Positions 1-64,000 of a DNA stretch of 64,000 bases are shown here, piece by piece. The position numbers were made by a program, and so were the translations under genes. The first letter of the stretch is position 1; each line of letters starts with the position of its first letter. Below the pieces are notes generated by a model that made no database searches, was not told where the DNA came from, and was given only the letters and a program-made list of their open reading frames with translations. The stretch comes from Amaricoccus macauensis (GTDB lineage: Bacteria; Pseudomonadota; Alphaproteobacteria; Rhodobacterales; Rhodobacteraceae). The stretch spans positions 496,001 to 560,000 of the forward strand of contig NZ_JACHFM010000001.1 in NCBI RefSeq assembly GCF_014201905.1. Reading direction: 5' to 3'.

Positions 1-164
1 TCGGGCTGGTGCTCGGGGCCGAGGGACCGGGGATGCGCGAGCTGACCGGCAAGCTCTGTGACCGGCTGGCGCGAATCCCCGCCGCTGGTGACTTCGGCTC
101 GCTCAATGTATCGAACGCGGCAGCGGTCGCACTTTATGCAGCGGCAGAGGCAAGACGCAGATGA
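1..164 (+). CDS. rlmB: 23S rRNA (guanosine-2'-O-)-methyltransferase, C-terminal part
   Basis: Only the last 53 codons are in the window; reading starts at base 3 and the stop is TGA at 162-164. The peptide contains the two C-terminal SPOUT/SpoU motifs: [13 protein letters not shown], and [13 protein letters not shown] close to the end. These form the trefoil-knot SAM-binding site and dimer interface of RlmB, which 2'-O-methylates a guanosine in 23S rRNA in the cytoplasm. TrmH-type paralogues share these motifs, so the exact substrate is inferred from family resemblance; the protein family itself is clear. Confidence 0.85.
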
Positions 165-223
165 ACGGCATCACTTTTTGTGGACACGCCTTTTCAGACG
201 GCCCCGAAAGTACCATATGTGAA

Positions 224-310
224 GTGAAGCAGTCAGCGTGGAACCGCCCTGCTTCATCTCACTGTCCCTCGTTCCAACTCGGCGCCCGAACACGGTTCGG
301 GCGTCTTTTT
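224..310 (+). ncRNA. Possible small RNA or 5' leader ending in an intrinsic terminator
   Basis: The gap between rlmB and the CoA-binding gene holds two hairpins: an 8-bp stem (TGAAGCAG 225-232 with CTGCTTCA 249-256), then the 9-bp GC-rich terminator at 283-303. The terminator ends only 18 nt before the next ATG, so it lies upstream of that gene rather than after it. It could end an independent trans-acting sRNA, end rlmB transcription, or act as an attenuator. The single-stranded stretch 257-282 is C/U-rich, as in many alphaproteobacterial sRNA target-binding regions. I recognise no Rfam family and no firm promoter. Confidence 0.35.
283..310 (+). terminator. Rho-independent terminator
   Basis: A perfect 9-bp stem (CGCCCGAAC 283-291 with GTTCGGGCG 295-303) closes a 3-nt loop and is followed by TCTTTTT. 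It lies 118 nt downstream of the rlmB stop and immediately upstream of the next gene. Confidence 0.85.
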
Positions 311-327
311 CTTGTTGGGGCCCGGTT

Positions 328-813
328 ATGAGGACCTATCCCGATTCGTTGCTTCGTGACGTTCTGGCGAGGACCAAGGTCATCGCCTGCGTCGGTGTCT
401 CGAAGAACGAGGTTCGGCCATCCTTCTACGTGGCACGCTACCTGAGGCTCAAGGGCTTCCGCGTCATTCCGGTTAATCCGGCCTACGTCGGCGAAAAGCT
501 GCTCGGCGAGACGGTCTGCCCCGACCTTGCCAGCATCCCGGCCGAGGTGGGACCGGTCGACATGGTCGACATCTTCCGCAAGTCGGATGCGGCCGGCGCC
601 GTGGTGGACGAGGCGCTGGAGCACCTGCTTGGCCGGGGCCTCAGCACGATCTGGATGCAGATCGGTGTCGTCGACGAGGCGGCGGCCGCGAGAGCGGAAG
701 CCAGAGGGGTGACGGTCATCATGGACCTCTGCCCGAAGCTCGAATACCAGCGCCTCCACGGCGAGCTTCGCATGGGCGGGTTCAACACCGGGACGATCTC
801 GTCGCGTCTCTGA
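328..813 (+). CDS. CoA-binding domain protein (YccU family)
   Basis: A 161-residue single-domain Rossmann protein of the CoA_binding_2/YccU family, usually 140-165 residues. The N-terminal strand and glycine loop (VIACVGVS, residues 18-25) starts the nucleotide fold, and VIPVNPAY and DMVDIFR match conserved family segments. The family binds CoA in crystal structures but its cellular role is unknown. The in-frame GTG at 238 would place the 283-310 terminator inside the gene, so ATG 328 is preferred even though its ribosome binding site (GTTGGGG) is weak. Function beyond CoA binding cannot be stated. Confidence 0.8.
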   Translation: MRTYPDSLLRDVLARTKVIACVGVSKNEVRPSFYVARYLRLKGFRVIPVNPAYVGEKLLGETVCPDLASIPAEVGPVDMVDIFRKSDAAGAVVDEALEHLLGRGLSTIWMQIGVVDEAAAARAEARGVTVIMDLCPKLEYQRLHGELRMGGFNTGTISSRL

Positions 814-916
814 CGGCCCCAGCGCTCGGCGACGGAAGCGCAAGAAACGGATCGCCGCGCCTGATCGCGGCGTGGCACCGTCGCGCGACATGCCCGGACC
901 GGAGGACCAGAGTGTC

Positions 917-1864
917 ATGCCGCCCCCCGTAGCCAACCGCCCCATGAGCCCGCTCGAATGGGCCATGCTGCTCGCCCTCGCGCTCGTCTGGGGCGCGTCC
1001 TTCTTCTTCAACAGCATCGCCGTGGCGCAGGTGCCGGTCCTGACGGTCGTCCTCGTCCGGGTGGGTCTCGCGGCGATCATCCTGCTGCTGATCCTGCGGA
1101 TGCTCGGCGAGCGGATGCCGCGCGACCGGCGTGCATGGGCCGCGTTCTTCGCCATGGGGCTCATGAACAACGCGATCCCGTTCTCGCTGATCGTCTGGGG
1201 ACAGCAGCACATCGCCTCGAGCCTTGCCTCGATCCTGAACGCCTCGACACCGCTCTTCACGGTGCTCCTGGCGCACGTCCTGACCCGCGACGAGCGCATG
1301 ACGGGTGGCAAGCTCGCCGGCGTGCTGATCGGCTTCGTCGGTGTCGCGGTGCTGATCGGAACCGCCGTGCTGCATGACCTCGGCGTGAACGTCGCGGCGC
1401 AGATTGCCTGTCTCGCCGCCGCGCTCCTCTACGCGTTCGCAGGCATCTTCGGGCGGAGGTTCCGCGAGATGGGCATCAGCCCGATGGCGACCGCGACCGG
1501 ACAGGTCATCGCGTCGAGCCTGATCCTCCTGCCAATGGTGCTGATGATCGACCAGCCGTGGACCCTGCCCTTCCCCGGTCCGGCGGCGATCGTCGCGCTG
1601 CTCGCTGCCGCCGCGATCTCGACCGCGCTCGCCTACGTGCTCTACTTCCGCATTCTCGCCACGGCCGGTGCGACGAACCTGCTGCTGGTCACGTTCCTGA
1701 TCCCGGTCACCGCGATCCTTCTCGGTGCGCTCTTTCTCGGAGAGGTGCTGCTGCCACGTCACTTCGCGGGCATGGCGCTGATCGGCCTCGGGCTGGCGGC
1801 GATCGACGGGCGGCCGGTACGGACCGCCCGGGACGTGCTGTTCCGCAACCGGGGCCGGGCGTGA
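917..1864 (+). CDS. DMT-superfamily (EamA) transporter
   Basis: A 315-residue inner-membrane protein with about ten hydrophobic helices arranged as two EamA repeats, starting with the typical ALALVWGASFFFNSIAV segment. The family exports small metabolites such as amino acids and their analogues; the substrate here is unknown. ATG 917 is chosen because GGAGG at 901-905 lies 11 nt upstream; an in-frame GTG at 872 and ATG at 890 are alternatives. It converges with the sulfatase gene, with only 12 bp between their stop codons. Confidence 0.85.
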   Translation: MPPPVANRPMSPLEWAMLLALALVWGASFFFNSIAVAQVPVLTVVLVRVGLAAIILLLILRMLGERMPRDRRAWAAFFAMGLMNNAIPFSLIVWGQQHIASSLASILNASTPLFTVLLAHVLTRDERMTGGKLAGVLIGFVGVAVLIGTAVLHDLGVNVAAQIACLAAALLYAFAGIFGRRFREMGISPMATATGQVIASSLILLPMVLMIDQPWTLPFPGPAAIVALLAAAAISTALAYVLYFRILATAGATNLLLVTFLIPVTAILLGALFLGEVLLPRHFAGMALIGLGLAAIDGRPVRTARDVLFRNRGRA

Positions 1865-1876
1865 CGGGTCCGGCCC

Positions 1877-3409
1877 TCAGACAGGCACGCCGAGGCTTTC
1901 CTCCATCCGGCGCACCACCTCCGCCGGCGCATCATTCTCCGCCATGATGCGGAAGAGCGCGGCGCGCAGGCGCGCCTCCACCCCCTCGTCACGGATCGGC
2001 GTCTCCTGACCCGGGTCGGTCAGCAGATCATAGAGCGCCGTCGTCGTGTCCTCCATCGCCTCGGGGAAGTGATAGCTGTGGGTGCGCTGGCCGGACTTGG
2101 AGGCGTGCGCGATCCGAAGCAGCGGCACCCCCTTGGTCCAGTCGAACGGCGGCACGAGGCTCGCGGACTGCATCTCCTCGACGGTGAAGAGCTTGGTCAT
2201 GTGCGAGGGCATGACGGTGTACTGGTAGAGCTCCTGGTTCTTCATGTGGCGCGGGTAGCAGAACCACGTGTAGCGCCCGTCAGTGATGTTGATGCCGCCG
2301 CCCCAGTAGCCGAAGATGACCGCATCGTGCTGTTCCTCGTCCTTCGCGAGCAGCGGCAGGATCGAGCGGCCACGCACCTCCGGCGGCACCGTCGCGCCGA
2401 AAAGCTCGCAGAGCGTCGGCATCAGGTCGATCGTCTGGGTCAGCGCCTGCCGGCGGGTGCCGGCCTGCGAGACATAGTCCGGATGATGGACGAAGAGCGG
2501 GATGTGGCTGATCTCCTCGTAGAGCGGCATTCGGTTCTTGGCCCACCAGTCGTGCTCGCCGAGAAGGAACCCGTGATCCGTGGTCAGGATCAGCGCGGTA
2601 TCCTTCCAGAGGTCATGCGCGTCGAAGTAGTCGAGCATCTTGCCGAGCAGCTCGTCGCAGTGACTGAGCGACGCAAAGTAGTTCGCCCGCATCTCGTCGA
2701 TCTCGGCCTGTGGCTCGGTGACGCGCTCGTAGCGCGGCCAGTCGAGGATCGGGCCTTCATAGTCGGTCGGGAACTTCTCGCGCTGTCGCTCGGGCGCGAA
2801 GAACGGCTCGTGCGGGTCGAAGGTCTCGACCTGAAGCAGCCAGTTGTCGGCACCCCGGTTCGCATCGAGGAAGCGGAACGCCCGGTCGAAGCACTGGACG
2901 GACGGGAAATCCTCCTCCTCGCGGATGAACTCCCGATTGATCATGTAGTGATACGGGTTCTGCTTCGTGTTCGGGTCGTTCTGGCTCGGGTGATACTTTG
3001 CCCGAATCTCCTCCAGCGGCGCGTCGAGCAGTACCTGCCACGGGTCGGATTCCTGCCCCCGGATGAACTCGTAGGAGTTGTAACGGGTGTGATAGGTCGC
3101 GCCCCCATCCTCCCAGTAGTGATAGTGGTCGGTGATGAGGTGCGAGTAGGCACCGGCGGTCTTCAGAAGCTCGGGGAACGCGTTGTCGAACGGCTCCATC
3201 GGCCCCCAGCTGCGATGCAGGAACGACAGATGCCCGGTCTGCATGTCGCGCCGCGCCGGCATGCACGGCATCGAGCCGATGTAGTGGGTGTCGAAGGTGA
3301 CGGATCGCTGCGCGAGACGGCGGAAGTTCGGCGTGTCGAGAAGGTCGCCGCCATAGGGCTCCAGCATCAGCCGGTTGACGGAATCGAACAGCAGGAAAAC
3401 GGCTTTCAT
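1877..3409 (-). CDS. Cytoplasmic-type sulfatase
   Basis: A 510-residue alkaline-phosphatase-superfamily sulfatase. The formylglycine signature C-x-P-x-R is present as CMPAR at residues 49-53, the N-terminal metal aspartate lies in LLFDS, and TTDHGFLLGEHDWW supplies the second metal pair. There is no signal peptide, so it should act in the cytoplasm after import. It is last in a five-gene operon and overlaps the ATPase gene by 4 nt (ATGA at 3406-3409). Together these suggest hydrolysis of a sulfate ester imported by the adjacent transporter. The substrate cannot be read from sequence, and the required formylglycine-generating enzyme is not in this window. Confidence 0.87.
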   Translation of the reverse strand: MKAVFLLFDSVNRLMLEPYGGDLLDTPNFRRLAQRSVTFDTHYIGSMPCMPARRDMQTGHLSFLHRSWGPMEPFDNAFPELLKTAGAYSHLITDHYHYWEDGGATYHTRYNSYEFIRGQESDPWQVLLDAPLEEIRAKYHPSQNDPNTKQNPYHYMINREFIREEEDFPSVQCFDRAFRFLDANRGADNWLLQVETFDPHEPFFAPERQREKFPTDYEGPILDWPRYERVTEPQAEIDEMRANYFASLSHCDELLGKMLDYFDAHDLWKDTALILTTDHGFLLGEHDWWAKNRMPLYEEISHIPLFVHHPDYVSQAGTRRQALTQTIDLMPTLCELFGATVPPEVRGRSILPLLAKDEEQHDAVIFGYWGGGINITDGRYTWFCYPRHMKNQELYQYTVMPSHMTKLFTVEEMQSASLVPPFDWTKGVPLLRIAHASKSGQRTHSYHFPEAMEDTTTALYDLLTDPGQETPIRDEGVEARLRAALFRIMAENDAPAEVVRRMEESLGVPV

Positions 3410-4491
3410 GGGCGTGACTCCATCTCGGGCCAGTCAAGCCGGCGCCGGGTCTCGGGATCGAAGAGCAGGATGTCGGAGCCGTCGAAGGCGAGCCGGACGG
3501 CAGTGCCCTCGGCTATCGGGCTCACATCGGGCAGGCGGAGCTTCACCAGCGTGCCGTCCACGTCGACGTTGAGCAGCATCGCCTCGCCGAGGTTCTCCGA
3601 GAGCAGGAGCTTGCCGGGCAGGCCGTCATCGGCGAGGCGGATACGGCCGGGGCGGACGCCCACGACGACGTCGCCCGCCGGCGCACCCGGCAGCGCCAGC
3701 CGCCAGCCGGGGAAATGCGCCTCGCCCCCCTCGATGCGTGCCGGAATCAGGTTCATCGGCGGGCTGCCGATGAAGGCCGCCACGTCGAGCGTGTCGGGCC
3801 GCCCGAACACCTCCGCCGGCGCGCCGATCTGCATGATCTCGCCGTCGCGGAACACCGCCATGCGATCGGCGATGGTCATCGCCTCTTCCTGGTCGTGGGT
3901 GACGTAGATCGTCGTCACGCCGAGGCTCGCGTGGAGGCGCTTCAGCTCGATGCGGGTCTCGAGCCGGAGCTGGGCGTCGAGATTCGAGAGCGGCTCGTCG
4001 AGCAGGAAGAGCCGTGGCTCGCGGACGATGGCGCGGGCGAGCGCGGTTCGCTGCTGCTGGCCGCCGGAAAGCTGACCGGGGCGGCGGGCGAGGAGATGGT
4101 CGATGCGGACCTTGCGTGCCGCGTCCTGCACACGGGCCGCGATCTCGGCCTTCGGCACCCCGTCCATCTTCAGCGGGAAGCCGATGTTCTGCTCCAGCGT
4201 CATGTGCGGGTAAAGCGCGTAGTTCTGGAACACCATGGCGACGTTGCGCTCGCCCGGCGGCGCGAAGGTCATCTCCGTGCCATCGACGAGCATCCGCCCG
4301 GCGTCCGGCACCTCAAGGCCGGCGATGACGCGCAGCGTGGTCGACTTGCCCGAGCCCGAGGGACCGAGGAGGGCGAAGAACTCGCCCGGCGCGATGCGCA
4401 GATCGATCCCCTTCAGCGCCCGGAAAGTGCCGTAGTTCTTGACGATCCCCTCCAGGATCACTTCGCCCTGGGTGATGGCTCGCGTGGTCAT
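3406..4491 (-). CDS. Sugar ABC transporter ATP-binding protein (UgpC/MalK type)
   Basis: A 361-residue CUT1-family ATPase with Walker A GPSGSGKST, Q-loop VFQNYALYP, signature LSGGQQQR and Walker B LFLLDEP, followed by a C-terminal TOBE/OB regulatory region as in MalK (about 370 residues). It energises the two permeases encoded just upstream. Both gene junctions are 4-nt ATGA overlaps, so translation is probably coupled. The ATG at 4489-4491 is fixed by that overlap; an open frame that continues far upstream is a shadow of the permease gene. Confidence 0.92.
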   Translation of the reverse strand: MTTRAITQGEVILEGIVKNYGTFRALKGIDLRIAPGEFFALLGPSGSGKSTTLRVIAGLEVPDAGRMLVDGTEMTFAPPGERNVAMVFQNYALYPHMTLEQNIGFPLKMDGVPKAEIAARVQDAARKVRIDHLLARRPGQLSGGQQQRTALARAIVREPRLFLLDEPLSNLDAQLRLETRIELKRLHASLGVTTIYVTHDQEEAMTIADRMAVFRDGEIMQIGAPAEVFGRPDTLDVAAFIGSPPMNLIPARIEGGEAHFPGWRLALPGAPAGDVVVGVRPGRIRLADDGLPGKLLLSENLGEAMLLNVDVDGTLVKLRLPDVSPIAEGTAVRLAFDGSDILLFDPETRRRLDWPEMESRP

Positions 4492-5342
4492 CGCCGCCCT
4501 CCCCCCTTCACGGCGCCGACGGTCAGCCCCTTCACGATCTGCCGCTGAGCCAGGATGCCGATGACGATCACCGGCAGCATGGCGACGAGGGCGGCGGCGG
4601 CGAGCTTCGCCCAGAGGGTCTGCTCGATAGAGACGAAATTGTGCATGGCGACGGTCACGGGCCTGATGCGGTTGCCGCCGAGCTGAACGGCGAAGAGGAA
4701 TTCGTTCCAGGCATTGAGGAACACGAAGACGGTGGTGACGCCGATGCCGCCGCGGATCTGCGGCAGGATGACATGCCAGAGCGCCTGCAAGCGGCTCGCC
4801 TTGTCGAGATACGCCGCCTCTTCCATCTCGCGGGGGATGTCCTCGAGATAGGAGACCATGAGCCAGATGGCGAAGGGCAGCGAGAAGGTCAGGTAGACGG
4901 TGATCATGCCCGTGTAGGTGTCGAGCAGGCCGACCCGGTTCAGGATCAGGTAGTACGGGATCACGAGCCCCACCGGCGGGATCATCTGCGTGACGAGCGT
5001 GTAGAAGCCGAGACCCTGCCGCGCCGGCAGGCGCAGCCGGGCGAAGGCATAGGCGGCGGGCACCGCGAGGATGATCGTCAGCACCGTCGTCGCCGTGGCA
5101 AGGATGATGCTCGTCATGAGACTGGAGGCGATCGACAGGTTGCCGGTCAGAGCATCGCGGAAGTTGCGCAGTGTCGGCTCGAAGATGACGCTCGGCGGGT
5201 AGGCGAGCACCTCGGATTCCGACTTCAGCGAAACGACGACCGCCCAGAGCACCGGAAACGCCCAGATGAAGAGGATGAGAGCGGCAGCCACGGTCAGAAT
5301 CACCCGGCGCAAGGTGGCCGGGCGACGGCGGGTCGAGCTCAT
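4488..5342 (-). CDS. Carbohydrate ABC transporter permease (MalG type)
   Basis: A 284-residue inner-membrane subunit with six predicted helices and the cytoplasmic EAA loop (EEAAYLDKASRLQALWHVILP) that docks to the ATPase. It follows the MalG/UgpE pattern: an N-terminal helix after a short basic tail, then a long periplasmic loop. The start at 5342 overlaps the stop of the preceding permease by 4 nt. It is part of the operon for uptake of a sugar or sugar-like compound; the neighbouring sulfatase suggests a sulfated substrate. Confidence 0.9.
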   Translation of the reverse strand: MSSTRRRPATLRRVILTVAAALILFIWAFPVLWAVVVSLKSESEVLAYPPSVIFEPTLRNFRDALTGNLSIASSLMTSIILATATTVLTIILAVPAAYAFARLRLPARQGLGFYTLVTQMIPPVGLVIPYYLILNRVGLLDTYTGMITVYLTFSLPFAIWLMVSYLEDIPREMEEAAYLDKASRLQALWHVILPQIRGGIGVTTVFVFLNAWNEFLFAVQLGGNRIRPVTVAMHNFVSIEQTLWAKLAAAALVAMLPVIVIGILAQRQIVKGLTVGAVKGGGRR

Positions 5343-6250
5343 GGGCCGCTCCCGGCAGTGCGGATGCGGAACAGGAAGCCCGAGACCGCAAGGGTGAGCA
5401 CGAGGAGCGCCACCGCGAGCGCGGAGCCGTAACCGAAATCGAGCTGCGTGAAGGATATGCGGTAGGCGTAGAGGTTCAGGATCTCGGTCGCCGTCCCCGG
5501 GCCGCCACCGGTCGCGGCATAGATCGCCGCGAAGGCCGAGAGCGCGGTCATCGCCCGCATGATGATTACGATGACGATGGCCGGGCGCAGCAACGGCAGC
5601 GTGATGTGGATGAATCGCCGCCACGCGCTCGCCCGGTCGAGCCTTGCCGCCTCGTAGAGGTCTTCCGGCAGTGAGGCGAGGCTCGCGAGCAGTACGAGAA
5701 AGGCGAAGGGCGTCCACTGCCAGGTGTGGATCACGATAACGGAGACGAGCGCGGGCGTGGGCGAGCCGAGCCAGTTCACCGTGCCGAGGCCGAGCGCGCG
5801 GGTGGCGAAGTCGATCATCCCGAAGTTCGGCGCGAACATCAGCGTCCGCCAGAAGAGGCCGACGACCACCGGCGCGAGCACGATCGGCAGGATCGCGAAG
5901 ATACGGAACAGCCACTGTCCGCGCGGGATTTGCAGGACCAGCAGCGCGAGTCCAAGGCCGATCACGAGCTGCATGACGACCGTAGAACCGGTGTAGATGG
6001 CCGTGAGTTGCAGCGAGTGCCAGAACGCCGGATCGCCCGACATCTGCCGGTAGTTCGCGAGCCCCGCGAAGCCGTCGAGAAACGGCATCGCGAGGTTGAT
6101 CGTCTGGAACGAGTTCCAGATCAGGAAGGCGATTGGAACCGTGGTGGTCGCGAGCAATACGAGCAGGGCCGGCGCCACGAGCAGGATCGCAAAGCGCCGC
6201 TCGCCGGCGGCGAGGGCGCGCCGGTCCGCGTGTGCACGGCCCGAACTCAC
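5339..6250 (-). CDS. Sugar ABC transporter permease (MalF/UgpA type)
   Basis: A 303-residue inner-membrane permease with six predicted helices and an EAA loop (YEAARLDRASAWRRFIHITLP). It pairs with the MalG-type subunit downstream to form the translocation pore. The start at 6250 overlaps the stop of the binding-protein gene by 4 nt, and its own stop overlaps the next start by 4 nt. Family membership is clear; the solute is not. Confidence 0.9.
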   Translation of the reverse strand: MSSGRAHADRRALAAGERRFAILLVAPALLVLLATTTVPIAFLIWNSFQTINLAMPFLDGFAGLANYRQMSGDPAFWHSLQLTAIYTGSTVVMQLVIGLGLALLVLQIPRGQWLFRIFAILPIVLAPVVVGLFWRTLMFAPNFGMIDFATRALGLGTVNWLGSPTPALVSVIVIHTWQWTPFAFLVLLASLASLPEDLYEAARLDRASAWRRFIHITLPLLRPAIVIVIIMRAMTALSAFAAIYAATGGGPGTATEILNLYAYRISFTQLDFGYGSALAVALLVLTLAVSGFLFRIRTAGSGP

Positions 6251-7635
6251 TGCTTCATGATCCCGTCGACCTGACCCTGTGCCGCGTCGAGTGCTGCCGC
6301 CGGCGTCGCCTGACCGACGAGCGCGGACTGCACCGCGGTCGCCACCACCTCACCGAGGGCCGCCCACTGCGGAACACGGGGGCGCCAGTCGACGTCAGTG
6401 TCCTCCTTGATCGAATCCATCGTCGTCTGGGTGAGACCGGCGCCGATGCCGTCGAGCAGTCCCTTGTACTCCGCCGACTCCCAAAGCGACGTGCGGTTGA
6501 CGCCGAGGCGCTTGTAGCCACCTTCGAAGCCGTAAGAGGTCGCCGCCTGCACCTCCTTGGAGCCCGCCCACTGGATGAAGAGCCAGGCGGCGGCCTTTTC
6601 CTTGTCGGAGACCGAGGCGTTGATCGGGAAGCTCCAGTTCCAGATCGACGTGACACGCCGGCCCGCCGGACCCTTTGGCCAGCGTGCGAAGCCGACCTTG
6701 CCGACAACCTTGCTCTTGCTCGGATCGGCGAGAAGCGCGGCGGAGTTGTGCGTGTCGATGTAGGAGCCGAGGGTGCCCTGGCTGAAGGCGTCGGCGATAT
6801 CGGGCCAGTTCCAGTTCTCGACGCCCTCGGGCGACGTGGACTTCAGGAGCGAGACGTACCAGTCGAGGGCGGCCGCGGCCTCGGGGCCGTTCACCACCAC
6901 CTTGTCGCCATCGAACCACTTGCCGCCGAAGGCGAGAAAGATCGAAGGATAGATATACATGTTCTGCCCGGCGCCCTTGAAGCCGCGCAATGCCGCGCCC
7001 CAGAGGCGGTTGGCCGGGTCGTTCACCTTCGCCGCGTTTGCCGCGTAATCGTCGAGTGTCTCGGCCGGCGAGAGGCCGAGCTTCTCGTAGACATCCGAGC
7101 GATAGATCTGGATCGTCGCCTCGCCTTCGTACGGGATGCCGTAGGGCACGCCGTCGATCGAGGCCGCGCCGCGCCAGTTCTCCAGCAGGTCGTCGTAGTC
7201 GAACCACGCCTTGTCGGTCAGCTCCGGCTTGTCGAGGAAGTCGGTCAGCGGGTCGATCCAGCCGTTCGCCACGTAGAGCGGATAGTACATCGGGTCGGTG
7301 GCCGAGGTCGCCCACTTGCCGGTCTTGCTGGAGAGATCGAGGATCGCCTTCTGGCGGATCTGCCCCGGCGGCGTTGCTTCGAGGGTGACATCGACGCCGG
7401 AAATCTCGCGGAACTGCGGCAGCACCGCCTCGAGGTTCTGGAAGTACCCGGCCGGGATGACGCCCACGGTGATCCTGGTGCCGGAAGCCTGCTTCCAGTC
7501 GATATCACCGCCGATCGTCGCTTCGGCCCGCGCGCGGCGCGTCAGGACCGCCGGCGCCGCGAGAAGTGCGGCCGCCGAGGCCGCGCCCTTCAGCACCGTG
7601 CGTCTGCCGATGGGGTTCACGTGGACCTTGCTCAT
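6247..7635 (-). CDS. Extracellular solute-binding protein (family 1), Tat-exported
   Basis: A 462-residue periplasmic binding protein of a CUT1 importer. The N-terminus has a twin-arginine signal (GRRTVLKG, R11-R12) followed by an alanine-rich hydrophobic stretch and a probable cleavage at ARA-EA, so it is likely exported folded. The body resembles maltose/glycerol-phosphate-type binding proteins (family about 400-450 residues). It is first in the minus-strand operon binding protein-permease-permease-ATPase-sulfatase and is divergent from a GntR regulator 150 bp away, which is the likely control gene. Confidence 0.9.
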   Translation of the reverse strand: MSKVHVNPIGRRTVLKGAASAAALLAAPAVLTRRARAEATIGGDIDWKQASGTRITVGVIPAGYFQNLEAVLPQFREISGVDVTLEATPPGQIRQKAILDLSSKTGKWATSATDPMYYPLYVANGWIDPLTDFLDKPELTDKAWFDYDDLLENWRGAASIDGVPYGIPYEGEATIQIYRSDVYEKLGLSPAETLDDYAANAAKVNDPANRLWGAALRGFKGAGQNMYIYPSIFLAFGGKWFDGDKVVVNGPEAAAALDWYVSLLKSTSPEGVENWNWPDIADAFSQGTLGSYIDTHNSAALLADPSKSKVVGKVGFARWPKGPAGRRVTSIWNWSFPINASVSDKEKAAAWLFIQWAGSKEVQAATSYGFEGGYKRLGVNRTSLWESAEYKGLLDGIGAGLTQTTMDSIKEDTDVDWRPRVPQWAALGEVVATAVQSALVGQATPAAALDAAQGQVDGIMKQ

Positions 7636-7785
7636 GGTTTCATCCTCCCCTTTTGCGGAGTCCCCGTTCCGGGACGAATGACGACTCGTTTAATCGTGTT
7701 TATCCTGAGTCACCAGTCCGATTCCGCTTATCAGTCGAACGTTCTAATGATATGACGAATTTCGCAAGCCTCTCGTAGGAGCCGA
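7636..7785. promoter_or_regulatory. Divergent promoter region, ABC/sulfatase operon and gntR
   Basis: A 150-bp gap between divergent genes that is visibly more A/T-rich than its surroundings. It contains the perfect palindrome GAACGTTC at 7738-7745, inside the wider TCGAACGTTCTA, a plausible regulator site. TAGGAG at 7776-7781 is the gntR ribosome binding site. I cannot place transcription starts. Confidence 0.35.
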
Positions 7786-8508
7786 ATGCTCACCCGCACC
7801 CCGATGCCTCGGTACGCGCAGGTCGCCGACACACTGCGGAACCGGATCCGCCGCGGGACGTGGCAGCGCGGCGAAGTCATTCCGACCATCGACCGGCTGA
7901 TGGACGAATTCGGCGTCGGGCGGGCAACCGTGCGGCAGGCCGTCCACCTCCTCGCGCGCGAGGGATTGCTCTCTCCCGAACAGGGCCGGGGGACATTTGT
8001 CACCGGCGATCGCGGCAGCCAGCGGCGCCTCCCCGCACAGACATCGCTCGCGGATCTGGCGGAGATGTACCGGGGGGACGCCCCCGATCTCGAGCATATC
8101 ATCGAAAGCGACGACGCCCCGCGCCTTCGCGAGTCCGATGGCCAGCCGGCGGCGGCCTATGTGCACATGCGCCGCGTGCATTCACGGCAGGACCGGCGCT
8201 ACTGCCTCGTCTCGCTCTACATCGCGAGACCGGTCTTCGACATCGCCCCCGACCGCTTCCGCAACGAGCTTGCGATCCCCCTGCTCCTCGACCTGCCGGG
8301 CATCTCGATCGAGCGGGCGCACCAGACCCTCGACATCGCGTCCGCGGACGTCGACGTGGCGAGCGCCCTCGATCTCGCGATCGGCGCGCCGATTGCCGAG
8401 GTGCGCCGGACCTTCGTCGATCCCGCCGGGACTGTGATCTACGTCGCCGAAGCAAACTACCGTGGCGACTACATCCACCTTGAAATGGACCTCCTGAAGA
8501 GCCCGTGA
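7786..8508 (+). CDS. GntR-family (HutC type) transcriptional regulator with UTRA domain
   Basis: A 240-residue regulator. Residues 10-75 form the winged helix-turn-helix (IPTIDRLMDEFGVGRATVRQAVHLL), and residues 85-235 match the UTRA ligand-binding fold with its typical ending on a VYVAEANYRGDYIHLEMDL-like strand. HutC-type proteins usually repress transport and catabolic operons and are released by the small-molecule substrate. Its position between a divergent ABC/sulfatase operon and a downstream sulfatase makes it the likely regulator of both. The stop overlaps the next ATG by one base. Confidence 0.88.
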   Translation: MLTRTPMPRYAQVADTLRNRIRRGTWQRGEVIPTIDRLMDEFGVGRATVRQAVHLLAREGLLSPEQGRGTFVTGDRGSQRRLPAQTSLADLAEMYRGDAPDLEHIIESDDAPRLRESDGQPAAAYVHMRRVHSRQDRRYCLVSLYIARPVFDIAPDRFRNELAIPLLLDLPGISIERAHQTLDIASADVDVASALDLAIGAPIAEVRRTFVDPAGTVIYVAEANYRGDYIHLEMDLLKSP

Positions 8509-10766
8509 TGACGCCACCACCCGAAGCGCCCGTATCCGAAGCCGCGATTTCCGAAGCCCCTGTCACCGTTCACGATGCCGCGCCGCACTGGCCTGCGGCG
8601 GCGCGCCCGCGCGAGGGCGCGCCGAATGTGGTCTTCGTGGTCCTTGATGACTGCGGCTTCTCGCAACTCGGCTGCTATGGCGCATCGATCCGCACGCCCG
8701 CGATCGACCGTCTGGCGGCGAACGGCCTGCGCTATACCAACTTCCACGTCGCGGCGATGTGTTCGCCGACCCGCAGCTCGCTCCTGACCGGGCGCAATCA
8801 CCATTCGGTCGGCATGGGCTATCTCGCAGACTTCGACACCGGCTTCGACAACGCCCGTGGCGCGATCAGTCCGAAGGCCGCAACGCTTGCGGAAATGCTG
8901 CGTGACGCCGGCTATGGCACCTGTGCGCTCGGCAAGTGGCACCTCGCGCCGCCTGCCGAGTGCAGCCCGGTCGGTCCGTTTCGCAACTGGCCGACCCAGC
9001 GCGGCTTCGACCGCTGGTACGGCTTTCTCGGCGGCGAGGATGACCAGTACGCCCCCGAGCTCTGGGAGGACCAGCACTACGCCACCCTGCCAGACCGCGA
9101 CGACTATCACCTGAGCGAAGATCTGGTGGACCGTGCCGAGGCGTTTCTCGCGGACCATGTGACGACGACGCCGGAGCGGCCGTTCTTTCTCTATCTCGCC
9201 TTCGGGGCCTGCCACGCGCCGCATCAGGCGCCTGCCGACTTCATCGAGCCCTATCGAGGCGCCTTCGATGCCGGATGGGACGCGGAGCGCGAACGGGTGC
9301 TTGCGCGGCAGAAGGCAATGGGGCTCGTGCCGCGCGAAACCGCCCTGCCCGACCGCAACGCCGACGTGGCGCCGTGGGACGAGGTGCAGGAGGACGCCCG
9401 CGCGGTCCTGCGCCGGATGCAGGAGGTGTTCGCCGGGTTCACCACCCACACCGACGCCCAGATCGGCCGCCTCGTCGACTATCTCGACGCGCAGGGACTG
9501 AGTGAGAACACCCTTCTCGTCGTCATGTCCGACAACGGCGCCAGCGGCGAGGGCGGCGCGTTCGGCTCCGAGAACGAATACCGCTACTTCCTCGGGCTGC
9601 CGGACACGCTGGAGGAGAACAAGGCGGCAATCGACCGGCTCGGCGGCCCATGGACCCACAACCACTATCCCGCTGGCTGGGCGCAGGCCGGCAACACGCC
9701 GCTGAAGATGTACAAGAAGTTCACCTTCGGCGGCGGTATCAGGGCACCGCTGGTGCTGCACTGGCCTGCGGGGATCGCCGAGCGCGGCGGGTTCCGGTCG
9801 CAATTCCACCATGTGATCGACCTGGTGCCGACGGTGCTGGAACTCGCGGGCGTCGAGGCGCCCGGGATCTATCGCGGCATCGAGCAGCTGCCGGTCCACG
9901 GCACATCGCTCGCCTACAGCTTTGCGGATGCCGGGGCGCCCACCCGGCGGGGAACACAGTACTTCGAGATGGGTGGCCAGCGCGGTATCTGGCATGACGG
10001 CTGGAAGGCGGTGACCCGCCACACGAGCGGCACAGCCTACGATGATGACGTGTGGGAACTCTACCACATCGCCGCGGACTACTCCGAGACGCGCGACCTC
10101 GCCGCGGCCGAGCCCGAGCGCGTGGCGGCGCTCACGACGCTCTGGTGGCAGGAAGCACGGCGCCACGGCGTTCTGCCCCTCGACGACCGGGCACAGGCGC
10201 GGGCCTTCGCGCGGGATCCAGCGACCACCAGCCGGAGAGAGTTCGTGATGCTCCCCGGTACCCGGCTTCTGACGCCGGTCTCGGGACCGAACTTCGCGCT
10301 GCGGCCGTTCCGCATCGAGGCCGAGGTGGCGCCCCTTGCGGGCGGCGAGGCGGGCGTGCTTTTCGCCTACGGCCGGCGTGCCGCCGGCTTCGCGCTCTAC
10401 GTGCGCGAGGGGCGCCTCTCCTTCGACTACAACCTCGCCGGACGCCACGTAACGCTACGCGCGCCGGGCACGTTGACGGGGGCGACCCACCTCGGCGGCG
10501 AGTTGCTGATCCACGGCGAGCAGCCCCGCTTCGTGCTCTCGGTGGACGGAATGGTGGTTGCGCAGGCCGAGTTGCCCATGGCGTTTCCCGCAGGGTTCGG
10601 GCTGCTCTCGTCCCAGTGCGGGATGAACTACCCTTCGCCGGTATCGCCGGACTACGCCGCGCCGTTCCGCTTCACGGGGGGCCTCGCCCGCGTGACGATC
10701 ACTCTCGGCGAGGCCGATCCCGCCGCCGGTGACGGCCTCTGGCAGGCAGCGCTCCGGCGACAGTAG
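8508..10766 (+). CDS. Arylsulfatase (AtsA-like)
   Basis: A 752-residue sulfatase. The formylglycine motif is CSPTR at residues 85-89 followed by SSLLTG, metal aspartates lie at 47-48 (LDDCGFSQLG), and SDNGASGEGG and KFTFGGGIRAP match the AtsA subfamily. The C-terminal 150 residues form the extra beta-rich domain seen in long AtsA-type enzymes. No signal peptide is visible, so it is probably cytoplasmic like its partner at 1877-3409. ATG 8508 overlaps the gntR stop; GTG 8505 is the other option. The two sulfatases may act on different positions of one imported sulfated compound. Confidence 0.88.
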   Translation: MTPPPEAPVSEAAISEAPVTVHDAAPHWPAAARPREGAPNVVFVVLDDCGFSQLGCYGASIRTPAIDRLAANGLRYTNFHVAAMCSPTRSSLLTGRNHHSVGMGYLADFDTGFDNARGAISPKAATLAEMLRDAGYGTCALGKWHLAPPAECSPVGPFRNWPTQRGFDRWYGFLGGEDDQYAPELWEDQHYATLPDRDDYHLSEDLVDRAEAFLADHVTTTPERPFFLYLAFGACHAPHQAPADFIEPYRGAFDAGWDAERERVLARQKAMGLVPRETALPDRNADVAPWDEVQEDARAVLRRMQEVFAGFTTHTDAQIGRLVDYLDAQGLSENTLLVVMSDNGASGEGGAFGSENEYRYFLGLPDTLEENKAAIDRLGGPWTHNHYPAGWAQAGNTPLKMYKKFTFGGGIRAPLVLHWPAGIAERGGFRSQFHHVIDLVPTVLELAGVEAPGIYRGIEQLPVHGTSLAYSFADAGAPTRRGTQYFEMGGQRGIWHDGWKAVTRHTSGTAYDDDVWELYHIAADYSETRDLAAAEPERVAALTTLWWQEARRHGVLPLDDRAQARAFARDPATTSRREFVMLPGTRLLTPVSGPNFALRPFRIEAEVAPLAGGEAGVLFAYGRRAAGFALYVREGRLSFDYNLAGRHVTLRAPGTLTGATHLGGELLIHGEQPRFVLSVDGMVVAQAELPMAFPAGFGLLSSQCGMNYPSPVSPDYAAPFRFTGGLARVTITLGEADPAAGDGLWQAALRRQ

Positions 10767-10932
10767 CTTCACGCGCCACCCCGGGCGGCCTCTCCCAAGA
10801 TCGGCCGGGCACAGCTCTCCGGGACGCGGACGTGGGCAGGAACGGCCGGGGCGCATATCTGGCCCAAGCCCGGCGGGACCGAAGGCAAGCCTCCGCGTTA
10901 ACCGAACGGAAAGAACCAGTATCCCGAGTGGC

Positions 10933-10967
10933 GACGCGCCCCCTACAATCGCAATCAGGGGCGCGTC
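10933..10967. terminator. Hairpin between convergent genes
   Basis: A 10-bp GC-rich stem (GACGCGCCCC 10933-10942 with GGGGCGCGTC 10958-10967) lies between the sulfatase and the thiolase stop codons. There is no T-tract on either strand, so it may be a weak bidirectional terminator or an mRNA 3'-end stabiliser. Confidence 0.4.
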
Positions 10968-10997
10968 GTCGTTAACCACGTTTGGTGGCGTCAGACC

Positions 10998-12176
<1,179 letters not shown>

Positions 12177-12266
12177 TGGGCCTCCCCCTTCTGGTCTGGC
12201 GCCACCGTCGCTCCCTCCGCGTCAAGGTGCAAGTCGCTTCCGGCACATCAAATCAGGCGCCCGGGA

Positions 12267-13256
12267 TCAGGCGGCGGCCCGCGTGCCGCCCCTGCGCGTT
12301 TCGGTCCAGTCGATCACCGGGCCGATCGGAATGATCCGGGTCGGATTTATCTCCGGATGACTACGGTAGTAGTGATTGACAATATGTTCGAAGTCGACGG
12401 TCTCGGCGATGCCGGGCGTCTGGTAGAGCTCACGCGTGTAGTCCCAGAGTCGCGGATAGTCGATGATCCGCCGGCGGTTGCACTTGAAGTGCGTGTTGTA
12501 GACCAGATCGAACCGGAAGAGCGTCGTGGCGGCGCGCCAATCCGCCTCGGTCAGCCGGTCGCCCGCGAGGTAGCGGGAGCGGCCGAGGCGATCCTCCATC
12601 CAGTCGAGCGTCTCGAACACCTCCCTGGCGGGGATGTCGTAAGCCGCCTGCGTGCGGGCGAACCCGGCACGGTATACGCCATTGTTCAGACCGGGATAGA
12701 CCCGCTCGTTCACCCGGTCGATTTCGTCGCGGAGCGCCTCGGGATGGAAGTCGAGGGTGTTGCCGGTGACGCCGTCGAAGGCGGAATTCAGCATCCGGAC
12801 GATTTCGGAGGACTCGTTCGAGACGATCCGGCTCGTCGCCTTGTCCCAGAGCACCGGCACTGTCACCTTGGTCGTCGCCTCGGGCTCGTCGGCGAGATAG
12901 ACCTCGCGCAGGAACGCCGTGCCGAGCACGGTGTCGCCCGTCGTTCGGGGAAAATCGGTGGCAAAGGTCCAGCCATCTTCGCCCATCAACGGATCCACGA
13001 CATCAACGCTGATATGCGGCGTGAGCTCCTTCAGTGCCCGGAAGATCAGCGTTCGGTGAGCCCACGGACAGGCGAGCGAAACATAAAGGTGATAGCGCCC
13101 GCTCTCGGCCGCGAAGCCGCCACGCCCCGTGGGGCCGGGCGCGCCATCGGGTGTAATCCAGTTCCGCCAAGCGCTGTCAGCGCGCTGAAAGCTGCCGTCC
13201 GTCGACTTTGGCGCCACCGGACCCGTCTCCCAGACCCCATTGACCAGCCGTCCCAT
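12267..13256 (-). CDS. Glutathionyl-hydroquinone reductase (Xi-class GST)
   Basis: A 329-residue protein of the YqjG/PcpF/ECM4 family. The catalytic cysteine is C63 in the motif LACPWAHRT, followed by the family hallmarks around TVPVLWDK and SNESSEIVRMLN, and an all-helical C-terminal GST domain. These enzymes reduce glutathionyl-hydroquinones to hydroquinones in the cytoplasm using glutathione. The ATG at 13256 gives the family length; an upstream extension of the open frame to 13670 runs antisense to the next gene and is rejected. It is followed 90 bp later by the thiolase in the same direction and is divergent from dgcN. Confidence 0.88.
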   Translation of the reverse strand: MGRLVNGVWETGPVAPKSTDGSFQRADSAWRNWITPDGAPGPTGRGGFAAESGRYHLYVSLACPWAHRTLIFRALKELTPHISVDVVDPLMGEDGWTFATDFPRTTGDTVLGTAFLREVYLADEPEATTKVTVPVLWDKATSRIVSNESSEIVRMLNSAFDGVTGNTLDFHPEALRDEIDRVNERVYPGLNNGVYRAGFARTQAAYDIPAREVFETLDWMEDRLGRSRYLAGDRLTEADWRAATTLFRFDLVYNTHFKCNRRRIIDYPRLWDYTRELYQTPGIAETVDFEHIVNHYYRSHPEINPTRIIPIGPVIDWTETRRGGTRAAA

Positions 13257-13411
13257 CGCAGTCCTCCGCCCGTATTCCTGCGTCCCTCGTCCGCCGGACC
13301 ATGGAGCGAAAGGGGGAGCACGGGCAACCACGCAGGCTGGAAACGCAACGTTTCCGGGCTTGCCAGCGGCTGACCGGGCCATATCCTCAGCCAGCACCAG
13401 CGGAGGCGACG

Positions 13412-14407
13412 ATGATCGAAGGACCCTACCTGCTGTTCCTCGGCGATGCCGCCGACCCCCTTGCCGCAAAGGTGGCGCAGGGCATACGCGACTGGCGCCC
13501 GGACGCCGCGCTCGGCCAGTACCGGATGCAGGGCTGCAATGCCGACATGGGCCTGCCGGACATGACGCCGGCCGAGGCGGCGGCGAAGGGCGCGCGGACA
13601 ATGGTCGTCGGGGTCGCGAACCGCGGCGGGGTGATCTCGCCGGCGTGGGTCGAGGTGCTCTCTCAGGCACTCGAGGCCGGGATGGACCTCGCCTCGGGGC
13701 TTCACAACCTGCTCCGGGACGAGCCCGAGCTCGTAGCCGTCGCCATGAAGACCGGGCGCGCGCTGCACGACGTACGGGTACCGCCGCACCGCTATCCGAT
13801 CGCGACCGGCAGGCGCCGGCCCGGCAAGCGCTGCCTCGCGGTCGGGACGGATTGCTCTGTCGGCAAGATGTACACCGCCCTCGCCATGGAGCGGGAGATG
13901 CGGGCGCGCGGCATGAAGGCGACGTTCCGCGCCACCGGGCAGACCGGCATTCTCATCACCGGCGGCGGCGTCCCGCTCGACGCGGTGGTGGCCGACTTCA
14001 TGGCCGGCTCCATCGAGGCGCTTTCGCCCGCGAACGACGCGGACCACTGGGATCTGATCGAGGGTCAGGGGAGCCTCTTCCATGCGTCCTACTCCGGTGT
14101 GACGCTGGCACTCATCCACGGCGGCCAGCCGGACGCGCTCGTGCTCTGTCACGAGCCGACCCGCACGCACATGCGGGGTCTTCCGGAGTACACGCTGCCG
14201 TCGCTCGAGGCGCTGCGCGATCTCGCCCTCGACATGGCGCGGATCGTCAACCCCGAGGTGCGGGTGAGCGGCGTGTCGATCAACACCGCCGGGCTCGACG
14301 CGGGCGCCGCGGAGCGGCTTCTCCGCGAGACCGAGGCGCGCCTCGGACTGCCGACCACCGATCCGTTCCGGCACGGAGCGGGGCGGCTCGTGGACGCGCT
14401 CGCGTGA
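13412..14407 (+). CDS. dgcN: N-acetyltransferase DgcN (DUF1611 family)
   Basis: A 331-residue DUF1611 protein with a P-loop-like GTDCSVGKMYT around residues 143-153. The family has been named DgcN, a D-glutamate N-acetyltransferase acting with DgcA in D-glutamate catabolism of marine proteobacteria. ATG 13412 has CGGAGG at 13401-13406; an open frame beginning at 13301 is not needed. It is first of four same-strand genes (dgcN, dgcA, a D-amino-acid transaminase, glutaminase), which supports a D-glutamate role. Older annotation would call it an uncharacterised NTPase, and the P-loop is unusual for an acetyltransferase. Confidence 0.82.
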   Translation: MIEGPYLLFLGDAADPLAAKVAQGIRDWRPDAALGQYRMQGCNADMGLPDMTPAEAAAKGARTMVVGVANRGGVISPAWVEVLSQALEAGMDLASGLHNLLRDEPELVAVAMKTGRALHDVRVPPHRYPIATGRRRPGKRCLAVGTDCSVGKMYTALAMEREMRARGMKATFRATGQTGILITGGGVPLDAVVADFMAGSIEALSPANDADHWDLIEGQGSLFHASYSGVTLALIHGGQPDALVLCHEPTRTHMRGLPEYTLPSLEALRDLALDMARIVNPEVRVSGVSINTAGLDAGAAERLLRETEARLGLPTTDPFRHGAGRLVDALA

Positions 14408-14441
14408 GCGCCCCCGGCCCCGCGACAGAGGACGTCCGTCA

Positions 14442-15407
14442 GTGAAGCTCCTGATCGAGACCGAAGTGTTTCCGCTGGCGAAGACCTTCACCATCAGTCG
14501 CGGCTCCAAGACCGAAGCCCGGGTTCTGACGGTGACGGTCGAGGCGGATGGCGTGCGCGGGCGGGGCGAATGCGTCCCCTATGCCCGCTATGGCGAGACG
14601 ATCGAGAGCGTGCGGGCGCAGGTGCGATCCCTGCCCGCCCGCTTCGATCGCGCGGCATTGCAGTCGCTGCTGCCAGCCGGCGCCGCGCGCAATGCCGTCG
14701 ACTGCGCGCTCTGGGACTGCGAGGCGAAGCGCGCCGGCCGCCGGGTGTGGGACCTCGCGGGACTGCCTGCACCCGGGCCCGAGATCACCGCCTACACGCT
14801 GTCGCTCGACACGCCGGACGCCATGCGGGCGGAAGCGGCCCGGCAGGCGTCGCGGCCCCTCCTGAAGATCAAGCTCGGCGGTGACGGCGACATGGCGCGG
14901 CTCGAGGCGGTGCGCGACGGCGCGCCCGCGGCGCGGATCATCGTCGACGCAAACGAAGGCTGGACGCCGGAAAGCTACGCGGCCCTCGCCCCCGCGCTCC
15001 TGAAGCTCGGGGTCGAGATGGTCGAGCAACCGCTGCCTGCCGGTGACGACGCAGCACTTGCCGGGATGGCGCGCCCGCTGCCGGTCTGCGCGGACGAGAG
15101 TTGCCACGACCGGGCAAGCCTCGCGGGCCTTGCGGGCAAGTACGATGTGGTGAACATCAAGCTCGACAAGACCGGCGGTCTGACCGAGGCGCTGGCACTC
15201 CGGGCCGAGGCAGAGGCGCTCGGCTTCGGCATCATGGTGGGCTGCATGGTCGGAAGCTCGCTCGCCATGGCGCCGGCCGTGGTGGTGGCGCAGGGCGCGG
15301 CCTTCGTCGATCTCGACGGCCCGCTCCTGCTGGCGGCGGACCGGCCGCACGGGCTTCACTACGACGCGGGCGGGGTGTATCCGCCGGAACCGGAACTCTG
15401 GGGGTAA
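14442..15407 (+). CDS. dgcA: N-acetyl-D-glutamate racemase DgcA (enolase superfamily)
   Basis: A 321-residue muconate-lactonizing/dipeptide-epimerase-type enolase. Catalytic elements are visible in order: the K-x-K motif (KIKLGG, K142/K144), metal ligands D169 (VDANEGW), E195 (VEQPLP) and D218 (CADES), and the second lysine at NIKLDKTGG (about 240). Without context it would be called an L-Ala-D/L-Glu epimerase; next to dgcN it fits DgcA, which racemises N-acetyl-D-glutamate. The GTG start at 14442 is supported by GAGGA about 9 nt upstream. It lies 34 bp after dgcN. Confidence 0.82.
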   Translation: MKLLIETEVFPLAKTFTISRGSKTEARVLTVTVEADGVRGRGECVPYARYGETIESVRAQVRSLPARFDRAALQSLLPAGAARNAVDCALWDCEAKRAGRRVWDLAGLPAPGPEITAYTLSLDTPDAMRAEAARQASRPLLKIKLGGDGDMARLEAVRDGAPAARIIVDANEGWTPESYAALAPALLKLGVEMVEQPLPAGDDAALAGMARPLPVCADESCHDRASLAGLAGKYDVVNIKLDKTGGLTEALALRAEAEALGFGIMVGCMVGSSLAMAPAVVVAQGAAFVDLDGPLLLAADRPHGLHYDAGGVYPPEPELWG

Positions 15408-15411
15408 GATC

Positions 15412-16266
15412 GTGAACCGCATTGTCTATGTGAACGGCGACTACCTGCCTGAGGCCGACGCGAAGATCAGCGTCTTCGACCGTGGCTTCCTCTTCGCCGA
15501 CGCGGTCTACGAGGTGACGAGCGTTCTCGACGGCCGGCTCGTGGATTTCCCCGGGCATCTCGCCCGGCTCCACCGCTCGCTCGGCGCGCTCGAACTCACG
15601 ACGCCGCTCGACGACGCCGGGCTGGAGGAGATGCACCGCGAGCTCCTGAAGCGGAACCGGCTCACCGAAGGCGCGGTCTACATGCAGGTGACACGCGGCG
15701 CGGCCGACCGCGACTTCGCCTATCCTGCATCCTCCGAGCCGGGGCTCGTCGCCTTCACCCAGGCGAAGGCGCTGATCGAATCGCCGACGGCGGCGAAGGG
15801 CATCCGGGTTATCTCGGTGCAGGACATCCGCTGGGCGCGCCGCGACATCAAGACGACGCAGCTTCTCGGCCCATCCATGTGCAAGATGATCGCGAAGAAG
15901 GCCGGCGCCGATGATGCATGGTTCGTCGAGGAGGGGTTCGTCACCGAGGGCACCTCGAACAACGCCTGGATCATCACCGCCGACGGCGCCATCGTCACCC
16001 GCAACCTCTCGGCGGCGATCCTGCACGGCATCACCCGCGCCGCGGTCATGACTTACGCCGAGGCCGCCGGGATGCGCGTCGAGGAACGGCCCTTCACCAT
16101 CGCCGAGGCTCAGGGCGCGGCGGAAGCGTTCATCACCTCGGCCTCGGCCTTCGTGACGCCGGTGGTGGAAATCGACGGCGTACCACTCGGCGACGGCGCG
16201 CCGGGGCCAGTCACGAAACGGCTCCGCGAGCTCTACATCGCCGAGAGCCGGGCACGCGCGAGCTGA
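15412..16266 (+). CDS. D-amino-acid transaminase (class IV PLP enzyme)
   Basis: A 284-residue fold-type IV aminotransferase. The PLP lysine is K147 in RRDIKTTQLL, and FVTEGTSNNAW supplies the conserved cofactor-phosphate loop. These enzymes exchange amino groups between D-amino acids (D-Ala, D-Glu) and 2-oxo acids. The GTG start at 15412 lies only 4 bp after the dgcA stop. In this operon it would link D-alanine and D-glutamate pools, feeding D-glutamate to DgcN or making it. Branched-chain aminotransferase is a less likely alternative because the protein is short and aligns best with D-Ala transaminase motifs. Confidence 0.87.
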   Translation: MNRIVYVNGDYLPEADAKISVFDRGFLFADAVYEVTSVLDGRLVDFPGHLARLHRSLGALELTTPLDDAGLEEMHRELLKRNRLTEGAVYMQVTRGAADRDFAYPASSEPGLVAFTQAKALIESPTAAKGIRVISVQDIRWARRDIKTTQLLGPSMCKMIAKKAGADDAWFVEEGFVTEGTSNNAWIITADGAIVTRNLSAAILHGITRAAVMTYAEAAGMRVEERPFTIAEAQGAAEAFITSASAFVTPVVEIDGVPLGDGAPGPVTKRLRELYIAESRARAS

Positions 16267-16272
16267 GCGCCG

Positions 16273-17205
16273 ATGGCCGCGCCGGACCTCGGGCGGATCG
16301 TCGCGGACATCTATGCCGAGCTTGCGCCGCGGATCGGCGAAGGCGAGGTCGCCGACTATATTCCCGAACTCGCCCAGGTGAATCCGCGGCAGTTCGGCAT
16401 CGCCGTCATCACTCCCGAGGGCGAGGTCGTCACTGCCGGCGACGCCGACCGGCCGTTCTCGATTCAGTCGATCTCCAAGGTCTTCCTGCTCACGCTGGCA
16501 CTCGGACGGATCGGCGAAAGCCTCTGGACGCGGGTCGGGCGCGAGCCGTCGGGCTCGGCGTTCAACTCCATCGTCCAGCTGGAGCAGGAGGCCGGGCGGC
16601 CGCGCAACCCGTTCATCAACGCCGGGGCGATCGTCGTCACCGACGTCGCCATGGCCGGACACTCGCCGCGCGAGGCGATCGGCGAAATCCTGACCTTCAT
16701 GCGCTATCTGGCCGACGACGAGGACATCCTCATCGATCAAGCCGTTGCGGCGTCGGAACTCGCCACCGGCGCCCGCAATCAGGCGCTCGGCTGGTTCATG
16801 CGCTCGTTCGACCGTCTGGACCACGACGTCGACAAGGTGCTTGGCGTCTATTTCCACCACTGCGCCATTGCCATGAGCTGCCGCCAGCTGGCGCGGGCCG
16901 GCTTGTTCCTCGCGGCGGGGGGTCGGGATCCCGTGCGGGGTCACGCGGTGGTGCGGCCGGCACGGGCGCGGCGGATCAATGCGCTGATGCTGACCTGCGG
17001 GCTCTACGACGCCTCGGGCGACTTCGCCTATCGCGTGGGCTTGCCGGGCAAGAGCGGCGTCGGCGGCGGTATTCTCGCGGTGGCGCCAGGGCGCGCGGCG
17101 ATCTGCGTCTGGTCACCGGGCCTGGACGGCTTCGGCAACTCGCGGCTCGGCGGGCAGGCACTCGAGGCACTCGCCCGCCGGACCGGATGGTCGGTTTTCG
17201 GCTGA
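16273..17205 (+). CDS. glsA: Glutaminase A
   Basis: A 310-residue serine-dependent glutaminase, the usual family size. The S-x-x-K catalytic pair is S66-K69 in SIQSISKVF, and NPFINAGAI and the glycine-rich [12 protein letters not shown] are conserved. It hydrolyses L-glutamine to L-glutamate and ammonia in the cytoplasm. It starts 6 bp after the transaminase stop and is probably co-transcribed with dgcN-dgcA, which places glutamine hydrolysis next to D/L-glutamate interconversion. It ends 4 bp before a convergent small membrane-protein gene. Confidence 0.92.
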
Positions 17206-17209
17206 AGCC

Positions 17210-17452
17210 TCAGCTTCGCTTGCGCAGCGCGCCGACGATGACGAGCAACACCACCGACCCGATGATCGCCACGACGATGGCGCCGATCAGGCCAGTCGAC
17301 GCGAGTCCGAGCAGTCGAAACAGGAAGGCGCCGAGGTAGGCGCCGACGACACCGACGACGAGATTCTCGAGCAGTCCATGCTCACGCTTCATGATCTTTC
17401 CGGCGATCCAACCGGCGATCAACCCGACGATGAGGAAACTGATCCAGCCCAT
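17210..17452 (-). CDS. GlsB/YeaQ/YmgE family membrane protein
   Basis: An 80-residue, glycine-rich protein with three hydrophobic helices: MGWISFLIVGLIAGWIAG, then NLVVGVVGAYLGAFLF, then GLIGAIVVAIIGSVVLLVIV. This is the transglycosylase-associated (YeaQ/YmgE/GlsB) pattern; family members are inner-membrane stress-response proteins of unknown activity. The start is the ATG at 17452; the longer frame to 17758 would run through the tRNA-Gly gene and is rejected. Confidence 0.88.
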   Translation of the reverse strand: MGWISFLIVGLIAGWIAGKIMKREHGLLENLVVGVVGAYLGAFLFRLLGLASTGLIGAIVVAIIGSVVLLVIVGALRKRS

Positions 17453-17551
17453 GTGCAGTCCCTTCCAGTGCCCATGCCACAGGCGGCAACCTGAGGGCGT
17501 TGGCATCGCGAGTAAAGGGGGAAGAAGCGCACTGAGTGCCGCGGAAGATAC

Positions 17552-17625
17552 TGGAGCGGGTAGCGGGAATCGAACCCGCACTATCAGCTTGGGAAGCTGA
17601 GGCGCTACCACTACACCATACCCGC
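17552..17625 (-). tRNA. tRNA-Gly(CCC)
   Basis: A 74-nt cloverleaf on the minus strand, including an encoded CCA end. The acceptor GCGGGTA pairs with TACCCGC, the D-arm contains AGTGGTAG, the anticodon stem TCAGC/GCTGA closes the loop TTCCCAA (anticodon CCC), and the T-arm GCGGGTTCGATTCCCGC is canonical. Confidence 0.95.
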
Positions 17626-17889
17626 ACCGCCAGCCTACATAGCGCCCGGCTTCACACCACGCAACCCGCCCGCGCACAAATCGCGTCAAAGCCACAGGCC
17701 TCCACCAAAGGATTATTGCACTGCAATACAGACAGCGAATCACCCGCATGCGTCGCAACTTTTGTCTGTTTTGCTGATTTCAACCTTGTAAGAGCGGCGG
17801 TTCGCGGCCGAAAGAAGAGCCTTTCTCACCGGTTTCATTCTGCCGGGCCGCCCGGAGCCTTGCGCTGGGGTCGATTCAGCATTGCATTC

Positions 17890-18055
17890 CATGCATGAAA
17901 CTGTTTATGTCTTGCTTGGCCGATAAGGGAATGCCCGGGCTACGGAAGAGCCAAAAGGTCTCCGAGTTAAGACCCGACAAGGCGAACACCCAGTGGTGCT
18001 GGCCCAAGTCTGGGGAGGAATCAAAAGCGGCCTGCTTCGCAGGCCGCTTTTCTGC
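17890..18055 (+). ncRNA. Candidate structured RNA with terminator
   Basis: Several short stems follow one another: GGCT/AGCC (about 17949-17963), GGTCT/AGACC (about 17968-17985), CCAG/CTGG (about 17990-18003) and CCCA/TGGG (about 18003-18015). They are followed by a purine-rich GGGGAGGAATC and a 13-bp terminator hairpin. Series of small hairpins plus a terminator are typical of alphaproteobacterial sRNAs, but I recognise no family and cannot place the 5' end. The opposite strand is simply the 3' side of the ppx gene. Confidence 0.3.
18023..18053. terminator. Strong bidirectional terminator
   Basis: A perfect 13-bp stem (18023-18035 with 18039-18051) closes a 3-nt loop. It is flanked by A-rich bases on one side and TTTTC on the other, so it can work on both strands. 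It lies just past the ppx stop codon (minus strand) and ends the candidate plus-strand RNA. Confidence 0.85.
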
Positions 18056-18070
18056 TGTCGCAGCTTCTTT

Positions 18071-19546
18071 TCAGGGCGCCATCAACACTTCGCTGGCGCA
18101 TCCGAGCCGCGTGGCGAGCGTCTGCAGGCGGCGAACGACTGCCTCGCCAGCGAAGCCGCGGGCCTCGCCGGTGAGGGTCAGGACCAGCCGTGCGTCCTCA
18201 AGCGTCAGCGTGGCATTCTCGAGCACCCCGGTCGCCGAGCCCGACAGCATGGCGCCAAGCCGCATTGCCCGGCCGAGCACCGCCGCCTCGGCGACCCGCT
18301 CCGGCGGCAACAGCTCGCCGTAGCGCCGCACTTCATCGATCGGCGCCGAGGCCTTGTATCTGTTGAGCAACGCGAGGCCGAGGAACAGCCGGTCAGGATG
18401 ATCGAGGCCCGCGAAGTTGGCACGGATCACCGCCTCGAAGCAGAGTTCCGCGCGATAATCCGGGTGTGCCCGCCAGTTCGAATCGTGCAGCAGGCAGGCG
18501 GCGAGCACCAGCCGCAAGTCAGTCCCCGGGAGCGCCGCGTAAAGCGGTTGCAGCCAGGCGAAGAGCGCATCGCCGAAGCCGGGGCAGCGCGCGGAGACCG
18601 ATTCCACATGTCGACAGGCCTCGATCAGCGGATCGAGTCCGCGCATCGCCTCCGGCATCTGCCGGAACAGCAGCCCCTCACGCAGGCCGTAGGACGAGAC
18701 GATCACCCGCTCCGGCTCGATCCGGCGCAGCACCTCGACCAGAACCTCGCTGGCAAGCGGCAGGAGAGGCACGCGCTGCAGCGCTGTCCCCATCATCGCG
18801 GCCATGGCCGTCTGGTCACGCGACTGGATCCAGCGGCAGGTCTCGACGAGCTGTCCCACCGGCGGCTCGTATCCGTGCAGCACTTTCAGGGGGTAGTTGA
18901 CCCGCTCCATGTCGAGACGCGCGAGGGCGCGCCATGAGCCGCCCACGAGAAAGAGATGCGACGCCGCACCATCGACCGATTTCCGCAGCGCCTTCACCCG
19001 CCGGCGGATCGTCTTCTCCCGCTTCTCGCGATCCTCGATGTCAGCCAGTTGCAACGGCCCGAGCGCGGCGGTGGCGCAGGCGCCAATCTCTCCGTCGCGG
19101 AGCTCCGCCAGTTCCATCGACGCACCGCCCATGTCGCAGGCGAGCCCGTCCGCACCCGGCCAGCCGAGGAGCACCCCGTTCGCCGACAGGCGCGCCTCTT
19201 CCGAGCCGGTCGCGACCTGCAACTGCAGCCCGGTCTCGCGCTCCACTTCGTCGCAGAACGCAGGCCCATCCGTCGCATCGCGCACGGCCGCCGTGGCGAC
19301 CGCGATCATGCCGGAGAGCCGCATCCGGCCGGCGAGTGCCGCGAAGCGCCGGAGCGCCGCCATTGCCCGCTCCCGCCCGTCCGGGTTCAGCCGACCGGTC
19401 TCGGCAAGGCCACGGCCGAGCCCGCAGAGCACCTTCTCGTTGTAGAAATACGCCGGGCTCCGCGCCACGCCGTCAAAGACCACGAGGCGAACGGAGTTCG
19501 ATCCCACATCGACCACGCCGAGACGGCTCAGTCGTGAGGAATGCAT
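18071..19546 (-). CDS. ppx: Ppx/GppA phosphatase family protein
   Basis: A 491-residue exopolyphosphatase / guanosine pentaphosphatase-type protein. The ASKHA fold is marked by GVVDVGSNSVRLVVFD near the start, the catalytic-glutamate region GSEEARL, and DMGGASMEL; the C-terminal half carries an HD-like helical domain (LLHDSNWRAHPDYRAEL). It would remove terminal phosphate from polyphosphate or pppGpp in the cytoplasm. The ATG at 19546 is chosen because it directly precedes the first strand; the frame upstream to 19651 lacks family features. Exopolyphosphatase and GppA cannot be separated by eye. Confidence 0.85.
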   Translation of the reverse strand: MHSSRLSRLGVVDVGSNSVRLVVFDGVARSPAYFYNEKVLCGLGRGLAETGRLNPDGRERAMAALRRFAALAGRMRLSGMIAVATAAVRDATDGPAFCDEVERETGLQLQVATGSEEARLSANGVLLGWPGADGLACDMGGASMELAELRDGEIGACATAALGPLQLADIEDREKREKTIRRRVKALRKSVDGAASHLFLVGGSWRALARLDMERVNYPLKVLHGYEPPVGQLVETCRWIQSRDQTAMAAMMGTALQRVPLLPLASEVLVEVLRRIEPERVIVSSYGLREGLLFRQMPEAMRGLDPLIEACRHVESVSARCPGFGDALFAWLQPLYAALPGTDLRLVLAACLLHDSNWRAHPDYRAELCFEAVIRANFAGLDHPDRLFLGLALLNRYKASAPIDEVRRYGELLPPERVAEAAVLGRAMRLGAMLSGSATGVLENATLTLEDARLVLTLTGEARGFAGEAVVRRLQTLATRLGCASEVLMAP

Positions 19547-19837
19547 TACATCCGGATGGAGGAGGGGAAGACTGGCCTCCCCGCGTCGGGTGACTGACAC
19601 CAACTCCCGTCCCTGCTGGAGACCCCCTGAGGCGTGGGGGGCTTGTGGCATCGCACCGGTGCCACGTCAATCGCAGCAGCCGGTATTGGCGCCAAAGATG
19701 CTGCATCCGGCGCAGGATTCGGCCCGGGTTTCGCGGGGGGCCGGGTCACCGGCCGATGGCCGATCCCCCGGGACCGGCTCGGAAATTTCCCTCCGGCGGG
19801 GCAACGGCGGCCGAAGGCGTCACCCGTGCGGGAGCGG

Positions 19838-20221
19838 TCAGGCCTTCGGGTCGGCCGCTTCCCGCTCGTCGAGAATCTGCACGATCTCGCGACGGATCAT
19901 CTTGCGCAGGTTGCGACCGATCCGGTCGCCAAGCTCGCCCTGAAGCTCCTCACGCACGATCTGGTTGATGAGACTCCGAAGCGACTCCTCGTCGAGAATC
20001 GGAGCGGCCGCCTGCACCGCATCAGTATCGTCATCATCGGAATCGTCGTCCAGACCCTCGGCGAGACCACCCGCGTCTCGCCGCATGTCCTGCGTCAGCA
20101 TCAGGACCGTCTCACCGTCGCCCGTCACCCGCGCGTCGGTCTCGGCCGAGACGACCGCCCGGATCGAGGCGAGCATGTCGGCGATCGACTCCCCCTCACC
20201 CGGGCCCTTGCTCATCGCCAT
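19838..20221 (-). CDS. PopZ-like (DUF2497) protein
   Basis: A 127-residue acidic protein in three parts. An N-terminal helix (GESIADMLASIRAVVS) is followed by an acidic disordered linker rich in Asp (DDDSDDDDTD) and a conserved C-terminal helix bundle (LDEESLRSLINQIVREELQ, then IRREIVQILDER). This is the layout of PopZ/DUF2497 proteins, which self-assemble at cell poles in Caulobacter. It starts 4 bp after the tolC stop (ATG 20221; ATG 20215 is also possible). A polar-organiser role is inferred from the family. Confidence 0.72.
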   Translation of the reverse strand: MAMSKGPGEGESIADMLASIRAVVSAETDARVTGDGETVLMLTQDMRRDAGGLAEGLDDDSDDDDTDAVQAAAPILDEESLRSLINQIVREELQGELGDRIGRNLRKMIRREIVQILDEREAADPKA

Positions 20222-20225
20222 CGCG

Positions 20226-21611
20226 CTACTGCTGCTGCCAGCGCGCGCGGATCCGGTCGACGGCCGACGTATCGTAGCCACCCGGCTTGCCATCCCGCAC
20301 GGCGACGAAGTTCGTGTCCGGGTTGTAGGTCTCGATGCCGAGCTTCAGATGCTCGACCGTGAGCAGCCCCATTGCGCGCAGCAGGGCGTAGCCCGCCACG
20401 TACTCGTCGCGCACCGCCTGAACGATCTCCGCGTCAGCCTGCAGGCGCTCCTGATCCGCGTCGAGCACGTCGAGCGTCGAGCGCGCGCCGAGCCGGGCTT
20501 CCTCGGCCACGCCTTCGGCGGCGATACGGGCGGCTTCCGACTGCTCCCGGCGGGCGCAAATCGTCACCTTCGAGGTCGCGAGGTTCGACCAAGCTTCCGC
20601 CACCTGCTGGGCGACGGTGCGCGCGGTGTCCTGAAGCTCGAAACGCCGCTGGTCGAGCAGATCCTGCGCCTGCCGGATCACGCTGTCGTTCTGGCCACCG
20701 GTATAGAGCGGCAGATTGCCCTCGATGCCGACCTGTCCGTAACCGACGCCATCCCAGAAGCCATTGGTATTCCCGCGCTCCGCGCCCACAGAGCCGTTGA
20801 CCGACACCGTCGGCCCCTTCAGCGCCACGGCCCGGTCGAAGTCGTAGACCGCGGCGCGTTCGGTGAACTGCGCCGCCACGATCTGCGGGTGACGCTGGAG
20901 CGCGATCCGCTCGGCCTCCGCCTGCGTCTTCGGCACCGCCGGCAGCGGCGGCAACGGGTCGAGCTTGCCCGGCAGCGTCCCCACCGCCTCGCGGTAGGTC
21001 TGACGCGCGACCTCGAGCGCGCCCTGCGAGTCGGCGAGCGTCGAGCGCGAGGCGGCGAGCCGCGACTGGCTCTGGCTCACGTCGGTACGCGTCACTTCGC
21101 CCACGTCATAGCGATTCTGCGTGGCGTCGAGAGTTTCGGTCAGCCGCTCGACATCGCTCCGGCCGAGGCGAACGAACTCCAGCGACCGGCGCACGTCGAC
21201 GAACGCGACAACGGCATTGTAGAGCACCTGCTGCTCGACATTGATCAGGTCGGCGCGGCCGGCGGCAATGCGGTTGGTCGCAGCGGCGACCGCCGCGGCG
21301 GTCTGGCCGTGGTCATAGACGAGCAGGGACGCCGACAGCGCCGCCTGCGCGTTGCTGAGATGATCGCCATCGACATCCTCGACGCTCGACTGCGTGGTCG
21401 CCCCGACGCTGACCCCGACCTGCGGCCGCTTCTTGGAACCCGCCTGCGGCACGCCTTCGTCGAGGCTCTTCAACGCGGCGCGGTTCGCCTCGAGCAACGG
21501 GCTGGTCTGGTAGGCCTTCACCAGCGCATCCGCCAGCGACTCCGCCCCTGCCGTCCCGGCGCCCAGCGCCAGCAGGGCTGCAACGGCACATGTTCTCAAG
21601 AGCGTACGCAT
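20226..21611 (-). CDS. tolC: TolC-family outer-membrane channel
   Basis: A 461-residue outer-membrane efflux protein with an N-terminal Sec signal (RTLLRTCAVAALLALGAG, cleavage near AGA-ES) and two internal outer_membrane_efflux repeats. Landmarks include the RYDVGEVTRTDVSQSQSRLA and ARLGARSTLDVLDADQERL helices typical of TolC. It forms the outer-membrane exit duct for RND pumps and type I secretion. Co-orientation with pcm upstream and the PopZ-like gene downstream suggests an operon. ATG 21611 is preferred because it begins the signal peptide. An RTX protein in this window (32934-34322) would need such a channel. Confidence 0.9.
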   Translation of the reverse strand: MRTLLRTCAVAALLALGAGTAGAESLADALVKAYQTSPLLEANRAALKSLDEGVPQAGSKKRPQVGVSVGATTQSSVEDVDGDHLSNAQAALSASLLVYDHGQTAAAVAAATNRIAAGRADLINVEQQVLYNAVVAFVDVRRSLEFVRLGRSDVERLTETLDATQNRYDVGEVTRTDVSQSQSRLAASRSTLADSQGALEVARQTYREAVGTLPGKLDPLPPLPAVPKTQAEAERIALQRHPQIVAAQFTERAAVYDFDRAVALKGPTVSVNGSVGAERGNTNGFWDGVGYGQVGIEGNLPLYTGGQNDSVIRQAQDLLDQRRFELQDTARTVAQQVAEAWSNLATSKVTICARREQSEAARIAAEGVAEEARLGARSTLDVLDADQERLQADAEIVQAVRDEYVAGYALLRAMGLLTVEHLKLGIETYNPDTNFVAVRDGKPGGYDTSAVDRIRARWQQQ

Positions 21612-21700
21612 GAACTGCCTGTCCTTCGTGATCCCTGTGCGCCTGCATGCGCCAGCGGCCCGTTGACCGGGCTCCACTTGCAGTTATCGGCTCACGTTCT

Positions 21701-22351
21701 TCAGAATTCAAATGCTTTCGTCGCAACGAACCCCGGCAGAACTGGAGCCGTTGCATCGAAGATACGCCTCCAGGTGATCTCGTCACCGGTACGAAGCCCG
21801 AGTCTGGCCTGCCCGTTGCCGCCGCCGACGAAGATGGCGGCAATCCGCCCCCCCGGCTTCAGCTGCGCTTCGAGCGCCGCAGGCAACACCTCCATGGCCC
21901 CCTCGACGAGGATCACGTCGAAGGGTCCATGCTCGGGCGCGCCGGCCGCGAGCGGCCCGGTCTTGACGATCGCCGTATCGACGGAATGCAGCCCGAGGCG
22001 GCGCTCTGCCTCCGCCGCAAGCTCGCCCTCCTCGACGGCGACGACCGCCTCGGCCATCTCGGCGAGCACCGCGGTCGAGTACCCGAGCCCGCAGCCCACA
22101 TCGAGCACCAGGTCCTCCCGGCCGACGTTCAGTGCGTCGAGCAATTTCGCGAAGACGCGCGGGTCCAGCACCACGCGGCCGCCACCGAGCGGCACGTGTT
22201 CGCCGAAATAGGCGACCTCGGTCAGCGCGTCGGGCACGTAGTCCTCGCGCGGCACCGCGAGCATGGCGGCGATGATGGGATAGAGCGTGACATCCGCAGT
22301 CCGGACCTGACGGTCCACCATGGCTTCGCGGGCGGCGGCGAAATCGGTCAT
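21701..22351 (-). CDS. pcm: Protein-L-isoaspartate O-methyltransferase
   Basis: A 216-residue class I SAM methyltransferase of the Pcm family. The SAM-binding motif is VLDVGCGLGYSTAVL (residues 82-96), the N-terminus MVDRQVRTADV and the segment PLGGGRVVLDP are characteristic, and FDVILVEGAME is motif II. Pcm methylates isoaspartyl residues for repair of aged proteins in the cytoplasm. The SAM-binding aspartate and glycines are intact. It lies just outside the left end of the integrated element, 90 bp upstream of tolC. Confidence 0.88.
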   Translation of the reverse strand: MTDFAAAREAMVDRQVRTADVTLYPIIAAMLAVPREDYVPDALTEVAYFGEHVPLGGGRVVLDPRVFAKLLDALNVGREDLVLDVGCGLGYSTAVLAEMAEAVVAVEEGELAAEAERRLGLHSVDTAIVKTGPLAAGAPEHGPFDVILVEGAMEVLPAALEAQLKPGGRIAAIFVGGGNGQARLGLRTGDEITWRRIFDATAPVLPGFVATKAFEF

Positions 22352-22483
22352 CGGCAGGTTCCAGCAGTTCGGCTCGGCCCGAGGATTGGCACATTTCCCA
22401 CGCTGCGGCAACGACTGCCGCCCTGCCCCGGCACGCCACCCCGCAGGTCAGGCCAATAGCCCGCGACCACGCGCCGATACTGC

Positions 22484-22510
22484 TTGACCCCAGAAGCCGG
22501 AGAACCTAAT
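22484..22510 (+). promoter_or_regulatory. Original host tRNA-Cys promoter, now facing the element
   Basis: TTGACC (22484-22489) and CCTAAT (22505-22510) are separated by 15 bp and lie 14 bp before the first tRNA base. The same geometry recurs at the intact tRNA-Cys copy. Because the tRNA is interrupted here, transcription from this promoter would run into the element's first genes. Confidence 0.55.
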
Positions 22511-22520
22511 CCCCGGGACC

Positions 22521-22564
22521 GCGAGGCGACGTGGCGGAGTGGTTACGCAGCGGATTGCAAATCC
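22521..22564 (+). repeat. attL: 44-bp direct repeat
   Basis: These 44 bp are identical to 32834-32877. They begin 4 bp before the first tRNA-Cys base and run through the D-arm and anticodon loop into the 3' side of the anticodon stem. Sequence similarity stops abruptly after 22564, marking the left boundary of the integrated element. Confidence 0.92.
22525..22564 (+). pseudogene. Truncated tRNA-Cys (5' half)
   Basis: The first 40 nt of tRNA-Cys(GCA), up to the 3' side of the anticodon stem. Beyond this the sequence no longer forms a T-arm or an acceptor 3' strand. It is the displaced host half of the gene after insertion. Confidence 0.9.
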
Positions 22565-22701
22565 CCGGATTTGTGTTTCGAAATCAACCATATCCCATCG
22601 AAATGTTATCAGGACATTCCGGCAACGGAAGGTGAACCTGAGAACCCGCTTCCGGCACCAAAATCTCGGCAAAAGCACTGGCTCGGGCGGGGGTGCCAGC
22701 T

Positions 22702-23436
22702 GTGAGCATCAAGCTCATGACGGCCGTCTGGGAGCGCGAGGATCTCGACCCATACGAGCGCTTGGTGCTCCTCGCTCTGGCCGACCACGCCAATGTTGAG
22801 GGCCACTGCTACCCGTCCGTGGCTCGGCTTTGCCAGCGCACCGGCATGAAGGAGCGTGGTGTCCAGAACGTGATCCGCAGGCTCGCCGATCCCGAGCGCG
22901 GGTTGATCTCTGTTAAAGAGGGCGGCGGCAGGCGGATCAATAACCGGTACACCATCACCGCAAACCTCTTGGAGCCGGCTAAACCCCGCACGGGAAACCC
23001 TGTTTCGGATGCAGAAACCCCGCATCCCACGACAGAAACCCCGCATCTGACGACAGGAAACCCCGCATCAGATGCACCCGAACCTTTAAGAGAACCGTCA
23101 AGAAACCGTCAGGAGAAGAGAGAGAGTGCGCGCGCCCAAGCGAGCCCGATCCCTCCAGACTGGACCCCTTCCATCCGCAACTTCGCCGACGCCTCCGAGC
23201 TCGGCTTCTCGCCCGAGGAGGCGAATCGTGAAGCACGATCATACCTCGATTACTATCTCGCCCATGGCACTCGCCGAGCAGACTGGGATGCCTCCTGGCG
23301 CTCATGGCTTCGCAAGAGCCGACAGTTTGCGGGCAGCGAGATGGCTGGCAGAGCGCCAGCCCCGGGAGGTGGACGCGGCCGCGGCATCGCGGCTGTCCTC
23401 GCTGATCAGCGTCGAGGTCAGGCCCCTCTACCATGA
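22702..23436 (+). CDS. Helix-turn-helix replication-type protein
   Basis: A 244-residue protein. The N-terminal 85 residues form a winged HTH typical of phage replication initiators (DLDPYERLVLLALADHANVEG, then CQRTGMKERGVQNVIRRL). A Pro/Thr-rich linker with repeated NPxSDAETPH-like segments follows, and then a C-terminal motif DWDASWRSWLRKSRQF found in DnaT/O-like phage replication proteins. It probably binds the element's origin and helps recruit replication machinery. It is the first gene inside attL. Start is uncertain between GTG 22702 (used) and GTG 22693. Its 3' end overlaps the next gene out of frame. Confidence 0.7.
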   Translation: MSIKLMTAVWEREDLDPYERLVLLALADHANVEGHCYPSVARLCQRTGMKERGVQNVIRRLADPERGLISVKEGGGRRINNRYTITANLLEPAKPRTGNPVSDAETPHPTTETPHLTTGNPASDAPEPLREPSRNRQEKRESARAQASPIPPDWTPSIRNFADASELGFSPEEANREARSYLDYYLAHGTRRADWDASWRSWLRKSRQFAGSEMAGRAPAPGGGRGRGIAAVLADQRRGQAPLP

Positions 23437-23929
23437 AATCTCCTCGGACGGGCAAGCCTACGGTTCGTTTCGCGCTGCCATCCGGGACGTGTGTGATGAT
23501 GAACGCAAGCGCGCCTTGCGGCAGGTTCAGGCCTTCATGACCTCAGCGCCGGAGGAGGCGCTGGAAGACTGGCTAGCCGAGCTATCCGTGATCGTCGCCA
23601 GACGGCCCGAGGAAGACGTCACCGAGGCACTACGTCTGAGGGCCTACGTCACGCGACTGCAGAGCTACCCGGCGGATGTGGCCAAGTACGTGCTGCTCGA
23701 CAAGGTGTGGCGCTTCTGGCCGACATGGGCCGAGCTGAAGGATGCTTGCGACGAGCTCGTGGCGACCCGCCTCATGTTCGCTCGAGTTCTCGGCGAGCTC
23801 GCTCCGCCGTCCCTCCCTCCTGCGCCTCCCCCTCTGACCAACGAGGAACGGGCGGAACAGGCGCGTTTGCGCGCTGAGAACAGAGAGATCATCAAGACTC
23901 TGATCCGCCAGTGGGAGAGGGCGGAGTGA
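23264..23929 (+). CDS. Hypothetical element protein, possible replication partner
   Basis: A 221-residue, helix-rich protein with no domain I can name. A conserved-looking core runs LRAYVTRLQSYPADVAKYVLL then FWPTWAELKDACDELV, and the tail is a Pro-rich linker followed by a charged coiled coil ending in IKTLIRQWERAE. Its place directly after the replication HTH protein resembles helicase-loader genes, but this is inference from position only. With ATG 23264 it overlaps the previous gene by 173 nt in another frame; a later start (GTG 23369) would shorten the overlap to 68 nt. Its stop overlaps the next ATG. Confidence 0.55.
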   Translation: MALAEQTGMPPGAHGFARADSLRAARWLAERQPREVDAAAASRLSSLISVEVRPLYHEISSDGQAYGSFRAAIRDVCDDERKRALRQVQAFMTSAPEEALEDWLAELSVIVARRPEEDVTEALRLRAYVTRLQSYPADVAKYVLLDKVWRFWPTWAELKDACDELVATRLMFARVLGELAPPSLPPAPPPLTNEERAEQARLRAENREIIKTLIRQWERAE

Positions 23930-24198
23930 TGGCGCATGTGCGGGCGACTGGTGTGGAGCCTGAGGAGCAGGCCGAGGCGCTTCTCTCTGCGGCGGGCCTC
24001 GCCGTCCGTGACGTGATGTTGAGCATCCTCCGCCAGTCTTGCGAGCAGGGCGTCGAGCTCAACGTCGCCTCGGCCGTGGTGCTGGGCGTGGGGGCGAAGG
24101 GCCTGCGGCTGGCGCTCGGGCCAGTCGAGGCGGCGCGGATCGTGCGGCAGATGGCCGACGAGGTCGAGACCGACGTGCAGCCGGCGGGACGGCATTGA
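23929..24198 (+). CDS. Hypothetical small protein upstream of terminase
   Basis: An 89-residue, mostly helical protein, translationally coupled to the previous gene (TGATG at 23927-23931). It shows no signal peptide and no recognisable DNA-binding motif. It occupies the place where a small terminase subunit would normally be encoded, 81 bp before the large terminase. It is shorter than usual TerS proteins and I cannot support that identity from sequence. Confidence 0.5.
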   Translation: MAHVRATGVEPEEQAEALLSAAGLAVRDVMLSILRQSCEQGVELNVASAVVLGVGAKGLRLALGPVEAARIVRQMADEVETDVQPAGRH

Positions 24199-24201
24199 AA
24201 A

Positions 24202-24236
24202 TGGTCCCAATGCCCGGCCTCGGCGGTAGGGGACCA
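24202..24236. other. Inverted repeat upstream of terminase, candidate packaging site
   Basis: TGGTCCC (24202-24208) and GGGACCA (24230-24236) form a 7-bp inverted repeat in the 81-bp gap before the terminase gene, the commonest place for cos or pac sites in HK97-type phages. It could equally be an ordinary hairpin. Confidence 0.25.
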
Positions 24237-24279
24237 CGCGCGGGTCTTATCTTCCTTTCGCGCTGCGCGGGAGGGGTCC

Positions 24280-25794
24280 GTGTCTGACGCCTCGAAAGCC
24301 CTCCGGTTCCTGCGGTCCCTGAGCATCCCAGAGGGGCCGCTCGCCGGGCAGCCGATGAAGATCGCCCCGTTCCAGCGGAGCTTCGTCAAGGGCGCGCTGG
24401 CGCCGGAGACCCAAGTGGCAGTGCTGAGCATCGGGCGCGGCAACGCGAAGTCCGCGCTCTCGGCCGGCATCTCACTCGGCTCGCTCCTGGGCGAGTGGGA
24501 CAGGCAGCCGCGGCGCGAGATCGTGCTGGCGGCGCGCACCCGCGACCAGGCGCGCATCGCTTGGGACTTCGCGGCAGGCTTCGCGGCGACACTGCCCGAG
24601 GAGACGCAGAAGCGGTTGACCTTCCGGCGATCGCCCCGGCTGGAAATCGAGTACGAGGACGAGCGCGGCTCGCACTTCCTTCGGGCGATCGCGGCCGATG
24701 GCAAGTCGGCACTCGGCTCGGCTCCGACGCTGGTGCTGATGGATGAGCGCGGGCACTGGCCGGTGGGGCGCGGCGACGACCTCGAGCAGGCGCTCCTTTC
24801 CGGCTTGGGCAAGCGCGGCGGACGGGCCTTCATCATCTCGACCTCGGCCGCCGACGACGCGCACCCGTTCTCGCGCTGGATCGACGAGGAGCTTCCCGGC
24901 AAGTTCGTGCAGGAGCATCGTCCAGCGCCGGGGCTGCCGGCCGATGACCTCGCCTCGCTCCTCGCGGCGAACCCGGGCGCGAAGCTCGGCATCGGCTCGT
25001 CGGTGGAGTGGCTCCTCGCCACGGCGCGGCGGGCGATCGCGCAGGGCGGCACGGCGTTGACGAGCTTCCGGCTTTACAACCGCAACGAGCGTGTCTCGGG
25101 CGAGGCGCGCGACCTCCTGCTGACCCTCGACGAGTGGCTGGCATGCGAGGTGGCGGAGCTGCCGGCGCGCTCCGGCCCGGTGGTGATCGGGATCGACCTC
25201 GGCGGCTCGTCGTCCATGACGGCGGCGACCTTCTACTGGTACGAGACCGGTCGCCTCGAGGCGCTGGGGTGGTTCCCGACGAAGCCGTCCCTCCTCGACC
25301 GCGGGCAGCGCGACGGCGTGTCGGGGCGCTACGGCGAGATGGCCGACCGGGGCGAGCTCCGCACCCTCGGCGCCATGACGGTTCCGGTTGCGTCGTGGCT
25401 CCGCGAGGTGCTGCAGCACGTCCAGGGCGAGACGATCGCGGCCGTCACCGCGGACCGCTTCAAGCAGGCCGAGCTCGGTGAAGCGATGGACAAGGCGGGC
25501 CTGAAGGCGCCCGTGGTCTGGCGCGGCATGGGCTTCCGCGACGGCTCCGAGGACGTCGACCGCTTCCGGCGCGCGTGCTTCGACGGGCAGGTGAGGGCGC
25601 GGCCGTCGCTGCTGCTGCGCTCGGCGTTCTCGGACGCGATCTGCCTCCGCGACCCGGCCGGCAACCTGAAGCTCACCAAGGGCCGCAGCCTCGGGCGGAT
25701 CGACGCCGCATCGGCGTCCGTCCTGGCCGTCGCCGAGGGCGCCCGGATCGCGGCGCGCGGCGCCCGTGTCGTGAGGCCGCCGCAATGGGCGTGA
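24280..25794 (+). CDS. Phage terminase large subunit (HK97 type)
   Basis: A 504-residue packaging motor. The ATPase domain has a Walker-A-like GRGNAKSA (residues 52-59), Walker B LVLMDE (D155, E156) and coupling motif ISTSAADD. The nuclease domain begins with the metal aspartate D306 in VIGIDLGGSSS, with further acidic residues downstream. It is full length and uninterrupted for the Terminase_1 family. The GTG start at 24280 follows GAGGGG at 24271-24276. It would translocate and cut DNA into procapsids made from the neighbouring capsid and portal genes. Its stop overlaps the HNH gene. Confidence 0.9.
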   Translation: MSDASKALRFLRSLSIPEGPLAGQPMKIAPFQRSFVKGALAPETQVAVLSIGRGNAKSALSAGISLGSLLGEWDRQPRREIVLAARTRDQARIAWDFAAGFAATLPEETQKRLTFRRSPRLEIEYEDERGSHFLRAIAADGKSALGSAPTLVLMDERGHWPVGRGDDLEQALLSGLGKRGGRAFIISTSAADDAHPFSRWIDEELPGKFVQEHRPAPGLPADDLASLLAANPGAKLGIGSSVEWLLATARRAIAQGGTALTSFRLYNRNERVSGEARDLLLTLDEWLACEVAELPARSGPVVIGIDLGGSSSMTAATFYWYETGRLEALGWFPTKPSLLDRGQRDGVSGRYGEMADRGELRTLGAMTVPVASWLREVLQHVQGETIAAVTADRFKQAELGEAMDKAGLKAPVVWRGMGFRDGSEDVDRFRRACFDGQVRARPSLLLRSAFSDAICLRDPAGNLKLTKGRSLGRIDAASASVLAVAEGARIAARGARVVRPPQWA

Positions 25795-26129
25795 GACGCT
25801 GGCATCGTCCCTCAGAAGTCGTCTGCCGCTCGCCGCGGTGGAAGGCGCTTCGCCTCGAGGCACTCCGCCGCGACGGCTGGCGGTGCTGTCAGTGCGGCGC
25901 CCGCGGGCGCCTCGAGGTGCATCACGTGAAGCCGGTGCGGACGCATCCCGAGCTTGGCTTCGACCTCGGCAACCTGCGGAGCCTCTGCGGCTCCTGTCAC
26001 AACATCGCCACCCGGGCCGAGCTCGGGCAGGCGCCGACCTCACCAGAACGGGCAGCCTGGCGCGCGGCCGTGCGCGAGCTCGCCCGAACCCCCATCACGG
26101 CCGAAGAGGAGAGCATCCGTGCTCGATAG
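25785..26129 (+). CDS. HNH endonuclease of the packaging module
   Basis: A 114-residue HNH protein. Zinc-binding pairs CCQCG and CGSCH flank the central HHVKP, and an ending rich in Arg follows. Small HNH proteins beside terminase are required for cos cleavage and packaging in HK97-like phages and are a constant part of capsid-forming satellites. Here it lies after the large terminase rather than before the small subunit, and it overlaps both neighbours (start inside terL, stop inside the capsid gene), so expression is probably coupled. Confidence 0.85.
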   Translation: MGVRRWHRPSEVVCRSPRWKALRLEALRRDGWRCCQCGARGRLEVHHVKPVRTHPELGFDLGNLRSLCGSCHNIATRAELGQAPTSPERAAWRAAVRELARTPITAEEESIRAR

Positions 26130-27384
26130 CGTGAAGATCCAGCGGCGGCAGTCGGAGATCCGCCAGAACCTCGCCGAGCTCGTCGGCAAGGAGACCCCGA
26201 CCGAAGACGAGACCCGGAGCATGGAAGGCCTCGACCGGGAGTATCGGAGCAACGAGGTGCGCTTCCGCGCGGCGCTCGTCGCCGAGGACACCGAGCGGCG
26301 CGAGGCGAAAGGCGAACTCGAGGAGCGCGGTGGCAAGGCTTGGGCCGAGCTCCTCGCCGGCTTCGAGCTCCGGCAGGTGGCGCTCGCGCTCGACGAGGGC
26401 CGCCCACTCGATGGGCGCACGGCCGAGGTGGTGCAGGAGCTGCGCTCGGCCGGGGGCTACCGCGGCATCCCGGTGCCGTGGGCCGCGCTTGAAACCCGCG
26501 CCGGCGAGACGGTGGCGGCGGGCACGCCCGACCCGATCCAGACGCGCCCGATCATCGACCGGCTGTTTCCCGACAGCGTGGCGGCGAAGATGGGCGCGCA
26601 GATGGTCAACATCGACTCGGGCGAAATCGAATGGCCGGTGGTGACCTCGAACGTCACCGCGGGCTGGGCGGACGGCGAGCTCGCGAACGTCGCGGGGCCG
26701 ACCACCTTCGTCACGGCCGACCGGGCGCTGGCGCCGAACAACACCCTCGGCGTGCAGATGAAGATCTCGCGCAAGGCGCTGAAGCAGAGCGGCGCGGCGC
26801 TCGAGGACGCGGTGCGTCGCGACATGAATGGCGCGATGGCCGTGGCGACCGACAAGGCGGTCTTCCTCGGCACCGGGGCGAACGGGCAGCCGCTCGGCGT
26901 CGTCACCGGCGCAGCCACCTACGGCATCACCTCAACCGCGATCGCGGCCTCAGCGACCTGGGCGGCGTTTCGGGCTGGCGTCGTGCGGTTCATGACCGCG
27001 AACGCTGCAACCGGCCCGGCGGCGGTGAAGGCGCTGCTGCGGCCCGAGCTCTGGGGCTTCCTCGACGGCGCGCTCGTGTCGGGCACGGCGGTCTCGGAGT
27101 GGGACCGGCTTCTCGGCAGCATCCCGGCGGGCAACCTGGTGCTCACCACGAACGCGCTACCGGCGCCGAGTGGCTCGCCTCTGGCTGTGACCGGGCTGCT
27201 CACGACCTCGGCCGGTGGCGTCCCGCCGATCTTTGTGGGCACCTGGGGCGCCGTTGACCTGGTCCGCGATCCGTTCTCGGATGCGGCCTCTGGCGGCCTG
27301 CGCATCACCGCGCTGGCGACGATCGACGTGACGGTGGCGCGGCCGGCGCAGCTCGAGATCCTGACGGGGCTCCGGCTGGCATGA
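26119..27384 (+). CDS. HK97-family major capsid protein
   Basis: A 421-residue capsid protein. The first 90 or so residues are charged and helical (SVKIQRRQSEIRQNLAELVG), matching the scaffolding delta domain that the protease removes. The HK97 fold follows from about residue 110, with the N-arm, the E-loop region around TSNVTAGWADGE, the spine helix DAVRRDMNGAMAVATDKAVF, and the GTGANGQPLGV segment. It is full length, with no frameshift. GTG 26119 has GAGGAGAG just upstream. The 4-nt overlap with the protease gene suggests tight stoichiometric control. Confidence 0.9.
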   Translation: MLDSVKIQRRQSEIRQNLAELVGKETPTEDETRSMEGLDREYRSNEVRFRAALVAEDTERREAKGELEERGGKAWAELLAGFELRQVALALDEGRPLDGRTAEVVQELRSAGGYRGIPVPWAALETRAGETVAAGTPDPIQTRPIIDRLFPDSVAAKMGAQMVNIDSGEIEWPVVTSNVTAGWADGELANVAGPTTFVTADRALAPNNTLGVQMKISRKALKQSGAALEDAVRRDMNGAMAVATDKAVFLGTGANGQPLGVVTGAATYGITSTAIAASATWAAFRAGVVRFMTANAATGPAAVKALLRPELWGFLDGALVSGTAVSEWDRLLGSIPAGNLVLTTNALPAPSGSPLAVTGLLTTSAGGVPPIFVGTWGAVDLVRDPFSDAASGGLRITALATIDVTVARPAQLEILTGLRLA

Positions 27385-27998
27385 TGGGCGAGGAGCTTCA
27401 GCTCGGCGCGGCGCTCGGCGGGCTCGAGCTCCGCGCGGCCGGTGCCGCGGGCGGCCGCCAGATCAGAGGACGCTTTCCGTACGGGAAGCGCGCCGTCCTG
27501 AGCGATGGCGGCAGGACCGGCCGGCCCCGCAAGGAAGTGATCGCGCCGAAGGCCTTCGCCTATCGGGTGGAGCGGCGCGAGACGATTCATCTCCTGGTCG
27601 GGCATTCCTACGATCGGCCGCTCGCCTCGACGAACAACGGCTCGCTCCTGCTGCGCGACACCCCCGAGGCACTGAGCTTCGAGGCGCGCGTCGCGCCGGA
27701 GTTGGAAGCGGCGCCATTCTTCGCAGACTTCTGGGCGGCGTTGCGCGCCGGCCTGATCGGCGGCGTCTCGCCCGGCTTCCGCATTCCGCCCCCGGCCGCG
27801 GTCCCGCCTGAGGAGGCGGAGAAGACCGAGGAGGAGGATCCGGCCGAGGGCCGCGCACTGATCCGTACGATCCTGCAGGCGCTCCTCTTCGAGCTCTCTC
27901 TCGTCGTCTCGCCGGCTTACCAAGAGACGGAAGTCGAGGCGCGCTCAGGCCTGATCCTGCCGCGCCCGGTGTCGCATCTCCGGAGGTGGCGCCCATGA
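27381..27998 (+). CDS. HK97-family prohead protease
   Basis: A 205-residue serine protease of the Peptidase_S78/U35 family. The catalytic histidine is H75 in VGHSYDRPLA and the serine S130 in GGVSPGFR, the usual spacing for the family. It would cleave the delta domain of the capsid protein during maturation. It lies downstream of the capsid gene, whereas HK97 and most relatives have protease before capsid. The ATG at 27381 overlaps the capsid stop by 4 nt; the second ATG at 27384 is equally possible. Confidence 0.87.
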   Translation: MMGEELQLGAALGGLELRAAGAAGGRQIRGRFPYGKRAVLSDGGRTGRPRKEVIAPKAFAYRVERRETIHLLVGHSYDRPLASTNNGSLLLRDTPEALSFEARVAPELEAAPFFADFWAALRAGLIGGVSPGFRIPPPAAVPPEEAEKTEEEDPAEGRALIRTILQALLFELSLVVSPAYQETEVEARSGLILPRPVSHLRRWRP

Positions 27999-28534
27999 CG
28001 ACGCTCAGGACCGACGAGGGCCGCCCGACGCTCTGGCCTGTCATTCCCGGGCTCTCTGCCCGGGCCGCGGCGATCGAGCCGGAAGTGATCTGGCGCCGAA
28101 TCGAATCATGGATCGCCTGGCGCTGGGGCGTGCGCTCCTGCTCCTTTATCATTGAGGGTGGCTGCGGCGCCTGGCGGGCTCCGCTGCACCCCTTCACCGT
28201 TTCCACGGTAGAGGCCTGGGGCGGGGAGGCCTGGGGAGCCGCCACGCTCGCAGCCGATCCGCTCGGCGGCCGCTCCCTCGGCGACAGGTCGCACTATCGC
28301 ATCACCGGCACGCTCGGCTTCACAGAAGACCCGCCCGCGGACGTGCTCCAAGCCTGTCGACGCCTGGCCGAGTACAGCTCCGAGAAGCATGGGATCGACG
28401 GCGCGAGTTCGCGCACGGTGGAGCTTGGCGGCCAGCTCCGCGAAAGCTACGAGCGGGCGCCTGTCTGGCTCGCCCGAGCGCTCACCTATTCCGGTGCTGC
28501 GGACCTGCTGCGCCCCTATCGGAGGGCACCGTGA
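27995..28534 (+). CDS. Probable head-completion/adaptor protein
   Basis: A 179-residue protein between protease and portal. Its C-terminal half is helical and ends with LLRPYRRAP, an ending common in gp6/gp8-type head-tail connectors. The N-terminal half contains a beta-rich stretch (HYRITGTLGFTEDPP) like an inserted domain. CGGAGG at 27981-27986 precedes ATG 27995, which overlaps the protease stop by 4 nt. The adaptor assignment rests on position and the C-terminal pattern only. It would be the surface on which a helper phage's tail could dock. Confidence 0.55.
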   Translation: MTTLRTDEGRPTLWPVIPGLSARAAAIEPEVIWRRIESWIAWRWGVRSCSFIIEGGCGAWRAPLHPFTVSTVEAWGGEAWGAATLAADPLGGRSLGDRSHYRITGTLGFTEDPPADVLQACRRLAEYSSEKHGIDGASSRTVELGGQLRESYERAPVWLARALTYSGAADLLRPYRRAP

Positions 28535-29613
28535 TGGGCATCCTCAACATCTTCCGCCGCCCGAAGCTGGAACGGCGCTCGGGCATGGCCGCCGGCTACA
28601 CCGCGGAGATCCTCGCCGCGCGGCAGAGCTACATCGCCGGCCGCTCCGGACTCGGCGAGCTGACGAGCTCGGTGCAAAGCTGCGTCTCGCTCTGGGAGGC
28701 TGGTTTTGCCATGGCCAAGGTCGACGGGACCGACCTCCTCGGCCGGCGCACCATGGCGCTCCTAGCGCGCTCACTGGCACTGCGCGGCGAGGCAGTGTTC
28801 CTGATCCGGGACGACATGCTCGTGCCGTGCGCCGATTGGGACCTCTCGACCCGCAACGGCCGCCCGAGGGCCTATCGGCTCAGCGTCTCGGAGGCTGGCG
28901 GCGGGCGCTCGGAAACTGCTCTTGCGGCCGAGGTGCTGCACCTGCGGATAGGCAGTGACCCGGTGGCGCCGTGGTCGGGCAGCGCGCCGCTGCGGCGGGC
29001 AAGCCTCACGGCGGAGCTGCTGCACTCGCTTGAGGCGGCGCTCGGCGAAGTCTACGCGCTGGCGCCCCTTGGCAGCCAAGTGGTTCCCATGCCCGAGAAC
29101 CCCGAAATGGACAACGAGACGCTCGGCCGAGACTTCCGCGGGCGTCGGGGGCGAGTCCTCCTGCGGGAGAGTGTCACCGTCACCGCAGCCGGCGGGCCGG
29201 CTCCTGCGGCCGACTGGCGTCCCGCCGACCTCACGCCCAACCTGCGCGACAGCCTGGCGGTCGAAAGCCTCGAGACGGCGCGGAGCGGGATCATGAGCGC
29301 CTTCGGTGTTCTGCCCGGCCTCCTGTCGCCGGCAACGACCGGGCCGCTCGTGCGCGAGGCGCAGCGGCACCTGGCGCAATGGACCTTGCAGCCGATCGCC
29401 GAGCTCCTCGCCGAGGAGGCCTCCGGGAAGCTCGGGATGCCGGTGGCAATCGACGTCATGGGACCGACGCAAGCCTTCGATGCTGGCGGCAGCTCAAGAG
29501 CGGTGCAGGGCCTCATTGGCGCGCTGGCGGAGGCGAAAGGCGCCGGGCTCTCGCCGGCGGAGATCGCGGCCGCGTTCGGCGCAGTCGACTGGGCCGAGGC
29601 GCTGAAGCGGTAG
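28534..29613 (+). CDS. HK97-family phage portal protein
   Basis: A 359-residue portal protein with the typical N-terminus (MGILNIFRRPKLERR) and conserved segments VSLWEAGFAMAKVDG, RNGRPRAYRLSVSE and the stem/crown region rich in helices (SAFGVLPGLLSPATTGPLVREAQRHL). It is slightly shorter than many HK97 portals (about 380-420) but lacks no obvious block. It forms the dodecameric DNA entry vertex. ATG 28534 overlaps the previous stop; GTG 28531 is an alternative. It is the last gene of the head operon, and no tail gene follows. Confidence 0.85.
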   Translation: MGILNIFRRPKLERRSGMAAGYTAEILAARQSYIAGRSGLGELTSSVQSCVSLWEAGFAMAKVDGTDLLGRRTMALLARSLALRGEAVFLIRDDMLVPCADWDLSTRNGRPRAYRLSVSEAGGGRSETALAAEVLHLRIGSDPVAPWSGSAPLRRASLTAELLHSLEAALGEVYALAPLGSQVVPMPENPEMDNETLGRDFRGRRGRVLLRESVTVTAAGGPAPAADWRPADLTPNLRDSLAVESLETARSGIMSAFGVLPGLLSPATTGPLVREAQRHLAQWTLQPIAELLAEEASGKLGMPVAIDVMGPTQAFDAGGSSRAVQGLIGALAEAKGAGLSPAEIAAAFGAVDWAEALKR

Positions 29614-29761
29614 ACGAGATGGGCAGGCCGCGCCCGGGACGCGATGGCCCCCGAAGCGGCCCCGTTAGTCGGGTTGTGGGCAAACTCCGACAAGCTTCGG
29701 GCGGTTGACCTTAGCCGCCGCGGGAGAGGGCGCAGCGGACTTGCACCGCGTGGCACCGAGG

Positions 29762-29790
29762 GGCCGGGGGCGATGCTCCCGGCCTTCGCT
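29762..29790 (+). terminator. Possible terminator of the head-gene operon
   Basis: A 7-bp stem (GGCCGGG 29762-29768 with CCCGGCC 29778-29784) followed by TTCGCTCTT lies 150 bp after the portal stop and before the oppositely oriented membrane-protein gene. The downstream tract is only partly T-rich. Confidence 0.45.
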
Positions 29791-29811
29791 CTTGAGCAGG
29801 AGAAGGTCTGT

Positions 29812-30312
29812 TCACTCTACTCTTTGTGTCGGATTGTCCTGTGCAGCACGGAACTGCTCCAACTGCCGAAACTGTACGACGACGGCGTCTGCAATCCTAT
29901 CGATCTGCGCCTTTAGTTCCCGCATGTACAACAATTGTTCGTCAATTGGAATATCTTTAATACTACTTACTCTGTATATTAGATCTTTTGCAAGGCTCTC
30001 CGCTATTTCCAAGAGCTCCTGGATTTGATAACCGCGGTCGGCTCTGGCGGCACTGCCATACCGATCAGCATCAATATATGCTTGAACCCATTGCTCCCTA
30101 ACATTGTAAATATCTATGATAGATCTATCATTAACAATCTTCGCATCCTGAGCAATCTTTTCGATCTCCAATTTAACAGATCTGTCATTCTGCTCCTCGG
30201 CTTTTCTCATCGCTTCCCGGCTGACATCAAGCGCCTCGCGGTTTGACAGGTATGACAGCCCGGAGACGGCGAGAGACAGAATGGAAATCAAGATCGGAAG
30301 AGATGGCTTCAT
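29812..30312 (-). CDS. AT-rich membrane-anchored coiled-coil cargo protein
   Basis: A 166-residue protein with an N-terminal hydrophobic segment (PILISILSLAVSGLSYL) followed by a long charged, helical, coiled-coil-like body. It should be anchored in the inner membrane. Base composition is clearly lower in G+C than everything around it, with many ATA, AAT and ATT codons, showing recent acquisition from another source. It shares an operon with the repressor (4-nt overlap at 30309-30312) and so would be expressed in the integrated state, as superinfection-exclusion or defence genes often are. No specific family recognised. Confidence 0.6.
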   Translation of the reverse strand: MKPSLPILISILSLAVSGLSYLSNREALDVSREAMRKAEEQNDRSVKLEIEKIAQDAKIVNDRSIIDIYNVREQWVQAYIDADRYGSAARADRGYQIQELLEIAESLAKDLIYRVSSIKDIPIDEQLLYMRELKAQIDRIADAVVVQFRQLEQFRAAQDNPTQRVE

Positions 30313-30551
30313 GAAGCTTTGAGCCTCACCCCCGCTCCACCCCCGTTCTCCGCGATGAACTCGACGCCAGCCGCTTCGAGGGCGGCGCGGATTGCCGCAG
30401 CGTTCGCGACCGTGATGCTGACCACACCCGTCTCGGCCTCAGCTCGTCGCACCGTAGCAACACCTACCCGAGCCGCCTCCGCTAGTTGCTGGGCCGTGAT
30501 CCTAAGCATGGCGCGTGCCGCCCGAATTTGCTCTGCTGTGATCTCATTCAT
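30309..30551 (-). CDS. XRE-type HTH repressor of the element
   Basis: An 80-residue Cro/CI-type DNA-binding protein. The helix-turn-helix reads ITAQQLAEAARVGVATVRRAE, followed by a short C-terminal strand region (ALEAAGVEFIAENGGGAGVRL). It is probably the master repressor, since three matching operator sites lie at its own start and before the divergent gene set leading to AlpA and integrase. ATG 30551 is used because the alternative ATG 30575 would put the first operator inside the gene. Neither start has a Shine-Dalgarno, so the mRNA may be leaderless. Confidence 0.75.
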   Translation of the reverse strand: MNEITAEQIRAARAMLRITAQQLAEAARVGVATVRRAEAETGVVSITVANAAAIRAALEAAGVEFIAENGGGAGVRLKAS

Positions 30552-30610
30552 ATCACTTGATCGCCGTTCTATCATGATGTATCACTTGATACGCAGAATA
30601 TCACATGATC
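30551..30610. promoter_or_regulatory. Three-copy operator for the XRE repressor
   Basis: TATCACTTGATC (30551-30562), TATCACTTGATA (30580-30591, within the palindrome GTATCACTTGATAC at 30579-30592) and TATCACATGATC (30599-30610) share the consensus TATCAC-T/A-TGAT. A weaker ATCATGAT lies at 30571-30578. The sites fill the space between the repressor start and the divergent plus-strand genes, as lambda-type operators do. Confidence 0.75.
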
Positions 30611-30636
30611 GACCGAGCAACCAAGGGAGAAACCCA

Positions 30637-30732
30637 ATGACCACACCCGCCAGAACGGCGGCCGGAGAGGCCGTGCCCGGCGTCGACGTCAGCGCCGCGG
30701 AAAGACTGCTCCTGGAGGAAACCCATGGCTAA
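30637..30732 (+). CDS. 31-residue small protein
   Basis: ATG 30637 is preceded by AGGGAGA at 30623-30629 and opens a 31-residue frame ending in LLLEETHG. It lies just downstream of the operators and overlaps the next start by 8 nt. It could be a leader peptide that couples translation to the next gene or a functional small protein. Conservation cannot be judged here. Confidence 0.4.
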   Translation: MTTPARTAAGEAVPGVDVSAAERLLLEETHG

Positions 30733-30952
30733 TATCTCGCGCCGCTCCCTACTCAGCAAGGCCCCCGCCGTCGCGATCACCGTAGCGGTGCCGGCATCGG
30801 CGCTGGAGGTCGTCGAGACGAACCAAGAGCGCCTTCGGCGCCTCGCACGTGAGCTGATGGAGGGTTTCGACTCGGAATACGATCTTGGCGATGATCACTA
30901 TCGGCGCATCGGCCGAGCCATGCTCTACTTCAGCCGCCTCGCGGAATTGTGA
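30725..30952 (+). CDS. Small hypothetical protein with Tat-like N-terminus
   Basis: A 75-residue protein. The N-terminus NISRRSLLSKAPAVAITVAVPASA has a twin-arginine pattern and a short hydrophobic stretch; the rest is a charged helix (RLRRLARELMEG). GGAGGA at 30713-30718 supports the start. If exported it would be unusual for a satellite gene, but the hydrophobic segment is weak, so a cytoplasmic location is possible. Function unknown. Confidence 0.5.
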   Translation: MANISRRSLLSKAPAVAITVAVPASALEVVETNQERLRRLARELMEGFDSEYDLGDDHYRRIGRAMLYFSRLAEL

Positions 30953-31062
30953 GAATGATCTGGCGCGTGGGAACTGCCTGTCACACCGAGCCTAGCGTCC
31001 CAGCACCGAATCCGCGGCTTGACCGTCGTAAGCTGCGACGGTACAAGCCGTCCCAACTTATC

Positions 31063-31536
31063 ATGGAGGCTCTGGTGTTTGATCCCGAGAAGCACGTTCT
31101 CTCGCCGATGGAGGTGTCGCAAATCTCGGACGTTCACGCCGACATGCTTCGAGATTGGCGCTACCGCGGCCTTATCGAGGTCTACGGGCGGGTGCAGCCG
31201 AACGGCCGGTGGAGCTACTCGCTCCGGGAGGCCGTGGCCTTCCACTTCGCGTGGCAGCTCATCACCGATGCAAGGGTCGACCGGGCAAGCGCGCTTCGTC
31301 TCGGATACAATGTCGCGCCGAACCTCATCACTGCGCTTCGCGGCGACGGCCCGTGGAAGAAGTTCTATGCGATGGTCTACGCCCGAGAGGCGAATGGCCT
31401 CCACGGGTGGTCGGTATGGGAGTCCGACGATCTGCGTGAGCTCGAGGGCTATGCGGTCATGGTCGACAACCTCGTGAACGTCGGAGCTTTCGCCGCCGCC
31501 GCGCCGCGGGAGTTGCGCGAGGCTGTGGAGGCCTGA
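31063..31536 (+). CDS. MerR-like HTH protein
   Basis: A 157-residue protein with an N-terminal MerR-type winged helix (LSPMEVSQISDVHADMLRDW, then RGLIEVYGRVQPNGRWSYSLREAVAF) and a C-terminal helical region of unknown role. It may regulate integrase/excision genes downstream, which follow after 2 bp. The start is uncertain: ATG 31063 fits the domain, but the same frame is open from 30949, where GTGA overlaps the previous stop. Confidence 0.6.
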   Translation: MEALVFDPEKHVLSPMEVSQISDVHADMLRDWRYRGLIEVYGRVQPNGRWSYSLREAVAFHFAWQLITDARVDRASALRLGYNVAPNLITALRGDGPWKKFYAMVYAREANGLHGWSVWESDDLRELEGYAVMVDNLVNVGAFAAAAPRELREAVEA

Positions 31537-31538
31537 CT

Positions 31539-31742
31539 ATGGGTGCCCATCCCGCCCCCCTCTTCGCGACCGAGCGCACCGCGGCGCAGCTTCTCGACAT
31601 GAAGCCCACCGAGTTCGCGGCTCTTGTCGAGGGCGGGCACTTGCCGCGCCCGAAGCTGCTCGGGGGGCTGAAGCGCTGGGACGTGCAGGAGCTTCAGAAG
31701 ATCATCTCGGGACAGTCCATCGAGGGCGAGATCACATGGTGA
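31539..31742 (+). CDS. AlpA-like excisionase/regulator
   Basis: A 67-residue small HTH protein of the AlpA/Xis type: TAAQLLDMKPTEFAALVEGGHLPRPKLLGGLKRWDVQELQKII, with the conserved tryptophan-containing wing. AlpA proteins control excision and integrase expression in P4-like and PICI satellites. It overlaps the integrase start by 7 nt, so the two are expressed together. Confidence 0.75.
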   Translation: MGAHPAPLFATERTAAQLLDMKPTEFAALVEGGHLPRPKLLGGLKRWDVQELQKIISGQSIEGEITW

Positions 31743-32749
31743 AGCGCTTCCTCTGGCGTGATCGTCACGGCCGGACCCGGGTCCGGAAGAACGGCAAGAC
31801 CTATCCCCTCCGCGACGACAAAGGCGTTTGGCACGAGCCGGACACCACGGAGGGCGATCGGCTCTATTGGGAGATCGTCACCGGCAAGCGCGCCGAAGCG
31901 AGCCGCTCCTGGAAGGCCGCTATCGACCTTCTCCGCGCCGATGACCGATGGCACGAGCTTTCCCCCCGGTATCGCGCCGACCTTGAGCCGATCCTGGATT
32001 ACCTCGTGGAGAAGATCGGCAAGCGCGACGTGGCCCGCCTGACGGCACCCGACATCTACGCTGCGATGGACAAGAACAAGCACCGGGTCCGCTTCGCGAA
32101 CTACATCCCGGTGGCGATCAGCCTTATCTTCAAGGTGATCGTTCGCAAGCGCTGGCTGACCGAGAACCCCGCCCGGGGGATGGAGCTTCTCAAGGTGCCG
32201 AAGGACCGGCGCAAGCCGCACGAACCGTGGACCGATGCGGCAGTGGCGAAGTGGCGCGAGAACGCCTCACCCCTCCCGCGCCTGATCTTCGAGATCGCTG
32301 TGGGCAGCGCGCAGCGGCCGGGCGACTGGGTGGATTTCACCTGGGGAGACTATGACGGAGACAGCCTCCGCTTGCGCCAGAACAAGAGCGACAAGCCCTT
32401 GCTCCTGCCCTGTACGGTGAGTCTGAAGACCGCCCTCGACACGGCCAAGGCAGCCCTGCCCTACGCGCCCATGCCGAGCCTCTTCATCATCACCGAGGCT
32501 GACGGCTTGCCCATGACCTACCGGCGCATGGCGCAGATATTGCTGGCCGAACGCAAGCGCCTCGGCGTCGAGGCGCACGACCAACACGCTCTTCGCTACC
32601 GGGCGGTCAAGGAACTCGCCTGGGCTGGCTGCGACGACGACGAGATCATGGCCTACTCGGGCCACTCCACGAAGGCGATGGTCAGGAAGTATGCGGGTGA
32701 GGCCCGTCAGGAGATGGCTGCGCTCCGGGCGCGGGAGAAACGCCGGTGA
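31736..32749 (+). CDS. int: Tyrosine site-specific integrase
   Basis: A 337-residue integrase. The N-terminal arm-binding part (FLWRDRHGRTRVRKNG) and a SAM-like core-binding domain are followed by the catalytic domain with all active residues: R194 (SAQRPGDW), K217 (QNKSDKP), H284-x-x-R287 (HALRYRA), H310 (SGHST) and Y319 (VRKYAG). It is intact and sits 84 bp from attR, the expected position. It would insert the element into tRNA-Cys and, with the AlpA-like protein, excise it. Confidence 0.92.
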   Translation: MVKRFLWRDRHGRTRVRKNGKTYPLRDDKGVWHEPDTTEGDRLYWEIVTGKRAEASRSWKAAIDLLRADDRWHELSPRYRADLEPILDYLVEKIGKRDVARLTAPDIYAAMDKNKHRVRFANYIPVAISLIFKVIVRKRWLTENPARGMELLKVPKDRRKPHEPWTDAAVAKWRENASPLPRLIFEIAVGSAQRPGDWVDFTWGDYDGDSLRLRQNKSDKPLLLPCTVSLKTALDTAKAALPYAPMPSLFIITEADGLPMTYRRMAQILLAERKRLGVEAHDQHALRYRAVKELAWAGCDDDEIMAYSGHSTKAMVRKYAGEARQEMAALRAREKRR

Positions 32750-32774
32750 ACAGAACAAGCACGGAACAGCAACC

Positions 32775-32795
32775 TGATAACCGGAGTGATAACCG
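32775..32795 (+). repeat. Paired 9-bp repeats near attR
   Basis: TGATAACCG occurs at 32775-32783 and 32787-32795, a 12-bp period, between the integrase stop and the attR-side tRNA promoter. Such short spaced repeats are typical integrase arm-binding or excisionase sites. Confidence 0.4.
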
Positions 32796-32796
32796 C

Positions 32797-32823
32797 TTGA
32801 CCACCTCCCCGGAAAAACCTAAT
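32797..32823 (+). promoter_or_regulatory. Element-borne promoter for tRNA-Cys
   Basis: TTGACC (32797-32802) and CCTAAT (32818-32823) have a 15-bp spacer and lie 14 bp before the tRNA 5' end, the same geometry as the host promoter at 22484-22510. The spacer sequence differs, so this is not part of the recombined repeat but a separately kept promoter carried by the element. Confidence 0.6.
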
Positions 32824-32833
32824 GCCTCCAACG

Positions 32834-32877
32834 GCGAGGCGACGTGGCGGAGTGGTTACGCAGCGGATTGCAAATCC
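32834..32877 (+). repeat. attR: 44-bp direct repeat
   Basis: Identical to 22521-22564. It covers the 4 bases before tRNA-Cys and its first 40 nt. Crossover must lie inside it, so the 3' part of the intact tRNA is host DNA and the upstream part is at least partly element DNA. Confidence 0.92.
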
Positions 32878-32911
32878 GTGCACACCGGTTCGATTCCGGT
32901 CGTCGCCTCCA
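32838..32911 (+). tRNA. tRNA-Cys(GCA), reconstituted
   Basis: A 74-nt cloverleaf with encoded CCA. The acceptor GGCGACG pairs with CGTCGCC, the D-arm contains GGAGTGGTTACGC, the anticodon loop is TTGCAAA (GCA) and the T-arm is ACCGGTTCGATTCCGGT. Its 5' half comes from the attR repeat, so function now depends on the element's promoter copy. Confidence 0.95.
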
Positions 32912-32933
32912 ATCTCCCGATCTTCTGCTTCCG

Positions 32934-34322
32934 CTAGACAAGGTCTGGCAGCGGGCCGGTGTAGTCGGCGAGCGTCACCTGCAGGCGATCGATGTAGTCG
33001 TCATCGTATTCCGTGAGAGGCGCCAGTCGCAGGGTGATGATGGTGTCGTTCCCGACGACCTCATAGCCGATTTCGCTGTACTCGAGGATCGTCGTCCGCC
33101 CGACAAAGGTCAGCGGCCCGTGCGCGGGATCGACGTCGAGCTCGATCTTCTCCCCGCGCTCGAAATCCATGATCGTGACACTCGGATGCAGATAGGTGAA
33201 ATCGTAGACGCCGAACACCTGCGTGAAAACGCGGTCGGCAATCACGTAGGTGTCGCTGCCTTCGCCGCCGGAGACGTCGGCCATGCCCCAGCCGGTGTGG
33301 ATCGTGTCATTCCCCTCGCCCCCACTCAGGGCATCAGTGCTGACCGCCGTATAACCGCCGTAGTCTTCGGGAGCGATGTAGATCGAGCCGTTGCCGTGGA
33401 TCTCGTCGTCGCCAGCCCCGCCATTCAGCGTTTCCTCGCCCGCCTCGCCCCCGATGATCGTGTCATTGCCAGCCCCGGCAAAGACCACATTGTCGCCATC
33501 GTGCACCGAGATCAGGTTGTCGGCGGTGCTGCCGTTCACCGCGTCATCGCCGTCCCCGGTTTCGACATTCTCGATGCTGACGACCCTCTCCCGCTCGGCG
33601 TCCGCCACGACGAGCGTGCCGAGCGCCATGTTCAGCTTGACGCCGGGCGTGACCCACACCCGGTTCCAGTGTTCGAGATAAGTCGGAACGGTGACGACGA
33701 GCGTGTCGCTGCCCGCCCCACCATCGATGAAGTCGACGCCGTCGGAGATGAGGATGGCGTCATCTCCGTCCACTTCCTCCACCATCACCGTGGAGAAGAA
33801 GATGTCATCGTGGAGATCGCCGCGCATCGTGTCGTTGCCGAAGCCGCCCGCCAGGCTGTCCGGGCCGTTGCCACCGTCGAGGCTGTCGTTGCCGGCACCG
33901 CCGATCAGCGTGTCGGACCCGTAGTTGCCCGAGAGCGCGTCATTGCCGTTGTTGCCCCGGAATGTGTTCGCGGCACCGTCGCCGATGAACGTGTCGCCAG
34001 CGGACCCGCCTTCGATCCCCTCGATACTGACGATCGTTTCCGAGCGCCACCTCTGGCCGGGGAAGCTGACAACTCCGGTCCTCAGGTCCGCGCGGACCGG
34101 TGAGGTGTTGCTGGAATAGACTATGAGATCAAGGCCGCCGCCGCCGTCGAGCAGGTCTGTTCCGTCGCCGCCGTCGAGCGTGTCGGCGCCATTGCCGCCG
34201 AAAAGCCGGTCATTGCCACCCACGCCGACGAGGCTGTCGTCCCCCCAGAAGCCGTGGATCGCGTCCGAGGTCGCGGTCCCGCGCAGTTCATCAACGCCGT
34301 TCGTGCCGAATATCGTGGCCAC
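32934..34322 (-). CDS. RTX calcium-binding repeat protein
   Basis: A 462-residue acidic protein built of hemolysin-type nonapeptide repeats (GGxGxDxLx), for example GGNDRLFGGNGADTLDGGDG near residues 35-55, with further blocks around 125-160 and 290-320. It has no N-terminal Sec signal, consistent with C-terminal type I secretion, and ends in a hydrophobic DYTGPLPDLV. No catalytic domain is recognisable, so it may be a calcium-binding surface or biofilm protein. No T1SS ABC/HlyD pair is adjacent. Its stop lies 22 bp from the tRNA-Cys end, just outside the element. Confidence 0.85.
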   Translation of the reverse strand: MATIFGTNGVDELRGTATSDAIHGFWGDDSLVGVGGNDRLFGGNGADTLDGGDGTDLLDGGGGLDLIVYSSNTSPVRADLRTGVVSFPGQRWRSETIVSIEGIEGGSAGDTFIGDGAANTFRGNNGNDALSGNYGSDTLIGGAGNDSLDGGNGPDSLAGGFGNDTMRGDLHDDIFFSTVMVEEVDGDDAILISDGVDFIDGGAGSDTLVVTVPTYLEHWNRVWVTPGVKLNMALGTLVVADAERERVVSIENVETGDGDDAVNGSTADNLISVHDGDNVVFAGAGNDTIIGGEAGEETLNGGAGDDEIHGNGSIYIAPEDYGGYTAVSTDALSGGEGNDTIHTGWGMADVSGGEGSDTYVIADRVFTQVFGVYDFTYLHPSVTIMDFERGEKIELDVDPAHGPLTFVGRTTILEYSEIGYEVVGNDTIITLRLAPLTEYDDDYIDRLQVTLADYTGPLPDLV

Positions 34323-34449
34323 GCCTCACCCCCCGATGTTCTGGAATTACGCAAGATCGATCGATGGCTGGTGCTGGGTCGGCGGACAATGATTCTGATC
34401 AATTCTGATCGGGCCGGCCGGGGGGCCGCGCCCCGGCCGCCTCGCGCCG

Positions 34450-35304
34450 TCAGGCGCCGCCCTTCACGAATGCCTCGAACGCCGCGGCGTAGTCCGCATC
34501 CCAGCGCGAAAGCGCGGGGCGGTTCTCGACGACGTCGCCCGCGGCCCAGAGGATGCGTCGTTCGTCGAGGGCGCGGGACACGTCGTTGTCCGGGCAGAGG
34601 ATGTAGAAATCGCCCGCCGCGAGCCGCTCCAGCAGGAAGTCCACCGTCTGCTCAGGCGTCCATGCAGCGGTCGGCTTCTCGCTGCGACCGTTCCGGGTCA
34701 GCTCGGTGAAGACGAAGCCCGGGATCAGCAGATGCGCGGTCAGCTTCGCGCCGGGGGCATTTCGGAGCTGGTGTGCGAGGGCTTCGGTGAAGACCTTCAC
34801 GCCCGCCTTCGAGACATTGTAGGCCGGGTTGCCGGGCGGCGTGGTGATGCCCTGCTTCGAGCCCGTGTTGATGACGACGCCGGCCCGGCCCCGCTCCAGC
34901 ATCGCCGGGACGAACGCCCGCACGCCGTGGATCACCCCCCAGAGGTTCACGCCGAGAAGCTTCGCCCAGGTCTCCGCCGGACCGAAGACGTCGGTATCGG
35001 GCTGGATGCCGGCGTTGTTCATCAGGAGATCGACCCCGCCGAACGCGGCCGTCACTGCCGCCGCAAACGCTTCGACCTCGGCCTCGCGGCTGACGTCCGT
35101 CGCGACCGCGAGCACGTCCCCTGCCCCGCCCGGTGCGACCTCGGCGAGCCGCGCGGCGGCCTTGGCGAGCCGGTCGCCAGCGAGGTCGGCGATCGCGACC
35201 TTCATGCCCGCGGCGGCAAAACGTTCGGCGGCGGCGAGGCCGATGCCGGCGCCCCCGCCGGTGATGACCGCGACGTTGCCGGCTGCGATGGCGGGATGGG
35301 ACAT
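34450..35304 (-). CDS. SDR-family NAD(P)-dependent oxidoreductase
   Basis: A 284-residue classical short-chain dehydrogenase. The cofactor motif is TGGGAGIG near residues 15-22, NNAG occurs near 92-95, the catalytic serine lies in INTGSKQG, and the Y-x-x-x-K pair is in AYNVSKAG. It oxidises or reduces an alcohol/ketone in the cytoplasm; the substrate is unknown. GAGGAG just upstream supports ATG 35304; the longer frame to 35514 is not needed. Confidence 0.88.
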   Translation of the reverse strand: MSHPAIAAGNVAVITGGGAGIGLAAAERFAAAGMKVAIADLAGDRLAKAAARLAEVAPGGAGDVLAVATDVSREAEVEAFAAAVTAAFGGVDLLMNNAGIQPDTDVFGPAETWAKLLGVNLWGVIHGVRAFVPAMLERGRAGVVINTGSKQGITTPPGNPAYNVSKAGVKVFTEALAHQLRNAPGAKLTAHLLIPGFVFTELTRNGRSEKPTAAWTPEQTVDFLLERLAAGDFYILCPDNDVSRALDERRILWAAGDVVENRPALSRWDADYAAAFEAFVKGGA

Positions 35305-35395
35305 CTCACTGTCTCCTCGTGAATGGCTGCGTGAATGCCTGTCCGCCGCAGAATGGCGCTCCGCCGCAGATAGTCCACCGCCGCGATGAGAATCC

Positions 35396-35701
35396 CTAGC
35401 GTCGCCGCCACGCGCGCCGGCCCCCCGCCGTCGGCGCGTGAAAGTCCGGCGGTCGCGTTGCCACCCACTCGATGAACCGGGCAAGTCGCGGATGCGCCCG
35501 CAGGGCCGCGACATCGGTCCATGCCCGCGCCAGCTCGGCCTCGCTCAGCGCCGCATGGATCGCGTTGTGGCAGATCTGATGCAAGAGCACGGTCTCGCCC
35601 CGCGCCCCGCCCTTCAGGCGCGGCACAAGATGGTGCCGGCTCTGGGGAGCCCCGGGCGGGATCGGCCGGCCGCAGAGCGGACAGAGGGGCGGATCGGTCA
35701 T
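35396..35701 (-). CDS. Small HNH endonuclease-like protein
   Basis: A 101-residue HNH protein: a CPLC zinc pair at residues 7-10, RHHLVPRLKGG at 22-32, then HQICHNAIHA at 41-50. It belongs to a group often annotated as restriction-endonuclease-like HNH proteins and found alone in Rhodobacterales chromosomes. It is divergent from the flavoprotein gene at 35776 and lies 91 bp from the SDR gene start. No methylase or phage gene is adjacent, so its role is open. Confidence 0.75.
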   Translation of the reverse strand: MTDPPLCPLCGRPIPPGAPQSRHHLVPRLKGGARGETVLLHQICHNAIHAALSEAELARAWTDVAALRAHPRLARFIEWVATRPPDFHAPTAGGRRAWRRR

Positions 35702-35775
35702 GGGGCCAGACTGCCGCGACCGGCGCCGCGCGCCAAGGCTTGCGGGCGGACGCGGCTCGGGCGATCACCTTCCCG

Positions 35776-36984
35776 ATGGACGAGACGATCGACGCACTCA
35801 TCGTGGGCGCCGGGCCCGCGGGCCTGATGGCGGCGGAAACGCTCGCCAGCGCCGGCCTGCGCGTCATCGTCGCCGAGGCGAAGCCCAGCGCGGCCAGGAA
35901 GCTCCTGATGGCGGGCAAGTCCGGCCTGAACCTCACCTTCGACGCGGAGCCAGAGGCATTCCTCGGCGCCTATGGCGAGGGGCGCGACCGGCTCGCCCCG
36001 ATCCTTGCGGGCTTTGGCCCCGCGGAGGTCCGCGCATGGGCGGAAGGGCTCGGCATCCCGCTTTTCACCGGTAGTTCCGGCCGGGTGTTTCCGGTGGCGA
36101 TGAAGGCCTCGCCGCTCTTGCGCGCGTGGCTCCGGCGGCTCGACGGGCTCGGCGTCCGGCTTCGCACCGGTTGGCGATGGACCGGCTGGGACGGCGCATC
36201 GGCGGTCTTCGACACGTCCGCCGGCCAACGTCGGGTTCAGGCGCGGGTGAGCGTGCTGGCACTCGGTGGCGCCTCCTGGAGCCGGCTCGGAGCGGACGGC
36301 GCATGGGGCCGGGTCCTCACCGAAGACGGCACGCCGGTCACCGCGTTCCGGCCCTCGAACGTCGGCTTCCGCGTCGACTGGTCCGCCGCCATGGCGCGGC
36401 ACTTCGGCGCCCCGGTGAAGCCGGTGCGGCTCACCGCGGGGGGGCGCAGCGTAACGGCGGAATTCGTCGTCTCGGCCCGGGGCGTCGAGGGCGGCGGCAT
36501 CTACGCCCTCGGCCCGGAGCTCAGGGACGGCGCGCCGCTCGTCGTGGACCTCGCCCCCGGGTCGGGCGCGGAAGCCCTTGCCGCGCGTCTGGCACAGGCA
36601 CGCAAGGGCGACAGCCTCGCGAGCCGCCTGCGCAAGGCCGGGCTTTCGCCGGTCAAGATCGCTCTCCTGCGCGAATTCGCCTCCGACGCGCTGGCCGACC
36701 CGGCCGCGACCGCACGCACCACCAAGGGGCTGACGCTGCCGCTTCTCGGTCCGCGCCCGATCGACGAGGCGATCTCGGTGGCGGGGGGCGTCGCCTGGGA
36801 CGGGCTCGGCGCCGGCCTGATGCTTGCCGCCCGGCCGGGAGTCTTTGCCGCCGGCGAAATGCTCGACTGGGACGCCCCGACCGGCGGTTATCTCCTCACC
36901 GCCTGCCTGGCCACCGGCCGGCATGCCGGGCTTGCGGCGGCGAGCTGGATCGGCACGTCCAACGGAATGGCCCCGGCTCCCTAG
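35776..36984 (+). CDS. FAD-dependent oxidoreductase (HI0933/TIGR03862 type)
   Basis: A 402-residue flavoprotein with the N-terminal dinucleotide motif VGAGPAGLMAAE (residues 9-20), a basic KPSAARKLLMAGKSGLNLT loop, and the C-terminal GVFAAGEMLDWDAPTGGYLL motif of the BaiN/YhiN-like family. The family reduces unknown substrates; the TIGR03862 subgroup is uncharacterised. ATG 35776 starts directly before the first strand. It is complete. Confidence 0.87.
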   Translation: MDETIDALIVGAGPAGLMAAETLASAGLRVIVAEAKPSAARKLLMAGKSGLNLTFDAEPEAFLGAYGEGRDRLAPILAGFGPAEVRAWAEGLGIPLFTGSSGRVFPVAMKASPLLRAWLRRLDGLGVRLRTGWRWTGWDGASAVFDTSAGQRRVQARVSVLALGGASWSRLGADGAWGRVLTEDGTPVTAFRPSNVGFRVDWSAAMARHFGAPVKPVRLTAGGRSVTAEFVVSARGVEGGGIYALGPELRDGAPLVVDLAPGSGAEALAARLAQARKGDSLASRLRKAGLSPVKIALLREFASDALADPAATARTTKGLTLPLLGPRPIDEAISVAGGVAWDGLGAGLMLAARPGVFAAGEMLDWDAPTGGYLLTACLATGRHAGLAAASWIGTSNGMAPAP

Positions 36985-37128
36985 ACCGGCGGCGCGCGGA
37001 GGCGAGCACGGCGCCGCGATCCGATCCCAAGACCGCGTGATCGCCGGATGCCAGCACCCCACGCTCGCCCCAGATCATCCGCTACCGGTGAGCACACCGG
37101 CCGTCCGGCTCCCGCCGGACAGGGCTTC

Positions 37129-37452
37129 ATGACAAGGATCAGACAGATGCTCATGACCCGCCTCCTGCCCGCCCTCGCCGTGATCGCGGCCGTCGGCGGT
37201 GGCTCCGTCCTCGTTGCGAACGCGACGACCGTCACGCCGATGCCGGCGCCGGTTGTCGTTCAGATCGCTCCCGCTCCCACACTGACCAACGCCGAACGTG
37301 CCCAGCTGGCACAGGAAGCCGGCATCTCGCCGAAGCACGCCGAGGGACTGACGCTCGGACAGCTCGCCTGGCTGAAGGCGCGGCGCGACAGTGACGACGG
37401 CTCCTGGTTCGCCGCACCGACGCACATCAACCCGGCCGAGGTTCACTCGTGA
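37129..37452 (+). CDS. Small secreted or membrane-anchored hypothetical protein
   Basis: A 107-residue protein with an N-terminal signal sequence (RLLPALAVIAAVGGGSVLVANA). A Pro/Val-rich linker is followed by a compact alpha-helical region (TNAERAQLAQEAGISPKHAEGLTLGQLAWLKARRD). I do not recognise a family; the domain after the linker looks like a small helical module. ATG 37129 is used, with ATG 37147 as an alternative. A terminator follows 8 bp after the stop. Confidence 0.65.
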   Translation: MTRIRQMLMTRLLPALAVIAAVGGGSVLVANATTVTPMPAPVVVQIAPAPTLTNAERAQLAQEAGISPKHAEGLTLGQLAWLKARRDSDDGSWFAAPTHINPAEVHS

Positions 37453-37459
37453 CCCGCCC

Positions 37460-37484
37460 GGGGCTCCGGCGCGACCGGAGCCCC
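37460..37484. terminator. Bidirectional terminator between convergent genes
   Basis: A perfect 10-bp stem (GGGGCTCCGG 37460-37469 with CCGGAGCCCC 37475-37484) closes a 5-nt loop between the small secreted protein and the phaC stop codon. There is no T-tract, but its position fits transcription ending on both strands. Confidence 0.6.
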
Positions 37485-37495
37485 GATGCCATGGT

Positions 37496-39307
37496 TCACT
37501 CCCGGTCGAACCGGACCCGCACGTAGGAGCCCGGCGCGTCCTCAACGACTCCGAGAACCGCGCCCGGCTCCCGTGCCGGGATCCTGCGGCCCGACCGGGC
37601 CTTGAGCCAGGCATCCCAGTCCACCCACCAGCTCCCCGGCGTCTCGGTCGCGCCCTTCATCCAGTCTTCGAGCGTGGGGTTCGACATGTCGTCGTTGGTC
37701 CAGAACTGATATTTCTGCAGCGCGGGCGGGTTCACCACGCCGGCGATGTGCCCCGAGCCCGAGAGCACGAAGCGGACCTTCGCCTTCTTCATCTCCTTCG
37801 CGCCGCGATAGACCGAGGCCGCCGGCGCGATGTGATCCTCGCGCGTCGCCACATGATAGACCGGCCCGCGGATGTCAGCGAGCGTGACCGGCTCGCCGCG
37901 TACGGTCAGCTCGCCCTTGGCAAAGGCATTCCGGATGTAGAACTCGTTGAGATAGAAGCGATGCACCCGCGCCGGCATCGCGGTGGAGTCGGCGTTCCAG
38001 TACAGCAGATCGAACGGGAACGGATCCTTCCCGAGCATGTAGTTCGAGACCATGTAGCCCCAGATCAGGTCGTTCGCCCGCAGCATGTTGAAGGCATCCG
38101 CCATCTTGCCGGCCGGCATGAAGCCCTTCTCCATCTCCTCGCCGACCACTTCGAGGATGTGCTCGTCCACGAAGATCTGCAGCTCGCCCGCGTCCTCGAA
38201 ATCATGCTGCGCGGTGAAGAAGGTCGAGCTTGCCACCCGCTTGTCGCCGGTCTTGCCCATCCACGCGAGAAGCGTCCCCGCGAGGGTGCCGCCGATGCAG
38301 TAGGAGACGAGGTTCAGGCTCTTCTGACCGGTCTCCTCCAGCACCTTGTCGATCGCGGTGCCTGCGCCCTCGAAGATGTAGTCCTCCCACGTCAGCTGGC
38401 CGTGGCGCTCGTCGGGGTTCACCCACGACACCATGAAGACGGTGTAGCCCTGTTCGGTCAGCCATTTCACCATGCTCTTCTTCGGATTGAGATCGAGCAC
38501 GTAGTACTTGTTAATCCACGGCGGCAGGATCAGCAGCGGCTTCGTGTAGACCGTCTCGGTCACCGGCGCGTACTGGATGAGCTGGAAGATGTTGTTCTGC
38601 CAGATTACCTTGCCGGGGGAGACCGCCGTGTTGCGGCCAACCTCGAAGGCGTCCATGTCGGTCTGGCGGATCAGGAGCTTGCCCTTGCCGCGATCGAGGT
38701 CGGCCAGCATCATCTTGAGGCCGCGCACGAGGTTCTCGCCCTTCTCGTTCGCCGTCGCCTCGAGCACCTCGGGGTTCAGCGCGAAGAAGTTGGCCGGGTT
38801 CATCGCCTCGACGAACTGCCGGGTGTAGAACGCCGCCTTGCGCCGCTCCTTCGGGTCCATCTCGCCGACGCTGCCGACCGTGTCCTGAATCCAGCCCGAG
38901 GTCAGCAGGTACGACTGCTTCAGGTAGTCGAAGAGGGCGTTCTCGGACCATTCCTTGTGGGCGAAGCGCCGGTCGGGTTTCAGCATGTGCGGCAGGTCGG
39001 GGGTGTCGACGGCGTCCTTGGAGCCCATCCACTTCAGCATGGCGTTCTGCCAGAGCGTCTGCTGTGCCGCCCAGTACTCGATCGTCTTGTCGGCGACCTG
39101 CTGCGGGTTGTCCCACATGGTGCGGTAGAGCTCGGCGAAGGTCGGCCAGGTGTTGAGCGGATCGGCGCGCTTGGGCGCGCCCTCCTGCATCTGGCCGGCG
39201 AGGAAGCGCTGCCAGATCTGGCCCGAGATGTCGAACACCTCGGCCATGTTGTGCGCGATCTCCTTGCCCTGCTCGGAGAGTGTGCCCTGTCCCTTGTCGT
39301 CGCTCAT
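37496..39307 (-). CDS. phaC: Class I poly(3-hydroxyalkanoate) synthase
   Basis: A 603-residue PHA synthase. The lipase-like box with the catalytic cysteine is SYCIGGT (C337), and LNPKKSMVKWL, DRHGQ-type loops and the late HIAGVVNPP (histidine) and FFTAQHDFEDAGEL (aspartate region) match the class I family (about 570-600 residues). It polymerises (R)-3-hydroxybutyryl-CoA at the granule surface. ATG 39307 gives the family length; the open frame to 39817 crosses the divergent lipoprotein gene. No phasin or phaR is adjacent. Confidence 0.93.
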   Translation of the reverse strand: MSDDKGQGTLSEQGKEIAHNMAEVFDISGQIWQRFLAGQMQEGAPKRADPLNTWPTFAELYRTMWDNPQQVADKTIEYWAAQQTLWQNAMLKWMGSKDAVDTPDLPHMLKPDRRFAHKEWSENALFDYLKQSYLLTSGWIQDTVGSVGEMDPKERRKAAFYTRQFVEAMNPANFFALNPEVLEATANEKGENLVRGLKMMLADLDRGKGKLLIRQTDMDAFEVGRNTAVSPGKVIWQNNIFQLIQYAPVTETVYTKPLLILPPWINKYYVLDLNPKKSMVKWLTEQGYTVFMVSWVNPDERHGQLTWEDYIFEGAGTAIDKVLEETGQKSLNLVSYCIGGTLAGTLLAWMGKTGDKRVASSTFFTAQHDFEDAGELQIFVDEHILEVVGEEMEKGFMPAGKMADAFNMLRANDLIWGYMVSNYMLGKDPFPFDLLYWNADSTAMPARVHRFYLNEFYIRNAFAKGELTVRGEPVTLADIRGPVYHVATREDHIAPAASVYRGAKEMKKAKVRFVLSGSGHIAGVVNPPALQKYQFWTNDDMSNPTLEDWMKGATETPGSWWVDWDAWLKARSGRRIPAREPGAVLGVVEDAPGSYVRVRFDRE

Positions 39308-39407
39308 GTGGCCTCCCCAGGTCATCAGTGCCGACGCGCGCGGCTTGTCGGGCGGCGGCGCGGCCGATAGTACAGGGTTCTCCGGCCATTTGAACGTTTG
39401 CACAGCC

Positions 39408-39800
39408 ATGCGCCTCACCTTTCTTGCTGCCGGTCTGGCCATCCTCGCGCTCGGCGGCTGCGAGGTGCCGCGCGGCGCGGTCTCGCCGATCTCGCAGCGG
39501 GCCGCGCAGGCACCGGCGCCGGCGCTGATCGAGACGGCGCGATTCGATGCGGCCCTGGCCAGCGCGGAGCCTGACACCCGGCGCCTTGAGGCGGACCGGG
39601 ATGCGCTCGCGGCGCGCGCGGCGGCGCTGCAGGCGCGGGCTGCCGAGCTCGCGGTGCCGGTGATGCCGACGGACGAGCGGGCGCGCCTCGAAGCGGGCGT
39701 GACGTCGCCACCCGTCGTTTCCGATCCCGATCCCGCGGGCGGGGCGTCCGGGCCGGCGCCCGGCGGGACACCCGCCAGCTCGCCGGGCGGGACGCGGTAA
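39408..39800 (+). CDS. Small lipoprotein
   Basis: A 130-residue protein with a clear lipoprotein signal: RLTFLAAGLAILALGGC, cysteine at 18 as the lipid-attachment site. The middle is an Ala/Arg/Glu-rich helix (EADRDALAARAAALQARAAEL) that could form a coiled coil, and the tail is Pro/Gly-rich and disordered. Function unknown. It is divergent from phaC with 100 bp between starts. Confidence 0.75.
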   Translation: MRLTFLAAGLAILALGGCEVPRGAVSPISQRAAQAPAPALIETARFDAALASAEPDTRRLEADRDALAARAAALQARAAELAVPVMPTDERARLEAGVTSPPVVSDPDPAGGASGPAPGGTPASSPGGTR

Positions 39801-39907
39801 CCCGGGAACGGAACCAACTCTCTTCGCGATGCATTTCCCTGTCAGATCGGGCGTCAGGCCACCGAGCTTGCCCCGATACGACAACCATCGTGGAAGGGAG
39901 CGCGATC

Positions 39908-39982
39908 GTGAACGCCATCATCTACCTTGTCGGTCTCATCGTCATCGTCATGGCGGTCCTGTCGCTCATCGGCCTGCGCTGA
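39908..39982 (+). CDS. 24-residue membrane peptide
   Basis: GTG 39908 with a purine-rich GGAAGGGAG at 39891-39899 opens a 24-residue frame that is almost entirely one transmembrane helix (IIYLVGLIVIVMAVLSLIGL). It ends 11 bp before the membrane-protein gene, whose ribosome binding site overlaps its stop. Short single-helix peptides of this type recur in alphaproteobacteria, but their role is unknown. Confidence 0.6.
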   Translation: MNAIIYLVGLIVIVMAVLSLIGLR

Positions 39983-39993
39983 GGAGCGGATCC

Positions 39994-40836
39994 ATGGCAT
40001 CTGAAGAGCTTTATCGCGCCTCGGTGACCACGCGGACCGTCGAAGGCGGCGCGGCCGGGGTGAGCTATGTCGACTGGGGGGCGATCCTCGCCGGAACGGT
40101 CCTGACGGTGACGTTGTCGCTGGTGCTCATCACCTTCGGGTCGGCGGTGGGTCTGTCGGCGAGTTCGTTCCAGCCGGGAGAGGGTGTGTCGCTCTTCTGG
40201 TTCGCGGTCGCGTCGGGGATCTGGTTCGTCTGGGTGGCGGTCACCAGCTTCGGGGCCGGCGGCTATTTGGCCGGGCGGCTGCGGCGGCGGGTTGGCGGGG
40301 CCAGCGTGGACGAGATCGAGGTTCGCGACGGCGCGCACGGGCTCATGGTCTGGGCGACCGCGGCGCTGGTTGCGGCGGTTCTGGGCGCGAGCGGCATCAC
40401 CGGTGTGATCAGCTCGGCCGGGAAGGCCGCGGGCACGGTGGCGCAGACGGCGGCCGACGCGGTGGGCGGTGATGTGAGCTACATCGGCAGCCGGCTGATG
40501 CAGGGCGATGGCGATCAGGCGACGGCGGTCCTGAAGCGGACGCTGGCCGACGGGCAACTCGGGCCGGAGGATCGCGAGTACCTGGTGAACATGGTCGCGC
40601 AGAAGACCGGCCAGTCGCCCGAGCAGGTGCAAGCGCAGGTCGACCGGGCGGTCGCCGAGGCGCAGGAGCTCTATCAGAAGGCCGTGACGGCCGCGGAGAC
40701 GGCACGCAAGGCGGCGGCGATCGCGGCGTTCGTGGCGGCGGCGACGCTGATGGTGAGTGCTGCGGCAGCCTATCTCGCGGCGATGGCCGGGGGCGACCAC
40801 CGTGACCGCAACCTGCCATTCGGCACGTTCAAATAG
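39994..40836 (+). CDS. Hypothetical membrane protein
   Basis: A 280-residue protein. Four hydrophobic segments are visible: near residues 25-50 (VDWGAILAGTVLTVTLSLVLITFG), 66-92, 112-135 and a C-terminal one near 245-270. The loop from 150 to 240 is charged and helical (LGPEDREYLVNMVAQKTGQSPEQVQAQ). The first part resembles Rhodobacterales/rhizobial DUF-type proteins with a YVDWGAI motif. GAGGAG at 39981-39986 precedes ATG 39994. It is flanked by two tiny membrane peptides, which suggests a small membrane complex or stress response. Confidence 0.7.
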   Translation: MASEELYRASVTTRTVEGGAAGVSYVDWGAILAGTVLTVTLSLVLITFGSAVGLSASSFQPGEGVSLFWFAVASGIWFVWVAVTSFGAGGYLAGRLRRRVGGASVDEIEVRDGAHGLMVWATAALVAAVLGASGITGVISSAGKAAGTVAQTAADAVGGDVSYIGSRLMQGDGDQATAVLKRTLADGQLGPEDREYLVNMVAQKTGQSPEQVQAQVDRAVAEAQELYQKAVTAAETARKAAAIAAFVAAATLMVSAAAAYLAAMAGGDHRDRNLPFGTFK

Positions 40837-40848
40837 GAGGGAAGCATC

Positions 40849-40920
40849 ATGCCCGCCCTGATCGCCTGGCTGCTCGGAGCGCCGCTTCTGGTCGTGATCA
40901 TCATCGCGTTCCTGACCTGA
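40849..40920 (+). CDS. 23-residue membrane peptide
   Basis: ATG 40849 is preceded by a consensus AGGAGG at 40835-40840 and opens a 23-residue frame forming one transmembrane helix (ALIAWLLGAPLLVVIIIAFL). It starts 12 bp after the membrane-protein stop. The near-perfect ribosome binding site makes it very likely to be translated despite its size. Confidence 0.65.
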   Translation: MPALIAWLLGAPLLVVIIIAFLT

Positions 40921-41002
40921 CCTGACCTGACTGGCGCGCACGTTGTGCGGACGGATCAAGACGTTGATTGTCAATGACAATCATGATCTCGTCAGGAGGT
41001 TG

Positions 41003-42067
41003 TCAACCTTCGTCAGAACCGCCCGGGGCAATGTCCCCGGGCGGTTCTTCAAGTCTCTGGAGCCGCTCGGGCGGGACGCCCTCGATGGTGCGGACCACCG
41101 CCTCGGCCAGCGCGTTGCCGGCGGCGCGGAAGTTCTCGTGGATCACGATCGTCTCGCGCCGGAACTTCTGCATGATCCGAAACGAGTCCTTGACCGCGAG
41201 GTCGAAGTCGCGGCCGACTTCGAAACCCTCGGCCTCCGCCGCGCCGATCACCGCAATCGCCGAGTTCGCCGATCCACAGACAAAGCCGTCCGGCCGGCGG
41301 CGGGACGACCGCATCATCCTCGCCACCTCGGCCTCGATCGCCTCGTGACTGCTGTCGGTGGTGACGTCTCGCATGGGAATGTCGATGAGATCGAGCCGGT
41401 CGATGGCGCGCTCGAAGCCCATGCTCATGTGATGGGCGAAGGTGAGCGCGCCCGGCGGGCGGAGCAGCGCGAGCCGCCGGCGGCCACGGGCAGCGAGACG
41501 CTCCACCGCCATCTCGGCATAGCGCTCGTTGTCGAAATCGAAGAAAGGATGCGCGACACCCATGTCGGTGCGTCCGTGCGTGGCGAAGGGAAAGCCGCGC
41601 TCGTGCAGGTAGCGCACCCGTGCGTCCTGCGGTTCGGTGCGCGAGAAGATCACCCCGTCGGCCGAGGCGGTCTCGACAATGTAGCGCACCGGGTCGAGCG
41701 GATCGTTCTGCAGGCTGTAGGGCGTCACGATCAGGTGGTAGGGCGAGCCCGCCAGATATTCCGAAATGCCGTGGACGAGATGCGAGGTGAGGCCCAGCAC
41801 CTCGGTCTCGACGGACAGGATCAGGCTGATGACATTGGTCTTGCCGGTCCTGAGCCGGACGCCGGCGCGGTTCGGACGATAGCCGATCTGGTTCGCCACG
41901 AGGCGGACCCGCTCCTTGGTGGCCTGGCCGATGTCGGGCGCGTCGTGCAGCGCGCGCGACACCGTCGTCACCCCGAGACCGGTCATGTAGGCGATGGTCT
42001 TGAGGGTCGGCCTGCCCGCCGCGTCCCGCGGCGCCCCCGCTCCATCCCTTCCGTCGACAGCGGACAT
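41003..42067 (-). CDS. LacI-family transcriptional regulator
   Basis: A 354-residue regulator. The N-terminal LacI HTH is PTLKTIAYMTGLGVTTVSRALHDAPDIG followed by the hinge IGYRPNRAGVRLRTGKTN, and the remainder is a periplasmic-binding-protein-like sensor domain. It probably represses the divergent sugar ABC/beta-mannosidase operon and is released by the imported sugar. ATG 42067 directly precedes the HTH; the 922-residue open frame that includes this gene is an artefact. The last codons encode both arms of a strong hairpin. Confidence 0.9.
   Translation of the reverse strand: MSAVDGRDGAGAPRDAAGRPTLKTIAYMTGLGVTTVSRALHDAPDIGQATKERVRLVANQIGYRPNRAGVRLRTGKTNVISLILSVETEVLGLTSHLVHGISEYLAGSPYHLIVTPYSLQNDPLDPVRYIVETASADGVIFSRTEPQDARVRYLHERGFPFATHGRTDMGVAHPFFDFDNERYAEMAVERLAARGRRRLALLRPPGALTFAHHMSMGFERAIDRLDLIDIPMRDVTTDSSHEAIEAEVARMMRSSRRRPDGFVCGSANSAIAVIGAAEAEGFEVGRDFDLAVKDSFRIMQKFRRETIVIHENFRAAGNALAEAVVRTIEGVPPERLQRLEEPPGDIAPGGSDEG
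41016..41047. terminator. Perfect hairpin inside the 3' end of the lacI gene
   Basis: A 13-bp perfect stem (41016-41028 with 41035-41047) and 6-nt loop. It encodes the last residues of the regulator while ending 13 nt before its stop codon, and can act as a terminator on either strand. A T-tract is lacking on the minus side. Confidence 0.55.
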
Positions 42068-42123
42068 ACACCTTCTCCCAGCCCCGAATCGGACGATAGA
42101 TCGGAACTTCGGCAAGCGCAAAT

Positions 42124-42137
42124 CTGAAACGATGCAG
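42124..42137. promoter_or_regulatory. LacI-type operator, lacI-proximal copy
   Basis: CTGAAACGATGCAG is a near-palindrome with the central CG dyad typical of LacI-family sites. It differs at one base from the copy at 42334-42347 and lies 57 bp upstream of the lacI start, suggesting autoregulation. Confidence 0.65.
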
Positions 42138-42333
42138 TATGGACGCGCGCCCTCCGGGACCAAGCGAACCGCAAACGCGAACATCATACGGGTCGGCGAC
42201 CACCTTCGGAAAAAAGCTTCAACTTCTCTGCCTTTATGCGAATCCTTTCCCTGCTGGCCACCTACCCGACAGGTCATCTTGCGGTGATGAACTCGACCAT
42301 TGCCTAACGCGGATCGGCCCCGTAGGATTGCTA

Positions 42334-42347
42334 CTGCAACGATGCAG
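42334..42347. promoter_or_regulatory. LacI-type operator, operon-proximal copy
   Basis: CTGCAACGATGCAG has perfect CTGCA/TGCAG arms around a central CG. It lies 23 bp upstream of the binding-protein ATG, inside the expected leader or promoter, where repressor binding would block transcription. Confidence 0.7.
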
Positions 42348-42370
42348 AAAACATCATCGGGAGGCTCTTC

Positions 42371-43600
42371 ATGATCAGACGCTCGCTGGCCGCGCTGCTC
42401 GCGGCATCGGTGGTGTTGCCCGTCGCGGCGCGCGCGGCCGATCTCGAGGTCACGCACTGGTGGACATCGGGCGGCGAGGCAGCCGCGGTCGCGGAGCTTG
42501 CCAAGGCGTTCGACGCGACGGGCAACAAGTGGGTGGACGGCGCGATCGCGGGATCGGGCGACACCGCACGGCCGATCATGGTGAGCCGGATCACCGGCGG
42601 CGACCCGATGGCCGCGACCCAGTTCAACCACGGCCGGCAGGCCGAGGAGCTGGTGGCCTCGGGGCTGATGCGCAACCTCGACGAAGTGGCGGCTGCCGAG
42701 AACTGGAAGGACGTGATCAACCCGCCGTCGCTGCTCGAGGGCTGCACGCTCGACGGCCACCTCTACTGCGTGCCGGTAAACATCCACTCGTGGGAGTGGC
42801 TGTGGCTGTCCAACCAGGCATTCGCCGACGCGGGCGTCGCGGTGCCCACCAACTGGGACGAGTTCGTTGCCGCCGGCCCGGCGCTCGAGAAGGCCGGCAA
42901 GGTGCCGCTCGCCCTCGGGCAGCAGGGCTGGCAGATGAGCGGGCTCTTCAAGGACCTGGTCCTCGGCCTCGGCGGCAAGGATCTCTATCTCAAGGTCTAC
43001 GGGGACAAGGACTCCGATCTGGCCGGCGGCGCCGACATGGCGAAGGTCTTCAAGGCGCTCGGGGACGCGCGAACCCTCGCCAAGGGCTCGAACGTGCAGA
43101 ACTGGAACGAGGCGACCGCCATGGTGATCTCCGGCAAGGCCGGCGGCCAGGCCATGGGCGACTGGGCGCAGGGCGAGTTTCAGGTGGCGGGTCAGGTCGC
43201 GGGCAAGGATTACACCTGCCTCGCGGGGCTCGGCGGCGCGCAGTACATCACCACGGGCGGCGACGCGTTCTACTTCCCCGCCCTCGAGGACGAGGAGAAG
43301 TCCAAGGCGCAGGAGGTGCTGGCCGAGGTCATGCTGTCGCCCGAGACGCAGGTCGCGTTCAACCTCAAGAAGGGCTCGCTGCCGGTGCGCGGCGACGTCA
43401 ATCTCGAGGCGGCAAACGACTGCATGAAGAAGGGGCTCGCCATCCTGAAGGAGGGCAACGTGCTGAAGAGCGCGGATGAACTGCTCAGCCCCGACACGAC
43501 GACCCAGCTCAACGACCTGATGAGCGAGTTCTTCTCGACCGAATTGACGCCCGAGGACGCCCAGGCGCGCTTCGCGGAGCTGATCGCCAGCGCCGACTGA
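42371..43600 (+). CDS. Sugar ABC transporter substrate-binding protein
   Basis: A 409-residue periplasmic binding protein with a Sec signal (SLAALLAASVVLPVAARAAD). The start of the mature protein, LEVTHWWTSGGEAAAVAELAKAFDA, is typical of glucose/mannoside-type CUT1 binding proteins. GGGAGG 8 nt upstream supports ATG 42371. It is first in the operon binding protein-permease-permease-ATPase-GH2. The neighbouring beta-mannosidase suggests a beta-mannoside ligand; this is inference from context. Confidence 0.9.
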   Translation: MIRRSLAALLAASVVLPVAARAADLEVTHWWTSGGEAAAVAELAKAFDATGNKWVDGAIAGSGDTARPIMVSRITGGDPMAATQFNHGRQAEELVASGLMRNLDEVAAAENWKDVINPPSLLEGCTLDGHLYCVPVNIHSWEWLWLSNQAFADAGVAVPTNWDEFVAAGPALEKAGKVPLALGQQGWQMSGLFKDLVLGLGGKDLYLKVYGDKDSDLAGGADMAKVFKALGDARTLAKGSNVQNWNEATAMVISGKAGGQAMGDWAQGEFQVAGQVAGKDYTCLAGLGGAQYITTGGDAFYFPALEDEEKSKAQEVLAEVMLSPETQVAFNLKKGSLPVRGDVNLEAANDCMKKGLAILKEGNVLKSADELLSPDTTTQLNDLMSEFFSTELTPEDAQARFAELIASAD

Positions 43601-43667
43601 CGCTTGAGCCGCCGGCCCGCGACAAGGGGGCCGGCGCCATCCCGGGACAAACGAGGGGGGCAGTCCC

Positions 43668-44561
43668 ATGGCGTCCGATACCCGGCCGAGGCGGCCTTTC
43701 AGGAACCTGAGCGCGAAGATCGCGTCGATTCCGATGATCGTGACCGCGGTCTGCGTGTTTCTCGGCGGCACGCTCTGGACGGTAGTCTATTCCTTCACCA
43801 ACTCGAAGCTCCTGCCGCGGCTGAACTTCGTCGGGCTCGATCAGTACGACCGGCTGTGGTCGACGCCGCGCTGGCTCGTCTCGATCGAGAATCTGGCGAT
43901 CTACGGGGTGCTGAGTCTGATCTTCAGCTTCGTGATCGGCTTCCTGCTGGCAGCGCTGCTCGACCAGAAGATCCGCTTCGAGAACACGTTCCGCACGATC
44001 TTCCTCTATCCGTTCGCGCTCTCCTTCATCGTCACCGGGCTGGTCTGGCAATGGATCCTGAACCCGGATTTCGGCGTGCAGAACATCGTGCGCTCGCTCG
44101 GGTGGGAGAGCTTCACCTTCAACCCGCTCTATGACGCGAACCTCGTGATGTACGGCATCGTCCTCGCCGGGCTCTGGCAGGGCACGGGCCTCATCATGTG
44201 CCTGATGCTCGCGGGCCTGCGCGGCATCGACGAAGACATCTGGAAGGCGGCGCGAGTCGACGGGATCCCCACGTGGAAGACCTATCTCTACGTGGTCATC
44301 CCGATGCTCAGACCGGTCTTTGTCACCACGCTCGTCATCGTCATGGCCGGCATCGTGAAGCTCTACGACCTCGTCGTCGCCATGACGAGCGGTGGTCCGG
44401 GCAACGCCTCGGAGGTGCCGGCGAAATACGTCTACGAGTTCATGTTCCGGGCGCAGAACCTCGGACAGGGGTTCGCGGCATCGACCATGATGCTGTTGAC
44501 GGTGGCGATCATCATCATTCCGTGGGCATATCTCGAATTCGGAGGCAGGCGCCGTGGCTGA
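43668..44561 (+). CDS. Sugar ABC transporter permease (MalF type)
   Basis: A 297-residue inner-membrane permease with six predicted helices and the EAA loop EDIWKAARVDGIPTWKTYLYVVIP. It forms the pore with the next gene product, whose start it overlaps by 8 nt. It lies 67 bp after the binding-protein gene. Confidence 0.9.
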   Translation: MASDTRPRRPFRNLSAKIASIPMIVTAVCVFLGGTLWTVVYSFTNSKLLPRLNFVGLDQYDRLWSTPRWLVSIENLAIYGVLSLIFSFVIGFLLAALLDQKIRFENTFRTIFLYPFALSFIVTGLVWQWILNPDFGVQNIVRSLGWESFTFNPLYDANLVMYGIVLAGLWQGTGLIMCLMLAGLRGIDEDIWKAARVDGIPTWKTYLYVVIPMLRPVFVTTLVIVMAGIVKLYDLVVAMTSGGPGNASEVPAKYVYEFMFRAQNLGQGFAASTMMLLTVAIIIIPWAYLEFGGRRRG

Positions 44562-45459
44562 TCCTGTGGCGGCCGGCCGCGCCGAGCCGCGGGGCACGCG
44601 CCCCCGCCGGGCGCTCTCGCGGCGCAACGTCATGCTCTACGGCGTGCTGATCGTCGTGGCGCTCTACTACCTGCTGCCGCTCTACGTGATGGTGGTGACC
44701 TCGCTGAAGGGGATGCCCGAGATCCGGCTCGGCAACATCTTCTCGCCGCCGATGGAAATCACCTTCGAGCCCTGGGTGAAGGCGTGGTCGGAGGCCTGCA
44801 CCGGGCTCAACTGCGACGGGCTCTCGCGCGGGTTCTGGAATTCGGTCAGGATCACCGTGCCCTCGGTGGTGCTGTCGATCGCGATTGCCTCCGTCAACGG
44901 CTATGCGCTGGCGAACTGGCGGTTCAGGGGGTCGGAGGTATTCTTCGCCATCCTGATCTTCGGCGCGTTCATTCCCTATCAGGTGATGCTCTATCCGATC
45001 GTGATCATGCTGCGCGAGATCGGGCTCTACGGCACGCTGAGCGGGCTCGTGCTGGTGCACACGATCTTCGGGATGCCGATCCTGACCCTGCTCTTCCGCA
45101 ATTACTTCGCGTCGGTGCCGGAGGAGCTCTTCAAGGCGGCGCGGGTGGATGGCGCGGGGTTCTGGGGGATCTACTTCAAGATCATGCTGCCCATGAGCCT
45201 GCCGATCTTCGTGGTGGCGATCATCCTGCAGGTCACGGGCATCTGGAACGACTTCCTGTTCGGCGTGGTCTACACCAAGCCCGACACGTATCCGATGACG
45301 GTTCAGCTCAACAACATCGTCAATTCGGTGCAGGGCGTGAAGGAATACAACGTCAACATGGCGGCTACGATCATCACCGGGCTGGTGCCGCTCGTCATCT
45401 ACTTCATTTCCGGCAAGCTTTTCGTGCGCGGCATCGCCGCCGGCGCGGTCAAGGGATAG
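44554..45459 (+). CDS. Carbohydrate ABC transporter permease (MalG type)
   Basis: A 301-residue permease with six predicted helices. The EAA loop reads EELFKAARVDGAGFWGIYFKIMLP, and the C-terminus (FVRGIAAGAVKG) is characteristic of CUT1 MalG-type subunits. The GTG start at 44554 overlaps the preceding gene; no better start is seen before the basic N-terminal tail. Confidence 0.9.
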   Translation: MADPVAAGRAEPRGTRPRRALSRRNVMLYGVLIVVALYYLLPLYVMVVTSLKGMPEIRLGNIFSPPMEITFEPWVKAWSEACTGLNCDGLSRGFWNSVRITVPSVVLSIAIASVNGYALANWRFRGSEVFFAILIFGAFIPYQVMLYPIVIMLREIGLYGTLSGLVLVHTIFGMPILTLLFRNYFASVPEELFKAARVDGAGFWGIYFKIMLPMSLPIFVVAIILQVTGIWNDFLFGVVYTKPDTYPMTVQLNNIVNSVQGVKEYNVNMAATIITGLVPLVIYFISGKLFVRGIAAGAVKG

Positions 45460-45463
45460 GGCC

Positions 45464-46630
45464 ATGAACCAGATGACGAACCCGGCCGCGACCAGCGTGG
45501 CGGTGAAGGATCTGCGGCTCGCCTATGGCAGCCTGACGATCCTCGACGACCTGAGCCTCGACATCGGCGAGGGTGAGTTCATCGTGCTGCTCGGGCCGTC
45601 GGGGTGCGGGAAGTCGACGCTCTTGAACTGCATCGCGGGGCTGCTCGACATCACCGACGGGCAGATCTGGATCAAGGGCAGGAACGTCACCTGGGAGGAG
45701 CCGAAGGACCGGGGCATCGGCATGGTGTTCCAGTCCTACGCGCTCTATCCGCAGATGACGGTGCGCGGCAACCTTGCCTTCGGGCTGAAGAACGCCGGGC
45801 TGCCGCGGGGCGAGATCGACAAGCGCATCGCGCGGGCGGCGGAAATCCTGCAGATCCAGCCGCTGCTCGACCGCAAGCCCGCCGCGCTCTCGGGCGGGCA
45901 GCGGCAGCGTGTGGCGATCGGGCGGGCGCTGGTGCGCGACGTGGACGTGTTCCTGTTCGACGAGCCCTTGTCGAACCTCGATGCCAAGCTGCGCTCGGAG
46001 CTTCGCGTGGAGATCAAGCGGCTGCACCAGCAGCTTCGGAACACGATGATCTATGTGACCCACGACCAGATCGAGGCGTTGACGCTCGCTGACCGGATCG
46101 CGGTGATGCGGGGCGGGATCATCCAGCAGCTCGCGGATCCGAAGACGATCTACAACAAGCCCGCGAACCTGTTCGTGGCGGGCTTCATCGGCTCGCCGGC
46201 GATGACGTTCCTGAAGGGGCAGATCGGCGAGCGCGACGGGGTGCGGACGTTCGAGGCGGGCGGCTCCACGATCGCGCTCGACCAGTATCGCGGCGAGGTG
46301 CCCGCGCGCGGCACGGCGGTGATCCTCGGCGTGCGGCCGGAGCATGTGGCGGCTGGGCATGTGGCGGCCGGGCATGGAGCGGCTGGGCATGGAGCGGCTG
46401 GGCATGGAGCGGCTGGGCATGGAGCGACGGGAGCTGGCGGCGCGGCGGCGAAGGTCGAGATCGACGAGCCCATGGGATCGGACAGCCTGCTCTGGCTGCG
46501 CTTCGCCGGACAGGCGCTGTCGGCGCGCGCGCCGGCCGAGCACGGGTTCAAGGCCGGCGACGCGGTCAGCCTCGGCTTCGACATTTCCAAGGCATCGCTC
46601 TTCGACACCGAGACCGAACAGCGGCTCTGA
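45464..46630 (+). CDS. Sugar ABC transporter ATPase (MalK type) with repeat insertion
   Basis: A 388-residue ATPase with Walker A GPSGCGKST, Q-loop VFQSYALYP, signature LSGGQRQR and Walker B VFLFDEP. The C-terminal regulatory domain starts near residue 240. It is longer than its homologue in this window (361 residues) because of a pentapeptide repeat (AAGHG) of about 30 residues near 293-323, just after GVRPEHV. This loop lies in the TOBE region, far from the ATP site, so ATPase activity should survive; effects on regulation are unknown. Confidence 0.9.
   Translation: MNQMTNPAATSVAVKDLRLAYGSLTILDDLSLDIGEGEFIVLLGPSGCGKSTLLNCIAGLLDITDGQIWIKGRNVTWEEPKDRGIGMVFQSYALYPQMTVRGNLAFGLKNAGLPRGEIDKRIARAAEILQIQPLLDRKPAALSGGQRQRVAIGRALVRDVDVFLFDEPLSNLDAKLRSELRVEIKRLHQQLRNTMIYVTHDQIEALTLADRIAVMRGGIIQQLADPKTIYNKPANLFVAGFIGSPAMTFLKGQIGERDGVRTFEAGGSTIALDQYRGEVPARGTAVILGVRPEHVAAGHVAAGHGAAGHGAAGHGAAGHGATGAGGAAAKVEIDEPMGSDSLLWLRFAGQALSARAPAEHGFKAGDAVSLGFDISKASLFDTETEQRL
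46342..46431 (+). repeat. 15-bp tandem repeat within the ATPase gene
   Basis: Six 15-bp units occur in tandem: 46342-46356, 46357-46371, three identical copies from 46372 to 46416 (GCATGGAGCGGCTGG), and a diverged last unit 46417-46431. The unit length is a multiple of three, so copy-number change keeps the reading frame. Confidence 0.92.
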
Positions 46631-46646
46631 GACCGCGAGGGGGACC

Positions 46647-49052
46647 ATGCTCGACCTGAGCGGAGACTGGGCGCTGCAAGACGGCGAGGGGCGCATCCAC
46701 CTCACGATGCGGCTGCCCGGGGACGTGCATTCGGCGCTGTTTGATGCCGGGCTGATCCCCGACCCCTATGCCGGGCGCAACGAGTATGACGTGCGCTGGG
46801 TGGCCGATCGCGACTGGATCCTCAGCCGCAGCTTCGAGCATTCCGGCGAAGGCCCGGCGACCCTCGTCATCGACGAGTTCGACACGGTGGGCGAGATCCG
46901 CCTGAACGGCCGCGAGGTCCGTTCGCCATCCTCGGCGTTCCAGCCGGTCTTCGCCGACCTTGGTGAGGCGCTGGTGCCGGGGACGAACCTCATCGAGATC
47001 ACGCTGCGCTCGCCGACCGCGGCCGCGAACGAGCGGGCGGCCCGACAGCCCTATCCGGTGCCCTATCACGCCGGCAACTGCCCGATCCCGAACGGCAACA
47101 TGCTGCGCAAGCCGCAATGCGACTTCGGCTGGGACTGGGGCATCGCGCTCTGCCCGATGGGCCTTTACGGCCGGATCGCCATCGCCGGCCCGGAAGGCTG
47201 CATCAGGAGCGTCCGGGTGGAGCAGCAACACAAGCCCGGCGAGGTGATGGCGACGATCGCCGTCCATGCATCCGGACTCGGCCCGGCAAGCGAGGTGCCG
47301 TGGCGCGCAACCCTTTGTGGCGTCGAGCGAACGGGCGTGGAACGCGTGTCCGGGGGCCTCGTCTGGCTGGGCGACGTCGGGCTCCTGATCCGCGACCCCG
47401 ATCTCTGGTATCCGGCGGGCTATGGTCCCCAGCCGATCCACGATCTCGTGGTCGAGCTCGGCCAGCTTCGCACCGTCCTGAAGCTCGCGCTCCGCGACAT
47501 CCGGCTCGTGTCGGAGCCGGACGCGGTCGGGCGGAGCTTCGCGTTCCGTGTGAACGGCCGGCCGGTCTTCTGCCGGGGCGCGAACTGGATCCCGGCAGAC
47601 GCGCTGCCCGGCCGGATCACCGGGGAGAAGACCACCGCGCTCCTCCGCTCGGCGGCGGCGGCCAACATGAACATGGTCCGGGTCTGGGGTGGCGGCCGCT
47701 ACGAGCCGCTCTCGTTCTACGAGGCATGCGACGCGCTCGGCCTGCTCGTCTGGCAGGATTTGATGTTCGCCTGCCATCTCTATCCGTCGGACGAGTGCTT
47801 TCTCGACGATGTGGAATGTGAGGTCGGGACTCAGGTCGACCGGATCGGGCATCACGTGGCGCTCTGGTGCGGCGACAACGAGCTTCTCGGGGCGCTCAAC
47901 TGGTTCGAGGAGAGCCGGAGGAACCGCGACCGCTATCTCGTGGCCTACGACCGGCTGAACCGCCGGATCGAAGCGGCGGTGCGCCGTGCGTCGGACACCG
48001 CGAACTGGTGGCCGTCGAGCCCCTCCCCCGGGCCGATGAGCTTCGGCGACGCCTGGCACGACGACACGAGCGGCGACATGCACTTCTGGTCGGTCTGGCA
48101 CGAGGGGCGCGACTTCGAGCACTACCGCGACGTCCGCCCGCGCTTCTGCTCCGAGTTCGGCTTCCAGTCCTTCCCCTCGCTGCCGGTGATCGAGAGCTTC
48201 GCCGCCGGGACCGATCTCAACATCTCCTCGCCGGTGATGGAGAGCCACCAGAAGAACGCGGGCGGCAACGCGCGCATCACCGAGACGATGCTGCGCTACT
48301 TCCGCTTCCCGAAGGATTTCGCGAACTTCGTCTGGCTGTCACAGGTTCAGCAGGGCGTGGCGATCAGGACCGCCGTCGACTCCTGGCGGAGCCTCAAGCC
48401 GCACTGCATGGGCACGCTCTACTGGCAGCTGAACGACACCTGGCCGGTGGCGAGCTGGTCGAGCCTCGACTACGGCGGCGGCTGGAAGATCCTGCACCAC
48501 ATGGCCCGGCGCTTCTTCGCGCCGATCCACGTGGCGGCGATCCCCGAGGGCGAGGCCGTGCGGCTGATGGCGATGAACGACACCGCCGGGCCGGTGGAGA
48601 TCAGCCTCGAGGTGCTGGCCGCGACGCTCCACGGCGAGACCCGGCCGCTCGCGACGGCGGAGGCGCGTGTCGGGACGGAAGCCGCCGAGTGCCTTGCCGA
48701 GGTGCCCACGGGTGCGCTGGGCGAAGGTGAGTTCCTCGCCTTCCGCTGGCGCGCGTCGGACGGCGGTGCCGGCGGCGACGTGCTGCCGCTGGTGCGCTGG
48801 AAGTCCCTTGACCTCCCCGACCCGAAGGTCACGTTGAACGTGACGCCGGACGGACGCACGCTGCGCGCCCGGCTCTCGGCGCAGGCGGTGGCGCTCTTCG
48901 CCACCGTCGAGGCGTCGAAGCCCGGACGCTTCTCCACCAACGCTGTGACGATCTTTCCCGGGCATGACGCCGAGATCGTCTTTACCCCCGACGACGGTGA
49001 GATCGCCGGCGTCACGCTCGCAACCCGCGACCTCTATTCGAGCTTCGCCTGA
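46647..49052 (+). CDS. Beta-mannosidase (GH2)
   Basis: An 801-residue GH2 enzyme. The N-terminal sugar-binding jelly roll (LSGDWALQDGEGRIHL) is followed by an immunoglobulin-like domain and the TIM barrel. The acid/base glutamate is E412 in WCGDNE and the nucleophile E503 in FCSEFGFQS. Both are preceded by the beta-mannosidase-type signatures RVWGGGRYE and CDFGWDWG. There is no signal peptide, so it hydrolyses imported beta-mannosides in the cytoplasm. It lies 16 bp after the ATPase gene in the same operon. Confidence 0.9.
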   Translation: MLDLSGDWALQDGEGRIHLTMRLPGDVHSALFDAGLIPDPYAGRNEYDVRWVADRDWILSRSFEHSGEGPATLVIDEFDTVGEIRLNGREVRSPSSAFQPVFADLGEALVPGTNLIEITLRSPTAAANERAARQPYPVPYHAGNCPIPNGNMLRKPQCDFGWDWGIALCPMGLYGRIAIAGPEGCIRSVRVEQQHKPGEVMATIAVHASGLGPASEVPWRATLCGVERTGVERVSGGLVWLGDVGLLIRDPDLWYPAGYGPQPIHDLVVELGQLRTVLKLALRDIRLVSEPDAVGRSFAFRVNGRPVFCRGANWIPADALPGRITGEKTTALLRSAAAANMNMVRVWGGGRYEPLSFYEACDALGLLVWQDLMFACHLYPSDECFLDDVECEVGTQVDRIGHHVALWCGDNELLGALNWFEESRRNRDRYLVAYDRLNRRIEAAVRRASDTANWWPSSPSPGPMSFGDAWHDDTSGDMHFWSVWHEGRDFEHYRDVRPRFCSEFGFQSFPSLPVIESFAAGTDLNISSPVMESHQKNAGGNARITETMLRYFRFPKDFANFVWLSQVQQGVAIRTAVDSWRSLKPHCMGTLYWQLNDTWPVASWSSLDYGGGWKILHHMARRFFAPIHVAAIPEGEAVRLMAMNDTAGPVEISLEVLAATLHGETRPLATAEARVGTEAAECLAEVPTGALGEGEFLAFRWRASDGGAGGDVLPLVRWKSLDLPDPKVTLNVTPDGRTLRARLSAQAVALFATVEASKPGRFSTNAVTIFPGHDAEIVFTPDDGEIAGVTLATRDLYSSFA

Positions 49053-49070
49053 CTGCCACGGAGGCCCCCG

Positions 49071-49826
49071 ATGACCGAATTCTCCTATCAGCTCTATTCG
49101 TCGCGGAACTTCCCGCCATTGGCCGACACGCTGAAGATGCTGGCCGAAGTCGGCTATCGCAATGTCGAGGGCTATGGCGCGCTCTATGCCGACGACGCCA
49201 AGGTCGCCGAACTCAGCAACCATCTCGGCGACAACAATCTGAGGATGCCCACCGCCCATATCGGCCTCGACATGCTGGAGGGCGAGCCCGGGAAGGTGCT
49301 GGCGATCGCGAAGGCCCTCGGGATCGAGACGATATACTGCCCCTATCTCGCGCCCGGCGACCGGCCCACCGACGGCGCCGGCTGGCGGGCGTTCGGCGAG
49401 CGGCTGCAGCTTGCCGGGATGCAGTTCCGCGAGGCGGGCCTCGGGTTCGGCTGGCACAACCACGACTTCGAGTTTCAGCGCACCGCCGATGGCGTGCTGC
49501 CGATCATGGCGCTCTTCGAGGGCGGGCCGGACCTCGAGTGGGAGGCCGATCTCGCCTGGGTGGTGCGCGGCGGCGCCGATCCGCTGGAGTGGATCCGGAA
49601 CTACGGCAAGCGCATCACGGCGGTGCACATGAAGGACATCGCGCCCCCGGGCGAGAAGGCCGACGAAGACGGCTGGGCCGACGTCGGCACCGGCACGGTG
49701 GACTGGAAGACCATCATGGCGGCGCTTCGGACCACGCGGACGAGGTACATCATCATGGAGCACGACAACCCGAAGGACGACCGGCGTTTCGCCGAGACGT
49801 CACTTGCGAATGCGGAGGCGCTCTGA
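49071..49826 (+). CDS. Sugar phosphate isomerase/epimerase-like TIM barrel
   Basis: A 251-residue xylose-isomerase-like protein (AP_endonuc_2 superfamily). Metal-binding positions are visible: E34 in NVEGYG, H126/H128 in GWHNHDFEF, D/E in EWEADLAW, H in VHMKD and a late E in MEHDN. Members epimerise sugars or act on 3-keto glycosides. GGAGG about 8 nt upstream supports ATG 49071. It precedes a Gfo/Idh/MocA gene by one base, a pairing common in inositol and 3-keto-sugar pathways. Confidence 0.85.
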   Translation: MTEFSYQLYSSRNFPPLADTLKMLAEVGYRNVEGYGALYADDAKVAELSNHLGDNNLRMPTAHIGLDMLEGEPGKVLAIAKALGIETIYCPYLAPGDRPTDGAGWRAFGERLQLAGMQFREAGLGFGWHNHDFEFQRTADGVLPIMALFEGGPDLEWEADLAWVVRGGADPLEWIRNYGKRITAVHMKDIAPPGEKADEDGWADVGTGTVDWKTIMAALRTTRTRYIIMEHDNPKDDRRFAETSLANAEAL

Positions 49827-50963
49827 ATGTCCGGGAAGCTCGGAATCGGCATTATCGGCTGTGGCAACATCTCCGCGGCGTACTTCCGGCTGGCGCCGCT
49901 GTTTCGCGGGCTGGAGGTGCGGGCGTGTGCCGACATCGCCCCCGCAGTCGCCGAGGCGCGGGCGGCGGAGTTCGGGGTCAGGGCCGAGAGCGTCGAGGCG
50001 CTGCTCGCCGATCCCGACATCGACGTCGTCATCAACCTCACCATCCCGGCGGCGCATTTCGGGGTGACGAAGGCGGCGCTCGAGGCCGGCAAGCACGTCT
50101 ACTCCGAGAAGCCGTTCGTGCTCGGCGTCGAGGAGGGGCTGGAGCTGAAGACGCTGGCCGACGCGAAGGGCCTGAGGGTGGGCTCGGCGCCGGACACCTT
50201 CCTCGGCGGCGCGCAACAGCTCGCGCGGCGGCTGATCGACGACGGGGCGCTGGGCACGATCACCGCCGGCACCGCCTTCGTGCTCAGCCACGGCATGGAG
50301 ATGTGGCATCCGAACCCGGGGTTCTTCTTCCTGCCGGGCGGCGGGCCGATGCTCGATCTCGGGCCGTATCAGGTGGCGGCGCTCATCAACCTCATCGGGC
50401 CGGTGCGCCGGGTGGCCGCAATGACCGGGGCGGCGACGCCCACCCGGCTGGTGACTGCGGACGGGCCGGTGAAGGATCAGGAGATCCCGGTGGAGACGCC
50501 GACCACGGTGCAGGCACTCATGGAGTTCGAGAGCGGCGCGCTCGTGATGATCAACGCGAGCTGGGACGTCTGGGGCCACCGGCACCGGCAGCCGATCGAG
50601 CTTTACGGCACCGAGGGCACGCTGTTCGTCCCGGACCCGAACTGGTTCGGTGGCACGGTGGAGGTGGCCGGGCGTGACGGCACGGTGCGCGAGGAAGTGT
50701 GGGAGCATCCGCTGGGCGTACCGAACGACACGCGGCCGGGCGGCACGCTCGCCAACTACCGCACCGCCGGGCTCGCCGACATGGCGGCGGCGATCCTCGA
50801 GGGCCGCGAGGCGCGTTGCGGACTGGAGCGGGCGCTGCACGGCATCGACGTGATGACCTCGATCCTGCGATCCGGCGAGACCGGGCGGTTCATCGAGCTC
50901 CAGACCACCTGTACCCGCCCCGAGGCGCTCGACCCGGACGCCGCGCGCGCGCTGCTCGCCTGA
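49827..50963 (+). CDS. Gfo/Idh/MocA-family oxidoreductase
   Basis: A 378-residue dehydrogenase with an N-terminal Rossmann motif GIGIIGCGNIS (residues 6-16), the family EKPF motif (YSEKPFVLGVE), and a C-terminal alpha/beta domain with GGGPMLDLGPYQVAALI. It oxidises or reduces a sugar or derivative using NAD(P). The start directly follows the epimerase-like stop, indicating translational coupling. A role in 3-keto-glycoside formation or mannoside catabolism is inferred from context. Confidence 0.88.
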   Translation: MSGKLGIGIIGCGNISAAYFRLAPLFRGLEVRACADIAPAVAEARAAEFGVRAESVEALLADPDIDVVINLTIPAAHFGVTKAALEAGKHVYSEKPFVLGVEEGLELKTLADAKGLRVGSAPDTFLGGAQQLARRLIDDGALGTITAGTAFVLSHGMEMWHPNPGFFFLPGGGPMLDLGPYQVAALINLIGPVRRVAAMTGAATPTRLVTADGPVKDQEIPVETPTTVQALMEFESGALVMINASWDVWGHRHRQPIELYGTEGTLFVPDPNWFGGTVEVAGRDGTVREEVWEHPLGVPNDTRPGGTLANYRTAGLADMAAAILEGREARCGLERALHGIDVMTSILRSGETGRFIELQTTCTRPEALDPDAARALLA

Positions 50964-50976
50964 AGGAGATCCCCCC

Positions 50977-52008
50977 ATGCCTTACGTTCCCGCCGAAGAC
51001 CGCTACAGCCGCATGGTCTATCGCCGCTGCGGCGCAAGCGGCCTCAACCTGCCAGCGATCTCGCTCGGTCTCTGGCACAACTTCGGCGAGGACACGCCGC
51101 ACGCGACGAAGCGGGCGATCGTGCAGGCCGCGTTTGACAACGGCATCACCCACTTCGATCTGGCGAACAACTACGGACCGCCGCCGGGATCGGCGGAGAC
51201 GGCGTTCGGGGAGATCCTCGCGACCGACCTGAAGGGGTATCGCGACGAGCTCATCATCTCGTCGAAGGCGGGCTATCTCATGTGGCCCGGGCCCTACGGC
51301 GAGTGGGGGAGCCGGAAGTACATCGTGGCCTCCTGCGACCAGAGCCTCAAGCGCATGGGGCTCGACTACGTGGACATCTTCTATTCCCACCGCTTCGACC
51401 CGGACACGCCGCTCGAGGAGACCATGGGGGCGCTCGACCATCTGGTACGCTCGGGGCGCGCGCTCTATGCCGGCATCTCGTCCTACAGCGCGGCGAAGAC
51501 CCGGGAGGCGGCGGCGATCCTGAAGGATCTGGGCACGCCCTGCCTGATCCACCAGCCGAGCTACAACATGATCAACCGCTGGGTGGAGCGGGATGGGCTG
51601 AAGGAGACGCTGAAGGAGCTCGGCATCGGCTCGATCGCCTTCACGCCGCTGGCGCAGGGGATGCTGACGGCGAAGTACCTGAACGGCCTGCCGGAGGGCA
51701 GTCGCGCGACGCAGGGCAAGTCGCTCCGGCGCGAGTTCCTGAGCGAGAAGGCCATCGAGAACATCCGGGCACTCAACGCCATCGCCGAGCGGCGCGGCCA
51801 GACGCTGGCACAGATGGCGATCGCCTGGGTGCTCCGCGACGGCGGCATCACCTCGGCGCTGATCGGCGCGTCCCGCGCCAGTCAGGTGGAGGACTGCGTC
51901 GGTGCCGTCGCGAACCTTGAGTTCTCGCCCGAGGAGCTGGCAGAGATCGACACCTACGCCAACGAGGAAGACATCAACCTCTGGGCAAGGTCGTCGGATG
52001 CCGGGTGA
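50977..52008 (+). CDS. mgrA: Aldo/keto reductase (L-glyceraldehyde 3-phosphate reductase type)
   Basis: A 343-residue AKR14-like enzyme. The catalytic tetrad is recognisable: D in HFDLANNYGP (Y is the acid), K in IISSKAGY and H in FYSHRFDP, and the NADPH-binding end is ALIGASRASQVEDCV. It matches YghZ/MgrA proteins, which reduce L-glyceraldehyde 3-phosphate and other aldehydes. AAGGAGA upstream supports ATG 50977. It lies 13 bp after the dehydrogenase and probably closes the operon. The true substrate here may be a sugar aldehyde. Confidence 0.85.
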   Translation: MPYVPAEDRYSRMVYRRCGASGLNLPAISLGLWHNFGEDTPHATKRAIVQAAFDNGITHFDLANNYGPPPGSAETAFGEILATDLKGYRDELIISSKAGYLMWPGPYGEWGSRKYIVASCDQSLKRMGLDYVDIFYSHRFDPDTPLEETMGALDHLVRSGRALYAGISSYSAAKTREAAAILKDLGTPCLIHQPSYNMINRWVERDGLKETLKELGIGSIAFTPLAQGMLTAKYLNGLPEGSRATQGKSLRREFLSEKAIENIRALNAIAERRGQTLAQMAIAWVLRDGGITSALIGASRASQVEDCVGAVANLEFSPEELAEIDTYANEEDINLWARSSDAG

Positions 52009-52161
52009 CGGCCCGGAGACGCGCGGCCGACACGGCAGGCGCGGGCGGGGCGCGGCGCGCGAGCCGGTCGGGCGGAGCCCCGGCGTTCGCCGCCCCGGCG
52101 GGGATTGCGTGGCATCGCTGCAAGCGATCGTGCGCAGGCCCCCCGGAGTGGGACACGCGGC

Positions 52162-52578
52162 ATGATCGCCTACGTCACCGTCGGCGCCGATGACATCGCG
52201 CGCGCGAAACGCTTCTACTCCGCGTTCCTGCCAGCCCTCGGCTACGGCCTGACCGAGGGGCGCGAGGGCCTGAGTTTCGCGCTGCCAGCAAGACCGGGGC
52301 AGTCTCCCGCCGCGCCGGAATTCTACGTCAAGCCGACGTTCGACGGGCGTCCGGCCTCGGCCGGGAACGGCGCCATGACCGCATTCGAGGCGCGCGGCCA
52401 GAAGCAGGTGCGCGACCTCCACGCCGCCGCGCTTGCGGCGGGCGGCTCCGACGAGGGCCAGCCGGGCTTCCGTGCGGCATACGGGCCTCACTTCTACGTT
52501 TGCTACCTACGCGACCCTCAGGGGAACAAGATCGCGCTGTTTTCCAACGATCCGAACGAGCCCGGGCGCGACGGGTAG
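52162..52578 (+). CDS. VOC-family (glyoxalase/dioxygenase fold) protein
   Basis: A 138-residue protein with paired beta-alpha-beta-beta-beta modules: MIAYVTVGADDIARAKRFYSAF at the N-terminus and FYVCYLRDPQGNKIALF at the C-terminus, as in glyoxalase-like VOC proteins. The family includes lyases, dioxygenases and resistance proteins; metal ligands typical of lactoylglutathione lyase are not clearly present. ATG 52162 starts at the first strand. It lies 153 bp after the reductase and may be separately transcribed. Confidence 0.8.
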   Translation: MIAYVTVGADDIARAKRFYSAFLPALGYGLTEGREGLSFALPARPGQSPAAPEFYVKPTFDGRPASAGNGAMTAFEARGQKQVRDLHAAALAAGGSDEGQPGFRAAYGPHFYVCYLRDPQGNKIALFSNDPNEPGRDG

Positions 52579-52869
52579 CCGCGGGTTCACAGTGGGGGAG
52601 GGAGATGCTGAGCCATACGCCGCATTTCGGAGGATCGGTCTGCGCTGGCCGGTCCCCGTGCAGCCAGCGCCGACGGCGGCCGCGAGGCATCGGACGGGCG
52701 CGGAGCCTCCCCGCATTGACCTCTCGCCCCTGCGGAGAAATCGTGCATACGCTCCGTGAATGGGCCGTGGGCACGGGCCGTGCGTTCCCCGTGCATTGAG
52801 GAAATCGTCGTTAACCCTTGAAATCGCAGCCCGACCCGAAGCCATGACCAGACACGGAGCGAGGCGCCC
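52579..52869. other. Intergenic region before the GH43 gene
   Basis: A 291-bp gap with no supported gene. It presumably carries the GH43 promoter. A short inverted repeat (GGCCGTG with CACGGCC-like segments near 52763-52785) is present. I see no clear operator copy like those at 42124 and 42334. Confidence 0.5.
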
Positions 52870-54486
52870 ATGATCCGCAATCCGATCTTGAAGGGCTTCA
52901 ACCCCGACCCCTCCATCGTCCGGGTCGGCAGGGACTACTTCATCGCCACCTCGACGTTCGAGTGGTATCCGGGTGTCCAGATCCATCACAGCCGGGATCT
53001 GGCGAACTGGCGGCTCGTCACGCGGCCGCTCGACCGGGCGAGCCAGCTCGATCTCAGGGGTGAGCCCGACAGTTGCGGGGTGTGGGCGCCGTGCCTGTCG
53101 TTCGCGGACGGCCTCTTCTGGCTGATCTATACGGACGTGAAGCGCTACGACGGCAACTTCAAGGACGCGCACAACTACCTCGTCACGGCACCGGCGATCA
53201 CCGGGCCGTGGTCGGATCCGGTCTACCTGAATTCCTCCGGGTTCGATCCGTCGCTGTTTCACGACGATGACGGGCGGAAGTGGTTCCTGAACCAGCAGTG
53301 GCGGCATCTGAGCGACAGTGTCGGCGGCAAGCCGAAGCATCCGGCGTTCGATGGCATCCTGTTGCAGGAGTACGACCCCGCCGCCCGCCGGCTCACCGGG
53401 CCGATCCGCAACATCTTTCCGGGATCGCCGCACGGGCTGGTGGAGGGGCCACATCTCTGGAAACGCGCGGGCTGGTACTATCTCACCACTGCCGAGGGCG
53501 GCACCGGCTATGACCATGCGGTCACCATGGCGCGCTCGCGGAACCTGGGTGGCCCCTACGAGCTGCACCCGGAGACCTTCCTGCTGACCTCGAAGGACGC
53601 GCCCGACGCGGCGCTTCAGCGCGCGGGGCATGGCCAGATCGTCGAGACGCCGGAGGGTGAGGTCTACCACACGCATCTCTGCACCCGACCGCTGCCGGGT
53701 ACCCGGCGGAGCCCGCTCGGCCGCGAGACCGGTTTGCAGAAATGCGTGTGGCGCGACGACGGCTGGCTCTATCTCGCCCACGGCGGTCTGGTGCCGGCGC
53801 TCGACGTCGAGGCGCCGCGCGGTGTGGAGGCGTCCGCCCCGGAACCTGACCAGCCGGTGGAGTACCGCTTCGACGGCGCGACGTTGCCGCTCGATTTCCA
53901 GTGGCTGCGCACCCCCTGCCCCGAGCGACTTTTTACTTTGACCGGTGAAGTATTGCGCCTTCATGGGCGCGAGTCACTCGGCAGCTGGTACGAGCAGGCG
54001 CTGGTGGCGCGGCGACAGGAGCATCACGCCTATCGGGCCGAAACCCGGCTCCGCGCGTTCGCGCCCGACACCTACCAGCAGGCGGCGGGCCTCACGACTT
54101 ATTACAATCGCTCGAAGCTCCATGCACTCATGGTATCGCATGACGACGCCCTCGGGCGGACGCTGACAATCATGTCCTGCCCCGGGGAATGGCCCGATGC
54201 CCGGCTGCGTTTCCCGGTGGCGCCGATGCAGGTACCGGACGGGCCGCTCGAGCTTGCGGTCGAGGTTCGCGGCGCAGTGCAGCAGTTCTTCTGGCTTACT
54301 GGGGGCGATTGGCAGGCATTCGGCCCGGAACTCGACGCGAGCGTCATTTCCGACGAGGGCGGGCGGGGCGAACATGGCTCATTCACCGGCGCTTTCGTCG
54401 GGCTCGTGGCGTTCGATACCTCGGGCCGCTCCTGTCCGGCGGACTTCGATGTCTTCTCCTACCGGCAGATCTTCACCCCGAACTGA
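52870..54486 (+). CDS. GH43 beta-xylosidase / alpha-arabinofuranosidase
   Basis: A 538-residue GH43 enzyme of the XynB type with a C-terminal beta-sandwich. Catalytic residues fit the family: D13 (FNPDPS, base), D126 (GFDPSLF, pKa modulator) and E192 (VEGPH, acid), and the length matches intracellular beta-xylosidases (about 530-550). No signal peptide, so it acts on imported xylo-oligosaccharides. It is unlinked from the mannoside operon by a 291-bp gap. Exclusive xylosidase versus arabinofuranosidase activity cannot be told by sequence. Confidence 0.88.
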   Translation: MIRNPILKGFNPDPSIVRVGRDYFIATSTFEWYPGVQIHHSRDLANWRLVTRPLDRASQLDLRGEPDSCGVWAPCLSFADGLFWLIYTDVKRYDGNFKDAHNYLVTAPAITGPWSDPVYLNSSGFDPSLFHDDDGRKWFLNQQWRHLSDSVGGKPKHPAFDGILLQEYDPAARRLTGPIRNIFPGSPHGLVEGPHLWKRAGWYYLTTAEGGTGYDHAVTMARSRNLGGPYELHPETFLLTSKDAPDAALQRAGHGQIVETPEGEVYHTHLCTRPLPGTRRSPLGRETGLQKCVWRDDGWLYLAHGGLVPALDVEAPRGVEASAPEPDQPVEYRFDGATLPLDFQWLRTPCPERLFTLTGEVLRLHGRESLGSWYEQALVARRQEHHAYRAETRLRAFAPDTYQQAAGLTTYYNRSKLHALMVSHDDALGRTLTIMSCPGEWPDARLRFPVAPMQVPDGPLELAVEVRGAVQQFFWLTGGDWQAFGPELDASVISDEGGRGEHGSFTGAFVGLVAFDTSGRSCPADFDVFSYRQIFTPN

Positions 54487-54578
54487 TAATCGGAGAGAGA
54501 CCTCGCCCTCGGACCTTGGTAGAAGTCCCGAAGCGCGCCGTTGGTGTGTTATCGTCGATACGAGACCGGAGACCCCAT

Positions 54579-55280
54579 ATGCGTGCAGTAAAGGACCAAG
54601 CCCCCCCGCCAGGCGCCTCGGGGATCCGGGTGGCGCTGGTGATTGATGATCACCCGCTGTTCTGCGAGGCGCTCACGCTGACGCTGCGCACGGCACTCAG
54701 CGTGCAGGACATCGCCACGGCCGCCTCCCTCGCGGAGGGGATCGAGCGGGCGCAGGCGGCGCCGACGCCCGATATCATCCTGCTCGATCTTCGGCTGCCC
54801 GACACTGACGGGCTCGATGGTCTCATCCGCCTGCGCAAGGTGGTGGGCGAGACCCCGATCATCGTCATCTCGTCGCTCTCGGACGACCGGATGATCGCCT
54901 CGGTCATCAAGGCCGGCGCCTCGGGCTTCGTCCCGAAGCACAGCCAGCGGGCGGTGTTCGTCGAGGCGATCGACCGCATCCTCGCCGGACACACCTACAC
55001 CCCCGAGGGCTACGTCGCCCCGGCGGACGACGAGACATTCGACGAAGACGACATCATCGAGCGCCTGCGCTCGCTGACGGCGCAGCAGGCCCGCATCCTC
55101 GAGCTGGTCTGCGAGGGCAAGCTCAACAAGCAGATCGCCTATGAGCTCGACATCGCCGAAACGACGGTGAAGGCGCACCTGACCGCCATCCTCCGCAAGC
55201 TGCATGTGCAGAGCCGCACGCAGGCCGTCCTCATCGCCCAGAACGCCCGCTTCGCCGCGATCCTGAGCGGTCAGCGCTGA
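54579..55280 (+). CDS. NarL/LuxR-type response regulator
   Basis: A 233-residue response regulator. The receiver domain has acidic pair D23-D24, phospho-acceptor D70 (LLDLRLPDTDG), T/S in IVISSLSD and K in VPKHS. The C-terminal LuxR HTH (LTAQQARILELVCEGKLNKQIAYELDIAETTVKAHLTAILRKL) occupies residues about 165-220. It probably receives phosphate from the hybrid kinase encoded 1.2 kb downstream. ATG 54579 directly precedes the receiver linker. Confidence 0.9.
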   Translation: MRAVKDQAPPPGASGIRVALVIDDHPLFCEALTLTLRTALSVQDIATAASLAEGIERAQAAPTPDIILLDLRLPDTDGLDGLIRLRKVVGETPIIVISSLSDDRMIASVIKAGASGFVPKHSQRAVFVEAIDRILAGHTYTPEGYVAPADDETFDEDDIIERLRSLTAQQARILELVCEGKLNKQIAYELDIAETTVKAHLTAILRKLHVQSRTQAVLIAQNARFAAILSGQR

Positions 55281-55376
55281 TCGCTGGACTCGCACGGCCG
55301 ATGGGATAAAGTCCGCGCCTGATCTCCACGATGGGAGGATAGCGGGCTGGACGGGGTCAACCCCACACCGGCCGGG

Positions 55377-56528
55377 GTGGCGAACCTCGGCGGTGGCGCC
55401 ATGGTGAGCGCCCACGCGCCGGCCCGGCATCCGCGGCAGGCGATCGCCGAGTTGCGCGACCTGTTCGGCGAGGACCCGTGCGCGCTCGTGGTCGTCTTTG
55501 CGAGCCCCGACGCCGATCTCGATGCCGTTGCCGCGGCCGGGATCGAACTCTTTCCCGGGACGCCGGTGGTGGGCTGCACCACGGCGGGCGAGATCGCGAG
55601 TTCGGGCTATGCCGAGCACGAGATCGTCGTCGTCGGCTTTCGCGCCAGCCATTTCCGCGCCAAGGCGGCGATCATCTCCGATCTTGCGGCACTCGACCCC
55701 GAGGTGGCGGCGGCGCAGGCGGTGCGGCTCCGCGCCGAGCTCGGGGCGGAGGAACCAGGCTGGCGCTGGGAGTTCGCCTTCCTGCTGATCGACGGGTTGT
55801 CGCGCCGGGAGGATCAGCTCGTCTCCGCGCTCCGACTCGGCCTTGGCACCATCCCGCTCTTCGGCGGCTCGGCGGGCGACGGGCTCGACTTCCGCCAGAC
55901 CTTCGTGCTGGCGGACGGAGTCTTCCGCAGCGATGCCGCAGTGCTCGTGCTGCTGCGCACCCGCTGCCGGATCGAGGTCTTCAAGTTCGACAATCTCGAG
56001 CCCGTGCCGATCAAGATGATCGTCACCGACGCCGAGCCCGAGCGGCGCATCGTGCGCGAGCTGAACGCGGCCCCGGCGGCGCAGGAGTACGCCCGGCTGA
56101 TCGGCCGCGACCCGGACAATCTCTCGCCCTTCACCTTCGCCTCGCATCCGGTGGTGGTGCGCATCGGCGGCCAGCATCATGTGCGGGCGATCCAGAAGGT
56201 GGAGCCGAACGGCGACCTGGTGTTCTTCTCGGCGATCGACGAGGGGCTGGTGCTGACCCTTGCCGAGCCCACGCCGATCGCGCGGCATCTGGAACAGGCG
56301 CTGGGCGAGCTCGACCGCCGTGGCCGCCCCGAGGCGATCCTCGCCTGCGACTGCATCCTGCGCCGCCTCGCGGTCGAGCAGGTGCAGGGCATCCGCGAGG
56401 TCTCGCGCATCCTCTCCGATCACCACGTCATCGGGTTCTCGACCTATGGCGAGCAGTTCAACTCGGTGCACGTGAACCAGACGATGACCGGCGTCGCGAT
56501 CTATCCGGCGGAGGAGGACCCGACGTGA
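55377..56528 (+). CDS. FIST-domain sensor protein
   Basis: A 383-residue protein with FIST N (VVGCTTAGEIASSGYAEHEIVV) and FIST C (ILACDCILRR, then GFSTYGEQFNSVHVNQTMTGVAI) domains. FIST proteins sense small ligands; NosP of Pseudomonas is a heme-binding NO sensor of this family, encoded beside a hybrid kinase, as here. Its stop overlaps the kinase GTG start. GTG 55377 is used; ATG 55401 is an alternative. Whether this protein binds heme cannot be seen. Confidence 0.85.
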   Translation: MANLGGGAMVSAHAPARHPRQAIAELRDLFGEDPCALVVVFASPDADLDAVAAAGIELFPGTPVVGCTTAGEIASSGYAEHEIVVVGFRASHFRAKAAIISDLAALDPEVAAAQAVRLRAELGAEEPGWRWEFAFLLIDGLSRREDQLVSALRLGLGTIPLFGGSAGDGLDFRQTFVLADGVFRSDAAVLVLLRTRCRIEVFKFDNLEPVPIKMIVTDAEPERRIVRELNAAPAAQEYARLIGRDPDNLSPFTFASHPVVVRIGGQHHVRAIQKVEPNGDLVFFSAIDEGLVLTLAEPTPIARHLEQALGELDRRGRPEAILACDCILRRLAVEQVQGIREVSRILSDHHVIGFSTYGEQFNSVHVNQTMTGVAIYPAEEDPT

Positions 56529-58744
56529 ACCTTGCCGCCTCGCTGCTCGCACCGGAGGACTCGCTCGAGACGCGCAACTCCAAGCTCCTGAAGATGACGT
56601 CGGTCCTCATGGCGCGGGTGGAGCGCTCGACCGACGACAGCGGCGCGGCCTACGCGCACTTCCAGCGGGCGCTGATGCTCGAGGACCAGGTGCGCGATCG
56701 CACCCGCGATCTCGAGCACACCCTCGACGAGCTGAACCAGTCGAACGCCCGGCTCTCGCAGGCGATGCGCGAGGCCGAGGGGGCCCGGGCCGACCTCTTC
56801 GACGCGCTCGAGGCGGTGCGGGAGGGCTTTGCGCTTTTCGATCAGGACGACCGGCTCGTCATGTCGAACAGCCGGTTCTGCGAGCTGCTGCCTGATCTGC
56901 AACCCCGGCTCGAACCGGGGCTGCGCTTCACCGAGTACGTGGCGCTGGCGGCGAGGAGCCCGCATCTCGCGTTGCACAGCGGCCGGTCTCGGCTGGGCTG
57001 GCTGAAGGAGCGGCTGCGGCATCACCGGCTGCCGTCGGTGACCTTCAACGTCCAGACCACCAACGACCGCTGGCTTCAGGTGAGCGAGCAGCGCACCCCG
57101 GGTCAGGGGACGGCGATCCTGCAGACCGACATTACCGAGCTCATCCAACTGGAGCGACAGGAGCGGGACAAGCTGCTCGACGAGCAGGCGCGGCTGATCC
57201 GCGCCACTCTCGACCATGTGGGACAGGGCATCGCCATCTTCGATGCCGGCAACCGCCTCGTCGGGTGGAACGAGCGGTTGCGGCAGCTTTTCCTGCTGCC
57301 CATGCGGCTGCTCCGGGTCGGCACCGGCTTCACCGGCCTTGCTGCGCATCTGCGCACGGCGCTTATGCCCGAGGATGCCCCGGCCTTTGCGCGCCTCGCG
57401 GCCTGGGTCAACACCCGCGACGGGCGCCCGCCGCTCGACCTGCAGTTCACCACACGCAACGGCATCCGGCTCGACGCCTTCGGGCAGGAGATGCCCGATC
57501 GCGGCTTCGTGGTGAGCTTCACCGACGTGACCGCCGAGCGCGAGGCGCGCCTCGCGCTGCTCGCCGCCAACGAGGGGCTGGAACAGCGGGTGCTGGAGCG
57601 CACGCTGGCGCTCGAGAACGCCCTTGCGCAGGCCGAGCGGGCCAACGCGTCGAAGTCGCGCTTCGTGGCGGCGGTGAGCCATGATCTCCTGCAACCCCTG
57701 AGTGCCGCGAAGCTGTTCCTCGCGGCACTCGACTCGGCGGCCTCGCCCGACGAGGTCACGCTCACCGTCAACCGGGCGCGCAGTGCCTTCGAGAGCGTCG
57801 AGAGCATCCTCGGGGCGCTGCTCGACATCTCGCGGCTCGATTCGGGCGCGGCCGGGATCACTCCGGCGACCTTCCCGCTCGACGGGCTCCTGACGCGGCT
57901 CGGCGACGAGTTCCGCGAGCTTGCCCGGCAGCAGGGGCTCGACCTGCGGGTCGTGCCGTCGAGCCTCGTGGTGCGCAGCGACGCCTCCTATCTGCGGCGG
58001 GTGGTGCAGAACCTGATTGCCAACGCGGTGCGCTACACCCCGTCCGGCAAGGTGCTGGTGGGCGTGCGGCGCGCCGGCGGCGCGGCACGCATCGAGATCT
58101 GGGACACCGGCCCCGGCATCCCGGCGGACGACCGCGAGGCGGTGTTCCACGAGTTTCACCGGCTGGCGAACGGGCACAGCGCCGGCGGCATGGGCCTCGG
58201 GCTCGCCATCGTCGAGCGGGCCTGCGCGCTGCTCGATCATCCGCTTGAACTCATCTCCGAGGAGGGGCGCGGGACGGGCTTTCGCATCACCGTGCCGCTG
58301 GTCGGCGAGCGGCATGCACGGGTCGACCGCTCGGCGCCCGAGACCATGCTGCCGCAGGATGTGGAAGGCGTCGTTGCGCTGGTCGTCGAGAACGACAGCA
58401 CGGTGCGCACGGCGCTCGTCGGTCTGCTCGAGACCTGGGGGGTGAGCGCGCTCGATGCCGCCGGCCCGGAGGACGCGCTTGGTCTCCTTGCCGATCTTGG
58501 CATCGCGCCTGACGTGATCGTCGCGGACTATCACCTCCACGACGATCACGACGGCCTGCAGGTGATCGCCGCGCTTCGGGCGAGGTACGGCGTCATCCCT
58601 GCGGTCCTCGTCACCGCGGACCGCAGCCGCCGACTCGCCGACCGCTGCGCCGCCCTCGGGATCCCGCTGCTCAACAAGCCGGTGGAGCCCGCGCGGCTCC
58701 GGGCGGTGCTTGCCCACTGCCACCCCTGTCGCGCCGCGAGGTGA
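56525..58744 (+). CDS. Hybrid sensor histidine kinase (PAS-HisKA-HATPase-REC)
   Basis: A 739-residue cytoplasmic kinase with no transmembrane segment. An N-terminal coiled coil is followed by two PAS-like domains (about 90-200 and 230-340) and a second coiled coil. HisKA follows with H386 (AVSHDLLQPLSAAK), then HATPase (NLIANAVRYTPSG and DTGPGIP), and a C-terminal receiver with D668 (IVADYHLHDD). The layout matches NahK-type kinases linked to FIST sensors. The coupled FIST gene probably supplies the signal, and the NarL-type regulator upstream is a likely output. Confidence 0.9.
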   Translation: MNLAASLLAPEDSLETRNSKLLKMTSVLMARVERSTDDSGAAYAHFQRALMLEDQVRDRTRDLEHTLDELNQSNARLSQAMREAEGARADLFDALEAVREGFALFDQDDRLVMSNSRFCELLPDLQPRLEPGLRFTEYVALAARSPHLALHSGRSRLGWLKERLRHHRLPSVTFNVQTTNDRWLQVSEQRTPGQGTAILQTDITELIQLERQERDKLLDEQARLIRATLDHVGQGIAIFDAGNRLVGWNERLRQLFLLPMRLLRVGTGFTGLAAHLRTALMPEDAPAFARLAAWVNTRDGRPPLDLQFTTRNGIRLDAFGQEMPDRGFVVSFTDVTAEREARLALLAANEGLEQRVLERTLALENALAQAERANASKSRFVAAVSHDLLQPLSAAKLFLAALDSAASPDEVTLTVNRARSAFESVESILGALLDISRLDSGAAGITPATFPLDGLLTRLGDEFRELARQQGLDLRVVPSSLVVRSDASYLRRVVQNLIANAVRYTPSGKVLVGVRRAGGAARIEIWDTGPGIPADDREAVFHEFHRLANGHSAGGMGLGLAIVERACALLDHPLELISEEGRGTGFRITVPLVGERHARVDRSAPETMLPQDVEGVVALVVENDSTVRTALVGLLETWGVSALDAAGPEDALGLLADLGIAPDVIVADYHLHDDHDGLQVIAALRARYGVIPAVLVTADRSRRLADRCAALGIPLLNKPVEPARLRAVLAHCHPCRAAR

Positions 58745-58878
58745 GGCGCCCGCGTCCTGATGCCGGCTCTGCCGATCGGTCGACGGGGCGGGTCAAAATT
58801 GCCACGCAGGGCTTTCGCCCGCGCACCGCGCCCGCTACCATGGGTTGCAAAAACACCCCCCCGAGCAGGAGATAGCCG

Positions 58879-60114
58879 TTGTTCCGGATCCCCCTCGCGA
58901 CGTTGACGCTCGCCTTCGTGGTCGGCGGCTGCGCCGGTGCGAATCCGCCCCAGACCGAAAGCGCGCCGCCATCCCGGTCGATTGCGAGCCCGCAGCCGGA
59001 AAGCTTCATCACCTGGCGCGAGAGCTTTCGCCCCAAGGCGATGGCCGCCGGCATCACGCCGGGCGTCTTCAATGCCGCTTTCACCGGAGTCGGGGTCAAT
59101 GCCGACGTGGTGCGCCTCGACGGCAGGCAGGCCGAGTTCACCAAGCCGATCTGGGAGTATCTCGACAGCGCCGCCTCGCCCACGCGCATCGAGACCGGAC
59201 AGGCGCAGCGCGCGGCCCTGAAGCCGACGCTCGACGCCATCGAGGCACGTTACGGCGTCGACCAGCAGGTCGTCCTCGCGGTCTGGGGGATGGAGTCGAA
59301 CTTCGGCAAGAACCGCGGCTCGATCCCGGTCATCGAGAGCCTTGCCACCCTCGCCTACGACGGCCGGCGCCAGAGCTTCGCCGAGGAACAGCTGATCGGC
59401 GCGCTGCGCATCCTGCAGTCGGGGGACGTGGATCCGAGGCACATGACCGGCTCCTGGGCGGGCGCCATGGGCCATACGCAGTTCATCCCCACGAGCTACC
59501 TGAGCTACGCGCAGGATTTTGGCGGCGACGGCCACCGCGACGTCTGGTCCGACGATCCGACCGACGCCCTCGCCTCGACGGCGAACTATCTCGCACGCGC
59601 CGGTTGGGTCCACGGCCAGCCCTGGGGCATGGAGGTGCGCGTGCCGTCAGGCTTCAACTATGGCAGCGCCGATGCCGCGAACATCCACCCGACATCGGAC
59701 TGGAGCGCGCGCGGCGTCACCCGGCTGAGCGGCGCGCCCTTGCCCGAGTACGGCCCCATGGCGATCATCGCCCCGGCCGGCGCGCGGGGGCCGGCCTTTG
59801 CCGTCTACCGCAACTTCGCGGTCATCAAGCGCTACAACAACGCCACCTCCTACGCGATGGGGGTCGGACACCTGGGCGACCGGATCATGGGAGCGGGGCC
59901 GTTTCAGGGCACCTGGCCGCGCGGTGACCGGGAGCTGTCGCGCAGCGAGAAGATCGAGTTGCAGAAAGAGCTGATGGCGCGCGGCTATGCCACCGGCGAG
60001 GCTGATGGCGTCATCGGCCCCGACACCACGACGGCGATCCGCGCCTACCAGCGCAGCGTCGGCATGGTACCGGACGGCTACGCCAGCGCGGCGCTCCTGC
60101 AGAAGCTGCGCTGA
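58879..60114 (+). CDS. Lytic murein transglycosylase (MltB family) lipoprotein
   Basis: A 411-residue protein with a lipoprotein signal (ATLTLAFVVGGC, lipid-attached C18), an SLT_2/MltB catalytic domain with E139 in WGMESNFG, and a C-terminal peptidoglycan-binding domain (LQKELMARGYATGEADGVIGP) near 350-410. It cleaves glycan strands in the periplasm, attached to the outer membrane. The start codon is TTG at 58879, supported by AGGAG at 58867-58871; no ATG fits the signal peptide. Confidence 0.9.
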   Translation: MFRIPLATLTLAFVVGGCAGANPPQTESAPPSRSIASPQPESFITWRESFRPKAMAAGITPGVFNAAFTGVGVNADVVRLDGRQAEFTKPIWEYLDSAASPTRIETGQAQRAALKPTLDAIEARYGVDQQVVLAVWGMESNFGKNRGSIPVIESLATLAYDGRRQSFAEEQLIGALRILQSGDVDPRHMTGSWAGAMGHTQFIPTSYLSYAQDFGGDGHRDVWSDDPTDALASTANYLARAGWVHGQPWGMEVRVPSGFNYGSADAANIHPTSDWSARGVTRLSGAPLPEYGPMAIIAPAGARGPAFAVYRNFAVIKRYNNATSYAMGVGHLGDRIMGAGPFQGTWPRGDRELSRSEKIELQKELMARGYATGEADGVIGPDTTTAIRAYQRSVGMVPDGYASAALLQKLR

Positions 60115-60222
60115 GGCGGGGACGGCGGAGGACCGCCAGCATCATGGGCGGCGTGCCGGGCGGCCTTTCCCCCGGCCGCGCCCGGCTCTAGCCTCACATC
60201 CCTCTCAGGAGGAGTCGCGACG

Positions 60223-60945
60223 ATGGCCGACCGCCCGCCCCGCCTCGCCGTACTGATCGACGCGGACAACACGTCGCCGAAAGTGGCTGACGCGCTTTTC
60301 GAGGAGGTGGCGAAGATCGGCGAGGCGAGCCTGCGCCGGATTTACGGCGACTTCTCGAAGGGTCAGCAGGCGGGCTGGGAACGGGTGCTCGCCCGCCACG
60401 CCATCCTGCCCACCCAGCAGTTTGCCTATACGACCGGCAAGAACTCGACCGACATCACCCTCGTCATCGACGCCATGGACCTGCTGCATTCCGGCCGGTT
60501 CGAGGGCTTTTGCCTCGTGTCCTCGGACAGCGACTTCACCCGGCTGGCGGCGCGGGTGCGCGAACAGGGAATCGACGTCTTCGGCATCGGCCGGCAGACG
60601 ACGCCCGAGAGCTTCCGGCAGGCCTGCACCCGGTTCATCTTCACGGAAAACCTCGTGCGCGGCCCCGGCGGCGAGCCCGAGGCCTCCGCGGTGCAGCGGC
60701 CCGCCGGGGAGGCGGCCGTCCTCATCGAACGGGCGCTCGAGCAGATGGAGGAGGACGCCGATGGCTGGTATCAGCTCGGCGCCGTCGGTCAGCGCCTGCA
60801 GAACCTGTCGCCGGAGTTCGACACCCGCACCTTCGGGCAGGGCAAGCTTTCGGGGCTCGTCGAGGCCACCGGGCGCTTCGAGATCAGCCGAGAGGGCGCG
60901 CATGTCCGCCTGCGGCCACGGCAGAGACGCACCGGCAGAAGCTGA
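60223..60945 (+). CDS. NYN-domain protein with C-terminal OST-HTH/LOTUS
   Basis: A 240-residue protein. The NYN/PIN-like nuclease domain has the conserved acidic residues D13, D15 (LIDADN) and the later FCLVSSDSDFTRLAARV. The C-terminal 70 residues match an OST-HTH/LOTUS RNA-binding fold (DADGWYQLGAVGQRLQNLSPEFDTRTFG). Such proteins are proposed RNases that act on structured or modified RNA. AGGAGGAG at 60207-60214 precedes ATG 60223. Function is inferred from domains. Confidence 0.85.
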   Translation: MADRPPRLAVLIDADNTSPKVADALFEEVAKIGEASLRRIYGDFSKGQQAGWERVLARHAILPTQQFAYTTGKNSTDITLVIDAMDLLHSGRFEGFCLVSSDSDFTRLAARVREQGIDVFGIGRQTTPESFRQACTRFIFTENLVRGPGGEPEASAVQRPAGEAAVLIERALEQMEEDADGWYQLGAVGQRLQNLSPEFDTRTFGQGKLSGLVEATGRFEISREGAHVRLRPRQRRTGRS

Positions 60946-60982
60946 AGGCTGAAGGCGGAAGGCAAAAGGCGGAAGGCAGGGC
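60946..60982 (+). repeat. Purine-rich imperfect tandem repeat
   Basis: Repeats of GAAGGC(G/T) follow the NYN stop codon (GAAGGCTGAAGGCGGAAGGC, then AAAAGGCGGAAGGC). They are short and imperfect and contain no coding frame. Confidence 0.6.
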
Positions 60983-61052
60983 CTTTCAGGGGCTTGCGAC
61001 GAGCGGTCAAGGTGGTTTTCCTGCCGCGGCCCCGGCGGCAACGGAGTGATGA

Positions 61053-62054
61053 GTGGAACAACTGGCGGGACGGGTGGCGGGTCGGCTGCGGGCGGCGTTG
61101 GGCGATGCGGTGGTGGCGACGCTCGCCTCCGCCGTCGCCTGGGAGCTGTCGAAGATCCTGTTCGGTCATCCGCACCCGGTCTTCGCCGCGGTCACCGCGA
61201 TCGTCTGCCTTGCCCCCGGCCTGCCGAGCCACGCGCGGCAGGCGGTCGGCGTCTTCACTGGCGTGGTGACCGGCGTCCTCGTCGGCGGGCTGGCGCTCTA
61301 CCTGCCTGACACCATCCCGACGCTCAGGGTCGCCGCGGCGACCTTTGGAGCGATCATGATCGCCACCGCCTATGGCCAGCCGCCGGTGGTGCCGATCCAG
61401 GCCGGTGTTTCCGCGGTCCTCGTGCTCGCGCTGGGGGCGGAGTACGCCGGCACGGTGCGGCTGCTCGATGTGGCCTGCGGCGCCGGCGTCGGACTGCTCT
61501 TCAGTCAGGTCCTGTTCACGCCCGATCCGGTCAAGCAGCTTCGGGCCGGCGAGCGGGCCTTGCTCGGTGCCATTGACGCGGCCTTCGGGCAGGCCGCGGC
61601 GGCGGTGGCGGCGGACGATCAGGCCAAGGCGCAGGCGGCGCTGCGGCGGTTCTCCGACGCGCACGCCGCCCTCGCCGGCCTCTCCATCAGCATCGACAAC
61701 GCCCGGGTCGCGGCCACCTGGTCGGTTCGCGGACGCCTGAAACGTCGGGATCTGCGCGTCGTTGCCGGCCGCGTCGCGCGGCGATCGACGCGGGCCTATG
61801 CGGCGGCACTGCTCTTCGGCTCGGCCCTCGCCACGGCGATGCAGCGCCGGCCCGGGGCCTGTCCGAAGATGGTCGCGCCGGGGATTGCCGCCGCGATCCG
61901 CCTTTGTGATCTGGACGTGCCCATCGGAATCGTTCCGGTCCTGCCGCTCGCGGGGGTGGACGATGACTGGCGCCGCGTCCTCGTGCGGCTCTCGGAGTCG
62001 ATGGAATCGATCCGCGAATTTCGCAAGGCCACGCTGCCCGATCGCGTTTCGTGA
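61053..62054 (+). CDS. FUSC-family (aromatic acid exporter-like) membrane protein
   Basis: A 333-residue protein with about five to six hydrophobic helices in the first 160 residues (WELSKILFGHPHPVFAAVTAIVCLAP, then GVVTGVLVGGLALYLP) and a cytoplasmic helical second half. This is the single-module FUSC/ArAE_1 pattern. The GTG start at 61053 follows ACGGAG. Family members export aromatic acids or similar; the substrate is unknown. It is probably expressed apart from the NYN gene, separated by a 107-bp repeat-containing gap. Confidence 0.8.
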   Translation: MEQLAGRVAGRLRAALGDAVVATLASAVAWELSKILFGHPHPVFAAVTAIVCLAPGLPSHARQAVGVFTGVVTGVLVGGLALYLPDTIPTLRVAAATFGAIMIATAYGQPPVVPIQAGVSAVLVLALGAEYAGTVRLLDVACGAGVGLLFSQVLFTPDPVKQLRAGERALLGAIDAAFGQAAAAVAADDQAKAQAALRRFSDAHAALAGLSISIDNARVAATWSVRGRLKRRDLRVVAGRVARRSTRAYAAALLFGSALATAMQRRPGACPKMVAPGIAAAIRLCDLDVPIGIVPVLPLAGVDDDWRRVLVRLSESMESIREFRKATLPDRVS

Positions 62055-62139
62055 TGGCCGACCGCACCGATTGTGCTTTGACGTCAGTCGATGGTGAGCG
62101 CAGCATCACCATCCATTTCCGCGTGCGAGTCCTTCGACA

Positions 62140-63393
62140 ATGTCCTTTCCAAAGACCGCTGCCGCGCCCCGCCTCCTGACCCCGCTCCTCGTGGCGAGCT
62201 GCATCATTCTGCTCGTCGGGTTCGGCGTCCGGGCGAGCTTCGGGGTGTTCCAGCTGCCGATCCGGGACGCCTTCGGGTGGCCGAGGGCGGATTTCTCGCT
62301 GGCGATCGCCATCCAGAACCTCGCCTGGGGCATCGGCCAGCCGATCTTCAGCGCCATCGCCGAACGCTTCGGAGACCGGCGGGCCATCGCGCTCGGCGTG
62401 CTGTTCTACGCGGCCGGTCTCGTGCTCTCGGCGAACGCGGTGACGCCGGAGGGCCACCAGCTTCTCAACATCCTGATCGGCTTCGGTGTCGCGGGCACCG
62501 GTTTTGGCGTCATTCTCGCGATCGTCGGCCGCGCCGCCACGCCGGAGCGGCGCTCGCTCACCCTCGGCATCGCCACGGCCGCCGGCTCCGCCGGTCAGGT
62601 GGTCGGCCCGCCGCTCGCCGAGGCGCTGCTCGGTGTCATGCCGTGGAACCACGTCTTCCTGGTCTTCGCGCTGCTCATCATCGCGGTCCTCGTGCTGCTG
62701 CCGTTCATCTCGGGCCCGACCCGCGCGCCGGTGCAGACCAGTGACGAGGGGATGGGTGTGATCGTCGGCCGCGCGATCCGCGATCCGTCGTTCATCCTGC
62801 TCTTCCTCGGGTTCTTCTCCTGCGGCTACCAGCTCGGCTTCATCACCGCGCACTTCCCGGCGTTCGTGACCGAGGTCTGCTCGCCGATCCCGGCGAACGG
62901 CGTGCTCGCGGCACTCGGCATCACCACCACCTCGGCGCTCGGGGCGGTGGCGATCGCGGTTATCGGCATGGCGAACATCGCGGGCACACTCACCGCCGGT
63001 GCGCTGGGCGCGCGCTATCGCAAGAAGTACCTGCTCGCGCAGATTTATCTTGCCCGCACCATCATCGCGTCCGCGTTCATCCTCGCGCCGATGACGCCGG
63101 GAAGCGTGCTGCTCTTCTCCGCGCTGATGGGGGCGCTCTGGCTTGCCACGGTGCCGCTGACCTCCGGCATCGTCGCCGAGATCTGGGGCATCCGCTACAT
63201 GGGCACGCTCTACGGGCTGGTGTTTCTCAGCCACCAGATCGGCGGCTTTCTCGGAGTCTGGCTCGGCGGCAGGCTTTACGACATCTACGGCAGCTACACG
63301 CTGGTCTGGTGGATCGGCATCGGTGTCGGCGCGTTCTCGGTGCTCGTGCACCTGCCGATCCGTGAACGACCGGCGGGGCTCCAGCCGGCCTGA
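62140..63393 (+). CDS. MFS transporter (monocarboxylate/OFA-like)
   Basis: A 417-residue major-facilitator protein with twelve predicted helices. Helix 1 carries GFGVRASFGVFQLPIRDAFGW, loop 2-3 the MFS motif AERFGDRRAIALG, and loop 8-9 GALGARYRKKYLL. The pattern resembles monocarboxylate (MCT) and oxalate/formate exchangers. ATG 62140 lies 86 bp after the FUSC gene. The substrate cannot be predicted. Confidence 0.85.
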   Translation: MSFPKTAAAPRLLTPLLVASCIILLVGFGVRASFGVFQLPIRDAFGWPRADFSLAIAIQNLAWGIGQPIFSAIAERFGDRRAIALGVLFYAAGLVLSANAVTPEGHQLLNILIGFGVAGTGFGVILAIVGRAATPERRSLTLGIATAAGSAGQVVGPPLAEALLGVMPWNHVFLVFALLIIAVLVLLPFISGPTRAPVQTSDEGMGVIVGRAIRDPSFILLFLGFFSCGYQLGFITAHFPAFVTEVCSPIPANGVLAALGITTTSALGAVAIAVIGMANIAGTLTAGALGARYRKKYLLAQIYLARTIIASAFILAPMTPGSVLLFSALMGALWLATVPLTSGIVAEIWGIRYMGTLYGLVFLSHQIGGFLGVWLGGRLYDIYGSYTLVWWIGIGVGAFSVLVHLPIRERPAGLQPA

Positions 63394-63491
63394 CGCCTCA
63401 GGGCCACACAACGGCGGCGCTCACGGCTTCAGGGGTTGCCGCGTTGGCGCGGGCAGGCGAGGTTCAGGGGGCTCACCTGCCGGAGACCCCA

Positions 63492-64000
63492 ATGGATCTG
63501 CTTCCCCACGGCTGGTTGCTCATCGCGCTGCATGTGATGGCACAGCTCGTCTTCATCGCGCGCGCCATCCTCTGGCCGCACCGCGAGCCGGCGGCGCGGA
63601 TGGCCTGGATCACCGTGATCATGGTGACCTCGGTCGTCGGGATGCTGGCCTACGTGCTGTTCGGCGAGCCGAACATAGGCCGGCGGCGTCTCGCCCGGCT
63701 GGAAGAAGCGGATGACAAGCTGCCGCCGCCCGACGAGGTCGGATGCGAAAAGCGCCTCGTGCTGCCCGAGCGGCCGGCGGTGCTGTTCCGGGTCGGCACC
63801 TCGATCAGCGGCTTCGAGCCGGTTCCGGGCAACCGGGCGCAGCTCATGGCGAGTTCGGACGCCGGGATAGACCAGATGGTTGCCGACATCGACGCCGCGC
63901 GCGAGACCGTGCACCTTCTCTTCTACATCTGGCTGCCCGACAACAACGGCCGGAAGGTTGCCGAGGCCGTGATGCGGGCGGCGGCGCGCGGTGTCACCTG
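63492..64000 (+). CDS. cls: Cardiolipin synthase, N-terminal part
   Basis: The first 169 codons of a cardiolipin synthase, cut by the window end. Two hydrophobic helices (ALHVMAQLVFIARAILWP and ITVIMVTSVVGMLAYVLFG) are followed by GEPNIGRRR and the start of the first phospholipase-D domain (HLLFYIWLPDNNGRKVAEAV). The HKD motifs lie beyond the window. The enzyme condenses two phosphatidylglycerols in the inner membrane. ATG 63492 follows a weak CGGAGA. Confidence 0.85.
   Translation, partial: MDLLPHGWLLIALHVMAQLVFIARAILWPHREPAARMAWITVIMVTSVVGMLAYVLFGEPNIGRRRLARLEEADDKLPPPDEVGCEKRLVLPERPAVLFRVGTSISGFEPVPGNRAQLMASSDAGIDQMVADIDAARETVHLLFYIWLPDNNGRKVAEAVMRAAARGVT

Follow-up and report, generated by a model that had tools for sequence, protein, structure and literature searches.

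The integrating satellite P4 has a genome of about 11 kb, similar in size to the family described here, and is finally packed into a small head that carries a helper tail. Rhizobium phage 16-3 and HK97 are complete phages of 40–60 kb with a small terminase subunit (TerS), a tail and lysis genes, none of which is recognised in the element reported here. The Rhodobacter capsulatus gene transfer agent (GTA) lacks an integrase, has tail genes of its own and fills its particles with host DNA. P4 differs from the family in having no major capsid protein of its own and using P2 parts (11.6 kb, T=4, according to passages in PMC7762592). Capsid-forming PICIs (cf-PICIs) are given a mean size of 14 kb in passages of PMC10803314, in which the main hosts named do not include Rhodobacteraceae, and are described as widely distributed across Bacteria in parts of PMC10690885. 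Parts of that paper also report that the Streptomyces satellites MulchRoom and MiniFlayer likewise encode packaging genes, capsid genes and a head-to-tail adapter, and that MulchRoom has an integrase and appears to use its helper's tail; these satellites are unlike our family in being actinobacterial and in having direct terminal repeats, virulent helpers, a scaffold and a small terminase. The element of PMC12324425 is, from the portion of that article consulted, a different one and was set aside as a match. Here we describe an element in a 64,000-nucleotide stretch of Amaricoccus macauensis DNA (the window), which we consider likely to be an intact member of a capsid-forming phage satellite family centred on Rhodobacteraceae.

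The element (22521–32877) is bounded by perfect 44-bp direct repeats with a spacing of 10313, the left copy at 22521–22564 having the same letters as the right copy at 32834–32877. ARAGORN places a tRNA-Cys(gca) gene over the right copy (32838–32911, forward strand), so that the 10.3-kb element in tRNA-Cys reported by the first-pass annotation is confirmed. Empty sites are present in two of ten other genomes of the genus (L300 and L307), where an intact tRNA-Cys lies 106–147 bp from the same PCMT gene as in the window. Like cf-PICIs, the element is an integrated island of satellite size with an integrase and a specific att site.

At its left side, the forward strand encodes a replication initiator-like winged-helix protein of 247 aa (22693–23436; HTH_36 2.5e-13, over the cut-off; phrog_1032 6.7e-27), a 233-aa protein without assigned function called by coding potential (23228–23929; no significant Pfam or PHROG family match for 23264–23926), and, directly before terL, an orphan 89-aa protein (23929–24198) that is a small-terminase candidate by position only. 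A 95-aa form of this orphan (23911–24195) has no family match in Pfam or PHROG, and a scan of IMG/VR with the 89-aa form returned the same element as its only relative. On the right side, two genes are on the reverse strand: a 166-aa ORF without assigned function and with an N-terminus that is hydrophobic by eye (29812–30312; weak PHROG matches, best E 0.019), and an Xre-like regulator (30309–30575; HTH_3 5e-4, phrog_3 2e-4). The forward strand then carries an ORF for a 75-aa protein with a twin-arginine-like N-terminus by eye (30725–30952; no significant match), a candidate MerR-like regulator of a variable family with relatives in the satellite family (31063–31536; weak MerR match, E 0.06), an AlpA/excisionase-like protein (31539–31742; phrog_66 0.002, HTH_17 0.02) and a tyrosine integrase (31736–32749; PF00589 1.8e-11, phrog_1 8e-20). 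The integrase and replication-type genes proposed earlier therefore stand on family matches, but the AlpA-like protein and the repressor are present as candidates, their HTH_17 and HTH_3 matches falling below the Pfam cut-offs.

Between these lies an unbroken forward-strand block in which all six genes match known families, in agreement with the earlier description of a complete and uninterrupted HK97 head module. It comprises the terminase large subunit (TerL, 504 aa, 24280–25794; phrog_9 1.3e-55, with PF03354 and PF20441 over cut-off), an HNH endonuclease (25785–26129; PF01844 over cut-off, phrog_144 2e-19; the start was picked by eye, the gene caller having placed it at 25926), the major capsid protein (MCP, 26119–27384; PF05065 1.3e-15), an S78 prohead protease (27381–27998; PF04586 2.9e-16), a head-tail adaptor of 179 aa (27995–28534; phrog_442 2.5e-6, no Pfam match) and the portal protein (28531–29613; PF04860 7.8e-11, 42.2 bits against a cut-off of 39.1). 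An AlphaFold2 model and fold comparisons assign the MCP to the HK97 fold and give it an N-terminal helical (delta-like) domain. Like cf-PICIs, the element has its own capsid, protease, portal and connector genes together with its own large terminase and HNH, and differs in this from classical PICIs, which are without capsid or portal genes of their own. Pfam and PHROG searches recognised no small terminase subunit in the element, HNH-domain matches to a small-terminase PHROG being left out of this count, whereas cf-PICIs have TerS. HK97 and 16-3 resemble the element in their TerL family (28% identity), in an HK97-fold head and in having the terminase genes at the cos end of the genome, which in the element would be the candidate site ahead of terL, with an HNH gene near cos in 16-3.

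Relatives in general phage and plasmid collections are distant, with one exception. TerL matched 55 phage records, all below 60% identity and at about 28% among the matches listed; the capsid matched 19 at 24–35% over parts, none spanning 80%, and searches of the same collection with the portal and with the adaptor gave no match. In the plasmid collection, a 1.58-Mb Pseudorhodobacter turbinis replicon carries a TerL of 71.6% identity, the other TerL matches listed being at most 31%, or up to 35% for short pieces.

Closer relatives are numerous in Rhodobacterales and in IMG/VR. Of 390 genomes from the order, 54 hold portal relatives, 44 of these being near-full matches at E <1e-100, and relatives also occur in at least 200 IMG/VR stretches; 177 IMG/VR contigs were retrieved by way of a protein, and 169 of them are shorter than 15 kb. 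In 97 fetched loci, which include some single loci present in two collections, terL and portal keep the same order and lie too close together to admit a tail module. Forty-seven of these, picked for having terL and portal, are repeat-bounded and have distinct TerL sequences. They measure 9.3–11.3 kb (mean 10.42, sd 0.48), and 43 overlap a tRNA gene, with 13 kinds of tRNA gene represented; the expectation that related genomes would hold the same block with conserved size and boundaries is borne out. No convincing att repeat was evident in five long loci, one of which was fetched twice, and a few relatives are fragments (G004, G199, G101, G139). Because the circular contig L078, a family member, has no recognised integrase, it is no proof that the integrated kind excises. 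The block is found in many genera centred on Rhodobacteraceae, as the first reading of the element as an alphaproteobacterial counterpart of cf-PICIs would have it, but members in Pusillimonas and Salinisphaera take the family outside Alphaproteobacteria.

TerL, capsid and portal are present in all 47 bounded members, a set chosen for terL and portal, and capsid identities to the window are mostly 55–75% (28–30% for three). Median dN/dS is 0.10 for terL, 0.12 for MCP, 0.13 for the protease, 0.12 for the portal and 0.24 for the adaptor; judged by these ratios of about 0.1, the head genes are under purifying selection. Pseudogenisation of the head genes in most copies, which would have spoken against a satellite, was not found, consistent with the earlier view that the genes are intact and the element is no decaying prophage.

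Complete prophages have tail and lysis modules, which cf-PICIs do not; like the latter, 22521–32877 showed no recognised tail, lysis or tape-measure gene in Pfam and PHROG searches (an E 0.06 spanin match of 29812–30312 was left out of the lysis count), in line with the first-pass annotation, which likewise recognised none of these and no small terminase. The gene content of the relatives was assessed from 206 representative non-head ORFs of the 47 bounded members. Their Pfam families concern replication, regulation, neck proteins, a few toxin-antitoxin-like families and one tape measure protein; the complete Pfam lists hold no lysis families, and tape-measure-like ORFs number two of the 206, in two members. 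PHROG families are represented by the best 25 of 65 and the best 25 of 58, and a single hidden tail match among them is possible. A full tail and lysis cassette, sought in the relatives, was not found. An adaptor is recognised in 45 members and an Hc1 head closure protein in 18. Two families of small ORFs, c7 (21/47) and c10 (15/47), have respectively no family match and one match to a PHROG of no assigned function (E 0.006), and no unassigned gene family is common to half of the 47 members.

Ahead of terL is a non-coding stretch conserved in the family (24201–24263, forward strand) that looks like a cos packaging site and consists of a first box (24201–24215), ACC followed by 8 nt (24233–24243) and a T/C-rich third box (24244–24263). 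This reading draws on the conservation of the site and on its partial likeness to the ends of two phages. The site precedes terL in 37 of 47 members as against 3 of 1759 control windows, the box being absent in 10 members at up to 2 mismatches and in 6 at up to 4, and it was the only match when the window was scanned at up to 2 mismatches. The ACC + 8 nt is like the terminus of the record for phage 16-3 in 3 of 141 sites at no more than 1 mismatch (0.2 expected), although two of these three come from nearly identical sites; at 2 mismatches there are 7 such sites versus 2.9 expected, and beyond this the likeness is not above chance. A similar likeness to the HK97 end is seen by eye. In a control, terL-coding 9-mers were common to up to 32 regions, as widely as 9-mers of the site, and since k-mer sharing consequently proves little, the cos argument rests on the non-coding position, the 11-mer count and the comparison with control windows. 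IMG/VR members show no accumulation of left ends at the site. The site could be a promoter or operator instead, and a capsid-forming satellite in which it serves as a late promoter or operator, with packaging starting elsewhere, is possible if somewhat doubtful: it lies close to, or directly at, the beginning of the head operon, where regulators are plausible, and in 9 of 53 IMG/VR loci it is 189–679 bp from terL, with space for another gene, but no sigma-70-like boxes are evident by eye and its composite form includes the 16-3-like and HK97-like segment.

Taken on sequence grounds, the family is characterised by site-specific integration in tRNA genes, a conserved length of about 10.4 kb, a head and packaging operon that is likewise conserved, and no recognised tail or lysis genes; particles, capsid formation, induction and tail theft are what we infer from these, and the best reading is that the family works like cf-PICIs, which are induced by a helper phage and combine small capsids with helper tails, but is smaller. 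A helper phage would trigger excision and replication of the satellite, which would assemble a small procapsid of its own out of MCP, protease and portal. Cutting at the cos-like site and filling of the head would fall to TerL with HNH, the satellite adaptor, joined in some members by their own head-closure protein, would dock it onto a helper tail, and helper lysis would free the particles.

The lack of recognised tail and lysis genes, and the few fragmentary relatives, might also be expected of a truncated or decaying prophage that kept its head genes by chance. This is very improbable, as gene order, size and boundaries are alike in many genera, head genes and adaptor have the low dN/dS values given above, and truncations that arose independently would not all arrive at 10.4 kb; a single recent truncation as the origin of the family is excluded by the capsid identities. 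Purifying selection would equally suit a GTA-like head module domesticated by the host, and the capsid and adaptor folds have GTA proteins among their best listed matches, but the integrase, att repeats, variable tRNA sites, own replication genes and patchy presence (54/390 genomes), and a GTA cluster proper elsewhere in the same genome, make it scarcely more credible. We consider it improbable, though less so than either of these, that the element is an autonomous mini-virus making a tailless or very short-tailed particle from unrecognised proteins. The ORFs without assigned function, including c7 and c10, the circular L078 and the tape-measure-like ORFs of two members are consistent with such a virus; no unassigned family reaches half of the members, however, lysis genes are not recognised, and an adaptor would be pointless in the absence of a tail.

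In preferring a capsid-forming satellite, we file the family apart from cf-PICIs while supposing that it works alike. It is smaller than the cf-PICI mean (about 10.4 versus 14 kb, passages of PMC10803314), and its order, terL-HNH-MCP-protease-adaptor-portal, probably differs from that of cf-PICIs. The capsid of the cf-PICI EcCI2 (PDB 9gyi) has the same fold, with 10% identity in the fold alignment and no sequence-profile match, and a 47-sequence MCP profile matched only 8gta (E 0.01) among PDB chains; relatedness of cf-PICI head genes is judged here on this one protein, between which and the family capsids no sequence relation was detected, and the need for such a relation is arguable. As PMC10690885 calls cf-PICIs widely distributed, some family members may already be counted among those of that paper. 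The literature searched yielded no earlier description of the family, a mention in cf-PICI-defining papers or satellite surveys being possible, and it is apparently a widespread satellite family undescribed so far. If so, a family with near-full portal matches in 44 of the 390 genomes sampled from the order had gone undescribed. It would represent a second line of satellites that steal tails and, as its packaging site can be predicted, a system in which to ask how heads choose foreign tails. Passages of PMC7762592 give model ranges of 8.1–17.1 kb for T=3 and 13.2–24.5 kb for T=4, and Luque and colleagues there call the T=3 tailed capsid, a shell of 180 subunits, "missing"; the element fits it in size, the sole ground, and the family would offer many natural candidates for such a head.

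We also considered which tails could be used. We set the R. capsulatus GTA and roseophage R4C beside the family: a GTA protein is the best match to the adaptor fold among the matches listed and GTA is among the best listed for the capsid fold, but the adaptor likeness is weak in sequence (hhalign probability 10.8, E 0.003, against the GTA adaptor) and the portals are not significantly similar (28% over part, E 0.12). The element itself is no GTA, having an integrase and att site and no recognised tail genes. GTA tails are ruled out as a general donor by the Pusillimonas and Salinisphaera members, hosts that to our knowledge are without GTA. It is unlikely that T=3 HK97-fold heads, each with one 10.4-kb cos-cut genome, dock in Rhodobacteraceae on GTA tails or on GTA-like-tipped siphophages; we know of no parasite of a gene transfer agent, and docking on GTA tails would, if true, make these satellites the first. 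Prophages of the host genome were sought through PF03354, PF04860, PF03237, PF05136 and phrog_973, by which other phage types could be missed; phrog_973 gave no match there, nor in the controls, and is therefore uninformative. The genome carries a siphoprophage with tail genes (contig C1 of G000, about 40–81 kb) and a GTA cluster (contig C3), which are respectively our candidates for the nearest helper and for a second possible source of tails.

The element at 22521–32877 is bounded by perfect 44-bp direct repeats, the right one overlapping the 5' part of a tRNA-Cys gene (32838–32911), and it combines an integrase and replication genes with an HK97 head block, as the first-pass annotation had claimed. 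Its gene order starts at the left with a replication initiator and two small proteins of unknown function, continues with TerL and HNH, and leads into genes for an HK97-type capsid protein, S78 protease, head-tail adaptor and portal. After the portal, two minus-strand genes encode an unknown protein and an Xre-like regulator; the right part carries genes for a small protein, for MerR-like and AlpA-like proteins and, last, for a tyrosine integrase. Candidates for the AlpA-like and repressor genes proposed earlier are present, although their names, like that of the MerR-like protein, depend on weak matches. Profile searches of the element recognised no tail, lysis or small-terminase gene, in agreement with the annotation, and no Hc1 head-closure protein. 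GC content falls to 58% at 30–31 kb.

The element is mobile. An empty site is seen in two of the ten other genomes of the genus (L300 and L307), with an intact tRNA-Cys 106–147 bp from the same PCMT gene and no element between them. The joined flanks of L300 align over 502 bp at 75%, and its contig stops at the tRNA, so that only one side is visible. In a third congener (L301) the tRNA-Cys and PCMT genes lie about 1.2 kb apart, and no tRNA-Cys was seen in the DNA searched from the other seven. Adjoining the insertion site, a minus-strand gene at 32934–34322 encodes a protein with nine stretches of RTX calcium-binding repeats.

The same block recurs in related genomes with conserved size and boundaries, as the annotation had proposed to check. 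Profile searches of 121 loci (L032–L151 and the window, some present twice, from two collections) detected terL in 113, capsid and protease in 111 each, and portal in 108; 97 loci share the order of terL and portal, and 71 of these have an integrase in range. Of the 71, 47 members with distinct TerL proteins remained once a repeat was required that either overlapped a tRNA or measured 19 bp or more. The 24 left out comprise 18 contigs shorter than 15 kb and the long loci L108, L110, L112, L116 and L032/L133 (one locus), in which no convincing repeat was found. Members span 9317–11346 bp (mean 10416, sd 484; mean 10479, sd 440 for the 29 with repeats of at least 40 bp); the search was open to larger spans, and rejected repeats reach about 16 kb. 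The tRNA genes that 43 members overlap are of 13 kinds. All 47 have TerL, capsid and portal, terL and portal being selection criteria; the protease occurs in 43 and HNH in 38 (by the gene caller used). The adaptor, which lies before terL or between protease and portal, is recognised in 45, and Hc1 in 18. The integrase lies right of portal or left of terL, and the replication genes vary among Prim-Pol, RepA-like AAA and O-like initiators.

Decay of the head genes is strongly argued against by low dN/dS, in line with the earlier view that the genes are intact and not those of a decaying prophage. Among pairs at 80–98.5% protein identity, median values are 0.10 for terL, 0.12 for capsid (maximum 0.56), 0.13 for protease, 0.12 for portal and 0.10 for integrase (19 pairs). 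The adaptor, at 0.24, is the fastest-changing of the genes compared, as would be expected if it faces foreign tails.

Relatives with a full tail and lysis cassette were looked for, and only two tape-measure-like ORFs were found. The scan took one or two representatives per cluster of the non-head ORFs (≥60 aa) of the 47 members, 206 in total; one tape measure protein and no lysis family appear in the complete Pfam lists (19 and 18 families), and the PHROG results cover the best 25 of 65 and the best 25 of 58 families. The ORF at L136:7753–9393 (minus strand, 547 aa) aligns with the N-terminal portion of tape measures in PHROG. An Aminobacter phage Erebus protein, however, covers 99% of it at 35% identity, and the ORF may therefore be a short but complete tape measure protein. 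No second copy was found in genome G202. A 243-aa ORF at L137:10586–11314 (plus strand) resembles the C-terminal part of a tape measure protein. Both lie directly downstream of portal and could fix or block tail length in a helper. For a further scan, 21 long IMG/VR contigs supplied 81 ORFs (≥100 aa); L093 and L094, distant larger phages (28–30% TerL), were deliberately excluded. No tail family appears among the best 25 of 58 PHROG families, and one ORF matches another phage's head and protease families.

The family is real and, judged by its genes, appears to consist of intact capsid-forming satellites; we found no description of them in the literature searched. They would work like cf-PICIs, but a sequence relation to the one cf-PICI capsid compared was not found, and we therefore do not file them as such.

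Portal relatives occur in 54/390 sampled genomes of the order (40/139 genera), with E < 1e-100 in 44; the remaining ten are fragments, weak, or 30–32% matches. The family is rare in class- and phylum-wide samples: capsid matches occur in 8/385 genomes, close only in the host's own and G666 (69%) and at 26–29% in the others, and portal matches in 6/398, five from the host's family, host included. Among the 15 loci from a search of genome contigs are those of Pusillimonas noertemannii and Salinisphaera orenii, both at 62% TerL identity. In a plasmid collection, a Pseudorhodobacter turbinis replicon of 1.58 Mb carries a TerL relative at 71.6% (NZ_CP039965.1, 1204903–1206327). IMG/VR contributed 177 loci in all (48 by TerL, 80 kept of at least 200 confirmed by portal, 62 by capsid), eight on contigs longer than 15 kb; one 7505-bp record is the window element itself. 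A divergent branch (L126, L128 and L129; 28–30% capsid identity) has the plan, size and tRNA sites of the family.

An integrase is recognised in 63/73 IMG/VR contigs of at least 9.5 kb. None is recognised in L078, which carries the whole head block and a primase-like ORF (by eye); its exact 127-bp terminal repeat suggests that it is probably a 9639-bp circle, perhaps of a non-integrating branch. L081 holds two head blocks about 10.3–10.4 kb apart and 85–93% alike, the first cut inside terL; in L258, two terL copies that are 83% alike lie 10.2 kb apart. These spacings equal the family unit size, and no integrase is recognised between the tandem head genes; tandem insertions, concatemers and mixed assembly are alternative explanations.

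Upstream of terL lies a conserved block, non-coding by gene calls (24201–24263 in the window). An 11-mer is common to 24/86 upstream regions of a non-redundant set, whereas five shuffles gave no more than 3; this alone proves little, because coding control regions share 9-mers as widely. The 15-mer CTGGTCCCAATGCCC, sought between positions −600 and +50 relative to the called terL start, is present at ≤3 mismatches in 119/180 loci, always in the same orientation. At ≤2 mismatches it is found near terL in 37/47 members versus 3/1759 control windows, and at ≤3 in 40/47 versus 35/1759; no such box was seen at ≤4 mismatches in L126, L128 and L129. The window matches it once, at ≤2 mismatches, in the 24201 region (0.16 expected). 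An exact 14-mer scan of IMG/VR gave at least 120 matches; of the 80 loci listed, 53 belong to the family and have the site in front of terL (76–118 bp away in 44), and 27 have no family head gene in the DNA examined.

This block is probably a cos (packaging) site, the rival reading being a late promoter or operator. Downstream of the 15-mer come ACC, eight bases and a T/C-rich box, and the Rhizobium phage 16-3 record likewise ends in ACC and eight bases, its last ten bases annotated as cohesive end. The HK97 record ends in ACC and nine bases, rather than eight, and begins GTTT (by eye). The terminal 11 bases of 16-3 occur at 0–1 mismatch in 3/141 family sites (0.2 expected), two of the three nearly identical, and at two mismatches in 7 (2.9 expected), with no excess beyond.

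In the cited passages of PMC7762592, model genomes average 11.78 kb for T=3 (8.1–17.1) and span 13.2–24.5 kb for T=4, and the absence of T=3 tailed phages is called puzzling. The family, at 9.3–11.3 kb, falls inside the T=3 range and below that for T=4, but size alone cannot decide the shell because P4 packs 11.6 kb in a T=4 head (PMC7762592); several genome copies per larger head are possible.

The closest candidate for a helper that supplies tails is a siphoprophage resident in the host genome, with an incoming phage just as possible. PF04860 portals in that genome belong only to the window element and the GTA cluster on contig C3 (GTA portal versus 6te8, 1e-157), and PF05136 identifies a further portal on contig C1. 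Genes at about 40.5–81 kb of C1 (G000; L340–L342), outside the window, read as the siphoprophage, with TerL, portal, a fused head protein, tail proteins, a tape measure protein of 805 aa and a tail tip that, by eye, looks like the one of the GTA. One of its genes shares phrog_6367 (function unknown) with an L126 gene located between HNH and capsid. Its late genes are split at about 52.2–55.1 kb by a cluster of MerR, MerT, MerP, MerF and MerA-like genes (by eye); the sole PHROG match of the MerA-like gene is labelled ribonucleotide reductase large subunit.
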